Shown in pieces: positions 1 to 64,000 of a stretch of DNA of 64,000 nt (positions are counted from its first letter, which is position 1; the number at the start of each line of letters is the position of its first letter). Below the pieces are notes generated by a model. That model was not told where the DNA came from. It did no database searches and was given only the letters and a program-made list of their open reading frames with translations. A program made the translations under genes and the position numbers. The stretch covers positions 1,674,001 to 1,738,000 of the forward strand of contig NZ_CP026514.1 of the NCBI RefSeq assembly GCF_002953935.1. The letters are read 5' to 3'. The DNA is from Arthrobacter sp. PGP41. GTDB taxonomy: Bacteria; Actinomycetota; Actinomycetes; Actinomycetales; Micrococcaceae.

Positions 1-873
1 GACCATGTTCCCGGCGGCGTGGCCCAGGACTTCCGCCGCACGGCGGTGACCATGCTCGAATCCGTGGGCATTTCGGTGGAATTCAGCCACCACGAGGCCG
101 GCCCCGGCCAGAACGAAATCGACCTCCGGTACGCGGATGCGCTGCAGACGGCGGACAACATCATGACGTTCCGCACCGTGATCAAGGAAGTGGCTCTCCA
201 GCAGGGCACCTACGCCACCTTCATGCCCAAGCCGTTCACCGCCCATCCCGGCTCCGGCATGCACACGCACTTCTCCCTGTTTGAGGGGGACACCAACGCC
301 TTCTACGAGGCCGGCGCGGAATTCCAGCTGTCCAAGACTGCCCGCCAGTTCATCGCGGGCATTCTCAAGCACGCCCCCGAATTCACTGCGGTGACCAACC
401 AGTTCGTCAACTCCTACAAGCGGCTTTGGGGCGGCGGGGAAGCTCCCAGCTACCTGAGCTGGGGGCACAACAACCGCTCGGCGCTGGTCCGGGTTCCGCT
501 GTACAAGCCGGGCAAGGGCCAGTCCGCCCGGATCGAATACCGCGGCATCGATTCCGCGGCGAACCCCTACCTGGCATACGCCGTCCTGCTGGGAGCCGGC
601 CTGAAGGGCGTCGAGGAAGGCTACGACCTTCCCGCCGCGGCCGAGGACGACGTCTGGTCGCTCAGCTCGGCGGAACGCCGCGCCATGGGCCACGATCCGC
701 TGCCCGCAAGCCTCCATGACGCCATCCGGGCCATGGAAGAATCCGAACTGATGCCCCAGATCCTGGGCGAGCAGGTTTTTGAGCACTTCCTGCGCAACAA
801 GCGCGCCGAGTGGCAGGACTACCGCCTGCAGGTGACGCCCTACGAGCTGCAGCGCAACCTCGGCATCCTCTAG
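1..873 (+). CDS. glnA2: Glutamine synthetase, C-terminal part (second GS, GlnA2-like)
   Basis: The gene enters from the left edge in frame, so 290 codons plus the stop are visible and the N-terminal beta-grasp domain is missing. The visible part is the catalytic domain: an ENEI-type segment (GPGQNEIDLRY), the ATP-binding KPFTAHPGSGMHTHFS stretch and the NPYLAYAVLL segment near the C-terminus. The family joins glutamate and ammonia to glutamine using ATP in the cytoplasm. No LYDLP-type adenylylation loop is visible, unlike the GS at 5226-6650, which suggests the smaller actinobacterial GlnA2-type enzyme. The glnE start follows after 9 nt, so the two are probably cotranscribed. Assignment to GlnA2 rather than another GS-like ligase is an inference. 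Confidence 0.85.
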   Translation, partial: DHVPGGVAQDFRRTAVTMLESVGISVEFSHHEAGPGQNEIDLRYADALQTADNIMTFRTVIKEVALQQGTYATFMPKPFTAHPGSGMHTHFSLFEGDTNAFYEAGAEFQLSKTARQFIAGILKHAPEFTAVTNQFVNSYKRLWGGGEAPSYLSWGHNNRSALVRVPLYKPGKGQSARIEYRGIDSAANPYLAYAVLLGAGLKGVEEGYDLPAAAEDDVWSLSSAERRAMGHDPLPASLHDAIRAMEESELMPQILGEQVFEHFLRNKRAEWQDYRLQVTPYELQRNLGIL

Positions 874-882
874 GCGGCGGGC

Positions 883-3800
883 GTGAGCCTGGCGCGCCGC
901 CTGATTGCGGCCGGCTTCAGCGACCTTGACAAGGGCGAGCGGTTCCTGGCTGCCCCGGAGCTGGAAGGGCTGGACCAGGACCGGCTGTTCGCGGGCCTGC
1001 ACATGTCAGCCAGCCCGGACACTGCCCTGCAATCCCTGGTCCGCCTGATAGAAAAGCACCCGGACCTCAGGGACCTGGCCGCCGCCGACCCCGACACCAG
1101 CGAACCGATGTACCGGGTCCTCGGTGCGTCCGAGGCACTGGGGGAGTTCCTCATCCGCCACCCGGAACACCTGGAAGCCTTCCGGGTCCGGGCAAGCCCT
1201 GAGCCGCTGCAGGCGAATCCCGCGGACCTGCGCGAAGCCCTCCTGCAGTCCGTGGGCGCCGACCCGCGTGCCGAGCGCCCGGTGGCAGCCAGCACCGGAT
1301 CCGATGCCTATGCCGCCCTGCGCACGGCCTACCGCAGGGGAGTGGTGGATCTCGCCGTCAAGGACCTGTGCGCCGCCGATCCGTTGGACTTCCTGCCGGC
1401 TGTGGGGGGCGAACTCGCGGACCTCGCCGGGGCAGCCATCGAGGCGGCCCTCGCAGTCTCGCGCGCCGAGGCCGCCGGGCAGTACGGAGCGGATGCCGTC
1501 GCCGCAGTCGGACTGGCCGTCATCGGCATGGGCAAATGCGGCGCCCGCGAGCTGAACTACATTTCCGACGTCGACGTCATCTACGTCGTGGACTCCGGCG
1601 ACCTCGAGGACGCGCAGGCGAGCACCATCGGGGCTGCCCTTGCCAGCGGCATATCCCGCGCCATCTCTTCCGTGGCCCGCGAACCGGGCCTGTGGGAGGT
1701 GGACGCCAACCTGCGGCCGGAAGGCAAGTCCGGGCCCCTGGTCCGCACCCTGGCCTCGCACGAGACGTACTACGCCCGCTGGGCCGAAAGCTGGGAGTTC
1801 CAGGCGCTGCTGAAAGCCAGGACCATTGCCGGTGACGCCGCCCTGGGCCGCCGCTACGAGGAAGCAGTCGCCCCGCTGATCTGGAGTTCGGCAAGCCGTG
1901 ACGGCTTCGTGGAATCCGTCCAGGCGATGCGGCGCCGCGTCACCGAGCACATCCCGGCCGCAGAGGAGCAGCGGCAGATCAAACTGGGCCGCGGCGGGCT
2001 CCGCGACGTTGAGTTCACCGTCCAGCTCCTTCAGCTTGTGCACGGAAAAGCAGATGAAACGCTGCGACGGCGTGACACTACCTCTGCCATTGCCGCCCTG
2101 TCCGCCGGAGGGTACATCGGGCGCTCCGACGCTGCTGCATTCGATAACGCCTACCGGTACCTGCGGCTGCTGGAGCACCGCATCCAGCTCTTCCAGTTGC
2201 GCAGGACCCACCTCATGCCGGTAGCCGAGCCGGCCCTCCGGTCGCTGGCCAAGGCAGTGCTGGGGCCTTTCTCCAACGAGCGGCCCCATCCCGACGCGCT
2301 GCTGGCCACGTGGCAGAAAACCAAGCGTTCTGTACGGGAACTGCACGAGCGTATCTTCTACCGGCCGCTGCTCAACACGGCCGCCAAGCTCAGCAGCGAG
2401 GACGCCAAGCTGACCCCGGAAGCCGCCCAGGGCCGGCTGGCGGCCCTCGGGTACCGGGATCCGCAGGGCGCCATGCGGCACATCGAGGCACTCACGGCCG
2501 GGGTCAGCAGGCGCGCCGCCCTCCAGCGGCAGCTGCTGCCAATCCTGCTGGACTGGCTGGCCGAAGGCGTGGACCCGGATGCCGGGCTGCTTGCGTTCCG
2601 GCGCGTCAGTGAGGCCTTGGGAACCACGCACTGGTACCTGGGAATGCTCCGGGACTCCAACGCCGCAGCGGAACGACTGTGCCACATGCTCTCGAACTCC
2701 AGGCTGATAGCGGATCTCCTTGAGGTCTCGCCCGAGTCCGTGGCATGGCTGGGCCACGACAAGGACCTGGTCCCCTTGAGCTTCGAAGCGCAGTGGCAGG
2801 AGATCACCTCCAAGATGTCCCGGCATGCGGATCCGGAAAGTGCCATGCGCCTTATCCGGCTGATCCGGCGGCGGGAAATCCTCCGGACCGCCGTGGCAGA
2901 TTCAGCCGGGCTGCTGGACCAGGACCAGGTGGGGACGGCGCTGGCTGATACCGACCGTGCTGCCGTACTGGGTGCCCTGCGGGTGGCCGAAGGCATCGTC
3001 TCCGCCGGCGGCCCGCTGAAAACGGCAGTCCTGGTGGTGGCCATGGGCAGGCAGGGCGGCGGCGAGATCGGCTACGGTTCGGACGCGGACGTTATGTACG
3101 TGCACAGGGCCCTTCCCGGTTTCAGCCAGGAGGAAGCGCAGGAGCAGGCCGCGCGGATCGTTGCGAAGGTCTCCACCCTGCTGACGCAGCCCCTTAAGCC
3201 GGCCATCATGGCCGAGCGCGTCCTGCAAATGGACGCGGACCTGCGGCCCGAGGGAAAGAACGGCGCTATGGTCCGCTCGCTGGACTCCTTCGCCGAGTAC
3301 TACCGGCGGTGGTCCCTGATCTGGGAGGCCCAGGCGCTCCTGAGGGCCCGCCCCATGGCCGGTAACGATGATCTTGCCAAGGATTTCCTCGACCTCATCG
3401 ACCCCATCAGGTACCCGGAAACCATCGCGGATACCGACGTGCGGGAAATCAGGCGGATCAAGGCGCGCGTGGAGGCAGAACGGCTGCCCCGCGGCGCCGA
3501 TCCCGCACGGCACCTGAAACTGGGCCGCGGCGGGCTGAGCGACGTCGAGTGGCTGGTCCAGCTCCTTCAGCTTCAGCACGCGGGCCGGCATCCCGAACTG
3601 CGGACAACCTCGACGCTCGCGGCGCTGGAAGCCGCTGCGCAGCTGGGCTTGCTGGCCCGGGCCGATGCCGACCTTTTGGCGCGTGCCTGGCGCCTGGCCA
3701 GCCGTATCCGGTCCGCCAACGTTACCTGGAGCGGCAAAGCCTCGGACCTGCTGCCCTCCTCCCGCCGCGACCTGGAAGCCGTGGCGCGCTGGTGCGGTTA

Positions 3801-3894
3801 CGAGCCCGGTCAGGCCGCCGTCCTCGAAGAGGACTACCTGCGGGTCAGCCGGCGGGCCCGGGCGGTCTTCGAGCGGGTTTTTTACGGACAGTAG
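883..3894 (+). CDS. glnE: Bifunctional glutamine synthetase adenylyltransferase/deadenylyltransferase
   Basis: A 1003-residue protein, the usual GlnE length. It carries two nucleotidyltransferase modules. The first has IGMGKCGARELNYISDVDV (residues about 208-230) and the second VAMGRQGGGEIGYGSDADV (about 719-737); each is the GxGxxGxxE...SDxD metal-binding signature. Each module is followed by a repeated LKLGRGGLxDVEx helical segment. In characterised GlnE one half attaches AMP to a glutamine synthetase tyrosine and the other removes it. The likely target is Tyr402 of the GS encoded at 5226-6650. The GTG start at 883 lies 9 nt after the upstream stop. Pairing of glnE with a glutamine synthetase gene is common in actinobacteria. 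Confidence 0.97.
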   Translation: MSLARRLIAAGFSDLDKGERFLAAPELEGLDQDRLFAGLHMSASPDTALQSLVRLIEKHPDLRDLAAADPDTSEPMYRVLGASEALGEFLIRHPEHLEAFRVRASPEPLQANPADLREALLQSVGADPRAERPVAASTGSDAYAALRTAYRRGVVDLAVKDLCAADPLDFLPAVGGELADLAGAAIEAALAVSRAEAAGQYGADAVAAVGLAVIGMGKCGARELNYISDVDVIYVVDSGDLEDAQASTIGAALASGISRAISSVAREPGLWEVDANLRPEGKSGPLVRTLASHETYYARWAESWEFQALLKARTIAGDAALGRRYEEAVAPLIWSSASRDGFVESVQAMRRRVTEHIPAAEEQRQIKLGRGGLRDVEFTVQLLQLVHGKADETLRRRDTTSAIAALSAGGYIGRSDAAAFDNAYRYLRLLEHRIQLFQLRRTHLMPVAEPALRSLAKAVLGPFSNERPHPDALLATWQKTKRSVRELHERIFYRPLLNTAAKLSSEDAKLTPEAAQGRLAALGYRDPQGAMRHIEALTAGVSRRAALQRQLLPILLDWLAEGVDPDAGLLAFRRVSEALGTTHWYLGMLRDSNAAAERLCHMLSNSRLIADLLEVSPESVAWLGHDKDLVPLSFEAQWQEITSKMSRHADPESAMRLIRLIRRREILRTAVADSAGLLDQDQVGTALADTDRAAVLGALRVAEGIVSAGGPLKTAVLVVAMGRQGGGEIGYGSDADVMYVHRALPGFSQEEAQEQAARIVAKVSTLLTQPLKPAIMAERVLQMDADLRPEGKNGAMVRSLDSFAEYYRRWSLIWEAQALLRARPMAGNDDLAKDFLDLIDPIRYPETIADTDVREIRRIKARVEAERLPRGADPARHLKLGRGGLSDVEWLVQLLQLQHAGRHPELRTTSTLAALEAAAQLGLLARADADLLARAWRLASRIRSANVTWSGKASDLLPSSRRDLEAVARWCGYEPGQAAVLEEDYLRVSRRARAVFERVFYGQ

Positions 3895-3962
3895 CCGCGA
3901 CCGGCAGCCGGACGCCTCCCCGGCGGTAGCTGAGCAGGGCTGACACCCGCCCTGGCCGGTGC

Positions 3963-3968
3963 TACTTT
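3963..3968 (+). promoter_or_regulatory. Probable -10 element (TACTTT) of a leaderless promoter
   Basis: TACTTT ends 6 nt before the ATG at 3975 and there is no Shine-Dalgarno sequence. This is the same TAnnnT-N6-start layout found at many genes in this window. Confidence 0.45.
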
Positions 3969-3974
3969 GAGCCC

Positions 3975-4418
3975 ATGGCAACCCAAATCTATTTCAACCT
4001 GCCCGTCAAAGACCTGAAACGCTCGGTGGACTTTTTCACGGCCCTTGGCTTCTCCTTCAACCCGGACTACACCGACGAGAATGCCACCTGCATGATCGTC
4101 AACGAGAACGCCTACGTCATGCTCCTGGTGGAGTCCTTCTTCAAGACCTTCACCTCCAAGGACGTTGCGGACAGCAAGGGCTCCGCGGAGGCGATCATCG
4201 CCTACTCCGTGGACAGCCGGGAGGCCGTGGATGAGGCCGTCAGGACAGCCCTGTCCTCCGGCGGGTCCCCGTCCGAAAAACCCCAGGACTACGGATTCAT
4301 GTATAACCACAGCTTCCAGGATCCGGACGGCCACCTCTGGGAAGTGATGTGGATGGACCCGGCCGGCCCGCCGGCCGAGTCCGCAGCCGGCGGCGATGCC
4401 GCCGGCCCCCAGTCCTGA
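3975..4418 (+). CDS. VOC family (glyoxalase/bleomycin-resistance-like) protein
   Basis: 147 residues with the paired beta-alpha-beta-beta-beta pattern of VOC proteins. It starts with YFNLPVKDLKRSVDFFTALGF and ends with the typical DPDGHLWEVMWMDP. Family members bind a metal and act as lyases, dioxygenases, epimerases or drug-binding proteins, and the substrate cannot be deduced here. The C-terminal tail (about 20 residues, Pro/Ala/Gly-rich) is probably disordered. The ATG at 3975 is supported by a -10-like TACTTT 6 nt upstream, suggesting a leaderless transcript. The following GNAT gene begins 5 nt downstream, so the two probably share a message. Confidence 0.85.
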   Translation: MATQIYFNLPVKDLKRSVDFFTALGFSFNPDYTDENATCMIVNENAYVMLLVESFFKTFTSKDVADSKGSAEAIIAYSVDSREAVDEAVRTALSSGGSPSEKPQDYGFMYNHSFQDPDGHLWEVMWMDPAGPPAESAAGGDAAGPQS

Positions 4419-4423
4419 GCGGC

Positions 4424-4948
4424 ATGGGCAGAAGCATTTGGCTCATTTCGCTCCAGGACCTCGACGCCGACGCCCGGGCCGTCCAGCTCGGAGCCGTGGC
4501 AAACCTGGAGCTGGGCCCCGGGCAGGAGCGGTTCGTCGGTGACCCGTTCCGAATGGCACTGGCAGGACTGGCTGAGGAATCGCGGCGGCCCTACGTCATT
4601 GAGTGCGCCGGCAGGGCCGTTGGGGTGCTGACCCTGCAGGCCGGCGCAGCACGCCTGGCAGGGTGGCCGGACGAGGCGTCTGCGTGGCTTCTGCGGGGTT
4701 TCATGATCGACCGGCGGGAACAAGGCCGCGGGCTCGGCGGCCTCGCCGCAGCCGCCGCTGTGGCGGCCGCTGAAAAACTCACCGCCCGGCACCAAACCCG
4801 GGAGGCCGGCGTCGTCCTTTCAGTCAATGAAGCCAATCCTGCGGGCGTGTCCGCCTACTGCCGGGCCGGCTTCGAGGACCGGGGCCAGTACACCGGAGGG
4901 GCAGCAGGACCCCAGCGCATTATGTTCCGAAGTTTTCGGCCGCGATAG
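4424..4948 (+). CDS. GNAT family N-acetyltransferase
   Basis: 174 residues from the ATG at 4424. An in-frame upstream ATG at 4349 lies inside the VOC gene and would add a low-complexity Arg-rich extension, so it was rejected. The acetyl-CoA-binding motif appears as REQGRGLGG (motif A, Q/R-x-x-G-x-G/A), and the end (NEANPAGVSAYCRAGFED) is the usual GNAT motif B region. The enzyme should acetylate an amine, but no substrate is recognisable. It sits 5 nt after the VOC gene and is followed by a GC-rich hairpin. Confidence 0.8.
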   Translation: MGRSIWLISLQDLDADARAVQLGAVANLELGPGQERFVGDPFRMALAGLAEESRRPYVIECAGRAVGVLTLQAGAARLAGWPDEASAWLLRGFMIDRREQGRGLGGLAAAAAVAAAEKLTARHQTREAGVVLSVNEANPAGVSAYCRAGFEDRGQYTGGAAGPQRIMFRSFRPR

Positions 4949-4953
4949 CGCCT

Positions 4954-4969
4954 CGGCGCCGGGGCGCCG
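4954..4969 (+). terminator. Short GC-rich hairpin after the GNAT gene
   Basis: CGGCGCC and GGCGCCG are perfect complements separated by 2 nt, effectively a 6-bp stem with a 4-nt loop, followed by TTT. It starts 5 nt after the GNAT stop codon. It is a weak intrinsic-terminator candidate. Confidence 0.35.
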
Positions 4970-5156
4970 TTTGCACTGAGAAAGCGATTGCCCGATCATG
5001 TGGATTGGCGGTGTTCTTCAACCTTGTTGGGGGGAAGGCTGGAACGGTCTTCATCCCGGGGGGCATTCGTCAGGGGGTCTGGTTCCCGGTCTCAGCACGT
5101 CTGGAACCGGGCCCCCACCTTTTATCTCTTTTCCGGGTACGACTTTCCCGGACACG

Positions 5157-5192
5157 CAAAGGCGGCCACCGGATAACCGGTGGCCGCCTTTG
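5157..5192. terminator. Bidirectional terminator between the GNAT gene and glnA
   Basis: A 16-bp perfect stem (CAAAGGCGGCCACCGG / CCGGTGGCCGCCTTTG) with loop ATAA. A- and T-containing flanks on both sides suit termination in both directions. It lies between two convergent genes, 33 nt beyond the glnA stop. The rest of the 4949-5225 gap shows no convincing gene. Confidence 0.8.
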
Positions 5193-5225
5193 CTGCCTTA
5201 GGAGTCCTGAAGACCAGGTCCGGGA

Positions 5226-6650
5226 CTAGACGCCGTAGTAGAGCTCGAACTCGTAGGGGTTCGGCCGCAGCGACAGCGGGCGGATCTCGTTCTCGTACTT
5301 GTACTCGATCCAGGTGTCGATCAGGTCCTGGGTGAAGACGCCGCCGGCCTGCAGGAACTCGTTGTCCTCGCGCAGGGCCTCCAGGGCTTCCTCGAGGGTG
5401 CCCGGAGCCTTCGGGATGTCCTTGGCTTCCTCGGCCGGGAGCTCGTAGAGGTCCTTGTCGATGGGAGCCGGGGGCTCGATGCGGTTGCGGATACCGTCAA
5501 TGCCGGCCATCAGCTGGGCAGCGAACGCCAGGTAGGGGTTGGAGGAGGGGTCCGGCGCGCGGAACTCGATACGCTTGGCCTTGGGGTTGGTGCCCGTGAT
5601 GGGGATACGGATACCGGCGGAGCGGTTGCCCTGCGAGTAGACCATGTTGACCGGAGCTTCGAAGCCCTTGACCAGGCGGCGGTAGGAGTTCACCGTCGGG
5701 TTGGTGAAGGCCAGGACGGCGGAGGCGTGCTTGAGCAGGCCACCGATGTACCAGCGGGCGGTGTCGGACAGGCCTGCGTAGCCCTTTTCGTCATAGAACA
5801 GCGGCTCGCCGCCGTTCCAGAGCGACTGGTGGCAGTGCATGCCGGAGCCGTTGTCGCCGAAGACCGGCTTGGGCATGAAGGTTACGGACTTGCCCCAGGC
5901 GTCTGCGGTGTTCTTGATGACGTACTTGAACTTCTGCAGGTCATCGGCAGCGTGGGTCAGCGTGGTGAACTTGTAGTTGATCTCAGCCTGGCCGGCGGAT
6001 CCAACTTCGTGGTGGCTGCGCTCGACCTCGAGGCCGGCCTCGTCCAGTGCAACACACATGGCGTCACGGAGGTCAGCCTGCTTGTCCTGGGGAGCTACCG
6101 GGAAGTAACCGCCCTTGACGGCGGTCTTGTAGCCGAGGTTTCCGCCCTCTTCCTCGCGGCCGGTGTTCCAGTAGGCTTCCTCGGAGTCGATCTTGTAGAA
6201 GCTGCCCTGCGGGGAGGACTGGTACTGGACGTTGTCGAACACGAAGAACTCGGCTTCGGGAGCGAAGAACGCGGTGTCGGCGATGCCGGTGGATGCCAGG
6301 TACGCCTCAGCCTTCTCGGCAACGCCGCGGGGGTCGCGGTGGTACGGATCGCCCGTGCGCGGGTTGACGATGGAGAAGTTCAGCGCGAGGGTCTTCTCCA
6401 TGCGGAAGGTGTCCAGGAACGCCGTGGTGACGTCGGGGATGAGCTGCATGTCAGACTCAGCGATGCCCTGGAAACCGCGGATGGAGGATCCGTCGAAGAG
6501 CTGGCCGTTGATGAAGAAGTCGGCGTCAACACTCTTCGCGGGGACGTTGAAGTGCTGCTGGACGCCCGGAAGATCGGTGAAACGGATGTCGACGAACTTA
6601 ATATCTTCGTCCTTGATGAACTTGAGGACTTCGTCCGCAGTCTTGAACAT
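5226..6650 (-). CDS. glnA: Glutamine synthetase type I (main, adenylylatable)
   Basis: 474 residues, full length for bacterial type I-beta GS. It makes glutamine from glutamate, ammonia and ATP as a cytoplasmic dodecamer. Visible motifs include [14 protein letters not shown], the [19 protein letters not shown]-binding stretch and NRSAGIRIP. The adenylylation loop [10 protein letters not shown] places the modified tyrosine at residue 402, the expected target of GlnE encoded at 883-3894. The ATG at 6650 has an AAGGAG ribosome-binding site 6 nt upstream. The 5' region contains a 13-bp inverted repeat and a tandem array of GCAGGTAAWACA units (6712-6782), suggesting strong transcriptional control. 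A long terminator follows the gene. Confidence 0.97.
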
Positions 6651-6711
6651 CTATGCTCCTTACGCATATGTAAATATCTGGCGTGCAAGCCAGCTGATCC
6701 AGCGCAATCCG

Positions 6712-6745
6712 ACAGCAGGGAAACAACGCAGTGTTTCCCTGCTGT
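6712..6745. promoter_or_regulatory. 13-bp perfect inverted repeat upstream of glnA
   Basis: ACAGCAGGGAAAC and GTTTCCCTGCTGT are perfect reverse complements separated by 8 nt, centred about 78 nt before the glnA start. The right arm is also the first unit of the tandem array that follows. It could be an operator or, if transcribed, a leader hairpin. No poly-U run follows on the glnA strand, which argues against a simple terminator. Confidence 0.55.
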
Positions 6746-6782
6746 GTATTACCTGCCGTGTTTTACCTGCTGTTTTACCTGC
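6735..6782. repeat. Four tandem TTACCTGC-type units upstream of glnA
   Basis: Units at 6735-6742 (TTCCCTGC), 6749-6756, 6763-6770 and 6775-6782 (all TTACCTGC) are spaced 14, 14 and 12 bp. Read on the glnA strand each unit is GCAGGTAAAACA-like. The spacing is close to the helical repeat, so proteins on successive units would sit on roughly one face of the DNA. This looks like a regulator array. The regulator is not identifiable and classical GlnR or AmtR spacing is not matched. Confidence 0.55.
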
Positions 6783-6942
6783 CGGTGGGTTGCTTGAAAC
6801 TGGTAACAGCCTATGGACGCAGCATTTCCCGTCCGTGTCCGCATTGTTTCGGGCAGGTTACAGAATGCCCTGATATGGCAAGGCTATCTTCCGTCCACTC
6901 TGTGGTCTAACGCCATCCACAGTGTGGTCCGCGGGAAGTCGC

Positions 6943-6948
6943 TAAGCT
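6943..6948 (+). promoter_or_regulatory. Probable -10 element (TAAGCT) for the RDD gene
   Basis: TAAGCT ends 6 nt before the GTG at 6955 and only 3 nt before the ATG at 6952. The fixed spacing seen elsewhere in the window favours a leaderless transcript starting at the GTG. Confidence 0.45.
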
Positions 6949-6954
6949 TGCATG

Positions 6955-7392
6955 GTGGTAGATCGCAAAGACATTGGCTCCTGGCTCTCCGGCCCCGACA
7001 CCTCGGGCATCTCCAAGTATCCGGGGGAGAGGCTGGGGCTGCCGGAGTCGGGCCCGGGCTCCATCGCACGGGCAGGCCGCAGGATCGCGGCGATCACGAT
7101 CGACTGGACAGTCGCGCTGCTGATCAGCAACTTCGCCTTCGCGGGCGACGCCTGGGCCACGCTGGCAATTTTCGCCGTCGAACAGACCCTGCTGGTCGGG
7201 ACCCTCGGCTACAGCATTGGACACCGTGCGGTGGGCATCCACGTGGTGAGGGCCGGGGGTGCTGCGCCCGGTCCGCTGGCCGCACTGGTGAGGTCCCTGC
7301 TGCTGTGCCTGGTGATCCCCGCGGTGATTTTCGATCCTGACCACCGCGGCCTCCACGACAAGGCAATGAATACGCTGTTGGTCCGCCGCTAG
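6955..7392 (+). CDS. RDD family membrane protein
   Basis: 145 residues from GTG 6955, or 146 from the ATG at 6952. The hallmark segment is ARAGRRIAAITIDW, with the Arg and Asp of the RDD family before the first membrane helix. A second hydrophobic segment (LAIFAVEQTLLVGTLGYSIG) leads to the typical GHRAVGIHVVR, and a third helix ends in DPDHRGLHDKAMNTLLVRR. The N-terminal 40 residues are cytoplasmic and Pro/Gly-rich. RDD proteins are integral membrane proteins mostly of unknown role; some affect ion homeostasis. It is divergent from glnA, and a gene of this type next to glnA is common in actinobacteria, but no functional link is proven. Confidence 0.8.
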   Translation: MVDRKDIGSWLSGPDTSGISKYPGERLGLPESGPGSIARAGRRIAAITIDWTVALLISNFAFAGDAWATLAIFAVEQTLLVGTLGYSIGHRAVGIHVVRAGGAAPGPLAALVRSLLLCLVIPAVIFDPDHRGLHDKAMNTLLVRR

Positions 7393-7428
7393 GCGCCCGA
7401 AGCCCCGGCGGCGCGGAGCCGCCCCAGG

Positions 7429-7785
7429 CTAGACGGAACTTGGTTCCCGGACGGCAGCTGCGCCGTTGGGTGCCCCGGCAAGGCTGAGGTACCGGCGCTG
7501 TCCCGCCCATCGTTCGAACAGGATGGTGGCGAACGGGAACACGGCGGACAGGCCCGCGAACAGGGCAACCACGAAGGGCCAACCCTGCAGCCGCCAGAGT
7601 GCCAGGGCGCAGATGCCATACCCCACGAACAGGACCCCGTGAATGGGGCCCGCCACCTGGACGCCAATCTCCGTGGTGCCGGCGATCCACTTGAAGTACA
7701 TGCCGATGAGGAGCGCCGCCCAGCTGAAGGCTTCCGCGACGGCCAGGATCCGGAACGCGCGGATCACTGCTTTTGTGAGTTTCAT
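7429..7785 (-). CDS. DUF3817 family membrane protein
   Basis: 118 residues from the ATG at 7785 (MKLTKAVIRAFR). The frame stays open upstream to 7842, but that extension is not hydrophobic and crosses a terminator hairpin, so it was rejected. Three hydrophobic segments are visible: RILAVAEAFSWAALLIGMYF, a middle one around VAGPIHGVLFVGYGICALAL, and WPFVVALFAGLSAVFPFATI. The GPxHG motif is typical of the family. Its function is unknown. A GGACAGGA ribosome-binding site precedes the start. Confidence 0.8.
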   Translation of the reverse strand: MKLTKAVIRAFRILAVAEAFSWAALLIGMYFKWIAGTTEIGVQVAGPIHGVLFVGYGICALALWRLQGWPFVVALFAGLSAVFPFATILFERWAGQRRYLSLAGAPNGAAAVREPSSV

Positions 7786-7823
7786 GGTGTTGTCCTGTCC
7801 TGATGTGGGGGCTGCAAAGAAAA

Positions 7824-7858
7824 CGCCCCGGCTGCCGGCCAAAGCCGGAACCGGGGCG
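7824..7858 (-). terminator. Terminator after the DUF4191 gene
   Basis: CGCCCCGG (7824-7831) pairs with CCGGGGCG (7851-7858), and an inner CCGGC/GCCGG pairing lies between. Read on the minus strand the stem is followed by TTTTCTTT, a good U-tract. It lies 10 nt beyond the DUF4191 stop and upstream of the DUF3817 start. Confidence 0.7.
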
Positions 7859-7868
7859 GGTTCAAAAC

Positions 7869-8621
7869 CTAGCGTCCGCGGTTGGGACGAGCCTTGTAGG
7901 GGTCAATGCCCTTGGGAATCGGCAGGCGGTTGCCCAGTGACGCGATCCGCTTGGACACGGCACTCACCTCAAGCTTGGTCAGTTCCTTCTTGAGCTTGCC
8001 CATCTTCTTGGCTACTTCGCTGAGGGGCACCTGGCCTTCGCCGCGGCCGCTTTCAATCACGTGCACGGTGACGTTGGGCAGTATGCGCGCCAGGCGCTTG
8101 CGTTCGGCTTCCAGCAGCGGCTTCACCCGGTGCGTGGGGCCTTCGCTGACCAGCACGATGCCGGGACGGCCGATCGCGCGGAAGACGGCGTCCTGGGTGC
8201 GCGGGTTGACGGCAACGGGCTGTTCCTCGGTGATCCAACCGCGCCGCAGGGTGCCCAGCGCAGCGCCGGAGGCGCCGGGCTGGTCCTCAATTTGCGCGAA
8301 GGCGGCGCGTTCTGCCCGGCGCGACAGGATGAACGTGGCACCGAGCAGGCCCAGCGGGATCCCGATGATGAGGCCGGTGATCCAGTTGTCCAGCCAGAAG
8401 CCCACCAGGAAGCTGACAGCCACAACGCCAAGGAAGACCAGCAGCATAAGCCACGGAACCATGGGGTCATGACGGCGTGTCATGGTGAAGACTTCGCGGA
8501 TCTGCTTGAGCCGGCTGGGCTTCTTGACCTTCGCCTCTTTGGGCTTCCGCGAGAAGAGGCCACGCTTGACTGCGCTGGAGCCAGACGGAGTGGAGTTGCT
8601 GGAATCAGGGGATTTCGCCAT
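7869..8621 (-). CDS. DUF4191 family membrane protein
   Basis: 250 residues. A basic N-terminal tail (Ser-rich, then KPKEAKVKKPSRLKQIREVF) leads to two adjacent membrane helices at about residues 55-100 (VPWLMLLVFLGVVAVSFLVG and TGLIIGIPLGLLGATFILSR). A soluble domain follows with VLVSEGPTHRVKPLLEAERKR and the end NRLPIPKGIDPYKARPNRGR. This family is found in most actinobacteria next to lipA, as here; its biochemical role is unknown. The ATG has GAGGAAC just upstream. A TAGAAT hexamer 9 nt before the start may be the -10 of a very short leader. Confidence 0.85.
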   Translation of the reverse strand: MAKSPDSSNSTPSGSSAVKRGLFSRKPKEAKVKKPSRLKQIREVFTMTRRHDPMVPWLMLLVFLGVVAVSFLVGFWLDNWITGLIIGIPLGLLGATFILSRRAERAAFAQIEDQPGASGAALGTLRRGWITEEQPVAVNPRTQDAVFRAIGRPGIVLVSEGPTHRVKPLLEAERKRLARILPNVTVHVIESGRGEGQVPLSEVAKKMGKLKKELTKLEVSAVSKRIASLGNRLPIPKGIDPYKARPNRGR

Positions 8622-8647
8622 AGTTCCTCAATTCTACGTGACCAAAG

Positions 8648-8689
8648 CCCAAGGGCCGGCACCGGAGTCTTCCGGTGCCGGCCCTTGGG
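8648..8689. terminator. Long hairpin between lipA and the DUF4191 gene
   Basis: A 19-bp perfect stem (8648-8666 with 8671-8689) encloses loop GTCT. It starts 32 nt after the lipA stop and lies before the DUF4191 start. The minus-strand 3' side lacks a U-run, which is common for GC-rich actinobacterial terminators. Confidence 0.65.
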
Positions 8690-8720
8690 GTGACGCTGTG
8701 TTTTTCTGGCAGTGCGCAGC

Positions 8721-9740
8721 TCAGGAGCGGGCGGCGAGCAGGGTGCTGGCTTCCTGGCGGGTGGTGCCGGAGTCCTGGATGCCGTCGGCGATGTGGGCGA
8801 GTTCGGCGGGGATGTCGCGGCCTTTCTTGCGCATTGCGGTGGCCCAGAGCCGGCCGGCGCGGTAGGAGGAGCGGACCAGCGGGCCGGACATGACGCCCAG
8901 GAACCCGATCTCGGTGGCCTCGTCCTGCAGGTCCACGAATTCCTGCGGCTTGACCCAGCGGTCCACCGGCAGGTGCCGTTCGGACGGGCGGAGGTACTGG
9001 GTGATGGTGATCAGGTCACAGCCGGCCTCGTGCAGGTCCCGGAGGGCTTCGGAGATCTCTTCGCGGGTTTCGCCCATGCCCAGGATCAGGTTGGACTTGG
9101 TCACCATGCCCAGGTCCCGGCCCTGCGTGATCACGTCCAGGGACCGCTCGTAGCGGAACGCGGGCCGGATCCGCTTGAAAATCCTCGGCACGGTCTCCAC
9201 GTTGTGCGCGAACACCTCGGGGGCGGAGTCGCAGATCGCCTTGATGTGTTCGGGCTTGCCGGAGAAGTCCGGGATCAAAAGTTCGACGCCGGTGCCGGGG
9301 TTCAGTTCGTGGATCTTCCGGACCGTCTCGGCGTAGAGCCACACGCCCTCGTCGGCGAGGTCGTCGCGGGCCACCCCGGTGACGGTGGCATACCGGAGCT
9401 GCATGGCCTGCACGGAGCGGGCCACCTTGGTGGGTTCGAACATGTCCACCGGGGACGGCTTGCCGGTATCGATCTGGCAGAAGTCACACCGCCGGGTGCA
9501 CTCGGACCCGCCGATCAGGAACGTGGCCTCCTTGTCCTCCCAGCACTCAAAAATATTGGGGCAGCCGGCCTCCTCACACACCGTGTGCAGGCCCTCTTTC
9601 TTCACCAGGTTCTTGAGCTGGACGAATTCCGGCCCCATCTGGACCTTCGCCTTGATCCAGTCCGGCTTCCGCTCCACGGGAACAGCCGAGTTGCGCTGCT
9701 CAACGCGCAGCAACTTCCGGCCTTCAGGTGCCAATGTCAC
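8721..9740 (-). CDS. lipA: Lipoyl synthase
   Basis: 339 residues, standard length. This radical SAM enzyme inserts two sulfurs into protein-bound octanoyl groups to make lipoate. The auxiliary cluster cysteines are C55, C60 and C66 ([12 protein letters not shown]). The SAM cluster cysteines are C81, C85 and C88 (CTRRCDFC). The conserved GPLVRSSY near residue 300 supplies the serine ligand. The start overlaps the lipB stop by 4 nt (ATGA), so the two are translationally coupled. The lipoyl-bearing E2 subunit encoded at 17974-19740 in this window is an obvious substrate. Confidence 0.98.
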
Positions 9741-10405
9741 AGGAGAGCTCCTTCGGGGCTTGAGACGAGTGCTTCTTCATGCTTGCGGAATTCCTCGACG
9801 AAACGGTCCACGATGTCGGCCGGGGCAATGTCCTGGCCCGTCTCGAGGGACATCGTGGTGACCCCGGCATCGGTGATGCCGCAGGCGATGATCTGCGCGT
9901 AGGGCGCAAGGTCGTTGCTGCAGTTGATGGCAATCCCGTGCATCGTGACTCCATTCAGGACACGAATGCCGATGGCTGCGATCTTGCGGTCCGGGCCCTT
10001 GCTGTCAGCCTTGATCCAGACACCTGCCCGGCCCTTGATGCTTTCGGCCTTGATGCCGTAGTCCGCCATGACGGCAATCATGACCGCCTCCAGCCGTTCT
10101 ACGTAGTCCCGGATGCCTGCCCGGTTCTTCAGCTTCAGGATGGGGTAGGCGATCAGTTGGCCAGGCCCGTGCCAGGTCAGCTTGCCGCCGCGGTCTACAG
10201 CCACCACCGGCGTGCCGTCAAACGGCCGTTCGTGGTCTTCTGTGAGCTTGCCGGCCGTATATACAGCCGCATGCTCCAAGAGCAGGACAGTGCTGGGTGC
10301 TTCACCGGCGACGACTTTGTTGTGGAGTCCGCGCTGGATGTCCCAGCCCTTTTGGTAGTCGACGAAATCCGGAGCAAGACCCAGCGTGGAAAACTCAAGA
10401 GTCAT
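9737..10405 (-). CDS. lipB: Lipoyl(octanoyl) transferase
   Basis: 222 residues. LipB moves octanoate from octanoyl-ACP to lysines of lipoyl domains. The substrate-binding stretch [16 protein letters not shown] (residues 73-88) and the catalytic pair Lys141 (RKIAAIGIR) and Cys175 (IACGITDAG) are present. It is upstream of and overlaps lipA. The ATG at 10405 has no clear ribosome-binding site but carries TAAGCT 7 nt upstream, suggesting a leaderless message. Confidence 0.97.
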
Positions 10406-10412
10406 GGCATCC

Positions 10413-10418
10413 AGCTTA
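10413..10418 (-). promoter_or_regulatory. Probable -10 element (TAAGCT) for lipB
   Basis: On the minus strand TAAGCT lies 7 nt before the lipB ATG at 10405, with no Shine-Dalgarno sequence between. It would drive the lipB-lipA message. Confidence 0.45.
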
Positions 10419-10556
10419 GACCCCGCGGCGTCCCGCGCCCGGTTTAGTGCTTAACCTCACCCACCTGCTGGAGGCATGTCACTGGCGCTCCGGAACCAGT
10501 GCGGAGCCCGGATGCCAAGCCTGTGGATAACTTCTGCGGGCCTTGCCGGATTGGGC

Positions 10557-10562
10557 TAGACA
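10557..10562 (+). promoter_or_regulatory. Possible -10 element (TAGACA) for the Ser/Thr kinase gene
   Basis: TAGACA ends 6 nt before the ATG at 10569. The last base departs from TAnnnT, but the spacing equals that of the other leaderless candidates. Confidence 0.35.
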
Positions 10563-10568
10563 TGAGCT

Positions 10569-12236
10569 ATGGAAGATTTGCAGGCACCCGAGGTGCCGGG
10601 CTTCGCCGTTGAACGCTTGCTTGGGCAGGGCGGGAGCGCGGTTGTCTGGCTGGCCAGGGAGCAAAGGACGGGGCGGAACTTCGCGGTTAAATGCTTCCGC
10701 TCAGGTCAGCGCCGGGCAAACGGCCCGGCGACGGTGACGGAGGATGCCGTGCGGCGTGAGATCCGGATCCTGTCCGTCCTGGACCACCAGCACCTGGTCA
10801 AAGCGCGTGATGCCGTCCGGCTGGCAGGGCAGCCGGACGGCGGTACGGCCCTGGTCATGGACTATGCGCCCGGCGGGTCACTGGCCGCCCTCGTATCCAG
10901 CCGCGGCAGGCTCACTGTCGGCGAAACAGTCACGGTACTGACGCCCCTGGCCCAGGTCCTGGACTACCTGCACAGCAAAGGATTCACCCACTCGGACGTC
11001 TCCCCGGGAAACGTCCTGTTCACCGGACAGGGCAAACCGCTGCTGTCCGATCTCGGCATAGCGCGGATGCTGGGTGACCCCGGCAGCATGGCACTTTCCG
11101 GAACGCCCGGCTTCACGGACCCGGCCCCGGTGGACGCAGTGCGGGGCCTCCAACCCGAACGGGACGTCTACTCGACGGCGGCACTGGGCTGGTTCTGCCT
11201 GACCGGCCAGGCTCCGCCCCGGACGGCTGACCGGCCGCCGCTTTCGCTCCTTCTTCCGGAGGTTCCGCGGGAGATGGCGGCCGCCCTGGAAGCCGGGCTC
11301 AACGAAGACCGGCGGGCCCGGCCCTCAGCGGCTGCCCTTGGCACGGCCGTCTACCGCAGCGCCTCGCCCCGGCCGCTGGACCTCGCTGCAGCGGTCCATC
11401 CCACGGTGATCCCGGAACTCATTACCCGCCGGCACATCCCGGCGCCGTGCCGGAGCGGAACAGTCAAGGACAAGGCCGCGGCCGCCGGCAGGCGGATCGC
11501 CACAGCGAAGCGGGGGGCGCTGCCGCTTCCCAGGCAACGCATGCCGTTCCCGGACGCCACGGGTGAGGTTCATCCGGCCCGCGGCAAACACCGGCTCACG
11601 GCGCCCGGCAGGGCGCGCCGCCGTAAGCCGGGATTGCGGCGCGTGCTGCCCGCCGCCGCGGCAGTGGCAGCCGCCGGCCTGTGGTGGCTCGCTGGAACCG
11701 GTGGTGCACCCGCCGAATCTGCCCCTGCTCCGGGACCAGCTGCCATTACTGCCCCGCCTCCGGCCCCTGCCGGTACAGCAACCGTAGGTACAGGGCGCGG
11801 CACTCAGGGCGGTGCAGGCCTTGCCGATGCCGCCAGGCAGCAAGCAGGGGACTCCGATCCCGTCCGGGCGGTCGAGGGCCTCGCCCTCCTGCGGGACCTT
11901 GCATTCAGCAGGGGCTATTGGGAACTGCTGGCAGAAGTCAACGCAAAGGATTCGCCGGCAGCGGCCACGGACCAGCAGTCAGCGGAGCCCCTTCGCAGCT
12001 CCGGCCATGTCCTGGAGGGTTTCTCCAGCAACCTCGCGGAGCTTCGCGCCGAGGACGGTGCAACTGCCGCGCGGGCCGTGGTGAGTGTTGTGTCCAGTTC
12101 CTCCGCCTATGAGGAGAAGGACGCCCAGGGCGTCGTAGTACGGGCCGGGCCGGCGGCGGGAGCGCGCCAGCTCAGGCTGGTCCTGATAGCCGGGGACGGC
12201 GGGTGGCGGATTAGCGAGATCCTGCCGGGCTCCTGA
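10569..12236 (+). CDS. Transmembrane serine/threonine protein kinase
   Basis: 555 residues. The N-terminal kinase domain (about 10-265) has the glycine loop GQGGSAVVW, the VAIK-type lysine in NFAVKCF, the helix-C glutamate in RREIRIL, the catalytic loop HSDVSPGN (Asp143, Asn148) and DLG in place of DFG. The catalytic residues are present, but the Arg of HRD is Ser, making it a non-RD kinase. A basic linker precedes one membrane helix at about 359-377 (VLPAAAAVAAAGLWWLAG). A Pro/Ala-rich extracellular stalk and a folded-looking end of about 110 residues (LRLVLIAGDGGWRISEIL) follow. That end resembles the NTF2-like fold and not PASTA repeats. No substrate is suggested by the neighbours. Confidence 0.85.
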   Translation: MEDLQAPEVPGFAVERLLGQGGSAVVWLAREQRTGRNFAVKCFRSGQRRANGPATVTEDAVRREIRILSVLDHQHLVKARDAVRLAGQPDGGTALVMDYAPGGSLAALVSSRGRLTVGETVTVLTPLAQVLDYLHSKGFTHSDVSPGNVLFTGQGKPLLSDLGIARMLGDPGSMALSGTPGFTDPAPVDAVRGLQPERDVYSTAALGWFCLTGQAPPRTADRPPLSLLLPEVPREMAAALEAGLNEDRRARPSAAALGTAVYRSASPRPLDLAAAVHPTVIPELITRRHIPAPCRSGTVKDKAAAAGRRIATAKRGALPLPRQRMPFPDATGEVHPARGKHRLTAPGRARRRKPGLRRVLPAAAAVAAAGLWWLAGTGGAPAESAPAPGPAAITAPPPAPAGTATVGTGRGTQGGAGLADAARQQAGDSDPVRAVEGLALLRDLAFSRGYWELLAEVNAKDSPAAATDQQSAEPLRSSGHVLEGFSSNLAELRAEDGATAARAVVSVVSSSSAYEEKDAQGVVVRAGPAAGARQLRLVLIAGDGGWRISEILPGS

Positions 12237-12263
12237 TCCTGGCGCACCGGCCTGCCGGCAGCG

Positions 12264-13190
12264 TCAGCCCAGGCCGGCCCCTTCCCTGCCTGCAACCTTG
12301 TCCTTGCCCGCCACCCACTGCGCGGCCTGTGACAGCGTGGGATGCTGCCACTCGAAACCGGCCGCCTGCAGCACGGCAGGCTCCATGCGCTGGCTGGACA
12401 GCAGGAGCTCGTCCGCCAGGCCACGCATCACCAGCCGGAGGACAGGGGCAGGAACCCGCAGGGCCGCGGGGCGGTGCACGGCGCGGGCGAGAGCCCCCAC
12501 CAGGGCATTGACGTCGGCATCCTCGGGAGCACACAGGTTGACCGGCCCGCTGATGCCGGACTCCAGCAAAAAGAGGAACGCCGCGGACACGTCCGGAAGG
12601 GTTATCCAGGGCCAGTACTGGCGGCCGTTCCCCAGCGGACCGCCCACGCCCAGCCGAATCAGCGGCAGCAGCCGGCCCAGGGCGCCTCCCTTCCTGCTGA
12701 GGACCACACCCGTCCGTGTCACCACCACCCGCACACCCGGGGGAGCGGTGGCAGCGGCGTCCTCCCATTCCCCGCAGATCGCCGCCAGCGTCCCGGACCC
12801 CCGTGGCGCATCTTCCCTGAGCACGGTATTTTCGGCGTCGCCGTAGTAATTGGAGCCGGACTGGCTCAACAGGACATGCGGCGGGGAATCAAGCTGCTGC
12901 ATCGCCCGGGTGAGGGTATGCGTTGAATCCACCCGCGAGCGGAAGAGCTCCTCAACGCGCCTGCGGGTCCAGGGCCGGTCACCGATGCCGGCGCCGGAGA
13001 GATTGACGACGGCGTCCGCCCCGGCAAGGGCCTGCGGGTCCAGTTCGCCCGCGGCGGGGTTCCACCGGACTTCCGCCGCCCTGCGGGGGTCCCGCCTGAC
13101 CAAGGACACGACGTCGTGTCCGGTGTTCCGGAAGGTTGCTGACATGGATTTGCCGATCAGCCCGGAGGCCCCGGCCATGACGATGCGCAT
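12264..13190 (-). CDS. TIGR01777 family NAD(P)-binding epimerase-like protein
   Basis: 308 residues from the ATG at 13190; a GTG at 13205 would add five residues. The Rossmann start MRIVMAGASGLIGKSM has the GxxGxxG dinucleotide-binding motif. The family-typical NLSGAGIGDRPWTRRR and LLSQSGSNYYGD (the SDR-like Ser and Tyr region) follow, and the DUF1731-type end (ALRVPAPVLRLVMRGLADELLLSSQRMEP) is present. The family is related to the SulA/YfcH epimerases; its substrate is unknown. It is convergent with the kinase gene (27-nt gap) and divergent from the tricorn-like protease. Confidence 0.85.
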   Translation of the reverse strand: MRIVMAGASGLIGKSMSATFRNTGHDVVSLVRRDPRRAAEVRWNPAAGELDPQALAGADAVVNLSGAGIGDRPWTRRRVEELFRSRVDSTHTLTRAMQQLDSPPHVLLSQSGSNYYGDAENTVLREDAPRGSGTLAAICGEWEDAAATAPPGVRVVVTRTGVVLSRKGGALGRLLPLIRLGVGGPLGNGRQYWPWITLPDVSAAFLFLLESGISGPVNLCAPEDADVNALVGALARAVHRPAALRVPAPVLRLVMRGLADELLLSSQRMEPAVLQAAGFEWQHPTLSQAAQWVAGKDKVAGREGAGLG

Positions 13191-13251
13191 GGTCCATCTC
13201 ACCACGCCACGTCCCCGGCGGCACCTCCCGACGGGCTGCGGAAGGGTTGAC

Positions 13252-13257
13252 TATGAT
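13252..13257 (+). promoter_or_regulatory. Probable -10 element (TATGAT) for the tricorn-like protease gene
   Basis: TATGAT ends exactly 6 nt before the ATG at 13264 and no ribosome-binding site is present. It also helps fix the start of a frame that is open well upstream. Confidence 0.5.
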
Positions 13258-13263
13258 CGAACG

Positions 13264-16200
13264 ATGACCTTTTCGAGCTACTTCCGTTTCCCGCATCTGC
13301 ATGGCGATCTGGTCACCTTCGTGGCCGAGGATGACGTGTGGATTGCGCCCCTGGGCGGCGGACGCGCCTGGCGCGTCTCGGCACTCCAGATGCCCGCCCG
13401 CAACCCCCGCTTCACCCCCGACGGGAAGCGGCTGGTGTGGACAGTGGTCCAGGGAACGGCGCCTGAGGTGGTATCGGCAGAGGTCGATGGCGGGGGGTAC
13501 CGCCAGCTGACCTACTTCGGCCACAGCACCACCAGGGTCAAGGGCTTCACGGCCGGCGGTTCGGTAGTTGTGACGAGTGCTTTCCGGCAGGCGGAAAGCA
13601 GGCACACGCACGCCTACAGCGTTCCGCTGGAGGGCGGCTGGGCGGAGGAACTCCCGTTCGGACCTGTCGAGTCCGTGGCTTTTGGCCCCGAAGTGGGCGA
13701 TGAGCGCCCCGTGGTAGTGGGCAGCGTGCTGTCCCGGGAACCGGCCTGGTGGAAGCGCTACCGCGGAGGCACGGCAGGGAAACTGTGGATCGACACCGAT
13801 GGCAACGGGGAGTTCGAGCGCCTCCTCCCGGAGCTTGAGGGCAACCTCGCTGATCCAATGTGGGTGGATGGCCGCATTGCGTTCCTTTCCGATCACGAGG
13901 GTTACGGCAACCTGTATTCGGTCCTGCCCGGCGGAAAGGACCTGCGCCGGCACACGGACCACGAGGACTTCTACGTCCGGCACGCCTCCACGGACGGCAA
14001 GCGCGTTATCTTCGAGTCCGCCGGCGAGCTCTGGGTGCTGCACGATCTCGGTTCCGACGCCGTCCGGCTGGACATCAGCCTTGGCTCCGCATCGCAATCC
14101 AGGCGCCCTGCACTGCTGAAGGCCACCAAACACCTCGGCGCGGTGGTACCGGACACCAGCGGCTCCGCCAGCGCTGTCGAAGCCCACGGGACCATCCACT
14201 GGCTTCGCCACAAGGATGGTCCCTCCCGCATCATTGAGGCAACGCCGGGCGTCCGCGCCCGCCTGCCCCGGCCCCTCGGCGACGGCCGGATCGCCTACCT
14301 GGCGGACCACGACGGCGCGGAGGCGCTGTATATCAAGGACATCGCGGCACCCGTCCCGCACCCTGCTGCTGCAGCCGGCGTGACCAGCGCGGCAGTGGAC
14401 CACAAGGGAACTGTTGCCCCGCCCGCGCCGGCGCCGACGGACGACGTCGTGCTGCCGCAGCCCGTCCCTGCTGCCGGCGCTGCCGTGCTCGCCGGGAACA
14501 CCCCGGCGGCCCATGGCCCGGACGAGCAGGCCGACGTCGCGCCTGAATCAGGCGCCCCGGCTGCGGAGGCGCCGGCAGGGCCGGCCGCAGTCCGCATCGC
14601 CTTCCCCAAGCCGTCGCGTGCCAGTGCGCTCGAGGCGAGCCCGGACGGGTGCCGGATAGCCTTGGGAACGTCATTCGGCGAGGTCTACGTGGCAGACACG
14701 CGCACGGGCGAACTGACACTGGTGTCCAGCATCGGCGAAGGCACCGTTGCGGACCTGGCATGGTCCGGGGACTCGCAGTGGCTCGTATGGTCGGAACCGG
14801 TCACGTCCTTCGGCTCCCGCAGCCGGTTGCGGCTGGCCAACGCGGCACAGCCCGGTGCCGCCCCGGTGGAAGTCACCGATGGGCGCTTCTGTGACCAGTC
14901 GCCGGCCTTCACCCCCGACGGCAAGTTCCTGGCCTTCCTCTCCAACCGCAGCTTCGACCCGGTGTACGACGGACACTCCTTCGACCTCTCCTTCCCCAGT
15001 CCCATCAAGCCCTACCTTGTGGCGCTTGCGGCGGACACGCCGTCGCCCTTCGGCCCCGCCGTGGACTCAGACGGCGGAGGCGCGGCAGCCACACAGGAAG
15101 AGGAAAAGCCCGACGACGGCTCCCGCCCTGGCAACGCCCTGCCGGAGGTCCGGGTGGATCCCGAGGGCCTGGCGCACCGGGTCATCACCGTGCCTGTGCC
15201 GCAGGGCAACTACACGTCCCTGAAGGCCGCCGAAGGGGCGCTGCTGTGGCTCGACTGGGCCCTGGCCGGCGTGACCGGTGATGGAAAAGCCAGCCAGGAG
15301 GACAAGGACTCCCGGCCCAGCCTGGTCCGGTACGACCTTGGCCGGCGCAAGCTGGCCACCCTCGTGGATGCGCTGGACAGTTACCGGCTGTCAGGGGACC
15401 GCAGCACCGTGGTGCTGATCTCGGACAAGGAGGTCACCGTGGTCCCCGCCGACGCGAAGGCGGATGAGGAGTCCGGGAAGCTGGTCAAGGTGGATCTCGG
15501 CCGGATCAGGGTCATGATGGACCCGCTAAGTGTCTGGGGGCAGGCCTTTGACGAGGCCTGGCGGCTGCAGCGGGATTTCTTCTGGACGGAGGATATGGCA
15601 GGGCAGGACTGGGATTCCATCCACCGCCGCTACCGTCCGCTCGTGGAACGCCTCGGCTCGCACGATGACCTGGTTGACCTCCTGTGGGAGCTGCACGGCG
15701 AGCTGGGGACGTCCCATGCCTACGTCCGGCCGGCGCCTGTCACCGAAAACGGCAGCCACGGCCAGGGCAGGCTCGGCGCGGACCTGGCGTACGTCTCCGG
15801 CGGGTGGGAGATCACCCGGATCCTTGCCGGCGAGTCCTCCGATCCGCTGGCCACTTCACCCCTGACCAGGCCTGGAATCGGCGCCAAGGCGGGCGATATC
15901 CTGCTGGCTGTCGACGGCGTGCCGCTGTCCGAAGGCGTCACCCCGGCCATGCAGCTGGTGGGAGCGGCCGGACGGGCAGTCGAGCTCACCCTCCTGAGTG
16001 GTCCGGCACACGGGGCCGCAGCAGGCACCCAGCGCCGCGTCGCCGTGGTTCCCGTCAAGGACGAGGAGCGCTTGCGGTACCAGGACTGGGTTGCCTCAAA
16101 CCGGCGGACTGTCCGCGAAGCCTCGGGGGGCAAGTTCGGCTACCTGCACATCCCGGACATGATGGCCAACGGCTGGGCACAGCTGCACCGGGACCTGGAC

Positions 16201-16770
16201 ACTGAAACTGCGCTTGACGGCCTTATCGTGGACGTGCGACGCAACCGCGGCGGCCACACCTCGCAGCTGGTCGCGGAATTGATCGGCCGCAAGGTGACCG
16301 GGTGGAGCATGCCGCGCGGTGAAAAGCCGCGGACATACCCGCACCACGCACCGCGCGGTCCGGTGATTATCCTGGCCGACGAATTCGCCGGCTCGGACGG
16401 CGACATCATCACCCAGGTGTCCAAGCTCAGGGGGATCGGACCGGTGATCGGCACCCGCACGTGGGGCGGCGTGGTGGGCATCGACAACCGGTTCTCCCTT
16501 GCGGACGGCACCGGCGTGACGCAGCCGCGGTACGCCACCTGGTTCGGCGGCGGTGTGGGCTGGAGCGTGGAGAACTACGGGGTGGAGCCGGATATCGAGG
16601 TGGTATTTCCTCCGCACGCCTATGCGGCAGGCCGGGACCCCCAGCTGGAGTACGGCATCGGCACGCTTAAGGAGATGGTGCAGGAACTGCCCACGGACCG
16701 TCCGCCGGCCCGCGAAGGGTACCGCCGGCTGCGTCCCGCTCCGCTCCCCGCACGGCGGCAGGGCCAGTAG
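13264..16770 (+). CDS. Tricorn-like S41 serine protease
   Basis: 1168 residues, slightly longer than archaeal tricorn. The open frame extends to 12850, but the epimerase gene occupies that stretch on the other strand and the TATGAT -10 supports 13264. The N-terminal half carries WD40/PD40-like propeller blades (NPRFTPDGKRLVW, SPAFTPDGKFLAFLSNR). The C-terminal half has a helical domain, a PDZ segment (GIGAKAGDILLAVDGVPL) and the S41 core. The catalytic His818 (GTSHAY) and Ser1044-Asp1045 (FAGSDGD) match the tricorn triad positions. Tricorn degrades peptides released by the proteasome in the cytoplasm. A Pro/Ala-rich stretch of about 80 residues (359-444) interrupts the propeller region and is probably a linker between two propellers. 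Confidence 0.93.
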   Translation: MTFSSYFRFPHLHGDLVTFVAEDDVWIAPLGGGRAWRVSALQMPARNPRFTPDGKRLVWTVVQGTAPEVVSAEVDGGGYRQLTYFGHSTTRVKGFTAGGSVVVTSAFRQAESRHTHAYSVPLEGGWAEELPFGPVESVAFGPEVGDERPVVVGSVLSREPAWWKRYRGGTAGKLWIDTDGNGEFERLLPELEGNLADPMWVDGRIAFLSDHEGYGNLYSVLPGGKDLRRHTDHEDFYVRHASTDGKRVIFESAGELWVLHDLGSDAVRLDISLGSASQSRRPALLKATKHLGAVVPDTSGSASAVEAHGTIHWLRHKDGPSRIIEATPGVRARLPRPLGDGRIAYLADHDGAEALYIKDIAAPVPHPAAAAGVTSAAVDHKGTVAPPAPAPTDDVVLPQPVPAAGAAVLAGNTPAAHGPDEQADVAPESGAPAAEAPAGPAAVRIAFPKPSRASALEASPDGCRIALGTSFGEVYVADTRTGELTLVSSIGEGTVADLAWSGDSQWLVWSEPVTSFGSRSRLRLANAAQPGAAPVEVTDGRFCDQSPAFTPDGKFLAFLSNRSFDPVYDGHSFDLSFPSPIKPYLVALAADTPSPFGPAVDSDGGGAAATQEEEKPDDGSRPGNALPEVRVDPEGLAHRVITVPVPQGNYTSLKAAEGALLWLDWALAGVTGDGKASQEDKDSRPSLVRYDLGRRKLATLVDALDSYRLSGDRSTVVLISDKEVTVVPADAKADEESGKLVKVDLGRIRVMMDPLSVWGQAFDEAWRLQRDFFWTEDMAGQDWDSIHRRYRPLVERLGSHDDLVDLLWELHGELGTSHAYVRPAPVTENGSHGQGRLGADLAYVSGGWEITRILAGESSDPLATSPLTRPGIGAKAGDILLAVDGVPLSEGVTPAMQLVGAAGRAVELTLLSGPAHGAAAGTQRRVAVVPVKDEERLRYQDWVASNRRTVREASGGKFGYLHIPDMMANGWAQLHRDLDTETALDGLIVDVRRNRGGHTSQLVAELIGRKVTGWSMPRGEKPRTYPHHAPRGPVIILADEFAGSDGDIITQVSKLRGIGPVIGTRTWGGVVGIDNRFSLADGTGVTQPRYATWFGGGVGWSVENYGVEPDIEVVFPPHAYAAGRDPQLEYGIGTLKEMVQELPTDRPPAREGYRRLRPAPLPARRQGQ

Positions 16771-16782
16771 CCGCCGCGCACA

Positions 16783-16821
16783 AAAAGCCCCGCCTGGCCG
16801 TCACGGCCAGGCGGGGCTTTT
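16783..16821. terminator. Bidirectional terminator between the protease and OsmC genes
   Basis: An 18-bp perfect stem (AAAAGCCCCGCCTGGCCG / CGGCCAGGCGGGGCTTTT) with loop TCA. A-runs and T-runs at the ends suit termination for both convergent genes. Confidence 0.85.
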
Positions 16822-16837
16822 GCTTACCGGCGCCGGG

Positions 16838-17266
16838 TCAGGACTCCAGCGTTGCATCCAGGGTGATGTCGATGCTGGCCAGGGCGCCGGAAACGGGGCA
16901 GCCCACCTTTGCCTCGCTTGCGATCTTCTGGAACTCTTCCTCGGAGATGCCCGGGATCCGTGCCGACATGGTCAGGTGGCTTCCCGTGATGCCGGTTCCC
17001 GGGACGAACGTGACGTCAGCCTTGGTGTTCACTTCCTCCGGCGCGTGGCCGGCCTGGGCCAGTGCGTGGCTGAAGGCCATGGAGAAGCAGGCCGAGTGGG
17101 CTGCGGCAATCAGTTCCTCCGGGCTGGTCTTGCCGCCGGAAGCCTCGGTACGGGCCTTCCAGGTGACCTCATAGGTGCCGAGGCCTGAGCTGTCCAGCGT
17201 GGTGTTCCCGGAACCTGACATCAGGTCGCCGTTCCATACCGTGTGCGCGGTGCGTGTTGCTGCCAT
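16838..17266 (-). CDS. OsmC/Ohr family peroxiredoxin
   Basis: 142 residues from the ATG at 17266, which has GAGGAG with good spacing; a GTG two codons earlier is less likely. The family reduces organic hydroperoxides with two cysteines. Here these are Cys62 in AAAHSACFSMAF and a second in EAKVGCPVSGAL. The order and spacing fit the OsmC branch (TSPEELIAAAHSACF) more than Ohr. The protein is cytoplasmic. It is a single gene, convergent with the tricorn-like protease and separated from it by a strong terminator. Confidence 0.92.
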   Translation of the reverse strand: MAATRTAHTVWNGDLMSGSGNTTLDSSGLGTYEVTWKARTEASGGKTSPEELIAAAHSACFSMAFSHALAQAGHAPEEVNTKADVTFVPGTGITGSHLTMSARIPGISEEEFQKIASEAKVGCPVSGALASIDITLDATLES

Positions 17267-17415
17267 TACCACTCCTCAAGTCGATTCAAACCGGGGCAGG
17301 CCAGTGCCCGGCCCCGCCGTCTCCCATCCTAGGGATTTCGCGGGAACCGTGCACCAGCTGTCCGCTGTCAGAGGATTGTTACCACGCTTGTTATGTACCG
17401 CCGGTTAGATGGCGA

Positions 17416-17446
17416 CGGCGACGCCCCCGCGGAAGGGGCGTCGCCG
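17416..17446. terminator. Terminator after the small membrane-protein gene
   Basis: CGGCGACGCCCC (17416-17427) pairs perfectly with GGGGCGTCGCCG (17435-17446). It lies 25 nt beyond the stop of the minus-strand gene at 17472-17822 and downstream of the divergently transcribed OsmC promoter. Confidence 0.7.
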
Positions 17447-17471
17447 CTGTCATTGTTTCAGCGTGTGGCTG

Positions 17472-17822
17472 CTACTGCCAGAGCGTGGCGATGGCGATGT
17501 TCAGCAGCGCGAGTCCGCCCACGCCGTGGGCCAGGCCCGCGCTGATGTCCTCGCCCTTTTTGTACTTCCGGCGGCCGATGAAGGCCAGTACGCCCACAAC
17601 CAGGGCGATGACGAGCTTGATGCCCAGCTTGGGGTAGTTGGCGTCCATGTCCAGTGCCGGGATGAGTCCCATCAGGGCAACCCCGGTCAGCAGCTGCAGC
17701 ATGGCGCCGTCAAATTGGCGGGGGTGGACGGTGGGCTTCTTCATCTGCCCGATCCAGATGCCCACGATCATGGCCGCGCCGACGATGTGCAGGAAAACCA
17801 CAATGTTATAGACGATGTTCAT
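17472..17822 (-). CDS. Small four-helix membrane protein, possible BlaI regulon member
   Basis: 116 residues, almost entirely hydrophobic, with four predicted membrane helices: VYNIVVFLHIVGAAMIVGIW, MLQLLTGVALMGLIPALDM, KLVIALVVGVLAFIG and LAHGVGGLALLNIAIATLW. His12 (FLHIVG) and a histidine in the last helix (GLAHGVGG) lie within helices, an arrangement seen in haem- or copper-linked CopD/DUF2269-type proteins, but I cannot assign a family. The ATG carries a TACACT -10 exactly 6 nt upstream. A near-perfect copy of the cydA operator (17843-17859) sits over the expected -35. This suggests co-regulation with cytochrome bd. No confident function. Confidence 0.75.
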   Translation of the reverse strand: MNIVYNIVVFLHIVGAAMIVGIWIGQMKKPTVHPRQFDGAMLQLLTGVALMGLIPALDMDANYPKLGIKLVIALVVGVLAFIGRRKYKKGEDISAGLAHGVGGLALLNIAIATLWQ

Positions 17823-17828
17823 GAGACC

Positions 17829-17834
17829 AGTGTA
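17829..17834 (-). promoter_or_regulatory. Probable -10 element (TACACT) for the small membrane-protein gene
   Basis: On the minus strand TACACT is 6 nt before the ATG at 17822, with no Shine-Dalgarno sequence. The matching -35 region falls inside the BlaI-type palindrome at 17843-17859. Confidence 0.5.
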
Positions 17835-17842
17835 GCCAGAGG

Positions 17843-17859
17843 TTCTACGGGACGTAGTA
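17843..17859. promoter_or_regulatory. BlaI-type operator (distant copy)
   Basis: TTCTAC-GGGAC-GTAGTA has the same 6-5-6 layout as the three operators before cydA (TTCTAC-N5-GTAGAA), with one mismatch in the outer right half. It overlaps the -35 region of the membrane-protein gene at 17472-17822, a position suited to repression. Confidence 0.6.
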
Positions 17860-17973
17860 GTGCCGGCGCGGGCCCGTGCGCCCGGGGACGTGCCCGCTTA
17901 AATGCCGACGGCGGCGCAGGCTTTGCGGAGGTTTCCCGCCGCTGCCTGCGCCGCCGTCGTGCGCTTTTGCCTG

Positions 17974-19740
17974 TTACAGCCCGAGGTCCGCCTCGAAGGC
18001 GCCTTCCTCAAGGCGTGCCTTCAGGGTCTGGAGGAACCGGCCGGCGTCCGCGCCGTCCACCAGGCGGTGGTCGTACGTCAGGGACAGGTACATCATGGAC
18101 CGGATGGCGATCGAATCGTCACCGTTGTCATCGGAAACCACTACCGGGCGCTTGACGATGGCGCCGGTGCCAAGGATGCCCACCTGCGGCTGGTTGATGA
18201 TCGGGGTGTCGAACAGGGCGCCGACGGATCCGATGTTGGTGATGCTGAACGTGCCGCCGGACAGCTCGTCCGGGCCGATCTTGCCGTCGCGGGTGCGGCT
18301 GGCAACGTCGGCAATCTTCCCGGCCAGTCCGGCGAGGTTCAGGCTGCCGGCGTCGGAGATGACCGGGACCAGCAGGCCCTTGTCCGTGTCGACGGCGATC
18401 GCCAGGTGTTCGGCGTTGTGGTACGTGATTTCCTGCTTGTCCTCGTCGTACGCAGCGTTGAGCTTGGGGTGCTGCTTGAGGGCCTCGGCCACGGCCTTGG
18501 CGATGAACGGCAGGAAGGTCAGCTTGGTGCCGTTCTGGGCCTGGAACGAGTTCTTGGCCTTGAGGCGGAGCTTGGCGATCTTGGTCATGTCCACTTCGTG
18601 GACCTGGGTCAGCTGGGTGGAGATTTCCAGCGACTCACGCATGCGGCGGGCGATGACCTGGCGGATGCGCGGTGCCTTCTGGGTGGTGCCGCGCAGCGAG
18701 GAAACCGCGGCTCCGGATGCTGCCGGTGCCGGAGCGGACGCTGCCGGGGCTGCCTGAGCGGGTGCGGCCTTGGCTTCGGCTGCCGCGATGACATCCTGCT
18801 TGCGGATGCGGCCTCCGACGCCGGTGCCGGAGAGCGAGGTGATGTCCACGCCGTGCTGGTTGGCCAGCTTGCGGACCAGGGGGGTGACGTAGCCGGACTC
18901 GCCGCCGGCGGCGGGTGCCTCGGCTGCGGCCGGAGCGGCCGGAGCTGCTGCGGCCTTCGGTGCTTCCTGCTTGGGTGCTTCCTGGGCAGGTGCAGCCTGC
19001 GGAGCCGGTGCCTCAGCTTTGGACTCTTCCGCCTTGGGGGCTTCCTCTGCAGGTGCAGCCGGGGCGGGGGCCTCTGCGGGCGCTGCTGCCGCACCTGAGC
19101 CGATGACGGCCAGGACGGAGCCAACCTCTGCGGTTTCGTCCTCGTTGACGCGGATCTCCTGGAGGGTGCCGGCCACGGGGGAGGGGATTTCGGTGTCTAC
19201 CTTGTCGGTGGACACCTCCAGCAGGGGCTCGTCCACCTCGACGGCGTCGCCGACGGCCTTCAGCCAGCGGGTGACCGTGCCCTCGGTAACGCTCTCGCCG
19301 AGGGCCGGGAGGGTGACCTCGTGGCTCTCGCCGCCGCCGGCGGCCGGTGCCTCAGGTGTGGAAGCTTCCTGCGCGGGAGCTTCCTGGGCAGGTGCCTCCT
19401 GCGCCGGGGCTTCGTCCGGTGCGGCGGCTTCAGTGGACGGGGCCTCGGCCGGAGCGGACTGCTCAGCGGCAGGGGCCTCATCGGCCGGGGCGCCGCCGCC
19501 GGAGCCATCGCCAATGCGGACCAGGGGAGCGCCGACCTCGGCGGTCTCGTCCTCGGCAACCAGGATTTCCTCAATCACGCCAGCTACAGGAGAGGGGATT
19601 TCAGTGTCTACTTTGTCGGTGGAGACTTCGAGCAGCGGCTCGTCCACCTCTACCCGGTCACCTACCTGCTTGAGCCAGCGGGTGACGGTTCCTTCGGTGA
19701 CGCTCTCACCGAGGGCGGGCAAGTTAACGGATTCAGACAT
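17974..19740 (-). CDS. sucB: Dihydrolipoamide acyltransferase (2-oxoacid dehydrogenase E2), two lipoyl domains
   Basis: 588 residues from the ATG at 19740 ([11 protein letters not shown]), with AAGGAG upstream; the open frame runs 30 codons further but crosses a hairpin. Two near-identical lipoyl domains (about 1-80 and 120-200) each carry [14 protein letters not shown]; the first lipoyl lysine is Lys43. Ala/Pro-rich linkers separate them from an E3-binding domain ([16 protein letters not shown]) and the catalytic domain with [13 protein letters not shown]. The enzyme transfers acyl groups to CoA. Such genes are often named sucB, but in actinobacteria with a fused OdhA the separate E2 serves pyruvate dehydrogenase (DlaT/AceF), so the substrate is uncertain. 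It lies next to the E3 gene. Confidence 0.93.
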
Positions 19741-19801
19741 GTCGTCCCCGTTCTCCTTATTGATCTTTAGTGCGGATGATTGCTGCCTGTTGGCCAGCCT
19801 A

Positions 19802-19830
19802 GTGCACCCGGCATTCCGTGCCGGGTGCAC
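19802..19830. terminator. Hairpin between the E3 and E2 genes
   Basis: A 12-bp perfect stem (GTGCACCCGGCA / TGCCGGGTGCAC) around TTCCG. It lies 25 nt after the E3 stop, so it may attenuate readthrough from lpdA into the E2 gene rather than separate them fully. Confidence 0.55.
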
Positions 19831-19854
19831 CAGGCCCTGTGATGCTGGGGGAGA

Positions 19855-21237
19855 CTAGCCGTGAAGGGGCTTGCCCGCGAGTGCAAGGTGGGCTTCGCCC
19901 AGGGACTCGTTCTGCGTGGGGTGGGCGTGCAGCAGCTGGGCCACATCCTCGGGGTACGCTTCCCAGTTCACGATCAGCTGGGCTTCGCCCACCTGTTCGC
20001 CCATGCGGGCACCGATCATGTGGACGCCCACCACCGGGCCGTCCTTCTGGCGGACCAGCTTGACCAGGCCGGAGGTGCCCAGGATGGAGCTCTTGCCGTT
20101 GCCGGCGAGGTTGTATTCCTGGGTCTGGACCTGGTCTTCGCCGAACTTCTCCTTGGCGGCCTTTTCGGTGTAGCCGACCGTGGCGATTTCGGGGTCGGAG
20201 TAGGTGACCTTCGGGATGTTGATGTCCTCGACGACCACAGGCTTCAGGCCAGCGATTTCCTCGGCCACGAAGATGCCCTGCTGGTAGCCGCGGTGCGCCA
20301 GCTGGACGCCCGGCACGATGTCGCCCACGGCGTAGATGTTGCCGACGCCGGTGTGAAGGCGTTCGTTAGTGATGACGAAGCCGCGGTCGATTGTGACGCC
20401 CGCTTCCTCGTAGCCAAGGTTGGCGGTGACGGGGCCGCGGCCCACGGCAACAAGGAGGAGGTCGGCTTCGAAGGTCTTGCCGTCCACCAGGGTGACCTTG
20501 ACGCCGTCGTCATTCTGCTCGACGCCCTGGAAGAACACGCCGGTGGAGAACTTGATGCCGCGCTTCTTGAAGGCCCGTTCGAAGTTCTTCACGATGGTGG
20601 CGTCCTCGTTGGGAACCAGCGAGGGCAGGCCCTCGACGATCGTGACGTCCACGCCGAAGGACTTCCAGACGGAGGCGAATTCGACGCCGATCACGCCGCC
20701 GCCCAGGATAATGGCGCTCTTGGGGATGGAATCCATGGTGAGGGCCTGGTCCGAGGTGATGACTTTGCCGCCGATTTCCAGCCCCGGGAGGGTGCGGGAG
20801 TAGGAGCCGGTGGCCAGGACGATGTTCTTGCCCTTGTACGCCGTGCCGTTGACCACGACGGTGTCAGTGCCCTGGAGTTTGCCTTCACCCTCGATGACGG
20901 TGATGCCCTTGGACTTGATGAGGCCCTGGAGACCCTTGTACTTGCCGGCGATGATGCCGTCCTTGTACGCGTTGACGGCGTTGATGTCGATGCCGTCGAG
21001 GGTGACGTTCACGCCGTACTTGGCGGAGTCCCGTGCGTGGTCGGCCAGCTCCGCGGAGTGCAGGAGGGCCTTGGTGGGGATGCAGCCGTTGTGGAGGCAG
21101 GTGCCGCCCAGTTTGGCTTTCTCCACGAGGCCGACGGTGAGGCCAAGCTGTACTGCCCGCAGCGCGGCGGCGTATCCGCCGCTGCCGCCACCGAGTACCA
21201 GGATGTCGAATTCTTGCGCAGTTGCCTGATCGGCCAC
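19855..21237 (-). CDS. lpdA: Dihydrolipoyl dehydrogenase (E3)
   Basis: 460 residues from a GTG at 21237 with GAGGGAG upstream. It reoxidises dihydrolipoyl groups on E2 subunits with NAD+. The FAD-binding start FDILVLGGGSGGYAAALRA, the redox disulfide GGTCLHNGCIPTK (CX4C), the NAD-binding GGGVIGVEFASVW and the C-terminal catalytic HAHPTQNESLGEAHL (His-Glu) are all visible. It lies upstream of the E2 gene on the same strand, separated by a hairpin. Confidence 0.97.
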   Translation of the reverse strand: MADQATAQEFDILVLGGGSGGYAAALRAVQLGLTVGLVEKAKLGGTCLHNGCIPTKALLHSAELADHARDSAKYGVNVTLDGIDINAVNAYKDGIIAGKYKGLQGLIKSKGITVIEGEGKLQGTDTVVVNGTAYKGKNIVLATGSYSRTLPGLEIGGKVITSDQALTMDSIPKSAIILGGGVIGVEFASVWKSFGVDVTIVEGLPSLVPNEDATIVKNFERAFKKRGIKFSTGVFFQGVEQNDDGVKVTLVDGKTFEADLLLVAVGRGPVTANLGYEEAGVTIDRGFVITNERLHTGVGNIYAVGDIVPGVQLAHRGYQQGIFVAEEIAGLKPVVVEDINIPKVTYSDPEIATVGYTEKAAKEKFGEDQVQTQEYNLAGNGKSSILGTSGLVKLVRQKDGPVVGVHMIGARMGEQVGEAQLIVNWEAYPEDVAQLLHAHPTQNESLGEAHLALAGKPLHG

Positions 21238-21348
21238 TTAGACGCTCCCTCGCGTGAACGATGACGCGGTCCTGCGCATCATCTGGTCTTGGAACCTGGA
21301 CTGCCGTGATTATTCCAGCAGGCCAATTCTTTTGCATTTGTGACTACC

Positions 21349-21370
21349 GTGGTTCACCTTAGCGAACCAC
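21349..21370. promoter_or_regulatory. Inverted repeat upstream of lpdA
   Basis: GTGGTTC and GAACCAC are perfect reverse complements separated by 8 nt, in the gap between the pepA stop and the lpdA start. It is a possible operator for lpdA. The rest of this gap (21238-21494) shows no gene. Confidence 0.35.
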
Positions 21371-21494
21371 TTATCCATGCTCCACCCTGGCACCACGTTT
21401 GTGGAGCGCTTGTGTCGAGTGTCACGCGGCTTTGTGGCACAGGGATCACCGGTCCCGCAAAGCCTGGTGCCAGCCCGCTGCGGGCCGCCATATG

Positions 21495-23021
21495 TCAGGC
21501 GGCAGCAGCCAGGATGTCCTCCACATAGGCCACCAGGGTCCGGACGGTGCAGCCCGTTCCCTGCTTGTGGGTGTAGCCATAGGGGCTCCCGTTGTTGAAG
21601 GACGGCCCGGCGATGTCGATGTGGGCCCAGGGGATCTGTTCCCCGTCCTTGCCCTTACCCACGAATTCACGGAGGAAAACTGCGGCGGTCATCATGCCGC
21701 CATGGCGTTCGCCGATGTTCGCGAGGTCGGCCACCTGTGAGTCGAGGCTGGGACGCAGTTCCTCGGGAAGCGGCATGGGCCATACGAGTTCGCCGGCGCG
21801 GTCCGCTGCGGCCTTGAGCGGGCCGGTCACGCTGTCCGATCCCATGACGCCGGCCGTCCGGTTTCCCAGTGCGATCAGCTGTGCCCCGGTGAGCGTTGCG
21901 ACGTCGATGATGGCGTCCGGGTACTCGGCACTGGCAGCCACGATGCCGTCGGCCATCACCAGCCTGCCCTCGGCATCGGTGTTCAGGACCTCCACGGTCT
22001 TCCCGCCGAACATCGTCAGGACGTCGGCCGGCCGGGAAGCGGCGCCGGAGGGCATGTTCTCGGCGATGCAGAGCCAGGCGGTGGCCTTCACCGGCAGGCC
22101 AAGTCCCGCCAGGGCCAGGACAGTGTTAAGGACGACGGCGGCGCCCGCCATGTCGCTCTTCATGTCGCCCATGCCGAGGGCCGGCTTAATGGAGATTCCG
22201 CCGGTGTCAAAGGTGATGCCTTTGCCGACGAGCGCGATCTTTGACGTTGCCTTGGCGGGAGAGTATTCCACCTTGACCAGCCGCGGCTGGCGGGCGGAGC
22301 CCTTGCCCACGCCCATGATGCCGCCGAAGCCTTCCTTCTCGAGGCGCTTCTCGTCCCACACGGTGACCTTCACGGGCAGGCCCTTGGCCAGGTCCTTGGC
22401 AGCCTCGGCGAAGGACTCGGGGTAGAGGTGGCTGGGCGGCTGGTTCACCAGCGAACGGGTGGCGTTTACCGCCTTGCCGATCAGTGTGGCCCTTTTAAGG
22501 ACAGGGGCAAGTTCCTTCTGGTCGGCCAGGTCGGTGAAAATGACCGCGTTGCGGACAGGATCCTTCAGGCCTTCCCTGGAGGTGCGGAACTCTGTGAAGG
22601 AATAGGCCCCCAGGGCGGCACCTTCGGCCACCGCTGCGACGTCGGCGGCAGTCGCCGTCGGGAACGCCAAGGCAACCGTGGCGAAACCGGCGAGCTGGCG
22701 GATGGCGGAACCGGCTGCCCGGCGCAGTGCTTCCCCGGCCAACGGTTGCGCAGGCGTTACCTTGCCCACGCCCGCCAGGACCAGGACGCCCGCGCCGGTC
22801 TCGGGGAGGCCCGGCAGGCGCACCAGCTGGTCCGCGGCACCCGTGACGCCGAGCGCCTTAAGGGAATCAGCCAGCGCTTCGGCGGACCTGGCCGTCAACG
22901 GGTTCTCCAGGAGGACGGGACCGTCTGCACCCTGCCCCACGCCTATGACCACTGCGTCGCTGGGACTCTTCTTCAGGTCCCGAGAGAGGGTACTAAGGTT
23001 GATTTCAGTATTCTTGACCAC
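21495..23021 (-). CDS. pepA: Leucyl aminopeptidase (M17)
   Basis: 508 residues from the GTG at 23021, which has GAGGA 8 nt upstream. The frame stays open to 23201, but that extension is Arg-rich and unlike the family. This is a cytoplasmic hexameric metallo-exopeptidase. The catalytic core shows VGKGITFDTGGISIKP, KSDMAGAA and the signature NTDAEGRLVMAD, which supply the two-metal site. The gene is divergent from the PAC2 gene. The intervening 259 nt contain no further gene that I can support. Confidence 0.95.
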   Translation of the reverse strand: MVKNTEINLSTLSRDLKKSPSDAVVIGVGQGADGPVLLENPLTARSAEALADSLKALGVTGAADQLVRLPGLPETGAGVLVLAGVGKVTPAQPLAGEALRRAAGSAIRQLAGFATVALAFPTATAADVAAVAEGAALGAYSFTEFRTSREGLKDPVRNAVIFTDLADQKELAPVLKRATLIGKAVNATRSLVNQPPSHLYPESFAEAAKDLAKGLPVKVTVWDEKRLEKEGFGGIMGVGKGSARQPRLVKVEYSPAKATSKIALVGKGITFDTGGISIKPALGMGDMKSDMAGAAVVLNTVLALAGLGLPVKATAWLCIAENMPSGAASRPADVLTMFGGKTVEVLNTDAEGRLVMADGIVAASAEYPDAIIDVATLTGAQLIALGNRTAGVMGSDSVTGPLKAAADRAGELVWPMPLPEELRPSLDSQVADLANIGERHGGMMTAAVFLREFVGKGKDGEQIPWAHIDIAGPSFNNGSPYGYTHKQGTGCTVRTLVAYVEDILAAAA

Positions 23022-23280
23022 GGGGTCAGTCCTCGATTCTCGAAAGATGTTCGGGCAGGGAGCATGTTCGGCGTTCTGCCATGGTTCCCCGGGTACGGCC
23101 GTTCGGAACGCAGTCCGGGAGTTGCAGGCCCGTCTGGCAGGCCAGTTCCGATCGTAGCCCTTGGCCGCTGCGCACGGGGTATTTCGTGAGAGTTGCGCCA
23201 CACCGGGCGCCGGAATGCGAGGCCGTCCCGGGGCGTTGTAAAGAAAGAATGTCCACCCGCACCTATGAAAGGAACATGCC

Positions 23281-24219
23281 GTGCTTGAACGGATTTCCGG
23301 CTCCCTCCTGGACCCCGGTGCGCTTTATGCGAGCAACATTGAGCTGTTCCACAGCCCCGGGCTCCGCGGGCTGAACCTGGTGATGGGCTTCACCGGGTTC
23401 GCCGATGCCGGCCACGTGGTGAAGCAGATCAACGCGGAACTGCTCGACTCCCTCGACGCCGAGCCGGTGGCGGTCTTCGACGCCGACCAGCTGATTGACT
23501 ACCGCTCACGCAGGCCGCACCTGACGTTCGTGGAGGACCACCTCCAGGATTACCAGGAGCCGAAGCTGGCCCTGTACCGCCTCGTGGACGGGCTCGGGAA
23601 GCCCTTCCTCCTGCTGGCAGGTTTCGAACCGGACCTGCAGTGGGAACGCTTTGCGCGCGCAGTGGTGGGCATCGTGGAGCAACTGGACGTCAACCTGGTC
23701 ACCTGGATCCACTCCATTCCCATGCCGGTTCCGCACACCCGCCCTGTGGGCGTCACGGTGCACGGCAACCGGCCGGAGCTGATCGAGGGCATCTCGGTGT
23801 GGAAGCCCACCGTGGAGGTTCCCGCAGCTGTAGGACACATCCTGGAACTCCGCCTGGTGGAGGCAGGACGGAATGTTGCCGGTTACGTCATCCACGTCCC
23901 CCACTACCTGGCCGAGGCCGAATACCCCACGGCCGCCGTCGCAGGCCTGGAGTACCTGGGCGCGGCCACCTCGCTGATGCTGCCCTCGGACAGGCTCCGC
24001 GAAGCCGGGCGCGAGGTCGGCCGCCAGATCGCCGAACAGATTGACGCCTCCGAGGAAGTCCAGCAGGTGGTGTCGCGGCTGGAGACCCGCTACGACGAAA
24101 AGGCCGAGGGCACGGTCCGCCGCTCGCTCCTCGCGGACGAGAACGACGAACTGCCCAACGCCGACGTCCTGGGCGCCGCGGTGGAAGCGTACCTGGCCCG
24201 GGAGAACCCGGGTCAATAA
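23281..24219 (+). CDS. PAC2 family protein (proteasome assembly chaperone-like)
   Basis: 312 residues from a GTG at 23281, preceded by GAAAGGA. The PAC2 domain is recognisable from GLNLVMGFTGFADAGHVVKQI, DYRSRRPHLTF and the segment TWIHSIPMPVPHTRPVGVTVHG. In eukaryotes PAC2 helps proteasome assembly; actinobacteria have many homologues without a proven role. The C-terminal region (EEVQQVVSRLETRYDE) looks helical. The stop codon lies within a duplicated GGGTCAATAAAG sequence (24210-24238). A MFS gene follows. Confidence 0.85.
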   Translation: MLERISGSLLDPGALYASNIELFHSPGLRGLNLVMGFTGFADAGHVVKQINAELLDSLDAEPVAVFDADQLIDYRSRRPHLTFVEDHLQDYQEPKLALYRLVDGLGKPFLLLAGFEPDLQWERFARAVVGIVEQLDVNLVTWIHSIPMPVPHTRPVGVTVHGNRPELIEGISVWKPTVEVPAAVGHILELRLVEAGRNVAGYVIHVPHYLAEAEYPTAAVAGLEYLGAATSLMLPSDRLREAGREVGRQIAEQIDASEEVQQVVSRLETRYDEKAEGTVRRSLLADENDELPNADVLGAAVEAYLARENPGQ

Positions 24220-24238
24220 AGCGGCTGGGTCAATAAAG
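24210..24238 (+). repeat. Short direct duplication across a stop codon
   Basis: GGGTCAATAAAG occurs at 24210-24221 and again at 24227-24238, a 17-bp period. The first copy includes the TAA of the PAC2 gene. It looks like a small tandem duplication. Confidence 0.6.
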
Positions 24239-24258
24239 GCCGCCGGCGGCTGCCCGGG

Positions 24259-24264
24259 CATAAT
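24259..24264 (+). promoter_or_regulatory. Probable -10 element (CATAAT) for the MFS gene
   Basis: CATAAT ends 6 nt before the second of two consecutive GTG codons (24271), the spacing used throughout this window for leaderless starts. Confidence 0.45.
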
Positions 24265-24270
24265 GAAGTG

Positions 24271-25623
24271 GTGACTGCACCCCGCGCCTGGCTTATCTGG
24301 ACCATCGGAATCTTTGGGTACCTGGTAGCCGTGGCGCAGCGCACGTCCTTTGGCGTGGTGGGGCTGGAAGCCACGGAGCGGTTCCATGCCAGCGCATCGG
24401 CGATTTCGTTCTTCACTGTCCTCCAGCTCCTTGTCTACGCCGGGCTCCAGATCCCGGTGGGCCTGCTGGTGGACAGGTTCGGCTCCCGCGCCATGATCTC
24501 CTGCGGCGCTGCCCTGATGGGCCTGGGCCAGCTCCAACTTGCTTTTGCCGACACAATTCCCGGGGGAGTGGCCGGCCGCGTGCTGGTGGGGGCCGGGGAC
24601 GCCATGACCTTTATCTCCGTGATCCGCCTGATTCCCTTGTGGTTCGCTCCCGCCCGGGTGCCCCTGGTGACCCAGCTGACGGGCATGTCCGGCCAGTTGG
24701 GCCAGCTGTTCAGCGTCATCCCGTTCGCCTTCGTCCTCCATCTCTCAGGCTGGACCACCGCATTCCTGATGCTGGCAGGCCTGTCCGCGCTCGCAGTTGT
24801 CCTGGTCCTGCTGCTCCTGCAGGACGCCCCGCCGGGCACCGAGCGGCCGCACGCAAAGCAGGGCCTGCGGGCTACCGGCGCATCCCTGGCCCGGGCCTGG
24901 CGCCAGCCGGGGACGAGGCTGGGCATGTGGAGCCACTTCACCATCCAGTTCAGCGGCACGGTGTTTGCCATGACGTGGGGCTACCCCTTCCTCCTTTCGG
25001 GCCAGGGGCTGGACGCCGGAACGGTTGCCGCCCTCATGGCGCTGTACGTCGCCGCCGCAATGGCGGTAGGGCCATTCATCGGACGCTTCGTTTCACGGCA
25101 TCCGTTGCGGCGTTCCACCATGGTCCTGCTGATTGCCGGCGCTACCGCGGGGGCATGGGCTGCCGTCCTGCTGACTCCCGGACAGGCACCCCTCTGGCTG
25201 CTGGCCGGCCTTGTCGTGGTGCTTGCCGTCGGCGGCCCCGGTTCGATGATCGGCTTCGACTTCGCCCGGACGTTCAATCCGGCGCACCGGATCGGAACGG
25301 CGACGGGCATCGTTAACGTGGGCGGGTTCATCGCAGCCCTTGTTGCGATCTTCCTGATCGGGCTGGTGCTGGACGTCCTGTATGCCAGCGGTTTCTCCAA
25401 CGGCATCCTGTACGGACTGGATCCGTTCCGTATTGCCCTGAGCGTCCAGTTCCTGCTGCTCGGATCCGGTGCGGCGGCGATGCTGGCATGCCGGCAAAAG
25501 GTGCGGCGCCAGATGGCCGCGCAGGGCGTCATTGTTCCACCCTTGCGCAGCGCCCTTGCCCGCCAGCGGCGGGAAAGCCTCGCCCGGCGCCGGCAGCCGA
25601 CGCCTACGGACGGTGCGGACTAG
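24271..25623 (+). CDS. Major facilitator superfamily transporter
   Basis: 450 residues from the GTG at 24271; a GTG immediately before it at 24268 is an alternative. About twelve hydrophobic segments are visible. The MFS loop 2-3 signature appears as GLLVDRFGSRAM and motif-like QLTGMSGQLGQLFS follows. The central loop (about 195-215) is basic. It ends in a basic cytoplasmic tail. The substrate cannot be inferred; NarK-like or drug-efflux families are possible. The gene is probably transcribed from its own promoter, 51 nt after the PAC2 stop. Confidence 0.85.
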   Translation: MTAPRAWLIWTIGIFGYLVAVAQRTSFGVVGLEATERFHASASAISFFTVLQLLVYAGLQIPVGLLVDRFGSRAMISCGAALMGLGQLQLAFADTIPGGVAGRVLVGAGDAMTFISVIRLIPLWFAPARVPLVTQLTGMSGQLGQLFSVIPFAFVLHLSGWTTAFLMLAGLSALAVVLVLLLLQDAPPGTERPHAKQGLRATGASLARAWRQPGTRLGMWSHFTIQFSGTVFAMTWGYPFLLSGQGLDAGTVAALMALYVAAAMAVGPFIGRFVSRHPLRRSTMVLLIAGATAGAWAAVLLTPGQAPLWLLAGLVVVLAVGGPGSMIGFDFARTFNPAHRIGTATGIVNVGGFIAALVAIFLIGLVLDVLYASGFSNGILYGLDPFRIALSVQFLLLGSGAAAMLACRQKVRRQMAAQGVIVPPLRSALARQRRESLARRRQPTPTDGAD

Positions 25624-25700
25624 TCCTGCACAGCGCACGTTTCCCCACATAGCCGGATCAGGTCCTTATCCGGGTCCGGCGGTCCGTGAAGGCTGGAGGC

Positions 25701-26942
25701 ATGACACCTCCAGAACACCTGACAATCCGCAGCCCGGAAGACGTCCTGGGCTTCATTCCCCACTCACTGGGCTACTGGCCGTCCGCAAGCCTCGTCGCCA
25801 TGACGTTGCAGGGCAAACGGCTGGGCGCCACGCTCAGGCTGGATCTTCCCGGCCCGGACGTCCTGGCGCAGCCCGCCGCTTTTGCCCGGACGGTCTGCAG
25901 CTACCTTGAAGCGGACCGGAATGCCGACGGGTCGCTGCTGGCACTCTTCACCAACAACGGCTGGCTGGCCGGGCCGGACTGCTATGGCAGCCTGCTCGCG
26001 GGGCTGCAATGGGCGCTGGACGGAGCAGGGATGCCGGTCCGGGATGCCTGGTACGTCGGCACCGAGTATTGGCGGGACGCGTTTTGTGCTGATCCTGCGT
26101 GCTGCCCCTTCCCCGGACGTCCGGTGCAGGAGATCCGGGACAGCACCCTGAACGCCGAAATGGTGTACCGCGGAAGCAGCGTGGGCCCGTCCCCCCAGGA
26201 CCAGCCGGCTGCGGTCCTGCCCGGTTCCAGCCTGCATTGTGCTGCAGTGCTTGAGGCGGAAGCGGCGTGGTTGGCGCAACTGGACCTGCGCCGCGGAAGC
26301 AGGGCGCAGTTTGACGCTGTCCTGGGGCTATGGGATGCCCAGCTTAACCGTCCCCCGGGTGAAGCGTGGCTTCCCGAGGTTGAACGCGACGGCTTCCTGC
26401 GGGCAACCCTGTTGGTACCGCGATGGCGGGATGCCGTCCTGATGATGGCGGCCGCCGGAAGGGCGGCAGCGGAAGCCGGGGCCGGGCAGTCACCCACCTT
26501 TCGCGAGGAGTGCCGCCTTGAACCTGTGGCCCCGCCGGCAGGATCCCTTGGCGCCGGCATTGGCGGGAAGGCCGCTCCGGCCGGTGGTCCTGTACATGGC
26601 GGGGTGACGGAAGCGGGTGTTCCCCGCTACGGCGATGTCCTGATGGGGATCCAGCCTGCCGTTCCGGACTGGGAGAGGCTCGACGCCTTGGATTCCATTT
26701 TCCTGCAACTCGCGGCATCCGGAGGTAGGGCTGGGGCAGCATCGCTCACGGGAAGGGGCTGGATCGCATGGTGCCGGGGGCGTGGCTCCTTCTCCGCGGC
26801 CTACCTTGCCCAGGCCCTGGACGTGGAACCCGGGTACCGGCTCGCGGAACTGCTGCTGGAACTGGTCCGCCGGGGAACCATCTGCGGCTGGGCGGCACGG
26901 AAGGAGGCCGCCTGGCAGAAATTCGGCCCCGACGCGGCGTGA
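25701..26942 (+). CDS. DUF4192 family protein
   Basis: 413 residues from the ATG at 25701; a GTG at 25686 would add five residues and leaves better room for a ribosome-binding site, since GGAGG lies just 1 nt before the ATG. The family-typical start LTIRSPEDVLGFIPHSLGYWPSASLVAMTL and AYLAQALDVEPGYRLAELLL near the end are present. This is a soluble actinobacterial protein of unknown function. The middle (about 270-300) is Gly/Ala/Pro-rich. It lies upstream of sigA. Confidence 0.85.
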   Translation: MTPPEHLTIRSPEDVLGFIPHSLGYWPSASLVAMTLQGKRLGATLRLDLPGPDVLAQPAAFARTVCSYLEADRNADGSLLALFTNNGWLAGPDCYGSLLAGLQWALDGAGMPVRDAWYVGTEYWRDAFCADPACCPFPGRPVQEIRDSTLNAEMVYRGSSVGPSPQDQPAAVLPGSSLHCAAVLEAEAAWLAQLDLRRGSRAQFDAVLGLWDAQLNRPPGEAWLPEVERDGFLRATLLVPRWRDAVLMMAAAGRAAAEAGAGQSPTFREECRLEPVAPPAGSLGAGIGGKAAPAGGPVHGGVTEAGVPRYGDVLMGIQPAVPDWERLDALDSIFLQLAASGGRAGAASLTGRGWIAWCRGRGSFSAAYLAQALDVEPGYRLAELLLELVRRGTICGWAARKEAAWQKFGPDAA

Positions 26943-27246
26943 TCGGTGGGCGCAGGGATTGCGGGGAGGGTGCAGCGGGCACGTGCCGGCGGGCTGGCCG
27001 AACGAGGAGAACGGGGGAGAGGCCCCTTCCGGGAAATCATGAGACAATGGATGCCGAGACCCGGTTGGGTCCGTGTATCGAGCGTCCAGGATTGTGCCCT
27101 TTCGGGGAACATTACAGCGGTTCCGGCAGTTGTCTTAATAGACTCTGCGGGCCGTGGTGGCGCTTGGTTTTCACCACGGACTTGACAGGGTCATAGTGGT
27201 GTTGCCCGTATGGTGATTCCACAGACCACCGCTAGAAAGGTTTTCT
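26943..27246 (+). promoter_or_regulatory. Intergenic leader/promoter region of sigA
   Basis: About 300 nt without a supportable gene. It contains a perfect inverted repeat, CCGTGGTG (27152-27159) with CACCACGG (27172-27179), then TTGACA at 27182-27187, a consensus -35. No -10 at 16-18 nt is convincing (TATGGT at 27209 is 21 nt away). The ribosome-binding site AGAAAGG precedes the GTG start of sigA. Confidence 0.4.
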
Positions 27247-28557
27247 GTGACCCCGTCTTCCACGAAGAAGGACCCCTCCGCCCAGGACGAACTGTCCGCC
27301 GAGGAGAAGCAGGCTGCGACCAACGCCAAGCGGGCAGCTACGCGGGCAGCCAACAAAGCATCTGCCGGTGAGGCCGCGGACGGCAAGCGCGAGCCCAAGA
27401 AGCGCGGGCCCAGGCCCGGCGCAAAGGCAGCTGCCGAGGCCGCCGGCAAGTCTGCGGCTGGCGGCGCTGACGATGTAGAAGAAGTCGACGAAGAGCTCGA
27501 CGACATCATCCTCGAAGGACCTGAGGTTATCGAGGACGACGCCGAGGCCGATCCCGCCAAGGGTGCCGCCGGCTCCGGCAAGGGCTTCGTCTACTCGGAC
27601 GCTGATGACGACGACGCACCCGTGCAGCAGGTCATGTCCGCCGGAGCTACTGCCGATCCCGTCAAGGACTACCTGAAGCAGATCGGTAAGGTTGCGCTGC
27701 TCAACGCCGAGCAGGAAGTCGACCTTGCGCTCCGGATCGAAGCCGGACTTTTTGCCGAGGAAAAGATCAACGCCGACGACGGCTCCATGGATCCGAAGTA
27801 CAAGCGCGAGCTTGAATTCATCATCCATGACGGGAAACGTGCCAAGAACCACCTCCTGGAAGCGAACCTCCGCCTGGTGGTCTCGCTGGCCAAGCGTTAC
27901 ACCGGCCGCGGCATGCTGTTCCTGGACCTCATCCAGGAAGGCAACCTGGGCCTCATCCGTGCGGTGGAGAAGTTCGACTACACCAAGGGCTTCAAGTTCT
28001 CCACCTATGCCACCTGGTGGATCCGCCAGGCAATCACCCGCGCCATGGCCGACCAGGCCCGCACCATCCGTATTCCAGTGCACATGGTCGAGGTCATCAA
28101 CAAGCTGGCCCGCGTGCAGCGCCAGATGCTGCAGGACCTGGGCCGTGAACCCACGCCCGAAGAGCTGGCCCTCGAACTGGACATGACGCCCGAAAAGGTC
28201 GTTGAAGTCCAGAAGTACGGCCGCGAGCCCATTTCGCTGCACACGCCCCTGGGCGAGGACGGCGACTCCGAGTTCGGCGACCTGATCGAGGACTCCGAAG
28301 CCGTGGTTCCGGCGGATGCCGTGAGCTTCACGCTCCTGCAGGAGCAGCTGCACTCCGTCCTGGACACACTCTCCGAGCGCGAGGCCGGCGTTGTGGCCAT
28401 GCGCTTCGGCCTGACGGATGGACAGCCGAAGACTTTAGACGAAATCGGAAAGGTCTACGGAGTCACGCGTGAGCGCATCCGCCAGATCGAATCGAAGACC
28501 ATGTCCAAGCTCCGCCACCCGTCGCGGTCGCAGGTGCTCCGGGACTACCTGGACTAA
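27247..28557 (+). CDS. sigA: Primary RNA polymerase sigma factor (RpoD/SigA/HrdB)
   Basis: 436 residues from the GTG at 27247. A Lys/Ala-rich N-terminal region with an acidic patch ([21 protein letters not shown]) precedes region 1.2 ([21 protein letters not shown]). Regions 2.1-2.4 include [20 protein letters not shown] and [20 protein letters not shown], the -10 recognition helix. Region 3 follows, and region 4.2 ends in [20 protein letters not shown], which contacts -35. It directs core polymerase to housekeeping promoters. The actinobacterial SigA with long basic N-terminus matches in length and layout. Confidence 0.98.
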
Positions 28558-28575
28558 ACAGAACCGGTCAAACAC

Positions 28576-28624
28576 AGCGGCCCGCCGGCCGCCGCGCCCC
28601 CCGCGCGGCAGCCGGCGGGCCGCT
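28576..28624 (+). terminator. Terminator after sigA
   Basis: AGCGGCCCGCCGGC (28576-28589) pairs perfectly with GCCGGCGGGCCGCT (28611-28624), with a GC-rich inner loop, followed by TGGTTT. It begins 18 nt after the sigA stop. Confidence 0.75.
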
Positions 28625-28694
28625 TGGTTTCCCCAGGCCGTCCGGGCTGTTGCGGCGGGCCAGGGCGGTGCTTTGAAGGTTGTGGTTAAAAGGA

Positions 28695-28724
28695 TTGGGA
28701 CCCCACCTTGCGGTGGGGTCCCAA
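28695..28724 (-). terminator. Terminator after the DUF7455 gene
   Basis: TTGGGACCCCACC and GGTGGGGTCCCAA form a 13-bp perfect stem with a 4-nt loop. On the minus strand the stem is followed by TCCTTTT, a U-tract, 16 nt beyond the gene's stop. Confidence 0.8.
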
Positions 28725-28740
28725 CAACTTCGGGAAGAAC

Positions 28741-28962
28741 CTAGTCGATTTCCACGACTGCCTTCTCGTGAAGCCTGCCCGTCTCGTCGTGCCAGTCGGA
28801 GCTCAACGGCTTGAGGGTTGCCTCCACTGCACGGGCGTGGTGGCCGCAGAACAGCAGTTCACCGCCGGAGGACTCCAATACAACCCGGACGTAAGCCTGG
28901 GCTCCGCAACGATCGCACCGGTCGAGTGCGTTGAGTGTGCGGTCTGCCACTGCTGTTGTCAT
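28741..28962 (-). CDS. Small zinc-ribbon protein, DUF7455 type
   Basis: 73 residues. Two metal-ligand groups are visible: CDRCGAQA (CxxC) near residue 16 and FCGHHAR (C..HH) near residue 39, consistent with one zinc site. AAGGAGG precedes the ATG with ideal spacing. The family is found widely in actinobacteria next to sigA, as here, and its function is unknown. It is convergent with sigA and divergent from the topoisomerase gene at 29218. Confidence 0.8.
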   Translation of the reverse strand: MTTAVADRTLNALDRCDRCGAQAYVRVVLESSGGELLFCGHHARAVEATLKPLSSDWHDETGRLHEKAVVEID

Positions 28963-29217
28963 GTCGGCCTCCTTAGTAGATCAGTACGTCTATATAACCA
29001 GCATTCGTAACAAATCCATCGCAAGGATGGGGCAAGTTCGCTGTGCGCGTATCCGCAAAATTGGCTCAAGTTCGCCGCAGGGCCCGCCGGCACCACCCGC
29101 GTGGCACGGTCCACACCCCCGGCCAGGTGTGGCAGCCGGCCTGCCGGTCCCGGGCCGACTACCCTAGAGGAAGCGATCCCAGCCTGCTGTTTCCGTCCCT
29201 GAAGGAGTTCATCACCA

Positions 29218-31326
29218 GTGGCACCAAGTTCTGATTACACTGCCCGGCACCTGTCTGTACTGGAGGGCCTCGAGGCTGTCCGCAAGCGCCCGGGCATGTA
29301 CATCGGTTCCACCGACTCCCGCGGACTCATGCACTGCCTCTGGGAGATCATTGACAACTCCGTGGATGAGGCCCTGGCCGGGTTCGGCCACGACATCAAG
29401 ATCATCCTCCACGCCGACAACTCCGTGGAGATCCATGACGACGGCCGCGGCATCCCTATCGACAAAGAACCCAAGACCGGCCTGACGGGCGTCGAAGTGG
29501 TCTTCACCAAACTCCACGCGGGCGGCAAGTTCGGCGGCGGCTCCTACACGGCCTCAGGCGGCCTGCACGGCGTCGGCGCATCCGTGGTCAACGCGCTGTC
29601 CTCCCGCCTCGACGTCGAAGTGGACCGCGGCGGCAAGACCTACAAGATGTCCTTCCGGCGCGGCGAGCCCGGGCGCTTCAAGGACGTTGGCTCCAGGATC
29701 GACCCCGCCGCACCCTTTACCCCGTTCGTGGACGATTCCGTCCTGGACGTGGTGGGCAAAGCAAAGCGCGGGGTCACGGGCACCCGGATCCGGTACTGGG
29801 CCGACCGGCAGATCTTCACCCCGGATGCAAAGTTCTCCTATGACGAACTGGCGGCCCGTGCGCGCCAGACCTCCTTCCTGGTACCAGGCCTCAAACTGAC
29901 GGTGCGGGATGAGCGGAGGTTCCCGGGAACACCCGGGGAGGCAGGAGTCCACGAAGAAGTCTTCCACCACGACGGCGGCATCTCCGAATTCGTCGAGTTC
30001 CTCGCCGCCGATCCCGCCGTCACCGACGTCTGGCGGCTGCACGGCTCCGGAAAGTTCAAGGAGACAGTTCCCGTCCTGGACGAGCGCGGGCACAGCCAGC
30101 TGGCGGAGGTGGAACGGGACTGCGAGGTGGATGTCGCGCTGCGCTGGGGCATCGGCTACGACAGCACCGTCCGGAGTTTCGTCAACATCATCTCCACCCC
30201 CAAGGGCGGAACGCACCAGTCAGGCTTTGAGCAGGCCCTGGTCAAGACGTTCCGCAAAGCGGTGGAAACCAACGCCCGGAAGCTCAAGGCGGGCAATGAC
30301 AAGATCGAAAAGGACGACATCTTCGCGGGCCTGACCGCCGTCCTGACGGTACGGCTTGCCGAGCCCCAGTTCGAAGGCCAGACCAAGGAAATCCTGGGCA
30401 CCTCGGCGGTGCGCGCCATCGTGTCCAAGGTGGTGGAACAGGAGATCAGCGCCAAGCTCGGTTCCGCGAACCGGAATGACAAGGCCCAGTCCGCGCTGCT
30501 GCTGGAAAAAATCGTCAACGAGATGAAGTCGCGCATCTCGGCGCGGGTGCACAAGGAAACCCAGCGGCGCAAGAACGCCCTGGAAACATCCTCGATGCCC
30601 ACCAAGCTTGCCGACTGCCGCACGGACGACGTCGACCGTTCCGAACTGTTCATCGTGGAAGGCGACTCAGCACTGGGCACCGCCAAGCTGGCCCGGTCCT
30701 CGGACTTCCAGGCCCTGCTGCCCATCCGCGGCAAGATCCTCAACGTCCAGAAGGCGTCCGTGGGGGACATGCTCTCCAACGCCGAATGCGCAGCCCTCAT
30801 CCAGGTGGTGGGCGCTGGTTCCGGCCGCAGCTTCGACATCAGCGCCGCCCGCTACGGCAAAGTGATCCTGATGACGGACGCCGACGTTGACGGTGCCCAC
30901 ATCCGTACGCTGCTCCTGACGCTTTTCTTCCGCTACATGCGCCCCATGATCGAAGACGGCCGCGTTTTCGCCGCTGTCCCGCCGCTGCACCGGGTGGAGG
31001 TCATCAACGCGGGCCAGAAGGCGAATGAAATGATCTACACGTACTCGGAGGCGGAACTCCACGTCCTCCTGGCCCGCCTGGCCAAGGAAGGCAAGCGGTA
31101 CAAGGAGCCCATCCAGCGCTACAAGGGCCTGGGCGAAATGGATGCCGAGCAGCTGGCCGAGACCACCATGGACCCGCGGCACCGCACCCTGCGCAAGGTG
31201 GGCATCGAGAACGCCAAGCAGGCAGAGGAAATCTTTGACCTGCTGATGGGCTCGGACGTCTCGCCGCGCAAGGACTTTATCATCGCCGGCGCCGCCAGCC
31301 TGGACCGGGAGCGCATCGACGCCTGA
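29218..31326 (+). CDS. parE: Type II topoisomerase subunit B (DNA gyrase/topoisomerase IV)
   Basis: 702 residues from a GTG at 29218, with GAAGGAG upstream. The GHKL ATPase domain shows IIDNSVDEA, DDGRGIPID and GGKFGGGSYTASGGLHGVGAS. The Toprim domain has IVEGDSALGTAKLARSSDF, RGKILNVQKA and the metal-binding TDADVDGAHIR. The C-terminus has KGLGEMDAEQLAETTMDP. EGDSALG replaces the usual GyrB EGDSAGG, and no gyrA neighbours it. A partner A subunit is encoded 8.4 kb downstream at 39757-42276. This fits the second topoisomerase pair (ParE/ParC) of Micrococcaceae rather than the replication-origin gyrase, an inference from context. Confidence 0.88.
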   Translation: MAPSSDYTARHLSVLEGLEAVRKRPGMYIGSTDSRGLMHCLWEIIDNSVDEALAGFGHDIKIILHADNSVEIHDDGRGIPIDKEPKTGLTGVEVVFTKLHAGGKFGGGSYTASGGLHGVGASVVNALSSRLDVEVDRGGKTYKMSFRRGEPGRFKDVGSRIDPAAPFTPFVDDSVLDVVGKAKRGVTGTRIRYWADRQIFTPDAKFSYDELAARARQTSFLVPGLKLTVRDERRFPGTPGEAGVHEEVFHHDGGISEFVEFLAADPAVTDVWRLHGSGKFKETVPVLDERGHSQLAEVERDCEVDVALRWGIGYDSTVRSFVNIISTPKGGTHQSGFEQALVKTFRKAVETNARKLKAGNDKIEKDDIFAGLTAVLTVRLAEPQFEGQTKEILGTSAVRAIVSKVVEQEISAKLGSANRNDKAQSALLLEKIVNEMKSRISARVHKETQRRKNALETSSMPTKLADCRTDDVDRSELFIVEGDSALGTAKLARSSDFQALLPIRGKILNVQKASVGDMLSNAECAALIQVVGAGSGRSFDISAARYGKVILMTDADVDGAHIRTLLLTLFFRYMRPMIEDGRVFAAVPPLHRVEVINAGQKANEMIYTYSEAELHVLLARLAKEGKRYKEPIQRYKGLGEMDAEQLAETTMDPRHRTLRKVGIENAKQAEEIFDLLMGSDVSPRKDFIIAGAASLDRERIDA

Positions 31327-31369
31327 CGGCGGGCGGTGAGCCGGAGGTCCGGAGGTACGACGCCGGGAC

Positions 31370-32359
31370 TCAGCCCAGCAGGCCCGGCACCACCAGCAGG
31401 GCGGTGGGCAGCGCCAGCAGCAGCACGGATCCGGCCATCACCATGTTCCGGACCGGCGCCGGCAGCTCAGGCTGGGGTGAGAGCAGCCTGCTGACCCGGG
31501 AGGCCGTGGTGCGGGCCGGGTCCGGGCCGGGCGTGCCGGCGGCCTCGAGCCCGGACAGGGCCAGGCTGGAAGCTGCGGGACGGAGTTCCGCTCCGCCGGT
31601 GTTCCCGGCCGATCCGCTGGCCACGATGGCGATTGCCTTGATCAGCGTGGCCTTGCTCTCGGTTTTGAGCGCGACGTCGTCGGCCAGCATTTCGATCAGC
31701 GAATTCACCGCCTCCTGGGCAAGGCGGGTGGTGGGCAGCCATGGCAGCGCTTGCCGCCAGGCGGCAAAAGCCCACAGCAGCAGGTGGTGCCGTTGGTTCA
31801 GGTGCGCATTCTCATGGATCAGGACCGCCCGGAGTTCTGCCGGTTCAAGGGCCGCCATCAGGCCATCCGAGAGGACCGTCACCGAGCGGGCGCCGCCGGG
31901 AAGGCAGTAGGCCACGGGGGAGTCATGGCTGATAACGAGCGTTCCCGTTCCTTCAGCGGACGGTGAGGCCAGGAGGGCCAGCAGTTCGCGGTGGCGCCGG
32001 CGCTGGCGCTCAATCTTGTAGTAGGTCAGCAGCAGGGTGAACACCAGGTGGGCGGTAAGCAGGGCGGCGGCGGACAGGGCAAAGATGTGCCAGAATCCCA
32101 AAGCCGTGGTGGGGGCATTGAAGAGCACCATTCCGGCCAGCGCCCGAAGCCCCGCAATCAGGTTGTCGCCGATAGGCTCCAGGCCGTAGACCAGCATGGC
32201 GCCGATCATCGACAGGCCGCCGGCCAGTGCGATCGCCTGCCACAGGATCATGGCAGTGAACGGCGAACGGGCGGGCCACTTCGCCCGCGAGAGGAGGATA
32301 GGCACCGGCCACGCCAGGACTATCGCAAGGACCGCCAGCAGGTATGAGGCCCAGAACAT
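31370..32359 (-). CDS. M56 family membrane metallopeptidase (BlaR1/MecR1-like)
   Basis: 329 residues with four or five membrane helices: residues 3-23, 36-58, 72-112 (two) and the last about 305-327. The zinc site is HENAH (His182, Glu183, His186) with a likely third ligand in LIEMLADD (Glu223). BlaR1 and MecR1 share this protease part but add a penicillin-binding domain, which is absent here. In this family the protease cleaves the partner repressor on a signal. The start lies 6 nt after the blaI-like stop, so the two form one operon. The pair faces the cytochrome bd genes, suggesting it senses a respiratory or envelope signal rather than beta-lactams (inference). Confidence 0.88.
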   Translation of the reverse strand: MFWASYLLAVLAIVLAWPVPILLSRAKWPARSPFTAMILWQAIALAGGLSMIGAMLVYGLEPIGDNLIAGLRALAGMVLFNAPTTALGFWHIFALSAAALLTAHLVFTLLLTYYKIERQRRRHRELLALLASPSAEGTGTLVISHDSPVAYCLPGGARSVTVLSDGLMAALEPAELRAVLIHENAHLNQRHHLLLWAFAAWRQALPWLPTTRLAQEAVNSLIEMLADDVALKTESKATLIKAIAIVASGSAGNTGGAELRPAASSLALSGLEAAGTPGPDPARTTASRVSRLLSPQPELPAPVRNMVMAGSVLLLALPTALLVVPGLLG

Positions 32360-32365
32360 GGTGCG

Positions 32366-32752
32366 TTACAGGTGGCCCAGCAGTTTGCGCAGCGTCTCGG
32401 CCTCGCCCTCGGAAACGGACCCAATGAAGCGTGCCAGCACGGCCTCGCGGTCCGGCGCGGACCCCAGAACTTCATGCATCAGCTCAGCGGTGTGGTCCTC
32501 ACGGCTGGACACCGCCTGGTAGCGGTGCGGGCGGGTGCCGCGTTCGCGCTCCACCAGGCCCTTCTTTTCCAGCCGGGACAGCACGGTAAGGACGGTGGTG
32601 ACGGCAAGTTCCTTGCCTTCATGGCCTGCAGAGCCGTCCTGTCCGGCCGACGTCCGCGCCAGCCGGTCCCGCAGTGTATTAGCGGTGGCTGCTTCCTGGC
32701 CCGCCCAGAGCAGATCCATCACTGCCCGTTCCAGTTCACCAAGACTAGCCAT
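32366..32752 (-). CDS. blaI: BlaI/MecI/CopY family transcriptional repressor
   Basis: 128 residues. The winged-helix DNA-binding region (LGELERAVMDLLWAGQEAAT, then AVTTVLTVLSRLEKKGLVERE and the wing RGTRPHRYQAV) is followed by a short helical dimerisation end. A Gly/Ser-rich insertion (about residues 34-47) sits before the recognition helix. AAGGAAA precedes the ATG. Family members bind inverted repeats containing TAC...GTA and are inactivated by proteolysis. The three palindromes at 32853-32983 fit this and lie between this gene and cydA, so it probably represses both its own operon and cydABDC. Confidence 0.9.
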   Translation of the reverse strand: MASLGELERAVMDLLWAGQEAATANTLRDRLARTSAGQDGSAGHEGKELAVTTVLTVLSRLEKKGLVERERGTRPHRYQAVSSREDHTAELMHEVLGSAPDREAVLARFIGSVSEGEAETLRKLLGHL

Positions 32753-32828
32753 TGCACTTTTCCTTTGTTCCCCGAGCCACCGCGTGGAAGCGGCGGTGGC
32801 TGCATGCTTCGCTTCAACTACAGGTTCT

Positions 32829-32834
32829 AATTTA
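32829..32834 (-). promoter_or_regulatory. Candidate -10 (TAAATT) of the blaI-M56 operon
   Basis: On the minus strand TAAATT lies 17 nt downstream of TAGAAA, which would be the -35 and overlaps operator O1 (32853-32869). Repressor on O1 would block this promoter. It is a hand-read promoter. Confidence 0.35.
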
Positions 32835-32852
32835 CCCGGTTTTCACGGGACT

Positions 32853-32869
32853 TTCTACGTTGGGTAGAA
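32853..32869. promoter_or_regulatory. BlaI-type operator O1
   Basis: A perfect 17-bp palindrome, TTCTAC-GTTGG-GTAGAA. It is the copy closest to the blaI start and overlaps its candidate -35. Confidence 0.75.
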
Positions 32870-32922
32870 CACTTGGCCTGCCGCTTCCCTTGCCTGCGGC
32901 TCCAGGGGCGTGGAAGCTGGTT

Positions 32923-32952
32923 TTTACACCGCTGCCGACGTTGTTCTACACT
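32923..32952 (+). promoter_or_regulatory. Candidate cydA promoter
   Basis: TTTACA (32923-32928), an 18-nt spacer and TACACT (32947-32952). The -10 lies inside operator O2, and O3 follows just after the expected transcription start, a classic repression layout. The leader would be about 55 nt. Confidence 0.45.
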
Positions 32953-32960
32953 CGGTAGAA
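32944..32960. promoter_or_regulatory. BlaI-type operator O2
   Basis: A perfect 17-bp palindrome, TTCTAC-ACTCG-GTAGAA, 23 bp centre-to-centre from O3, about two helical turns. It covers the candidate cydA -10. Confidence 0.78.
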
Positions 32961-32966
32961 GTTCAG

Positions 32967-32983
32967 TTCTACAAAACGTAGAA
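32967..32983. promoter_or_regulatory. BlaI-type operator O3
   Basis: A perfect 17-bp palindrome, TTCTAC-AAAAC-GTAGAA, 31 nt before the cydA start codon. Together with O2 it forms a tandem pair. Confidence 0.78.
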
Positions 32984-33014
32984 GATCTGCATTTCGCTGA
33001 CACGAGGGGCCGCC

Positions 33015-34628
33015 TTGGACGCTATGGACGCGCTGGAAATCGCACGCTGGCAATTCGGCATCACCACGGTTTACCACTTCATGATGGTTCCGCTGACCAT
33101 CGGCCTTGGCCTGGTTGTGGCCGTCATCCAGACCGCCTGGCACCGCACTGGCAACCCCGAATACCTGCGGATGACCAAGTTCTGGGGCAAGCTGTTCCTC
33201 ATCAACTTCATCATGGGCGTGGCCACCGGCATCGTCCAGGAGTTCCAGTTCGGTATGGCCTGGAGCGAATACAGCCGGTTCGTGGGCGATGTTTTCGGCG
33301 CGCCGCTGGCACTGGAGGCGCTCCTCGCCTTCTTCGTGGAATCCACGTTCCTGGGCTTGTGGATCTTCGGCTGGAAACAGCTCAAGCCCGGCATCCACCT
33401 GGCCTGCCTGTGGATAGCCGTTATCGGTTCCGTCTTCTCCGCCTACTTCATCATTGTCGCCAACAGCTGGATGCAGCACCCGGTGGGTGTGGAGATGATC
33501 GACGGCCGGCCCGTCATGACTGACGCCTGGGCCGTCTTCACCAACAACACCGCCCTCGTTGCCGTGCCCCACACACTGTTCGGCGCCCTGGCGGTGGCGG
33601 GCGGCTTCCTCCTAGGCATCGCCTGGTACCACCTGTGGCGGAGGCGGCGCGACGGCGTGGACACCGTGGGTGCCGACGGCAAGGTGGTCCCCGGCGAAGC
33701 AGCAGGTATACCCGGCCGTGACGTGAATGACCACAAGGTCTGGCTCCGGTCCCTGCGGATCGGTGCCGTGGTTGCCATGATCTCCTTCGCCGGGACTGCC
33801 CTCACCGGCGACCTCCAGGGCAAATTGATGTTCGAGCAGCAGCCCATGAAGATGGCCGCGGCAGAAGCTGCCTGCCACGACGGCACCGGCTTCTCGGTCC
33901 TCAGCATCGGCAACATCGGCTCGCAGAACTGCGACGACATCGTGGCCCTGATCGAGGTTCCGGGCATCCTCTCCTACCTGGCGAAGGGTGACTTCACCAC
34001 CGAAGTCAAGGGCGTCAACAGCCTGCTGCCCGAATACCGGGAGAAGTACGGCACGAACCTGCCGGACAATCCGATCTACGGTGAACGCGCCGGGCAGGAG
34101 ATCGACTACCTGCCGGTCATGGAGGTGACCTATTGGGGCTTCCGCATGATGATCGGCTTCGGCGGGCTTGCAGCCCTGGCAGCGCTGGTGGCGCTGTGGA
34201 TCACCCGGAAGGGAACCGTTCCCGAGTCTTCGTGGCTCATGCGGCTGGCGGTCTTCGGCATCCTGGCCCCGTTCGGCGCCAACGCCGCCGGCTGGATCTT
34301 CACGGAAATGGGACGCCAGCCTTTTGTGGTGGCCCCCAATCCCGACCCCAGCGGCATCGACCAGGTGTTTATGTTCACCGCCGCCGCCGTTTCGCCGGGG
34401 GTCTCGGCGGGAGAACTGCTGGCATCACTGGTAACGCTGACGGCAGTTTACGCAGTCCTGCTGGTGGTTGAAGTCAAGCTGCTGGTCAAGTACATCCGGG
34501 GTGGAGTAGTTTCCGCCATGCCGGAACTGGTGCACGCCCCCGTAGACGAGGACGGGGACGCCACGCCCGGACCGGGCGGCCCGGGCGCGGGGAAACCTGC
34601 CGACGACGTCCTGGCCTTCGCGTACTAG
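33015..34628 (+). CDS. cydA: Cytochrome bd oxidase subunit I
   Basis: 537 residues from the TTG at 33015, which has GAGGGG at good spacing; an ATG three codons later (33024) is the alternative. The start MDALEIARWQFGITTVYHFMM includes the haem b595 ligand region (His in VYHFM). ATGIVQEFQFGMAWSEYSRFVGDVFGAPLALEA and EMGRQPFVV, the conserved GRQP, are present. Subunit I carries haems b558, b595 and d and oxidises quinol with reduction of O2 to water in the membrane. The Q-loop is of the short type. It begins a cydA-cydB-cydDC operon under three BlaI-type operators. Confidence 0.97.
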   Translation: MDAMDALEIARWQFGITTVYHFMMVPLTIGLGLVVAVIQTAWHRTGNPEYLRMTKFWGKLFLINFIMGVATGIVQEFQFGMAWSEYSRFVGDVFGAPLALEALLAFFVESTFLGLWIFGWKQLKPGIHLACLWIAVIGSVFSAYFIIVANSWMQHPVGVEMIDGRPVMTDAWAVFTNNTALVAVPHTLFGALAVAGGFLLGIAWYHLWRRRRDGVDTVGADGKVVPGEAAGIPGRDVNDHKVWLRSLRIGAVVAMISFAGTALTGDLQGKLMFEQQPMKMAAAEAACHDGTGFSVLSIGNIGSQNCDDIVALIEVPGILSYLAKGDFTTEVKGVNSLLPEYREKYGTNLPDNPIYGERAGQEIDYLPVMEVTYWGFRMMIGFGGLAALAALVALWITRKGTVPESSWLMRLAVFGILAPFGANAAGWIFTEMGRQPFVVAPNPDPSGIDQVFMFTAAAVSPGVSAGELLASLVTLTAVYAVLLVVEVKLLVKYIRGGVVSAMPELVHAPVDEDGDATPGPGGPGAGKPADDVLAFAY

Positions 34629-34655
34629 CCCGATACCAAGCAGAGGAAACACAGA

Positions 34656-35705
34656 ATGGAACTGCTCCCAACCATCTGGTTCATCGCCATCGCCGTGCTG
34701 TGGACCGGGTACCTCTTCCTCGAGGGCTTCGATCTCGGCGTCGGAATGCTCATGAAGCTCTTCGCCCGCAACAACACCGAACGACGGGTCCTGCTCAACA
34801 CCATCGGCCCGGTCTGGGACGGCAACGAGGTTTGGCTCCTGACCGCCGGCGGCGCCACCTTCGCTGCCTTCCCGCTCTGGTACGCCTCACTGTTTTCGGC
34901 GCTCTACCTGCCGCTGCTGGTGGTGCTCGTTGCCCTGATCTTCCGCGCGGTGGCCTTCGAATACCGCGGCAAGGTGGACACGGATCAGTGGCGTGCCCGC
35001 TGGGACTGGGCCATCGCCCTGGGCTCCTTTTTCGCGGCTTTCGGAGTGGGCGCCGCGCTGGCCCTCACCACCACCGGGCTTCCCCTGAATGCGAACGGCG
35101 ACCGTGAGGGCGGTCCGTTGGCCTGGTTCAGCGGCTACGCCGTGCTGGGCGGGCTGGCCGTGGCGGGTTTCTCGCTGCTGCATGCGCTGGCCTTCCTGGC
35201 CCTGAAGACTGACGGCGACGTCCGGCACCGGGCCCGCCGGTGGTTCGTGCGGCTGCTGCCGGTGCTGTTGCTGCCCATCGCCGCGTGGGCGCTCAGCATC
35301 CAGTTCCTCGACGGCAAGCCCTGGACCTGGGCCCTGGTCATCCTCGCCGTTGCCGCGGCAGCCGCAGCCTGGGTCCTGGCCCGCAAGGCAGCCGAAGGCA
35401 AGGCATTCCTGGCCCTCGGCGCCTTCCTGGTACTTGGTACTGCGTGCATATTCGGCGCAGTATTCCCCGTGGTGCTGCCCTCTACCTTGGACAGCGCCTT
35501 CGACCTGACCGTTTCAAACGCCTCCTCCTCGGACTACACCCTTGGCCTTATGAGTGTCGTGGCAGCCCTCGGCCTCCCCCTGGTCATCGCATACCAGGCA
35601 TGGACCTACTGGGTCTTCCGGAGGCGTGTGAGCGCGGCACACATCCCGGAGGCGCACAGCTTCCTGCCGGCCATCGCCGCCAGGGCCTTCACCACGAAGG
35701 GCTGA
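34656..35705 (+). CDS. cydB: Cytochrome bd oxidase subunit II
   Basis: 349 residues with about nine membrane helices. The family-typical start LLPTIWFIAIAVLWTGYLFL and EGFDLGVGML is followed by RVLLNTIGPVWDGNEVWLLT, which contains the conserved GPVWDGNEVWL. AGAGGAAA precedes the ATG. Subunit II has no haem-binding role of its own in most bd oxidases but is needed for a stable complex with CydA. It ends 1 nt before the cydDC start. Confidence 0.97.
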   Translation: MELLPTIWFIAIAVLWTGYLFLEGFDLGVGMLMKLFARNNTERRVLLNTIGPVWDGNEVWLLTAGGATFAAFPLWYASLFSALYLPLLVVLVALIFRAVAFEYRGKVDTDQWRARWDWAIALGSFFAAFGVGAALALTTTGLPLNANGDREGGPLAWFSGYAVLGGLAVAGFSLLHALAFLALKTDGDVRHRARRWFVRLLPVLLLPIAAWALSIQFLDGKPWTWALVILAVAAAAAAWVLARKAAEGKAFLALGAFLVLGTACIFGAVFPVVLPSTLDSAFDLTVSNASSSDYTLGLMSVVAALGLPLVIAYQAWTYWVFRRRVSAAHIPEAHSFLPAIAARAFTTKG

Positions 35706-35706
35706 C

Positions 35707-38700
35707 ATGCGGCCACGTTTCCCGCCCGGTCCATCCACCCGCTCCGCCATCTATGTCCTGGGACTGCTGGCCGCGCTCAAGGCGCTGTCTCTTGTGCTCA
35801 TGGGGCAGGCGGTGGCATCGGCCCTCGCCGGAATGGTGACGGGAGACCCGGGCTGGGCCGGAGAGGTCCCCCTGGGGCTGGCCGGCGCGGTCCTGCGCTC
35901 CCTGACGGTCTGGGGACAAGCCGTTGCATCCCGCCGGGCCGCCCTTGGCATCAAGGAGGAGCTCCGCGCCGGGCTCCTTGAACGGGCTCTGCGCAACGGC
36001 GTAAGGGAGACCGGACCGGCCGACGGCGGACTCGCCGTCCTGGCAACCCGCGGCCTGGACGCCCTGGACAGCTACTACACCCAGTTCCTCCCCGCCCTGG
36101 TGAACTGCGCCGCGATTCCGCTGCTGCTCGGGGCACGGGTCCTCTACGCCGACTGGGTCAGCGCAGTGGTGGTTGTCCTGACGGTGCCGCTCGTGCCGCT
36201 GTTCATGGTGCTGATCGGCCGGTACACCGAGGACAGCGTCCGCGAGGCGCAGGCCTCCCTCGCAAGGCTCTCCGCCCACATGCTGGAGCTCGCCAAAGGC
36301 CTGCCCGTCCTGGTGGGACTCGGCCGGGCCACGGCGCAGCGCAAGGCCCTGGAAGAGATCTCGGAGGAATACCGCGCACGCACCATGGGAACCCTGCGCA
36401 CGGCCTTCCTGTCGGCGCTCGCGCTGGAACTGATCGCAACCATCTCCGTCGCTGTGGTGGCGGTGTTCATCGGCGTCCGCCTGGTGCACGGCGACATGCC
36501 CCTCGAGGCAGGCCTGCTTGCCCTGATCCTGGCGCCGGACTGCTATCTTCCGCTGCGGGAACTGGGCACCGCCCACCACGCCAGCGACGATGGCCGGGTT
36601 GCCCTCGCCGCGGCCACCGCTGTCACGGATGCTCCCGAGCCACGCCCGCTTCCTGCAGCCAAGGCAGGAAGGCCCGGGGCGCCGGTCACTGTCACGGACC
36701 TTGCCGTGAGCTACGGCGGAAGGGCGGGGCCCGCCGTCGGCCCGCTCACGTTCTCGGCGCCCCAAGGCAGGATCACCGCCCTCGACGGCGCCAGCGGCGC
36801 AGGAAAGAGCACGGTCCTCGGCGTCCTGGCCGGGACCATTGGCGACGGCGCCGGCACCACGGTAACCGGCACGGTCCGGGGCCTTGACCGTACCGTCCTG
36901 GCCTGGGTGCCGCAGCACCCCGCGATGCTCGCGGACACCGTCCTTGACGAGGTGCTGCTCTACCTTTCCGGGGACATCCAGGGCGCCCGCGTCCAGGCAG
37001 GCGCGGAAGCCGCCGCACGCGCCTGCCTGGCCCGCGCTGCCGCCGGCCACCTGGCCCAACAGCACCCGGCGGAACTGAGCCCGGGCGAGCTGCGCAGGGT
37101 CGCCCTGGCCCGGGGGCTGGCAAGGATCGAGGCCGGCGCCACCGTCCTGTTGCTCGACGAGCCCACCGCACACCTGGACGACGCCTCGGCGATGGCTGTC
37201 GAGGAGGCCATCAGGAAGCTCCGGGGCCGGGTGACGGTGATCCTGGTGGCGCACAATGAACGCACCCGCAGCCTCGCGGACCATGTGGTGCCGGTGGCCG
37301 GACCTGGCGGGACAGCACCCCCCGCCGCGCACCCGACGGATGCATTCCGGGCAAAACCTGCTGCCGCGGCCGGCTCCGCCGTCGGCGAAGAGACCTACGC
37401 CCCGGCGGGCACGGCTGCCGGCGCCGCAACCCCCGCCGCCGCCGAACCAGCCGACAGCCGCGCCACCGCCCGACTACTCGCAGTGCTCCTTGCGCCGGTC
37501 CGCGGCAAGTTCGCGGCCGCCGCGGTGGTGGGCACGCTGGCGGCTGTGTTCGCCGTGGCATTGTCCGGCCTGTCGGGCTGGCTGATCATCCGGGCCAGCG
37601 AGCAGCCGCCCATCCTGTACCTGCTGACCGCGATCGTGGGGGTGCGGTTCTTTGGAATCGGGCGGGCCGTGCTCCGATACTGGGAACGGCTCCTCCTGCA
37701 TGATGCGGTGTTTTCCGCCCTCACCCGGCTCCGCGGACAGCTATGGGAGTCGCTGAGCCGCAGGGCGCTCGCACTCCGCCGCCTGCTCCAGGGCGGCAAC
37801 GTCCTGGGATCGGTGATTGACGACGTCGATACTGTCCGCGACCTCCTGCCCCGCGTTGTGCTGCCGCCTGCTACCGCCCTCGCCGTCTCCTTGCTGGCAC
37901 TGGCCACCACCGGCCTGCTGGTGCCGGCCGCGCTCCCGGCCGTCCTTGCCGCCGCCGCGGCCAGCCTGTTCCTGGCGCCCGCCGTCGCACTGTGGGCTGA
38001 CGGCAAATCTGCCGGCGCCGAACAGATGCTGAGGTCCGGAGTTCTGCGCCGCACTTCCGCAGCCCTCGATGCCAGGGCCGATCTGCACGCCAACAGCGTC
38101 GCCTTCCCGGTCCTTGCCGGACTGCGCGCGCAGGACCGAAGTGCCACCCGGGCGTCCCGGCGCTCAGCCTGGGCGGACGGACTGGGACACGCCATCACCA
38201 CCGCTTCGTGCTGTGCGGCGGCTTTCGCTGCCGCCTGGCTGGCGGCTCCCGCGGTGCTCGAGGGCCGCCTCGAGCCCGCCACTGCGGCGGTGGTGGTGCT
38301 GCTGCTCCTCGCTCTGGTGGAACCTTACGCAGCGATGACGACGGCGGTACGCCAGTTCCCGGCGCTTCGGACGGTCATGCGGCGCGTCGCCGCGTCGGGC
38401 GCGCTGGACGGCGCCGCCCCCGATTCCGGCGACGCCCCCGATTCCGACGGCGGCACTGCCGACGGCCTGCAGGAGGTGCCTCCCCGGCGCAACGGTGCTC
38501 CCGGCGTCGAACTCGAAAACCTTGCCGCGGCCTGGCCGGGCGGGGCGCCGGCGTTTACCGGGCTGGACGCGGTTGCGGAACCGGGGCGTTGGCTGGCAGT
38601 CACCGGGCCCTCCGGCTCCGGAAAGTCCACCCTGCTCTCGGTCCTGCTGGGCTTCCTTCCGGCCGCCGCGGGGACTGCCCGGGTGACCGGCCGGGCCGCG

Positions 38701-39237
38701 TGGTGCCCGCAGGAGGCCCACCTCTTTGACTCGACCATCCGCGGCAACCTGCTGCTGGGCAAGCCTTCCTCCGGGGATCGGGCTGCCGGCGGCGAGGAAG
38801 CCGGCGGCGACGCCGAACTTCGGGATGCGCTTGCTTCCGTTGGGTTGTCCAGCCTGGTGGAGCGGCTGCCGGCGGGCCTGGACACCCGGATCGGTCCCGG
38901 AGGGGCGTTCCTGAGCGGAGGGGAGCGCCAGCGCCTGGTCGTGGCCCGCACGCTAATGACGGGCGCGGAGGTGATCCTGCTGGATGAGCCGACGGCCCAC
39001 CTGGATGCGGAATCGGCACAGGCCATGCTGGCGGACCTCCGCGCGGGGCTGCGGAACCGCACTGTGGTGCTGGTAACCCACAACCCGGCTGACATCGCCC
39101 CCGGAGACGCCCGCCTGGTGCTTGGCCCCGGCTCGGGGAACACAGGACGTGCGCCGGCGCCTGCTGCTGCCCCGACCTATGCCTCGACTGCGTATGCGCT
39201 TACCGCGGCAGAGGGGGATCAGCCGTCCACGTCGTGA
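35707..39237 (+). CDS. cydDC: Fused CydD-CydC thiol reductant ABC exporter
   Basis: 1176 residues combining CydD and CydC. Domains in order: first six-helix membrane domain (about 1-300); first ATPase with Walker A GASGAGKST (from 361), signature LSPGELRR and Walker B VLLLDEPT; a Pro/Ala-rich linker (about 540-585); second membrane domain (to about 880); second ATPase with Walker A GPSGSGKST (from 967), signature LSGGERQR and Walker B VILLDEPT. The first signature departs from LSGGQ, the second is normal, so the two ATP sites may not be equal. CydDC exports cysteine and glutathione-type thiols in E. coli and is needed to assemble bd oxidase. One nt separates it from cydB. Confidence 0.95.
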   Translation: MRPRFPPGPSTRSAIYVLGLLAALKALSLVLMGQAVASALAGMVTGDPGWAGEVPLGLAGAVLRSLTVWGQAVASRRAALGIKEELRAGLLERALRNGVRETGPADGGLAVLATRGLDALDSYYTQFLPALVNCAAIPLLLGARVLYADWVSAVVVVLTVPLVPLFMVLIGRYTEDSVREAQASLARLSAHMLELAKGLPVLVGLGRATAQRKALEEISEEYRARTMGTLRTAFLSALALELIATISVAVVAVFIGVRLVHGDMPLEAGLLALILAPDCYLPLRELGTAHHASDDGRVALAAATAVTDAPEPRPLPAAKAGRPGAPVTVTDLAVSYGGRAGPAVGPLTFSAPQGRITALDGASGAGKSTVLGVLAGTIGDGAGTTVTGTVRGLDRTVLAWVPQHPAMLADTVLDEVLLYLSGDIQGARVQAGAEAAARACLARAAAGHLAQQHPAELSPGELRRVALARGLARIEAGATVLLLDEPTAHLDDASAMAVEEAIRKLRGRVTVILVAHNERTRSLADHVVPVAGPGGTAPPAAHPTDAFRAKPAAAAGSAVGEETYAPAGTAAGAATPAAAEPADSRATARLLAVLLAPVRGKFAAAAVVGTLAAVFAVALSGLSGWLIIRASEQPPILYLLTAIVGVRFFGIGRAVLRYWERLLLHDAVFSALTRLRGQLWESLSRRALALRRLLQGGNVLGSVIDDVDTVRDLLPRVVLPPATALAVSLLALATTGLLVPAALPAVLAAAAASLFLAPAVALWADGKSAGAEQMLRSGVLRRTSAALDARADLHANSVAFPVLAGLRAQDRSATRASRRSAWADGLGHAITTASCCAAAFAAAWLAAPAVLEGRLEPATAAVVVLLLLALVEPYAAMTTAVRQFPALRTVMRRVAASGALDGAAPDSGDAPDSDGGTADGLQEVPPRRNGAPGVELENLAAAWPGGAPAFTGLDAVAEPGRWLAVTGPSGSGKSTLLSVLLGFLPAAAGTARVTGRAAWCPQEAHLFDSTIRGNLLLGKPSSGDRAAGGEEAGGDAELRDALASVGLSSLVERLPAGLDTRIGPGGAFLSGGERQRLVVARTLMTGAEVILLDEPTAHLDAESAQAMLADLRAGLRNRTVVLVTHNPADIAPGDARLVLGPGSGNTGRAPAPAAAPTYASTAYALTAAEGDQPSTS

Positions 39238-39737
39238 AGGTGATGGACGACGTCGTGCAGGAAGTACTGGGCCAGCGTCAGGACAGTGAATTCAGAACCG
39301 TTGCTGCGCAGCCCTTTCCGACCCCACTCCGCTTCGCGGACACCGGCAAACGACTCCGCCACCTGCTTGCCCTCTGCGGCCAGCTCAGCGCTCACCACCG
39401 CGGGATCGGCGTTGGCGTAGTCCTTGTCCAGCGCTGTCCGGTCCTGGTCCCAGTTCTCGAACCGGGCGTCGTCCGAATCCAGCATGAGGTTCAGCCGCTG
39501 GTCAAAGAGGCTGAAGACGTCCCGGACGTGGCAGGCGTACTCCAGCGCCGACCAGGTGTGCTCATTCGGTCGCTCGGCAGCGTCCGGCCTGCGCAGGACA
39601 GCACGCCAGCGGGGAAGCATGTTTTCGATAGTCCCGGGGACCGTCGACGGCGTCACCGTGGAAGCGTCGAAAGAGCATTCCGGGCATGGACGGGTCAGGA
39701 CCCAGGTCCAGTCCTTCTCATCAGGAACGATAGGCAT
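39219..39737 (-). CDS. DinB family (DUF664-type) protein
   Basis: 172 residues. DinB-like four-helix metal-binding proteins carry three histidines; here candidates are His59 or 70 (NEHTWSALEYACHVRDVFSLF) and the C-terminal HDVVHHLHDVDG. The Cys pair CPECSF at residues 18-23 is unusual for a plain DinB and may be an added metal site. Members include thiol S-transferases and stress proteins; the substrate is unknown. TAGACT lies exactly 6 nt before the ATG, suggesting a leaderless message. Its last 19 nt overlap the end of cydDC on the opposite strand. Confidence 0.85.
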   Translation of the reverse strand: MPIVPDEKDWTWVLTRPCPECSFDASTVTPSTVPGTIENMLPRWRAVLRRPDAAERPNEHTWSALEYACHVRDVFSLFDQRLNLMLDSDDARFENWDQDRTALDKDYANADPAVVSAELAAEGKQVAESFAGVREAEWGRKGLRSNGSEFTVLTLAQYFLHDVVHHLHDVDG

Positions 39738-39743
39738 GGAAGC

Positions 39744-39749
39744 AGTCTA
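39744..39749 (-). promoter_or_regulatory. Probable -10 element (TAGACT) for the DinB gene
   Basis: On the minus strand TAGACT is 6 nt before the ATG at 39737. There is no Shine-Dalgarno sequence. Confidence 0.5.
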
Positions 39750-39756
39750 AGCGGGA

Positions 39757-42276
39757 TCAGGCAGTCCCGGCGGGATCAGGCCAGGCCATGGCGGGACCCA
39801 CCACATCCACCGGCTGGGAGAGCGGGACGCCGGATCCGTCACGCCGGCCATGCTCCTGCGGCAGGGACCTGGCGACCCCGGCTGCCGAGGCCGCCTTGGC
39901 GGGGCCGTGGCCTGCCCAAGCGAGCAGCAGCGTGTCCTCGCCCTTCAGGAAGCGGTGGGCCCGCACACCGGCCGTTGCACGTCCCTTCACGGGGTACTCG
40001 GAGAATGCCGTCACCTTGGCCGTGCCGGGGGCGGTGCCGGGAAGGGCGCCGGTGGTCCCCGCGATGGTCACCACCACGGCGGCCTCGTCCTTCGGCTGGA
40101 TGGCGCCGAAATACAGCACCCGGTCCCCGGGCGCCAGCTTGATGCCCGCCATGCCGCCCGCCGTACGGCCCTGCGGCCGCACGGTTGCGGCACCAAACTT
40201 CAGCAGCTGGGCCTGGCTGGTCAGGAACACCAGCTCGGCATCATCAGCTCCCGCCGGCACCACGTTGACCACAAAGTCCTTGTCCTTCAGGGAAATGACG
40301 TCCCAGTCTTCCCGGTTCAGCGGATAGTCCGGCTGCACGCGCTTCACCACTCCCTGGGCAGTTCCGATGGCCAGCACTTCGTCCAGCGGGACGAACGCCA
40401 CCAGGGTTTCCCCCTTCACCAGGGTCAGGAAGTCCTTGGCCGGCACCCCGCCGGCGAGGTTCGGCAGGCCCGAGACCGGGGGCAGGACCGGCATGTCCAT
40501 CACCTGGAGGCGCAGCATACGGCCCTGCGAGGTAACCGCGGCGATCTCGCCCCGCGCCGAGGTCTTGACCACGGACGTGTACACATCGTGCTTGGCCCGC
40601 GGACCGGCCTCCGCCAGCGGCTCCTGGTTGCTGGTGCGGGCCACCTGCCCGGACGCGGTCAGGATTGCCCAGCAGGGGTCGTCCGCAATTTCCAGGGCCA
40701 GCGGCGCGGCCTTGCCCTTCTTTCCCGCGGCCAGGGCGAGGTCGGCGGCAACTGTTGGGGCCACGGCCTCTGATTCCAGCAGGACCGTCCGCCGCGGCGT
40801 GCCGTGCTGCTCGGCGATGGCGCCCAGTTCGTCGGACACCAGGGTGCGCAGCCGCTCCTCTGAGCTCAGGATGGCCTCCAGCTCCGCTATCTCGCGGCGG
40901 AGCTCATCCTGTTCCTTCTCGAGCTCAATCCGGGAGTACTTGGTCAGCTGGCGCAGCCGGAGCTCCAGGATATAGTTCGCCTGGATTTCCGTGAGGTCGT
41001 AGATGGACATCAGCCGGGCCCGGGCGGCGGCGGCCTCATCCGAGGACCGGATGATCTGGATGACTTCGTCGATGTCCACGATGGCGATGAGGAGGCCCTC
41101 CACCAGGTGGAGGCGGTCCTTCTTCTTCCCCAGCCGGAACACGGTCCGGCGGCGCACCACGTCGATCCGGTGGTTCACGTAGACGGTGAGCAGCTGCACC
41201 AGGCCCAGGGTCTGCGGCTGGCCGTCCACCAGGGTGACGTTGTTGATGCCGAAGGAGTCTTCCATCGGCGAGTAGCGGTAGAGCTGCTGCAGGACGGCGT
41301 TGGGGTTGAAGCCGTTCTTGAGCTCGATGACCAGCCGCAGGCCGTGCTTCCGGTCGGTCAGGTCGACGATGTCGCTGATGCCCGTCAGCTTCTTGGCATT
41401 AACGGCGTCCTTGATCTTCTCGATGACCTTCTCCGGGCCCACCATGTAGGGGAGCTCGGTGACCACCAGGCCGGTCCGGCGCGCGGAAAGCTGCTCGATT
41501 TCCACCTTGGCCCGGGTCTTGAAGGACCCGCGCCCGGTGGCGTAGGCGTCGCGGATGCCGTCCAGGCCCACAATCCGCCCGCCGCTGGGCAGGTCCGGGC
41601 CGGGTACGAAGCGCATGAGGTCATCAAGCGTCGCGTCCGGGTTGGCGATCAGGTGCCGCGCGGCGGAGATGACCTCCACGAGGTTGTGCGGGGCCATGTT
41701 GGTGGCCATGCCGACGGCGATGCCGGTGGCGCCGTTGACCAGCAGGTTGGGGAACGCTGCCGGCAGGACGTCCGGCTGGGTCAGCTGGTTGTCGTAGTTG
41801 GGGACAAAGTCCACCACTTCTTCATCGAGATGGTCTGTCAGCGTGAGGGCGGCGGCGGCCAGCCGTGCTTCCGTATACCGCGGAGCCGCAGGGCCGTCGT
41901 CGAGCGAGCCGAAGTTACCGTGCCCGTCAATGAGCGGCAGCCGCAGCGAGAAGTCCTGCGCCATGCGCACCATGGCGTCGTAGATGGCGGTATCGCCGTG
42001 CGGGTGCAGCTTGCCCATGACCTCGCCCACCACGCGGGCGCTCTTCACGTGGCCGCGGTCCGGACGCAGGCCCATGTCGCTCATCATGTAGAGGATGCGG
42101 CGCTGCACCGGCTTGAGCCCGTCGCGGGCGTCGGGAAGGGCCCGCGAGTAAATCACCGAATACGCGTACTCCAGGAAGGACCCCTCCATTTCGGAGGTGA
42201 CATCGATGTCCACGATGTTCTCCGTGTAGGGGGTGCTGTCTTCCACGGTGGGGGCTGGGCTTTGGCGGCGGGCCAT
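39757..42276 (-). CDS. parC: Type II topoisomerase subunit A (DNA gyrase/topoisomerase IV)
   Basis: 839 residues from the ATG at 42276 (MARRQSPAP), with AGAAGGA upstream; an upstream codon at 42309 is less likely. The breakage-reunion domain shows [27 protein letters not shown], the quinolone-region [17 protein letters not shown] and the active tyrosine Tyr134 in RYTEARL. The C-terminal region carries beta-pinwheel blades ([18 protein letters not shown]). The usual GyrA Ser at the quinolone position is Thr (Thr96). With the B subunit at 29218-31326 it probably makes the second topoisomerase (IV-like) that decatenates chromosomes; the ParC label is inferred from that pairing. Confidence 0.88.
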
Positions 42277-42353
42277 GGGGTTGGTAAATCCTTCTGGTGT
42301 GCTGTGCAATCGGTTTATTGTGCGCGAGCGGCGGTGCTGCGGGAGATTTTGGC

Positions 42354-42366
42354 TAGGCTAAGCCTA
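42354..42366. promoter_or_regulatory. Palindrome and -10 element at the GNAT-ACS start
   Basis: TAGGCT-A-AGCCTA is a perfect palindrome that includes a -10-like TAGGCT 6 nt before the ATG at 42366. Extended to 42348-42366 it matches 14 of 19 positions of the DtxR/IdeR box as I remember it (TTAGGTTAGGCTAACCTAA). It could be an iron-regulator site or a simple -10. Confidence 0.4.
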
Positions 42367-45050
42367 TGGTGGATCAGCCCGTGGACGGCGAATATCCGGA
42401 ACATTGGGAAGCCGATGTCGTCCTGCGGGACGGCGGAACCGCGCATCTGCGGCCAATCCATCCCTCGGATGCGGACGCTGTCCAGGCATTCCACATGGGA
42501 CAGTCGCAGAATTCAATCTACATGCGCTTCTTCGCGTTCAAGGCCAAACTCTCCAGCAAGGAGCTCAAGCGGTTCACCGAGGTGGATTACCGGGACCGGG
42601 TGGCGTTCGTCATCACCATCGGCGGCGAAATCGTCGGCATCGGCCGGTATGACCGGCTCGACGACCCCGCCGAGGCGGAAGTGGCGTTCAACATCGCGGA
42701 CGCCCACCAGGGAAGGGGCATTGGCTCCATCCTGCTGGAACACCTTGCCGCCGCCGCCCACGAAAACGGCATCCGCCGCTTCAGCGCCGAAGTGCTGCCG
42801 GAAAACCGCAAGATGCTGATGGTCTTTTCCGATGCCGGGTATGACGTCAAACGGCATTTTGACGACGGCGTCGTCAGCCTGGAGTTCAACATCGACCCCA
42901 CGGAAAAGTCCCGGGCTGTGATGGAATCCCGCGAACACCGCGCAGAGGCGAGGAGCGTCCGCGACCTGCTGACGCCGTCGTCCGTTGCCGTCATCGGCGC
43001 GAGCCGAAAATGGGGGACCGTGGGGTACCAGCTGCTGGAGCACATCATTGAGGGCGGCTTCCGCGGCAGCGTGTATGCCATCAACCCCGAGGCGCTGGAA
43101 CTGGCTGGCATGATGTCCTTCGGCAGGCTCTCCGAGGTCCCCGAGCCCGTCCAGCTTGCGGTGGTGGCCGTCCCCTACGAGGAAGTCGCCGCCGTCGTGG
43201 CCGACTGCGCCGCAGCCGGAGTGAAGGGCCTGGTGGTTGCATCGGCGGGCTTCGCGGACGACGGCGAACGCGGCCTCGCGAGGCAGCGGGACCTGGTACG
43301 CCAGGCCCGGGCCAACGGCATGCGGGTGATAGGACCGGCGTCCCTGGGAATTGTGAACACCCACCCCGACGTGTCGCTCAACGCTTCCATGGCACCCGTG
43401 ATGCCGCTGCGGGGCAGCCTGGGGCTGTTCTCCCAGTCGGCCGCCATCGGCGTCTCGCTCTACGCCGCCTCCAGCAGGCGGCGGCTGGGCCTGTCCACTT
43501 TCCTCTCCGCCGGCAACCGCGCCGATGTTTCCGGCAACGACATGATGCAGTACTGGGAGGACGACGCCGACACCTCGGCAGTCGGCCTGTACCTGGAATC
43601 CATCGGCAACCCGCGCAAGTTCTCCCGGCTGGCCCGCCGGCTGGCCCGCATCAAGCCGGTGATCGTGGCCAAGTCCGACGCCATGGGGCTTCGGCTGCCG
43701 CCCGGGCACGCCGTCCGCACCACCCAGGCGCCGGCAGGAGCCCTCGACGCCATGCTGCGCCAGTCCGGCGTCATCCGGGTGGAAACCATAGAGCAACTGG
43801 TGGACGTTGCGCAGGTGGTCTCCGGCCAGCCGCTTCCGGCCGGGCCCGGGCTGGCCATCTTCAGCAACTCCCAGGCGCTGGGCAAAGTGGTGGCAGACAG
43901 TGCCTCCTCGCACGGCCTGGGCGTTGGCCAGGTGGTGGCCGGGGTGGACCTCGACGCCGGCCAGTCGGTTGCCCTTCCCGCCCTGCGCTCGGCCCTGCTC
44001 GCCGCGCTGGAGTCGGACGCCGTCCACGCAGCCGTCGCTGCCCTGCTTCCGGCCCGCGGGCTCACCGTGGACAGCATCGCCGAGGTCCTGGCCGAATGCT
44101 CCGTGAAGTCCGGAAAACCCGTGGTGGCCGCATTCACCGGGATCCTGGATCCGTCTGTCTACGTTGAGGGGATGGTGGGGCCCGGGGAGCGTGCCGTGCC
44201 CTGCTTTTCCAACCCCGGCGCAGCGGTGGCCGCGCTCGCGGCCGTGGTGCGGTATGCCGAGTGGGTCTCGCGCGACCACGGACATTTCGTTGAACCGGAA
44301 GGCTGCGATCCGCAGGCCGCCCGGGCCGAACTCGAGGCCCACCTCCGCGACGTGAAAGGTGAGCAGCTCAAGCAGCTGGACCCGGCAGCCACGCGTTCCC
44401 TCCTGGGCCACTACGGCATCACCGTGCTGCCCTCTGCCGGCTTTGACACCCCTGACGAGGCGGTGGAGGCTGCGGAGGCCCTCGGCTGGCCGGTAGCGCT
44501 GAAAACCACCGACCCCTCGCTGCGCCACCGGCTGGACCTCGGGGGAGTGCGGCTGGACATCCAGGACGCCGAGTCCCTGCGCCTGAACGTGCTCCAGATG
44601 CGCCGCACCCTGTCCCGCTACGGCGATCCTGCCCTGGAGGTGCAGACCATGGCGCCCGTTGGCCAGGCCTGCACCTTCCGGGCCATCGAAGACCCCCTCC
44701 TGGGACCGGTCATCTCCTTCGGACTGGCGGGCGACGCCGTCAATCTGCTGGATGACTGGGCCCACCGGGTGCCGCCCTTGTCCGCGGCGGACGTGCACGA
44801 CTTCATCCGCGGACCGCGCGCGGCACGGAAGCTGTTCGGCTACCAGGGCCTGCCCGCCGTGGACGTTGCCGCACTCGAGGACCTTGCCGGCAGGCTCGCG
44901 TGGCTGAAGGACAGCCACCCGGAGATCGCGCTGCTGGAATTCAATCCTGTGCTTTGCGGGGCCTCCGGTGCGGTCATCCTGGCCGCGGACGTGCGGATCG
45001 GCAACGCGGCCCAGCGCACCGACAGCGCCCGCCGCGCCATGCTCGGCTGA
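42366..45050 (+). CDS. GNAT-acyl-CoA synthetase fusion, PatA-type protein lysine acetyltransferase
   Basis: 894 residues. The N-terminal GNAT domain (about 20-165) has HQGRGIGSILLEHL as acetyl-CoA motif A. A CoA-binding Rossmann domain (PSSVAVIGASRKWGTVGYQLL, about 200-330), succinyl-CoA-ligase-like domains and a C-terminal ATP-grasp region (about 660-890) follow. This is the NDP-forming acyl-CoA synthetase fold. In enteric Pat the GNAT is at the C-terminus. Here it is N-terminal, as reported for Streptomyces PatA, which acetylates and inactivates acyl-CoA synthetases. The ACS-like part is often catalytically dead. A DUF5998 gene follows 42 nt downstream. The start is leaderless by the TAGGCT spacing. 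Confidence 0.9.
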   Translation: MVDQPVDGEYPEHWEADVVLRDGGTAHLRPIHPSDADAVQAFHMGQSQNSIYMRFFAFKAKLSSKELKRFTEVDYRDRVAFVITIGGEIVGIGRYDRLDDPAEAEVAFNIADAHQGRGIGSILLEHLAAAAHENGIRRFSAEVLPENRKMLMVFSDAGYDVKRHFDDGVVSLEFNIDPTEKSRAVMESREHRAEARSVRDLLTPSSVAVIGASRKWGTVGYQLLEHIIEGGFRGSVYAINPEALELAGMMSFGRLSEVPEPVQLAVVAVPYEEVAAVVADCAAAGVKGLVVASAGFADDGERGLARQRDLVRQARANGMRVIGPASLGIVNTHPDVSLNASMAPVMPLRGSLGLFSQSAAIGVSLYAASSRRRLGLSTFLSAGNRADVSGNDMMQYWEDDADTSAVGLYLESIGNPRKFSRLARRLARIKPVIVAKSDAMGLRLPPGHAVRTTQAPAGALDAMLRQSGVIRVETIEQLVDVAQVVSGQPLPAGPGLAIFSNSQALGKVVADSASSHGLGVGQVVAGVDLDAGQSVALPALRSALLAALESDAVHAAVAALLPARGLTVDSIAEVLAECSVKSGKPVVAAFTGILDPSVYVEGMVGPGERAVPCFSNPGAAVAALAAVVRYAEWVSRDHGHFVEPEGCDPQAARAELEAHLRDVKGEQLKQLDPAATRSLLGHYGITVLPSAGFDTPDEAVEAAEALGWPVALKTTDPSLRHRLDLGGVRLDIQDAESLRLNVLQMRRTLSRYGDPALEVQTMAPVGQACTFRAIEDPLLGPVISFGLAGDAVNLLDDWAHRVPPLSAADVHDFIRGPRAARKLFGYQGLPAVDVAALEDLAGRLAWLKDSHPEIALLEFNPVLCGASGAVILAADVRIGNAAQRTDSARRAMLG

Positions 45051-45092
45051 CGCGGTTAGCAATGTGACCTGCCCATCTGTGAAAATGGGGGA

Positions 45093-45833
45093 ATGAGCTC
45101 ACAGCCTCCCGCGTCGGCGCCCCAAACGCCCGGCAATGAAAATCAGGCAGTCCGCCACAGCTCACACAACCACGGTGCCCAGGGCCAAAGCCTGGACGGC
45201 GCACTGCAGAAGGCCGGTTTCTACCCGCGCCTTGTGGCCGACGTGGTGGATGACGCCCTGGACGGACGCGACTGTGTAGCCCACCTGGTGCACCTGGAAA
45301 CCCACTTCGACCGGGCCGAGGTCCGGCGCCACATCACCGTGCTGGTGCTGACCGCGGACATGCTGGTGATCACCCATGTGGACGACCAGCAGCTGGACGA
45401 GGCCGGTGAACAGATCGTGGCCCAGATCTCCACGGAGTCGGTTCCCGTGGCGCAGATCCGCTCCGTGGTGCTCAGCTACATGTACGCCCAGCCGCAGAAC
45501 TACAAGCCATCGGATCCCGTGCGCGAGGTGACGCTGTCCATCGCCTGGTCCGGCGGCCAGCGGTTGGACATGGGCCCCGCCAGTTGCGGTGATCCCCAGT
45601 GCGAAGCCGACCATGGCTACAGCGGCACCATTGCCCAGGAGGACATCGTCCTCCGGATCAGCGCTGAGGCGGACGGGCTGCAGGCAGTCCAGGACGCCAA
45701 GTTGTTTGCCCGTGCGCTGCGCGCAGTCAACACGGGCTCCGCCGCTCCCGTGCCGCACATCCAGTCCCTTCCTCCGCGCCCGCGTCCGGGTGTGTTCGGC
45801 AACCGGCTGAGCCGCGGGCACCAGCAGCGCTGA
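45093..45833 (+). CDS. DUF5998 family protein
   Basis: 246 residues, soluble. The first 30 residues are Ser/Gln/His-rich and probably flexible. The conserved core begins at LDGALQKAGFYPRLVADVVDDALDG and includes LVHLETHFDRAEVRRHITVLVLT. A CGDPQCEADHGYSG stretch with two Cys and a His may bind metal. The family is actinobacterial with no known function and is regularly found in front of an alkaline-phosphatase-family gene, as here, where that gene starts 1 nt after this stop. Confidence 0.8.
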   Translation: MSSQPPASAPQTPGNENQAVRHSSHNHGAQGQSLDGALQKAGFYPRLVADVVDDALDGRDCVAHLVHLETHFDRAEVRRHITVLVLTADMLVITHVDDQQLDEAGEQIVAQISTESVPVAQIRSVVLSYMYAQPQNYKPSDPVREVTLSIAWSGGQRLDMGPASCGDPQCEADHGYSGTIAQEDIVLRISAEADGLQAVQDAKLFARALRAVNTGSAAPVPHIQSLPPRPRPGVFGNRLSRGHQQR

Positions 45834-45834
45834 G

Positions 45835-47103
45835 ATGCCGGAAGAACGCCGCCTAACCATTCCCGCCGCAGTTGCTCCGCCGCACGCCGCTCCAGTCCAG
45901 GCAGGCGCGGCGGCTGACCTTCCGCCCGCCCCCGCCTACGGGCGGCGCTCCGTAGCGGATGTGCTGACCAGCGCCGCGGCAAGCCTGGGCCTCGATGGCT
46001 TCACCAATACGCTTGGCCTTCCTGCGGCGTCGCGGGTCTGCGTCGTCGTGGCCGACGGCCTGGGCCGGAACCTCCTGAAGCAGAGGTCCGCGCACACACC
46101 CTTCCTCAGGTCCGTCATCCAGTCCGGGCAGGGGGAAGTTCCTGTGTGGCTGGACTCGGCATTTCCCTCCACCACGGCCGCCGCGCTGGCAAGTTTCGGT
46201 ACGGGGTTGCCCCCCGGCCAGCACGGCATGGTGGGCTACGACGTGCTGGACCCGGCGCAGGACAAAGTGGTCAACATGCTCGGCAACTGGGACGCAGGGG
46301 TGGACCCCCTCGCCTGGCAGCCGTTCCCCACCGTGCTGGAACGGGCTGCAGGCCAGGCGGCCGTCACCACGGTCAGCCTTCCCCAGTTCGGGGATTCGCC
46401 CATGACCAGGGCTGCCCTGCGCGGCGGGACCTTCGTGGCAGGCACCACCTCGCACGCCCGGACGGAAGCCGCCGCAGAAGCCCTCGCCGCCCCCGGCCCC
46501 GCCCTGTTGTACTTCTACCTTAACGAGCTGGACAAGGCCGGACACCGCTACGGCTGCCAGTCCGAACACTGGGAGCACCAGCTCGAGGAGCTGGATGCCA
46601 CCATGAAGCGGTTGCATGCCTCCCTGCCTGCCGGCACCACCATCCTGCTGACCGCGGACCACGGCATGCTGGACGTGCCGGAACAACAGCGCATCGACTT
46701 CTCAGCAGACCCGGCGCTGGTGGAAGGGGTCCGGCACACGGCCGGCGAACCGCGCATGGTGCACCTCTACCTGGAAACCGGAGCGGACGGCACGGGGCCC
46801 GACGCCGGTGCACGCGAACGGCTTCTCGCGGCCTGGCGCGGCCGGTTCGGTGCCCGTGTCTGGGCCTTCACCAGGGAGGACGCCATTGCGGCGGGCCTCT
46901 TCGGTCCGGTCCGGCCCGACGTCGAGGGCAGGATCGGAGACGTGATGATTGCGGCCCGGGATGAGCTGGCACTGTATGACACACGGCGTGTCCGCCCCAC
47001 TGCGATGGAAGTCGTGGGCCAGCACGGATCACTGACCAAGGCTGAGCGGGAGGTTCCGCTGCTGTGTTTCACGGCCGGGGGCAGGAGCGTCCGCCGTGGC
47101 TGA
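45835..47103 (+). CDS. Alkaline phosphatase-superfamily phosphodiesterase/nucleotide pyrophosphatase
   Basis: 422 residues. The metal-binding segments are VVVADGLGRNLL (Asp), the nucleophile stretch SAFPSTTAAALASFGTGLPPG (Thr or Ser), DKAGHRYG and LTADHGMLDVP (Asp-His). These match the type I phosphodiesterase branch that cleaves nucleotide phosphodiesters. No signal peptide is evident, although the first 30 residues are Ala/Pro-rich. It lies between a DUF5998 gene (1-nt gap) and tdk (8-nt overlap), suggesting a nucleotide-salvage or turnover operon. Confidence 0.88.
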   Translation: MPEERRLTIPAAVAPPHAAPVQAGAAADLPPAPAYGRRSVADVLTSAAASLGLDGFTNTLGLPAASRVCVVVADGLGRNLLKQRSAHTPFLRSVIQSGQGEVPVWLDSAFPSTTAAALASFGTGLPPGQHGMVGYDVLDPAQDKVVNMLGNWDAGVDPLAWQPFPTVLERAAGQAAVTTVSLPQFGDSPMTRAALRGGTFVAGTTSHARTEAAAEALAAPGPALLYFYLNELDKAGHRYGCQSEHWEHQLEELDATMKRLHASLPAGTTILLTADHGMLDVPEQQRIDFSADPALVEGVRHTAGEPRMVHLYLETGADGTGPDAGARERLLAAWRGRFGARVWAFTREDAIAAGLFGPVRPDVEGRIGDVMIAARDELALYDTRRVRPTAMEVVGQHGSLTKAEREVPLLCFTAGGRSVRRG

Positions 47104-47821
47104 ACTCGTCTTCTTTTCGGGCACCATGGACTGCGGCAAATCCACGCTCGCACTGCAGATGGATCACAACCACCGTGCCCGGGGCCGGGGCGGTGTGCGC
47201 TTTAGCCGCAACGACCGTGCCGGCGAATCCCGCATCTCCAGCCGGCTCGGCCTCGAAACCGACGCAGTGGAGGTGGCGGACGGCACGGACTTCTGGGAGG
47301 AAGTCATGCTGCGGCGCACCCAGGGCCAGCGCGTCGACTACCTGATTTGCGATGAGGCACAGTTCTATACGCCGGAGCAGGTGGAACAGTTGGCGAAAGT
47401 CGTGGACGAGATCGGCGTCGACGTTTTTGCCTTCGGCATTACCGCCGACTTCCGCACCAGGCTTTTCCCCGGCTCGCAGCGGCTGATCGAACTTGCGGAC
47501 CGGGTGCAGGTTTTGCAGGTGGAGGCCCTGTGCTGGTGCGGCCGCCGGGCAACGCACAACGCAAGGACGGTGGACGGCGTCATGGTCACCGAAGGCGCCC
47601 AGGTGGTGGTGGGTGACGTCGACATGGCCCTTGATGGAGCAGCGGCTCCCGCAGCAGGCCACATTCCCGTTGTGGGCTACGAAACCCTCTGCCGGCGCCA
47701 CTTCATGCGGCGCGTCACGGCCCATGGTGCCAACCTCATGGCTGAGCAGGACCCGCTGCTGCCTTTCGAGGTGGATGCGTGCCTATGGCGCGGCACCGGC
47801 GCAACCGGGCCGGGCGCCTAA
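47096..47821 (+). CDS. tdk: Thymidine kinase
   Basis: 241 residues from the GTG at 47096, overlapping the phosphodiesterase gene by 8 nt. The P-loop is FFSGTMDCGKSTLALQM. The DEAQF motif (YLICDEAQFYTPEQVEQL) supplies the catalytic Glu. The lasso region has the zinc-binding cysteines in ALCWCGRRATHNAR and in ETLCRRH. The enzyme phosphorylates thymidine to dTMP in salvage. The spacing between P-loop and DEAQ is normal for the type II (TK1-like) family. Confidence 0.95.
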   Translation: MAELVFFSGTMDCGKSTLALQMDHNHRARGRGGVRFSRNDRAGESRISSRLGLETDAVEVADGTDFWEEVMLRRTQGQRVDYLICDEAQFYTPEQVEQLAKVVDEIGVDVFAFGITADFRTRLFPGSQRLIELADRVQVLQVEALCWCGRRATHNARTVDGVMVTEGAQVVVGDVDMALDGAAAPAAGHIPVVGYETLCRRHFMRRVTAHGANLMAEQDPLLPFEVDACLWRGTGATGPGA

Positions 47822-47836
47822 GCGTCCGGTGCTCCG

Positions 47837-47854
47837 GCGCCGGCTGGCCGGCGC
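47837..47854. terminator. Possible terminator between tdk and sepH
   Basis: GCGCCGGC and GCCGGCGC separated by TG form a compact hairpin in the 44-nt gap between convergent genes. No U-tract is visible. Confidence 0.35.
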
Positions 47855-47865
47855 ACAGGCAGTAC

Positions 47866-49203
47866 CTAGTCTCCGCGGGTCCCGAAGACTATCTCGTCCC
47901 AGGATGGAACGCTGGAGCGTTTGGGCCTTGCAGGTTGCCTTTCCGGTGCGCCCGTTTCCGGAAGCTGGCCGGTGGTGGGGGAGTTATCGTCAGTCCGCGG
48001 TGCCGGCCGGCGCGGACTGCCGCCCAGCAGTTCGTCCAGTCCTGCTCCGCTGCCTGAGGCGCCGTTGCCGCGTGCCGCGTCAGGATCCGCTGAACCGGAG
48101 GGGCACTGGGGCGATGCCACGATTGTTATCTCCCGGGTGTCTGTACTGACACCGTTGTGCAACCTGAGGTTGTCGTCCACCGGGTCCGGGTGCGGGGGGA
48201 TGAGGCTCAGCCGGGAAAGCATCGACGGGCGGGCGTCCCGGCGCCGGATGAAGGCATCACCCTGGGCAGCGGGGGCACTGCCACGGTCCGCCTCCGGCTC
48301 CGCGTCCTCGTCATCCGCTTCCGGCGTGACCTCGGAGGGCCGGGGATGGGCGGCCGGCACGCCGTGCGTGAGGAGAAGGGCCAGCGCGTCGTCGGAATCC
48401 TCATCCACGCCAAGCCGCTGGCCCCGGCGCGAACGCAGCATGTCCAGGAGGCCGTCGGATTCCTTTTCCTTGCCCGGGGCCTGGCCGGGGTTGCCTCCCT
48501 GGCTTCCGGGAGCGGCATCGGCATCGGTTTCAAAGTCAAAGGGCCGGTCGGAAACGGCCGACAGCCGGCGGGCAGGAACGGGACCGTCCAGGGGTTCCAG
48601 TTCGCTCAGTTGCTGGGCCCACCGGTTGGCGTTCTGCAGCGACTTCCGCGCCGGGCTGAAGGTCCACAGTGCCGGGGGCTCCTCACCAATGCCCGGGGTG
48701 TTGCCCTTCTTGGCTTCGAAGGTGGCCGAGACAGTCCAGGTCCCATCCTGGCGACGCCAGGAATCCCACTCCACCGTTGCCGGGTCAATGCCATGGGCGG
48801 CGAGCCGGTGCCCCACCATGTCATTGAGCGTGGCAGGGTTGTCGCCGAACGCGGACCGGTAGCCGTCATGGCCGGGGGAAGGTGTGGCCACTTCCACTTT
48901 TCGGGCCTGGTGGGCAACATATTCCCGTTCGGCAAGGACCGGCCCCTCATACCGTTCAACCTTGGCCAGCGGAAGCCCGGAAAGCTCGGCGACGTCGGCT
49001 GCGGTGGCACCGGCGCGTATCCGCGCCTGGATGTCCCGTGGGGACATCGGAACTCCTGGCCGCTCAGCACGCGGCTTAACCGCAGGCCGGCTGGCCGTCC
49101 TCAGCGCTTCGTCGATCGGCAGCTGGAACATCTCGCCGCCGGCCCCGCTCAACAGGAGGTGAGTCCCGTCGTCGTGTACGCCTACAAGCCGTAGATCCTG
49201 CAT
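47866..49203 (-). CDS. sepH: Septation protein SepH (DUF3071)
   Basis: 445 residues from the ATG at 49203 (MQDLRLVGVHDDG), with GTGGAGGAT upstream; an open extension to 49359 is not family-like. The N-terminal DUF3071 domain (about 1-200) contains a helix-turn-helix-like segment (PMSPRDIQARIRAGATAADVA, then ELSGLPLAKVERYEGPVLAER). The rest is long, low-complexity and Pro/Ser/Asp-rich with a conserved basic end (PKRSSVPSWDEIVFGTR). In Streptomyces and mycobacteria SepH binds FtsZ and promotes septum formation. The C-terminal PSWDEIVFG motif also fits this. Confidence 0.9.
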   Translation of the reverse strand: MQDLRLVGVHDDGTHLLLSGAGGEMFQLPIDEALRTASRPAVKPRAERPGVPMSPRDIQARIRAGATAADVAELSGLPLAKVERYEGPVLAEREYVAHQARKVEVATPSPGHDGYRSAFGDNPATLNDMVGHRLAAHGIDPATVEWDSWRRQDGTWTVSATFEAKKGNTPGIGEEPPALWTFSPARKSLQNANRWAQQLSELEPLDGPVPARRLSAVSDRPFDFETDADAAPGSQGGNPGQAPGKEKESDGLLDMLRSRRGQRLGVDEDSDDALALLLTHGVPAAHPRPSEVTPEADDEDAEPEADRGSAPAAQGDAFIRRRDARPSMLSRLSLIPPHPDPVDDNLRLHNGVSTDTREITIVASPQCPSGSADPDAARGNGASGSGAGLDELLGGSPRRPAPRTDDNSPTTGQLPETGAPERQPARPKRSSVPSWDEIVFGTRGD

Positions 49204-49414
49204 ACAAATCCTCCACCCTGGCATTACTATCACTCGAAACTTTGCCACCCGAGGGGCGGGTTTTCGGTCAAGGGGCAGGGCGCGCCGCGATTTTCCGGGA
49301 CAAGGCTCGCAAATCGGGTGCCACCCCCGGCCTTCCGCCCGGGCACCAACCCGGTGCACCCCGCGTTATGAAGGGTGTTGTCCCGGACACGTCAGGAAGA
49401 AGGCCAGGGCCGCG

Positions 49415-49714
49415 ATGTCCACCGATTACGATGCGCCGCGCAAGTCCGGGGAAGACGCCACGGCGGATTCCCTGGAAGAGTTGAAGGCGCGCCGCGCGGA
49501 CAAACCGGTTGCTGTGGTGGATGAGGACGAAAGCGAGCTTGCGGCCGGCTTCGAACTGCCGGGCGCGGACCTCTCCGGCGAGGAACTGGTGGTCCAGGTG
49601 GTTCCGGCCCAGGCTGACGAATTCACCTGCTCCTCGTGCTTCCTGTTACGGCACCGCTCCCAGATCGCCAGGGAGAAGGACGGCCGGTTTTACTGCAGGG
49701 ACTGTGAGGGCTGA
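49415..49714 (+). CDS. DUF4193 family zinc-finger protein
   Basis: 99 residues. The N-terminal two thirds are acidic and flexible (YDAPRKSGEDATADSLEELK). The C-terminal end has a C4 zinc ribbon, TCSSCFLLRHRSQIA followed by FYCRDCEG. Proteins of this kind are conserved in actinobacteria and often sit near sepH and dut, with no proven role. The last 25 nt overlap the DUF3093 gene on the opposite strand. Confidence 0.85.
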   Translation: MSTDYDAPRKSGEDATADSLEELKARRADKPVAVVDEDESELAAGFELPGADLSGEELVVQVVPAQADEFTCSSCFLLRHRSQIAREKDGRFYCRDCEG

Positions 49715-50190
49715 AGGGCTGCCGCGAGTCTGTCCGGGTGCCGGGTGGAAGCCAGCCAGTAGGGCGTGGGGTCCGAGGGGTCGGTAATGCCGATTTTGAC
49801 GACCGGATCAATCCAGCCACGGATGCAAAGGTAGGCCAGGCCGTTCAGCCGGGTGCCGCGTTCCGCCGTCGCTTCTTCACCGCGGAATGGCTGGGCGGCA
49901 CCCACGAAGCGGCGTTCAATGGTTGCCCGCCCCACCGTCAGGGTGTTTTCGGTGACCAGGATGGTGGGGGTGGAAAGGATCAGGAGTACGGCGATGATCG
50001 TGAAGAGCACCACCGCAGCCGTGTAGCCCGCAGCCGCGCTGATAGGTGCAAACACCAGGATTCCGGCACCCGAGATGCCCGCTGCGATGATCCAGATCCA
50101 GGCATTGGGCCACAGCTTTTCCCGGTAGACCACTGCGGCTTCGGCGGATGGTGTGTTCGGAACGGGCGCGGCGGAACTGGATTCGGGCAT
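49690..50190 (-). CDS. DUF3093 family membrane protein
   Basis: 166 residues from the ATG at 50190 (MPESSSAAP); a longer frame to 50259 is possible but Arg-rich. Two membrane helices at about 33-72 (AWIWIIAAGISGAGILVFAP and a second beginning AAVVLFTIIAVLLIL) precede a beta-rich soluble part ending in the family-typical DPTPYWLASTRHPDRLAAAL. Function is unknown. It is divergent from dut and convergent with the DUF4193 gene, whose 3' end it overlaps by 25 nt. Confidence 0.82.
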   Translation of the reverse strand: MPESSSAAPVPNTPSAEAAVVYREKLWPNAWIWIIAAGISGAGILVFAPISAAAGYTAAVVLFTIIAVLLILSTPTILVTENTLTVGRATIERRFVGAAQPFRGEEATAERGTRLNGLAYLCIRGWIDPVVKIGITDPSDPTPYWLASTRHPDRLAAALQPSQSLQ

Positions 50191-50348
50191 GACGCAAGCT
50201 TTCCATCTTTCCCTCGCTATTTCATCCCGGCCGCTTCTGTCCCGGCGCCTGCTGCACACTCCCCGCCGGCACGGTGCCTGCCGCCCCCGGTAGGTGCTGG
50301 CAGGCGCCGGCGGGCGCCCGCGCCTAGGTGCGGACGATGGGCGCGGGT

Positions 50349-50354
50349 TAGAGT
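50349..50354 (+). promoter_or_regulatory. Probable -10 element (TAGAGT) for dut
   Basis: TAGAGT lies 8 nt before the GTG at 50363 and 2 nt before the GTG at 50357. This favours the downstream GTG as a leaderless start. Confidence 0.4.
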
Positions 50355-50362
50355 GAGTGACT

Positions 50363-50893
50363 GTGACTGATCATTCCGCAGCCGTAGACACCTTCCCCGC
50401 AGCAGCACCTGCCGGCCTGGCGGCGTCGGCCGCGGCGCCCACACTGCAGGTGCAGCTGAAGATGCTGGATCCAGGCCTTGAGGCGCCGTCGTACGCGCAC
50501 CCTGGTGACGCCGGCGCCGACCTTCGTGCCAGGGAGGACGTTGTCCTGCAGCCGGGGGAGCGCAAGCTGGTGCCCACGGGAGTGGCAATTGCCCTCCCTG
50601 AGGGCTTCGTTGCCCTGATCCATCCGCGGTCCGGGCTTGCCACCAAGCACGGCCTGACCATCGTCAACGCCCCCGGAACGGTTGATGCCGGATACCGGGG
50701 GGAAATAGCCGTCACCCTGCTGAACACCGACGCGAACCAGTCCATTGAGCTGAGCCGCGGCGATAGAATTGCGCAGATGGTCATCCAGCGTGTGGAGCAC
50801 GCGCAGTTCATCCCCGTCAATGAATTAAGCGGGTCCGTGCGCGGTACGGGAGGATTCGGATCTACCGGCGGATTCAACCCGCCGCGGGCCTAA
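50363..50893 (+). CDS. dut: dUTP diphosphatase (dUTPase)
   Basis: 176 residues from the GTG at 50363; a GTG two codons earlier (50357) is possible. All five trimeric dUTPase motifs are present: [10 protein letters not shown] (1), [11 protein letters not shown] (2), [14 protein letters not shown] (3), [13 protein letters not shown] (4) and [13 protein letters not shown] (5, the C-terminal arm). It hydrolyses dUTP to dUMP, keeping uracil out of DNA. The first 25 residues are Ala-rich and not part of the fold. It heads a run that continues with DUF3710, OB-fold and DUF3159 genes, as in mycobacteria. Confidence 0.96.
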
Positions 50894-50997
50894 AGAACGA
50901 TTTCCGTTCGGGCAGTATTGCTGCCGGGCGCGTACAGCAGGACGGCGGGACCCCCACGGGCCGGACCGGCACATTTCACAACTAAGGAGACACCCTC

Positions 50998-51711
50998 ATG
51001 GTCTTTGGGCTCGGCAGGAAAGCCAAGAAGGAACAGACAGCCGAACCGGACGACTCCCTGAACGCCGCGGAGGCTTCCGCCGACATGGCGGCCGCCGCGG
51101 GCATCCGGGCGAACGGCCCCTTTGATGAATCCGAAATCACCAGCCGCGACGGCTACGTGGATCTGGGCGCGCTGCTGATCACGCCCAGCGAGGGCCTCCA
51201 GTTGCGCCTTGAGGTCGAGGAAGCCACCCAGCGCGTCGTTGCGGTGACGCTGGACCTCAATGGCTCCAGCCTGCAGCTGCAGGCATTCGCCGCTCCCAAG
51301 ACCGAGGGCCTGTGGGACGAGATTCGCGAGCAGATCGGCCAGTCCGTGGGTGCGCAGGGTGGCCAGGTGGAAGAGATCGACGGCAGCTTTGGGACCGAAC
51401 TCGTGGCCAAGTTGCCTGCGGGGCTTCCCGACGGCAGCCAGGGCTACCGGGTGGCCCGCTTTGTGGGCGTGGATGGACCGCGCTGGTTCCTTCGCGGAGT
51501 GCTGGGCGGTCCGGCGGCCCTGGAACGTGAAGCAGCCGAGCCGCTGGAGGCGCTGTTCAGGCAGGTTGTGGTGATCCGCGGGGACAGCCCCATGCCGCCC
51601 CGCGACCTGCTGCAGCTGCGCCTGCCCAAGGACGCGGCCACCACGCCTCCTCCGCCTGCCCCTTCCCTTGGGGAACCGGAACGTGGTCCGGAAACCACAC
51701 AGATTGGCTGA
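50998..51711 (+). CDS. DUF3710 family protein
   Basis: 237 residues with AAGGAGA before the ATG. It is a soluble protein; the basic start MVFGLGRKAKKEQ is followed by YVDLGALLITPSEGLQLRLEVEEATQRVV, SFGTELVAKLPAG and RWFLRGVLGGPAAL, which match the DUF3710 family. The end is Pro-rich. Function is unknown; the gene is always close to dut, the OB-fold gene and DUF3159 in actinobacteria. It overlaps the OB-fold gene. Confidence 0.85.
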   Translation: MVFGLGRKAKKEQTAEPDDSLNAAEASADMAAAAGIRANGPFDESEITSRDGYVDLGALLITPSEGLQLRLEVEEATQRVVAVTLDLNGSSLQLQAFAAPKTEGLWDEIREQIGQSVGAQGGQVEEIDGSFGTELVAKLPAGLPDGSQGYRVARFVGVDGPRWFLRGVLGGPAALEREAAEPLEALFRQVVVIRGDSPMPPRDLLQLRLPKDAATTPPPPAPSLGEPERGPETTQIG

Positions 51712-52093
51712 CGCGGCACCCGGGGACGGGCTCCAGCCCCGCCCTGCCGTTCTCTCCCTGGATGAGCTTCCGGATAAGGGCCGCGTCGTTTGCCAGGGAC
51801 GCATTGAATCGGTGACGTACCTCCCGGCGGACCAGGCACCTGCGTTCACCGCCATTGTTTCCGACGCCGAGCCGGGCCGCGCCGAACCAGGCCGGGCCGA
51901 ACCCGGCAGGAGGCAGTCCGGCCAGGCCAAGGCACATGGCAGGCTCCGGGTTGTATGGCTGGGGCGCCGCCGCGTGCCGGGCATCGAAGCCGGCGCCGAG
52001 CTCCGGCTTGAAGGAATGCTGTCCCGCAGCCAAGGCCTGCCTACCATGTTCAACCCACGCTACGAAATACTGTCCCGCCAGGAGAACGAATGA
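51683..52093 (+). CDS. OB-fold nucleic-acid-binding protein
   Basis: 136 residues from the GTG at 51683, preceded by GGGGAA; a TTG at 51668 or at 51704 are alternatives. The OB-fold strands run through RVVCQGRIESVTYLPADQAPAF and a RLRVVWLGRRRVPGIEAGAEL stretch, ending in MFNPRYEILSRQE. Between two strands lies a loop made of three AEPGR repeats (51866-51910), which is an unusual expansion. The family resembles the RecG wedge-type OB domain. The gene overlaps DUF3710 and DUF3159, so the three are cotranscribed. Confidence 0.75.
   Translation: MVRKPHRLADAAPGDGLQPRPAVLSLDELPDKGRVVCQGRIESVTYLPADQAPAFTAIVSDAEPGRAEPGRAEPGRRQSGQAKAHGRLRVVWLGRRRVPGIEAGAELRLEGMLSRSQGLPTMFNPRYEILSRQENE
51866..51910 (+). 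repeat. Three 15-bp tandem repeats inside the OB-fold gene
   Basis: Units at 51866-51880, 51881-51895 and 51896-51910 each encode AEPGR with a few silent differences. Being in frame, changes in copy number would not break the protein. Confidence 0.7.
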
Positions 52094-52878
52094 CCGAGCC
52101 CCAGCCCGACCCGTCCTCCGGACCCCCAAGCAACGGCACCCCTGGCCGTGATGGAAGCCAGGGACCGGCCCGGGAGCCGTCACCGGTGGCCGGCCTTGCG
52201 GCGGAGTACGCGGCCAAGGCGGGGCTGCACCGGACGCACGACGGCCGGGTGGACGTCCTGCGCAGTGCCGGCGGTGTCCAGGGCATTGCCGAAAGCATCG
52301 TGCCCGGACTCATGTTCCTGGTTGCCTTCACCATTACCAGGGAGCTGACGCTGTCCCTGGTGGCGGCACTGGCTTCCGCCGCGGTGTTCACCGTGGTCCG
52401 GCTGGTCCAGCGGCGCCCCCTCACCCAGGCGTTGGCCGGTGTGGTGGGCGTAGGCATCTCGGCCTGGCTCGCCAACAGCACCGGCAAGGCGGAGGATTTC
52501 TACCTCCCCGGTTTCTTCACCAACGCCGGTTACATCCTGGCGATGGTGCTCTCCATCTTCCTCAAATGGCCGGTGGCCGGTCTGCTCTTCGGGTTCATCC
52601 GGAACGAGGGCCTCGACTGGCGCAAGGATCCCGCCCGGGTCAGGGCCTACCAGCTCGGCACCTGGATCATCGTTGCGGTCCTGGTGCTTCGGCTCGTGGT
52701 GCAGGTTCCGCTCTACCTCATGGGCCCGGACGGGCTAGCCGCGCTGGCCACCACCCGGCTGATCATGGGCGCGCCCCTGTACATCCTGGGTGTCTGGATT
52801 GCCTGGCTGGTGACACGGCCGGCCCCCGTCGACGCCGGCACGGACCCCAACGGGGAGGACGCGGGCCGGAAAGCCTGA
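52090..52878 (+). CDS. DUF3159 family membrane protein
   Basis: 262 residues with about six membrane helices. It overlaps the OB-fold stop by 4 nt (ATGA). A soluble start with LHRTHDGRVDVLRSAGGVQG leads to the first helix pair (GIAESIVPGLMFLVAFTIT). The conserved LKWPVAGLLFGFIRNEGLDWR and LPGFFTNAGY segments match DUF3159. Function is unknown, although the family has been noted as resembling transporters. It is convergent with ceoC after 21 nt. Confidence 0.83.
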   Translation: MTEPQPDPSSGPPSNGTPGRDGSQGPAREPSPVAGLAAEYAAKAGLHRTHDGRVDVLRSAGGVQGIAESIVPGLMFLVAFTITRELTLSLVAALASAAVFTVVRLVQRRPLTQALAGVVGVGISAWLANSTGKAEDFYLPGFFTNAGYILAMVLSIFLKWPVAGLLFGFIRNEGLDWRKDPARVRAYQLGTWIIVAVLVLRLVVQVPLYLMGPDGLAALATTRLIMGAPLYILGVWIAWLVTRPAPVDAGTDPNGEDAGRKA

Positions 52879-52899
52879 CGCCCTGACGGCCGGATCGTC

Positions 52900-53649
52900 C
52901 TAGCCCTCGAACCCGTCGTCCTCGGGCGCCTGCTGCGCGCCCCTGGCCCCGGCCGGCAGCGGAGCGTCCGCCTCCCCGGCCGTATCAAGGGCGTCAGGCG
53001 CCAACAGGGCGCGCAGGTGGTCCTCAGCTGCAATGGTGGTGACGAAGAACAACTCGTCGCCGCCGTCGATCACGTCGTCCCGGCTGGGCGTGATGGGAGC
53101 ATGATCACGCAGGATGGCCACCAGGGTTGAATCCTCCGGCCACCGGATGTCGCCGACCGTCTGGCCGATCACATGCGAGTCGTGCGGCACGGTGAACTCC
53201 ACGAGGGAAGAAACGCCGGTCTGGAGGGTGAGCAGCCGGACCAGGTCGCCGATCTCCACGGCTTCCTCCACGAGGGCGGTCATGAGCTGCGGAGTGTTGA
53301 CGGCGACGTCAACGCCCCAGGAATCGTTGAACATCCAGTCGTTCTTGGGGTTGTTCACCCGCCCCACGGTGCGGCCCACCCCGAATTCGGTTTTGGCCAG
53401 CAGGGAAACCACCAGGTTGACCTTGTCATCGCCGGTGGCCGACACCACCACGTCTGCGTCTTCCACTTTGGCCCCCTGCAGCGTGCTCAGCTCACAGGCG
53501 TCGCCCACCAGCCAGTGTGCGCCGCGGAGGCCGCTGCGTCCAATGACCTCCGGTTTGAGGTCGATCAGGAGGATCTCATGCTTGTGCGCCAGCAGTTCCC
53601 TGGCGATGGACGAGCCGACGCTGCCGGCACCCACAATCACGACTTTCAC
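52900..53649 (-). CDS. ceoC: TrkA family potassium regulatory protein (CeoC-like)
   Basis: 249 residues. An N-terminal RCK/Rossmann domain with KVVIVGAGSVGSSIARELL (GxGxxG) and a C-terminal TrkA-C part (about 130-215, SHVIGQTVGDIRWPEDSTLVA). The extra C-terminal end is acidic and Pro/Ala-rich. TrkA-type proteins bind NAD(H) or ATP and gate potassium transporters at the membrane's inner face. The start overlaps ceoB by 4 nt, so the pair are expressed together. No TrkH or TrkG channel gene is nearby; the permease at 54440 is the likely partner. Confidence 0.92.
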   Translation of the reverse strand: MKVVIVGAGSVGSSIARELLAHKHEILLIDLKPEVIGRSGLRGAHWLVGDACELSTLQGAKVEDADVVVSATGDDKVNLVVSLLAKTEFGVGRTVGRVNNPKNDWMFNDSWGVDVAVNTPQLMTALVEEAVEIGDLVRLLTLQTGVSSLVEFTVPHDSHVIGQTVGDIRWPEDSTLVAILRDHAPITPSRDDVIDGGDELFFVTTIAAEDHLRALLAPDALDTAGEADAPLPAGARGAQQAPEDDGFEG

Positions 53650-54320
53650 TGATACTCCTTGGCGGGTGCTTTGGCGAGGATATGGGCTACCTGGGCGCTG
53701 CGGTCAACCTGCAGCATCGCATGCACGGTATCGCCGTCCTGGTAGGCGGTGGCGGCGTCCGGCAGGAGTCCCTCACCAAAACGGGTCAGGTACGCCACCC
53801 GGATAGCGGCGGCTTTCTCAATGGTGCTCACCCGTTGCCCGATCCAGCTGGCGTCGAGGTCGAGCTCGGCGAGCACCAGGCGTCCGGACGGCTCCCGGAA
53901 ATCACCTGCGAGGTGCTGTTCGGGCAGGATACGCCGCAGTACCTGGTCCGCGCTCCAGCGCACGGCCGCAACGGTGGGAATCCCAAGGCGCTGGTAGATC
54001 TCGGCACGGCCGGGATCATAGATGCGGGCCACGACGTGGGGGACGTGGAACGTTTCCCTGGCTACCCGGGTGGCAAGGATGTTGGAGTTGTCGCCGCTGG
54101 AGACGGCGGCGAACGCGTACGCTTCAGCCACGCCGGCCTGTTTCAGGGTGTCCCGGTCGAAGCCGACGCCGGTGACTTTGCGTCCGGTGAATCCTTGCCG
54201 GAGCCTGCGGAAGGCGCGGTCGTCCTGGTCGATGATGGCCACGGAATGCCCGGCGTCCTCCAGCGTGTGCGCCAGCGTTGCCCCTACCCGGCCACATCCC
54301 ATGATCACGAAATGCGCCAC
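53646..54320 (-). CDS. ceoB: TrkA family potassium regulatory protein (CeoB-like)
   Basis: 224 residues from a GTG at 54320 with GAGGAG 5 nt upstream. RCK domain HFVIMGCGRVGATLAHTLEDAG (GxGxxG), then a C-terminal TrkA-C part. The upstream -35-like TTGACA and TACAGA lie about 25 nt before the start. It is divergent from the permease gene at 54440. The arrangement of two TrkA genes back-to-back with an APC permease is the same as mycobacterial CeoB/CeoC. Confidence 0.92.
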   Translation of the reverse strand: MAHFVIMGCGRVGATLAHTLEDAGHSVAIIDQDDRAFRRLRQGFTGRKVTGVGFDRDTLKQAGVAEAYAFAAVSSGDNSNILATRVARETFHVPHVVARIYDPGRAEIYQRLGIPTVAAVRWSADQVLRRILPEQHLAGDFREPSGRLVLAELDLDASWIGQRVSTIEKAAAIRVAYLTRFGEGLLPDAATAYQDGDTVHAMLQVDRSAQVAHILAKAPAKEYQ

Positions 54321-54427
54321 GGTCTCTCCTCTGTATTCCTGTCAAGCTCCTGCTGCTAGAACTCTACCGCCAGCGTGCGGGCTCCCGTTGTCGCCCGGTC
54401 CGTCATGACATCGTCCGGGAATCAGAC

Positions 54428-54433
54428 TAGCTT
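54428..54433 (+). promoter_or_regulatory. Probable -10 element (TAGCTT) for the APC permease gene
   Basis: TAGCTT is exactly 6 nt before the GTG at 54440. No Shine-Dalgarno sequence lies between. Confidence 0.5.
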
Positions 54434-54439
54434 TGTGGG

Positions 54440-56416
54440 GTGTTGACAATATTGAACGCCGTCAAGCGTGTGCTGGTGGGGAGGCCATTTCGAAATGACC
54501 GCCTGGCCCACACGCTGCTTCCCAAACGGATCGCACTTCCGGTCTTCGCCTCCGACGCACTCTCTTCCGTAGCCTATGCGCCGGACGAGATCCTGCTGAC
54601 GCTGGCGCTGGCGGGCGTCAGTGCGGTGGCGTTCTCGCCGTGGGTGGGCGTGGCGGTGATGGTGGTCCTGCTGACGGTGGTGGCCTCCTACCGGCAGAAC
54701 GTCCACGCCTATCCTTCCGGCGGCGGCGACTACGAGATCGCCGGCGAGAACCTGGGGAGGTACGCAGGCCTCACGGTGGCGTCGGCACTGCTGGTGGACT
54801 ACGTCCTGACAGTGGCGGTGTCCATATCCTCGGCGGCCGCCTACCTCACCACCGCCGTCCCTTCCCTGCACGGCCAGCAGGCCGCCATTGCCGCCACCGG
54901 CGTCGTCATCCTTGCTCTGGTGAACCTGCGCGGGATCAAAGAGGCCGGCACCCTCTTCGCCGTCCCCACCTACATCTTTATGGCCTCCATCCTCGGCATG
55001 ACGGCGGTGGGACTGTTCCAGGCGGCAACCGGACAGCTGGGCCAGGCGCCCTCCGCTGCCTTCACGATCGTCCCCGCCCCTGGTTTCGACGAGGGCCTTG
55101 TGGGCCTCGCCGGCGCCTTCCTGCTGCTGCGGGCCTTTTCCTCGGGCGCCGCGGCGCTGACCGGCGTCGAAGCCATCAGCAACGGCGTGCCCAACTTCCG
55201 GCCGCCGAAGAGCAAGAACGCCGCCACCACCCTGTTGCTGCTGGGCGTCATCGGCGCCACCATGCTGGCAGGCATCATCTACCTGGCCAATGCCACCAAG
55301 GTGCACATCGTCCTGGACCCGGCAACCGAGTTCCTGCTCAACGGCAACCCGCTGCCGGAGGGGTACATCCAGAACCCTGCCATCAGCCAGATCGCCCAGA
55401 CGATTTTCGGTCCGGGATCCATACCGTTCTACATCGTGGTGGCCGCCACCGGCGTGATCCTGGTGTTTGCCGCCAACACCGCTTTCAACGGCTTTCCGGT
55501 GCTGGGCTCCATCCTCGCCCAGGACGGCTACCTGCCGCGGCAGCTGCGCACCAGGGGTGACAGGCTGGCGTTCAGCAATGGCGTCCTGGCCCTCGCCGCC
55601 GGCGCCCTGGTGCTGATCATCGCCTTCGACGCGGACGTCACCAAGCTCATCCAGCTCTACATCGTGGGTGTCTTCATCTCGTTCACCGCCAGCCAGCTGG
55701 GGATGATCCGGCATTGGGGGCGGCAGCTCAAGCTGGCCAAGGACAAGGCAGTCCGGCGCCGGATGGCCAAGTCCCGCGTCATCAACAGCATCGGCTTCGG
55801 CATGACGGCCACGGTCCTGGTCATCGTGCTGGTCACCAAGTTCGAGCAGGGCGCCTGGATTGCCCTGCTTGCCATGGTCATCCTGTTCCTCATCATGTGG
55901 AGCATCAGGGCGCACTACGACAACGTGGCCAGGGAACTGGCAGTGGACGAGGACTCTTCGCCGCGTGCCCTTCCCACCAGGGTGCACGCCGTCCTGCTGG
56001 TGTCCCATGTGCGCAAGCCCGTGCTGCGGGCGCTGGCGTATGCCAGGGCATCCCGGCCTTCCCGGCTTGATGCGGTAACAGTGGACATCGATGCCGAGGA
56101 AACCGCGCAGACCGTGGCTGACTGGGAAAAGCTGGAGATTCCGGTGCCGCTGACCGTGCTGGCCAGTCCGTACCGCGAGACTGTCACACCCATCATGGAG
56201 TACGTCAAACACATGCGGAAGGATTCCCCGCGCGACCTGATCGTGGTCTACATCCCCGAATACGTTGTAGGCAAGTGGTGGGAGCAGCTGGTCCACAACC
56301 AGACTGCCCTGCGAATCAAGACCCGGCTGCACTTTGAACCCGGCGTCATGGTGGCGAGCGTCCCCTGGCAGTTGAAATCATCCGAAGAAGCGAAGAACCT
56401 GCAGGACGTCCAATAA
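54440..56416 (+). CDS. APC-superfamily permease, KimA-like potassium transporter candidate
   Basis: 658 residues from the GTG at 54440. About twelve membrane helices, then a soluble C-terminal region (about 500-658). The start LVGRPFRNDRLAHTLLPKR and FASDALSSVAYAPDEILL closely resembles the KimA (YdaO) potassium/proton symporter family of Bacillus, as does YRQNVHAYPSGGGDYEIA. Divergent genes ceoB and ceoC encode potassium-linked RCK proteins, supporting potassium uptake. That substrate remains an inference; many annotations would only say amino-acid permease. The trmA-like gene begins within its stop codon (TAATG). Confidence 0.85.
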   Translation: MLTILNAVKRVLVGRPFRNDRLAHTLLPKRIALPVFASDALSSVAYAPDEILLTLALAGVSAVAFSPWVGVAVMVVLLTVVASYRQNVHAYPSGGGDYEIAGENLGRYAGLTVASALLVDYVLTVAVSISSAAAYLTTAVPSLHGQQAAIAATGVVILALVNLRGIKEAGTLFAVPTYIFMASILGMTAVGLFQAATGQLGQAPSAAFTIVPAPGFDEGLVGLAGAFLLLRAFSSGAAALTGVEAISNGVPNFRPPKSKNAATTLLLLGVIGATMLAGIIYLANATKVHIVLDPATEFLLNGNPLPEGYIQNPAISQIAQTIFGPGSIPFYIVVAATGVILVFAANTAFNGFPVLGSILAQDGYLPRQLRTRGDRLAFSNGVLALAAGALVLIIAFDADVTKLIQLYIVGVFISFTASQLGMIRHWGRQLKLAKDKAVRRRMAKSRVINSIGFGMTATVLVIVLVTKFEQGAWIALLAMVILFLIMWSIRAHYDNVARELAVDEDSSPRALPTRVHAVLLVSHVRKPVLRALAYARASRPSRLDAVTVDIDAEETAQTVADWEKLEIPVPLTVLASPYRETVTPIMEYVKHMRKDSPRDLIVVYIPEYVVGKWWEQLVHNQTALRIKTRLHFEPGVMVASVPWQLKSSEEAKNLQDVQ

Positions 56417-57786
56417 TGGCAAACACAGAAACACGGCCGCCCCTGACCGGAGACGCAGGCAGGGAAGTAGTGCTCGACGTCGGTCCGGTGGCCCACGGCG
56501 GCCACTGCGTTGCCAGGCACGAGGGCCGGGTGATTTTCGTCCGGCACGGCATTCCCGGGGAAAAGGTGCGGGTGCGGCTGACGGATGCGGAGGAAAAGGC
56601 CAAATTCTGGCGGGCGGACGTCGTCGAGGTCCTTGAAGCCTCTCCGGACCGCGTGGACCACTTCTGGCGCCTGGCCGATTCAACGCGGGCCTGGAGCCAC
56701 GGACACCCCCCGGTGGGCGGAGCCGAGTTCGGCCACATCACCCTCGCCCGCCAGCGCAGCCTCAAAGCGGAAGTGCTTGCCGAACAGCTCAAGCGGCTCG
56801 CCGGCGTCGAGCAGCTGCCCGGTGGGGCCGGGAGCGTGGAAGCCGTGGGCGGAACGGCCGACGGCGGGGACGGCCTTGGGTGGCGCACGCGCGCGGGCTT
56901 TGCGGTCACCCCCGGCGGCAGGCTGGGCATGCACGCGCACCGCTCCACGCACATCGTTCCGGTCCGGGAGATGCCGCTCGCTTCGGAGGCAATCAACAAC
57001 CTGCGCCTCTGGGACGTCGACCTCCAGGGCATCGAGCGCGTGGAAGTGGCTGCACCGGCCAACGGCTCGCGTCCCCTGGTGCTGCTGGCGCCAGGACCGG
57101 GAACCAAGCCCAAACGGCTTAGCGCCATCGCAGCCCAACTGCCCGGCGAGGTGTCCGTAGCCACTTTCGACCCCGCTACTGAGGCCGTGCAGCAGCTTCG
57201 CGGCCGTACGTGGGTGCAGGAATCAGCGGCCGGGCACGACTACCGGGTCACCGGCGCAGGGTTCTGGCAGATCCACCGCGACGCGCCCGGGGCCCTTGTG
57301 GGGGCTGTCACAGAATTCCTCCGCGGCGGGGGCTTCCTCCACCCCGGGGCGGTTGTTGCCGACCTCTACGCGGGAGCCGGCCTCTTCACCGCAGTCCTGG
57401 CTGACGCGGTGGGGGAGACGGGGTCCGTCCTGTCCGTGGAAGGTGCCGCCGGAACCAGCCGGGATGCACGGAAGAACCTGCACGGGGCGCCCCAGGTGGA
57501 GATCGTCCAAGGCAGGGTGGAGCGCGTGCTCCGCCAGAAACCGCGGAGTTTTGACGCCCTGATCCTGGACCCGCCCCGGGCGGGGGCAGGGAAGGCAGTG
57601 GTGAGCCAGCTTGTTGAGGCCCGCCCCCGCGCCATTGCCTACGTGTCCTGTGATCCGGCGTCGTTCGCCCGGGACGTGGGGTACTTCCGCCAGGCGGGAT
57701 GGGGGCTGTCAGGCCTCCGTGCCTTCGATCTCTATCCCCATACCCACCATCTGGAGACGGTGGCGCTGCTGGCGCCCCTTCCGTGA
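56416..57786 (+). CDS. TrmA/RumA-type RNA uridine methyltransferase
   Basis: 456 residues. A TRAM domain at about 10-70 (LDVGPVAHGGHCVARHEGRVIF, then RHGIPGEKVRVRLT) is followed by the SAM-dependent core with VVADLYAGAGLFTAVLAD (motif I), DALILDPPRAGAGKAVV and the catalytic nucleophile in YVSCDPASFARDV. It should make 5-methyluridine in tRNA or rRNA. The N-terminal FeS cysteines of RumA are absent. The start overlaps the permease stop by 1 nt (TAATG). Confidence 0.88.
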   Translation: MANTETRPPLTGDAGREVVLDVGPVAHGGHCVARHEGRVIFVRHGIPGEKVRVRLTDAEEKAKFWRADVVEVLEASPDRVDHFWRLADSTRAWSHGHPPVGGAEFGHITLARQRSLKAEVLAEQLKRLAGVEQLPGGAGSVEAVGGTADGGDGLGWRTRAGFAVTPGGRLGMHAHRSTHIVPVREMPLASEAINNLRLWDVDLQGIERVEVAAPANGSRPLVLLAPGPGTKPKRLSAIAAQLPGEVSVATFDPATEAVQQLRGRTWVQESAAGHDYRVTGAGFWQIHRDAPGALVGAVTEFLRGGGFLHPGAVVADLYAGAGLFTAVLADAVGETGSVLSVEGAAGTSRDARKNLHGAPQVEIVQGRVERVLRQKPRSFDALILDPPRAGAGKAVVSQLVEARPRAIAYVSCDPASFARDVGYFRQAGWGLSGLRAFDLYPHTHHLETVALLAPLP

Positions 57787-57803
57787 TGCCACTGCGGTTT
57801 TCG

Positions 57804-57820
57804 ACTACGATGGCCGTAGT
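57804..57820. promoter_or_regulatory. Palindrome P1 upstream of acn
   Basis: ACTACG-ATGGC-CGTAGT is a perfect 17-bp palindrome 18 nt after the methyltransferase stop. Its core CTAC...GTAG resembles the cyd operators but the half-sites are 7 rather than 5 nt apart. Confidence 0.45.
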
Positions 57821-57863
57821 AGTCCCACGTCGCGCTCCGTAGTCACGGCCGGCCGTGTGCAAT

Positions 57864-57877
57864 TTTCGGGCCCGAAA
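57864..57877. promoter_or_regulatory. Palindrome P2 upstream of acn
   Basis: TTTCGGGCCCGAAA is a perfect 14-bp palindrome. It occupies the spacer between a possible -35 (TGTGCA, 57856-57861) and -10 (TAATTA, 57879-57884), a position suited to regulation. Confidence 0.5.
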
Positions 57878-57899
57878 CTAATTAGGGCTTCCTAACTAG
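57878..57899. promoter_or_regulatory. Palindrome P3 upstream of acn
   Basis: CTAATTAGG-N4-CCTAACTAG is a nine-bp inverted repeat with one mismatch that overlaps the candidate -10. The inner TTAGG-N4-CCTAA is perfect. Confidence 0.5.
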
Positions 57900-57951
57900 C
57901 AGGCGGTCAACCGCGCGACAAAGATGAAACTGTTGCGAGAGGAGTCCTGCG

Positions 57952-60777
<2,826 letters not shown>

Positions 60778-60803
60778 CGGGTTCCGCGAGCAGGCACCAC
60801 CTC

Positions 60804-60842
60804 CCGAAGCCCCGGCCGGTCACCGACCAGCCGGGGCTTCGG
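60804..60842 (+). terminator. Terminator after acn
   Basis: CCGAAGCCCCGGC and GCCGGGGCTTCGG form a 13-bp perfect stem, followed by CTTTTGGG. It starts 27 nt after the acn stop. Confidence 0.85.
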
Positions 60843-60918
60843 CTTTTGGGGTGAGCCAGGCCCTGCGGGCCGAGGCGTTAGAGTTAAACGGCACGTCTAC
60901 CACCCGAAGGAGGGGTCA

Positions 60919-62892
60919 TTGGGAATCTTGGACACCATCCGGAATCCGCAGGACCTGAACGAGTTGTCCGAAGAACAGCTGAAAGAGTTGGCTTCGGAGG
61001 TCAGGGAGTTCCTGATCACGAACGTCTCCCAGACCGGCGGCCACCTCGGACCAAACCTCGGCGTGGTGGAGCTGACACTTGCCGTGCACCGCATCTTCGA
61101 TTCGCCCCGTGACAGCATCGTTTTTGACACCGGCCACCAGTCGTACGTCCACAAGCTCCTGACCGGGCGCCAGGACTTCAGCACCCTTCGCCAGGAAGGC
61201 GGCCTCTCCGGCTACCCGTCCCGCGCGGAGTCCGAACATGACATTGTGGAGAGTTCGCACGCCTCCTCTTCACTGTCGTGGGCCGACGGCATCTCCCGCG
61301 CCCGGCAGCTGACCGGCGAAGGCGACCGGCACGTCGTCGCCGTCGTAGGCGACGGTGCCCTCACCGGCGGCATGGCCTGGGAAGCCATCAACAACATCGC
61401 CGCGGACAAGAAGCGCCGCGTTGTCATTGTGGTCAATGACAACGGCAGGTCCTACGCTCCCACCGTGGGCGGCTTCGCCGACTACCTGGCCTCGCTGCGC
61501 CCCACCATCGACTCCTTCCGCGCCACCCCCGCCTACGAACGGGCGCTGGACTGGTGGAAGAAGAAGCTGCAGAGCGGCGGGCCCGTTGGCCAGTTCACCT
61601 ACAAGAGCCTGCACGCCATGAAGAAGGGCATCAAGGACTGGTGGGCGCCGCAGGGGATGTTCGAGGACCTCGGCATGAAGTACATCGGCCCGGTGGACGG
61701 CCACAACCTCCAGGCGATGGAGCACGCCCTCGCCACGGCCAAGCACTACGCGGGCCCGGTGATCGTCCACGCCATGACCGAAAAGGGCCACGGCTACGCT
61801 CCTGCACGTGCCCATGAGGCTGACCAGTTCCACGCCGTCGGCATTATCGACCCCGAAACGGGCGAGCCCACCGGAACCGCCGGGGCCCAGTCCTGGACGT
61901 CCGTGTTTGCCGATGAGATCGCCGCCATCGCGGATGAGCGGAAGGACGTCGTGGGCATTACCGGCGCCATGCTCATCCCCGTGGGCCTGCACAAGTTCGC
62001 TGCCCGGCACCCGGACCGCGTGATCGACGTCGGAATCGCCGAACAGCACGCCCTCACCTCCGCTGCGGGAATGGCGTTCGGCGGCCTGCATCCGGTGGTC
62101 GCCGTCTACGCCACCTTCCTCAACCGGGCCTTCGACCAGCTCCTGATGGACGTGGCGCTGCACAAGGCAGGCGTCACCATCGTCCTGGACCGTGCCGGGG
62201 TCACCGGGCCGGACGGTGCCAGCCACCACGGCATGTGGGACATGTCCATGGTCCAGATCGTTCCCGGCCTCCATCTGGCGGCGCCGCGCGACGCCACCAG
62301 GCTGCGCGAGGAACTCCGCGAAGCTGTAGCCGTCAGCGACGCACCCACGGTGGTCCGCTTCTCCAAAGGCTCCGTTGGAGCCGAAGTGGAAGCGCTGGAA
62401 CGGCTCCGTGACGGCGTGGACGTGCTGGCCCGCAGGCCCAGCGGCTCAACCGAGAACGATGTCCTGATCATCAGTGTGGGCGCCATGTCCGAACTCGCGC
62501 TGGATGTGGCCAACCGGCTTGGCGCGCAAGGCATCAGCTCCACGGTGGTGGACCCGCGCTGGGTCCTGCCCGTTCCGCGCTCCATCATTGCCCTGGCGTC
62601 CCACCACCGCCTGGTCATTTGCATCGAGGACGGCGTCCGTGCCGGCGGCGTCGGTTCACGGATCCGCCAGGAAATGCGCGCAGCAGGCGTGGACACCGCC
62701 CTGAACGAGGTGGGCCTGCCGGTCGAATTCCTGGACCACGGCACCCGCGGACAGATCCTCGAACGCGTGGGCCTGACCGCCCAGCAGATCACGCACGACG
62801 TCGTAGCGCAGGTTCTCGGGACCAAGGTCCCGTTTGCGCGTCCCCTGCCCGGACAACAGCACCCCACCACCGGCAGCCTTCCGATTCTGTGA
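60919..62892 (+). CDS. dxs: 1-deoxy-D-xylulose-5-phosphate synthase
   Basis: 657 residues from the TTG at 60919, which has AAGGAGG 5 nt upstream. It joins pyruvate and glyceraldehyde 3-phosphate, the first step of the MEP isoprenoid pathway. The ThDP-binding [16 protein letters not shown] (from about 144) and [13 protein letters not shown] are visible. The transketolase pyrimidine-binding part has [18 protein letters not shown]. The C-terminal transketolase domain is complete. The downstream DUF402 gene overlaps its stop by 4 nt (GTGA). Confidence 0.97.
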
Positions 62893-63506
62893 GGGAAGAA
62901 GACGCACTGAAGTACCCGGGTGCAGCGGGGGAGTCCGGGCGGCCCGTGCACACCACTACCACGCGGGTTCCCGCCGGGCTGCAGCCTGGCCAGCTGGTAG
63001 TGGCCAGGAACAGGAAATGGAACGGCAAGGCGCACTGGGTAGTGCCGGGGCGCTACCTGGGCGAAGACGAACATGGGTGGTGGATCTTCCAGGGAACCAA
63101 TGAGTTCTGCTCCAGGCCCGGTGCGGCGTTCTACACCAAATCCGACGCCGTGCTGCTGGTTCCGCGCTCCGGCGACTGGGTTGCCACGTTCTACGATGAC
63201 GCCCACCCGAACGGGGTCCGGGTGTACGTGGACCTGGCCGTGGGCCACGAGTGGACCGTCATCCGGCCCGCCGTCACCGAGTTCCATGTGATCGACATGG
63301 ACCTGGATGTCATCCGCACCGAAGACCGCGGCGTGTTCATCGACGACCAGGACGAGTTCGCCGAGCACAGTATCTCCATGCATTACCCGGACCGGCTGGT
63401 GGCGGACATCCAAAAGGCCGCAGACCAGCTTTACCATGCCGTCAAGGCGCAACACGCTCCGTTCGACGGCACTGACGTCGCATGGTTCACAAAGGGACGA
63501 AAATGA
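62889..63506 (+). CDS. DUF402 domain protein
   Basis: 205 residues from the GTG at 62889, which overlaps the dxs stop. A GTG at 62946 is an alternative. The DUF402 fold is recognisable from the stretch ending in [17 protein letters not shown] and from [24 protein letters not shown], with acidic residues for a divalent metal. Characterised relatives (such as Ntdp/YgaC in Bacillus and SC4828 in Streptomyces) are nucleoside tri- and diphosphate phosphatases. The substrate here is unknown. It is translationally coupled to dxs and to the next gene. Confidence 0.82.
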
Positions 63507-64000
63507 GCGGAATTGTCAGGGTCTACAAGCGCGACGACGAGGGCACCCTCCACTTCCGGGAGGCCTGGTACGACGGGGACTACAGCCAGTTCGTCATGAA
63601 CTACGGCGTGGTGGGGCACCAGAGCAAAACGGAAGAAACCGACGTGCCGGATGCGGAGGCAGCCGAGGGGCTCCTGGACGCCTTCGCGGCCCAGTGCGCC
63701 GAGGACGGATACGCCGAAATCCCCGACGAGGAGCAGTTCTGGGTGGTTGCCCAGTTCGCACTCAAAACCAGGGAAGGCACGGACCGGGACCGCTACCTCG
63801 AAGAGAAGGCAACGGACGCCCTCATCAGCCACCTCGCCTGGCGTGGACTGGGAACCGTGGAGCGTTCCGGGTTCACGGATTACAAGCTGAACATCTTCTG
63901 CCTTTGCCCCGACGTGAACAAGGCCGTCAACGCCATCAAGGTCTGCACCCGCGGCGAGGACCTGGACTTCACCAAGCTGAGCATCGGGGCCGCCCCGTAC
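63503..64000 (+). CDS. Unknown protein, 5' part (runs off the right edge)
   Basis: 166 codons are visible from the ATG at 63503, which overlaps the DUF402 stop by 4 nt (ATGA). The frame is open to the window end, so the protein is longer. The visible part is soluble and acidic, with [21 protein letters not shown] at the start and CLCPDVNKAVNAIKVC later. I do not recognise a family. Operon position suggests it is expressed with dxs and the DUF402 gene. Confidence 0.7.
   Translation, partial: MSGIVRVYKRDDEGTLHFREAWYDGDYSQFVMNYGVVGHQSKTEETDVPDAEAAEGLLDAFAAQCAEDGYAEIPDEEQFWVVAQFALKTREGTDRDRYLEEKATDALISHLAWRGLGTVERSGFTDYKLNIFCLCPDVNKAVNAIKVCTRGEDLDFTKLSIGAAPY

Follow-up and report, generated by a model that had tools for sequence, protein, structure and literature searches.

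A BlaI repressor and a BlaR1-like M56 protease as a probable heme and respiration switch in Arthrobacter sp. PGP41

Described BlaI systems and the Arthrobacter locus

In Staphylococcus, the BlaR1-BlaI and MecR1-MecI systems combine a repressor, which recognizes TAC...GTA inverted repeats, with a membrane zinc protease. Another repressor, Rex of the Streptomyces type, couples cydA to the respiratory state; we take TTGTGAA-N6-TTCACAA to be the consensus of the Rex-type operator. In M. tuberculosis, BlaI (Rv1846c) is accompanied by BlaR (Rv1845c), an M56 protein without a penicillin-binding domain, and mycobacterial BlaR is described as lacking a beta-lactam sensor (PMC5473688; this and the papers cited below were available as excerpts). 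The same excerpt, citing Sala 2009, places M. tuberculosis BlaI at the cyd and ATP-synthase promoters, and that of PMC12565901 reports that BlaI binds Rv1303-atp in EMSA and represses it. For M. tuberculosis, an association of BlaI with the cyd and atp promoters, the latter mentioned in the initial annotation of our locus, is therefore already in the literature. There is no agreed signal for BlaR proteases of this kind, mycobacterial or other. A respiratory or heme regulon of BlaI in Micrococcaceae was not found in the literature searched, whose scope left subscription papers (such as Sala 2009) largely outside, nor in the excerpts of PMC11561320, PMC10581053 and PMC7924339. What is new here is a predicted heme/respiration regulon, its conservation, the joint loss of sites and BlaI, and the operator dialects.

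Herein, we analyzed a window of 64,000 nt, positions 1674001-1738000 of the single-contig 4.27-Mb genome of Arthrobacter sp. PGP41; Arthrobacter and Pseudarthrobacter were the nearest named relatives when compared by BlaI. The initial annotation had described blaI and a BlaR1-like M56 gene without a penicillin-binding domain as divergent from cydA-cydB-cydDC, and the gene coordinates and family profile matches bore this out (Table 1). The gene order was a gyrB/parE-type gene, the M56 gene, blaI, a 262-bp intergenic region, cydA, cydB, a fused cydDC and a gyrA/parC-type gene. By family, the cytochrome bd operon is complete, with CydA, CydB, CydD and CydC all present. The TTG start of cydA was supported by the Shine-Dalgarno spacing and by alignment. 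The cluster is thus flanked by topoisomerase genes, at 29218-31326 (gyrB/parE-type) and 39757-42309 (gyrA/parC-type).

Table 1. Features of the blaI-cyd locus (positions within the window)
Feature	Positions	Strand	Evidence
M56/M48-type membrane zinc protease, BlaR1-like, 329 aa	31370..32359	-	HENAH motif; PF01435 38.6 bits (cut-off 20.3)
blaI, BlaI/MecI-type repressor, 128 aa	32366..32752	-	PF03965 (Penicillinase_R) 75.8 bits (cut-off 22.6)
Candidate -10 of the blaI-M56 operon, TAAATT	32829..32834	-	by eye; poor -35 would fall in O1
Operator O1, TTCTAC-GTTGG-GTAGAA	32853..32869	.	perfect palindrome
Candidate cydA promoter, TTTACA-N18-TACACT	32923..32952	+	promoter scan; -10 inside O2
Operator O2, TTCTAC-ACTCG-GTAGAA	32944..32960	.	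perfect palindrome
Operator O3, TTCTAC-AAAAC-GTAGAA	32967..32983	.	perfect palindrome, 23 bp from O2
cydA, cytochrome bd subunit I, TTG start	33015..34628	+	PF01654 504.9 bits
cydB, cytochrome bd subunit II	34656..35705	+	PF02322 and TIGR00203 over cut-off
cydDC fusion, ABC exporter needed for bd assembly	35707..39237	+	TIGR02857 (12-528) and TIGR02868 (593-1127), both over cut-off

The M56 protein scored 23.7 bits against PF05569, below the cut-off of 31, and a domain search of the whole protein found no penicillin-binding domain. The motifs HExAH and EMLADD were invariant in 27 M56 sequences, that of the window among them. The AlphaFold model was middling (mean pLDDT 67.4). The top five Foldseek rows were five S. 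aureus BlaR1 entries, with weak scores, and the transmembrane-plus-protease part of BlaR1 was among the best fold matches. The locus resembles the Staphylococcus systems in its repressor/zinc-protease pair and its TAC...GTA repeats. It differs in that BlaR1 and MecR1 carry an extracellular penicillin sensor, which the M56 protein lacks, and in its candidate targets, which are respiration and heme genes. The same genome encodes a second PF03965 (BlaI-like) protein (G000:C1:555966-556121, L026), which scored 26.2 bits, just over the cut-off of 22.6, and could act on some of the sites described below.

Operators at cydA and their dialects

The three perfect palindromes of the initial annotation were all found at their places between blaI and cydA, and when up to two mismatches to TTCTAC-N5-GTAGAA were allowed, the window held four matches, where shuffled sequence would give 0.25. 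A promoter scan of positions 32700-33050 returned a single sigma-70-like site, and its -10 falls inside O2, as had been proposed; O3 indeed lies just downstream of O2 and this -10. The further proposal that O1 covers the blaI -35 is only plausible, since TAAATT was picked by eye, its -35 is poor and the scan did not call a promoter on the blaI side. We then aligned 16 intergenic regions (the window, Arthrobacter, Pseudarthrobacter and Paenarthrobacter). O1, O2 and O3 formed the longest invariant blocks and the block around TAAATT was largely conserved; the cydA -35 was not. Across the 58 named loci with three sites, position 3 of the O2 spacer was always T, as a TANNNT -10 requires, and the O2-O3 distance was 23-26 bp. 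From their positions, we expect a repressor on O2 to shut off the cydA promoter, one on O3 to act at the start region and one on O1 to act on the blaI side.

The initial annotation had proposed a search for the palindrome upstream of cydA in other Micrococcaceae genomes. Among 80 named loci (the best 80 of 577 confirmed), 75 had a divergent blaI/cydA pair with two (16 loci) or three (59 loci) exact sites. In the remaining five, cydA was not beside blaI and one site lay upstream of blaI. The M56 gene was found in all 80, and a parE-type gene stood beside it in 78. In the wider order, BlaI matched in 63 of 149 genomes; 21 of 21 loci from other families among the best matches had cydA beside blaI, 12 of them with exact sites of the window's type (dialect A). 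A cydA search matched 105 of 158 genomes at class level, and 77 cydA loci were examined among the matches listed, mostly the best full-length one per genome. Divergent blaI-M56 accompanied 14 of the 72 loci outside the order, all in families f38 (8/8) and f45 (6/11); an adjacent blaI was absent from the other 58 and from the 5/5 in-order loci examined.

The loci of f38, f45, f7 and f14 carried TACKAC-N5-GTMGTA (dialect B) instead of dialect A. We compared the operators with the BlaI recognition helix in 95 loci, a set weighted to the window's own genus. Dialect A alone was present in 71 loci, dialect B alone in 21, neither in 3 (one of which is a wrongly cut fragment) and both in none. The helix was of the type A[VLPAT]TT..TVL[ST]RLE with dialect A and AYTTVMTV[LM]DRL with dialect B. 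Helix and operator agreed in 91 of the 95 loci and were mixed in none; three had no site and one dialect-A row had no readable helix. On a tree in which two badly cut rows (L093 and L128) had long branches, one to two changes of dialect were needed, so many independent switches were dropped as a possibility. Given that the tree needs about one switch, the agreement of helix and operator amounts nearly to n = 1.

The sole solved chain found for the window's BlaI was 2g9w (E 7e-16), which is labelled conserved hypothetical in the PDB and which we take to be M. tuberculosis BlaI (Rv1846c). In family f22, BlaI shared 71-93% identity with the printed part of 2g9w and an HExxH frame lay downstream in 10/10 genomes; we therefore treat f22 as Mycobacteriaceae. 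Their dialect-B sites lay upstream of cydA in 8/10 and of blaI in 7/10 genomes, and the start of cydA is uncertain in one of the two cydA misses (L377). The Mycobacteriaceae differ from the window in that blaI was not beside cydA in any of the 10 genomes examined, in the operator dialect and in the helix, AYTT[VI]MTVLQRL.

Like BlaI as read here, Rex is a repressor that ties cydA to the respiratory state. The Rex-type operator marked 10 of 11 cydA loci in family f37, whereas it was absent from all 80 named Micrococcaceae loci. This fits the contrast with Rex-controlled bacteria drawn in the initial annotation. The best BlaI homologue in f37 had no HExxH frame just downstream (11/11). Rex control of cydA in the window was rejected, because the Rex-type operator had no match there at up to three mismatches. 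Control by BlaI would explain how the bd oxidase is regulated in a family without a Rex-type site at cydA.

Operators elsewhere in the genome and the family

The Arthrobacter genome held eight exact sites in 4.27 Mb, compared with about 0.04 expected from base composition and three matches to a reversed-pattern control. Five lay outside blaI-cyd, upstream of a flavohemoglobin gene (hmp), hemQ-hemH-hemC, a yceI/histidine-phosphatase pair, a PNPOx-like gene and a small membrane protein gene. For hmp, the Pfam globin and reductase domains were over cut-off and the NCBIfam flavohemoprotein model scored 316 bits, below its cut-off of 432. HemQ matched its family over cut-off, and the small membrane protein matched none. 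The yceI and histidine-phosphatase genes diverge around their site, and either one may be the target. One-mismatch sites lay upstream of sucC, qcrC and the atp operon, in which the genes for ATP synthase A and C chains come after a Cg1360-type ATP-synthase-associated gene (36.9 bits, cut-off 40). The one-mismatch sites at window position 17843 and at G000:C1:2185249 and 1254638 were left out of the regulon. In this and three more genomes of the genus, all 19 sites outside blaI-cyd, 14 of them from the three further genomes, fell at the same five places. The sites at hmp, hemQ, the yceI pair and the small membrane protein gene were present in 4/4 genomes and that at the PNPOx-like gene in 3/4.

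Across 80 family genomes, we counted 377 exact sites and 34 matches to the reversed pattern. A chance origin of the palindromes is ruled out by the window, genome and family counts against their controls. The 73 genomes with BlaI (E <= 0.001) had a median of five sites and a minimum of one; the seven without it had 0, 0, 0, 0, 0, 1 and 0 (Mann-Whitney p 7e-6, which ignores relatedness). cydA was searched in 12 genomes, those of the four low-site genera. Three of them (G065, G073 and G127) had neither cydA nor BlaI, and two (G062 and G095) had cydA without BlaI and without a palindrome at cydA. Of the genomes with one exact site, five carried it at cydA and all five have BlaI (G070, G100, G124, G103 and G120; the first three only a distant one, E about 1e-10). 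In the sixth, G118, which has no BlaI, the site was not at cydA, and cydA contains an in-frame TAG (L160). In G092, also without BlaI, cydA was reduced to a 29-residue match (L161). cydA thus looks decayed in two of the three g3 genomes, and BlaI is absent from all three.

One could suppose that BlaI mainly regulates itself and M56, that the sites near cydA merely reflect the shared intergenic region and that cydA is otherwise regulated. It is true that O1 lies close to blaI and that one site upstream of blaI is kept in the five named loci where cydA is not adjacent. However, O2 and O3 overlap the cydA promoter region, other sites precede hmp and hemQ, and the window has no Rex-type operator. 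Moreover, sites are kept at cydA where blaI lies elsewhere: in G064 and G094 (genus g5), in which blaI-M56 and cydA are on different contigs and both keep sites, in genus g11, and in the Mycobacteriaceae. We regard this explanation as very unlikely.

Similar targets appeared in other genera. Among eight other-genus genomes (with six of seven sites covered for G130), an exact site lay at hemQ in seven and at hmp, qcrC and the small membrane protein gene in three each. In two of the eight, it preceded a group III truncated-hemoglobin-like gene, which had no Pfam or NCBIfam match; one of the two genes was compared with solved structures and matched at E 1e-6. Genus g12 had 13-15 exact sites per genome. 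We covered every site of G071 (15) and G068 (10) and, for both G101 and G125, the first three; in this set, sites lay upstream of ctaB, SURF1, ctaC, a ResA-like redoxin gene and divergent hemA/hemE. The atp-associated gene was downstream of a site in G068, sdhC lay 242 bp downstream of a site, and a CopC gene followed a site in another family genome (L071). In 30 family genomes, a one-mismatch atp-side site was found at 8 of the 15 loci having the full-length neighboring WecA-like gene, and a qcrC site in only 10/30 genomes with up to two mismatches and in 8/30 with up to one. In relatives, a number of sites lie ahead of genes that have no evident tie to respiration (those for isocitrate lyase, an NTP transferase, a universal stress protein and ABC/HTH pairs), and further ones have no identified gene downstream.

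Several proteins without an assigned family recurred. A membrane protein of about 120 aa (L019:3132-3500; relatives L162, L174, L178 and L201) is a recurring regulon member in several genera; the genome's own copy has no Pfam or NCBIfam match, and it is possibly a new respiratory accessory protein. In G117 and G091, an exact site belongs to the gene for a 115-aa protein (L179:2078-2425 and L184:2127-2474), and a protein similar to it by eye adjoins a site in L068. In addition, an ABC transporter ATPase gene has a site in four genera (L203, L216, L220 and L199) and is divergent from an HTH regulator gene in L203; its locus, we presume, resembles a heme A/cytochrome assembly locus.

Proposed role of BlaI and M56

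The co-directional blaI and M56 genes diverge from cydABDC across three candidate operators that span the shared promoter region. Copies of this predicted operator also lie ahead of genes for heme synthesis, NO detoxification and the respiratory chain, and their occurrence follows that of BlaI across genomes. Based on these features of the genomes, BlaI is probably a repressor of respiration and heme genes and BlaI-M56 a heme/respiration switch; binding and repression by BlaI are very likely, and M56-driven loss of BlaI is likely. Weighing against this reading are the second PF03965 protein, the incomplete recurrence of the qcrC and atp sites, the sites at genes without an evident respiratory tie, the distant BlaI of G070, G100 and G124, the single dialect switch, the PF05569 score and middling model of M56, and the many class-level cydA loci that have no blaI beside them. 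The control of cydABDC by BlaI and M56 through these operators, as suggested in the initial annotation, is thus supported by the conserved layout, by the sites that follow BlaI presence or stay at cydA with blaI elsewhere, and by the M. tuberculosis BlaI reported at cyd and atp promoters. Its scope, a switch of the bd oxidase only, was too narrow, since the sites outline a predicted regulon in which genes for heme synthesis and for NO detoxification stand beside those of the main respiratory chain.

In the mechanism we propose, the cydA promoter would be held off by BlaI dimers bound at O2 and O3, and blaI-M56 would be limited by one bound at O1. When respiration or the supply of heme fails, a signal in the membrane would activate M56; candidates are an over-reduced quinone pool, NO, cyanide and a shortage of heme. 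The activated protease would then cleave BlaI. Its loss would free cydABDC, hmp and hemQ-hemH-hemC, with a weaker effect on the atp operon and qcrC.

The trigger might be narrower, namely NO or some other poison of respiration that M56 or a partner detects, with a core regulon for NO/cyanide defence (bd oxidase, flavohemoglobin, truncated hemoglobin and heme resupply). The sites at hmp, in every genus genome and in three of the eight others, and those at the truncated-hemoglobin-like gene would suit such a trigger. However, ctaB, ctaC, SURF1, hemA/hemE and atp as targets in relatives point to respiration generally, and the domain search saw no NO-binding domain in the M56 protein. We consider the narrower trigger possible, although rather unlikely.

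We also weighed the classical role, in which BlaI-M56 responds to beta-lactams or to damage of the cell wall, and induction of cyd belongs to a response of the envelope. The homology of BlaI and M56 favors it, and the excerpts of PMC12565901 and PMC5473688 describe M. tuberculosis BlaI as a regulator of blaC, unlike the respiration and heme targets here. Treatment of M. tuberculosis with amoxicillin-clavulanate induced blaI-blaR and cydAB but lowered ATP-synthase genes (PMC5473688, excerpt). Against this role also stand the absent penicillin-binding domain, the topoisomerase and cyd genes as neighbors, and the regulon, which has no beta-lactamase or penicillin-binding protein among the targets given a family name. 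We judge it unlikely for this locus. The amoxicillin-clavulanate response nevertheless counts against a purely respiratory reading, as does SenX3-RegX3, also reported as a cydAB regulator in M. tuberculosis (PMC5874750, excerpt).

A broader idea, on which we are inclined to some doubt, is that BlaI-BlaR in actinobacteria originally monitored respiration or heme from the membrane rather than beta-lactams. The M56 protein without a penicillin-binding domain would read a ligand such as menaquinol, heme or NO in the membrane, and the pair would control the bd oxidase, heme synthesis and bc1-aa3/ATP synthase as one regulon across several families. The conserved blaI-M56/cydABDC unit and its regulon suggest what signal to seek, with a harmless soil bacterium as the model, and the bd oxidase is linked to tolerance of respiratory inhibitors. 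In M. abscessus, clofazimine raises cydABDC and ATP-synthase genes together (PMC8765290, excerpt). Finally, blaR was essential by TnSeq with heme or hemoglobin as the iron source and not in the other four columns of the table excerpted from PMC7058343, which is an independent pointer to heme.
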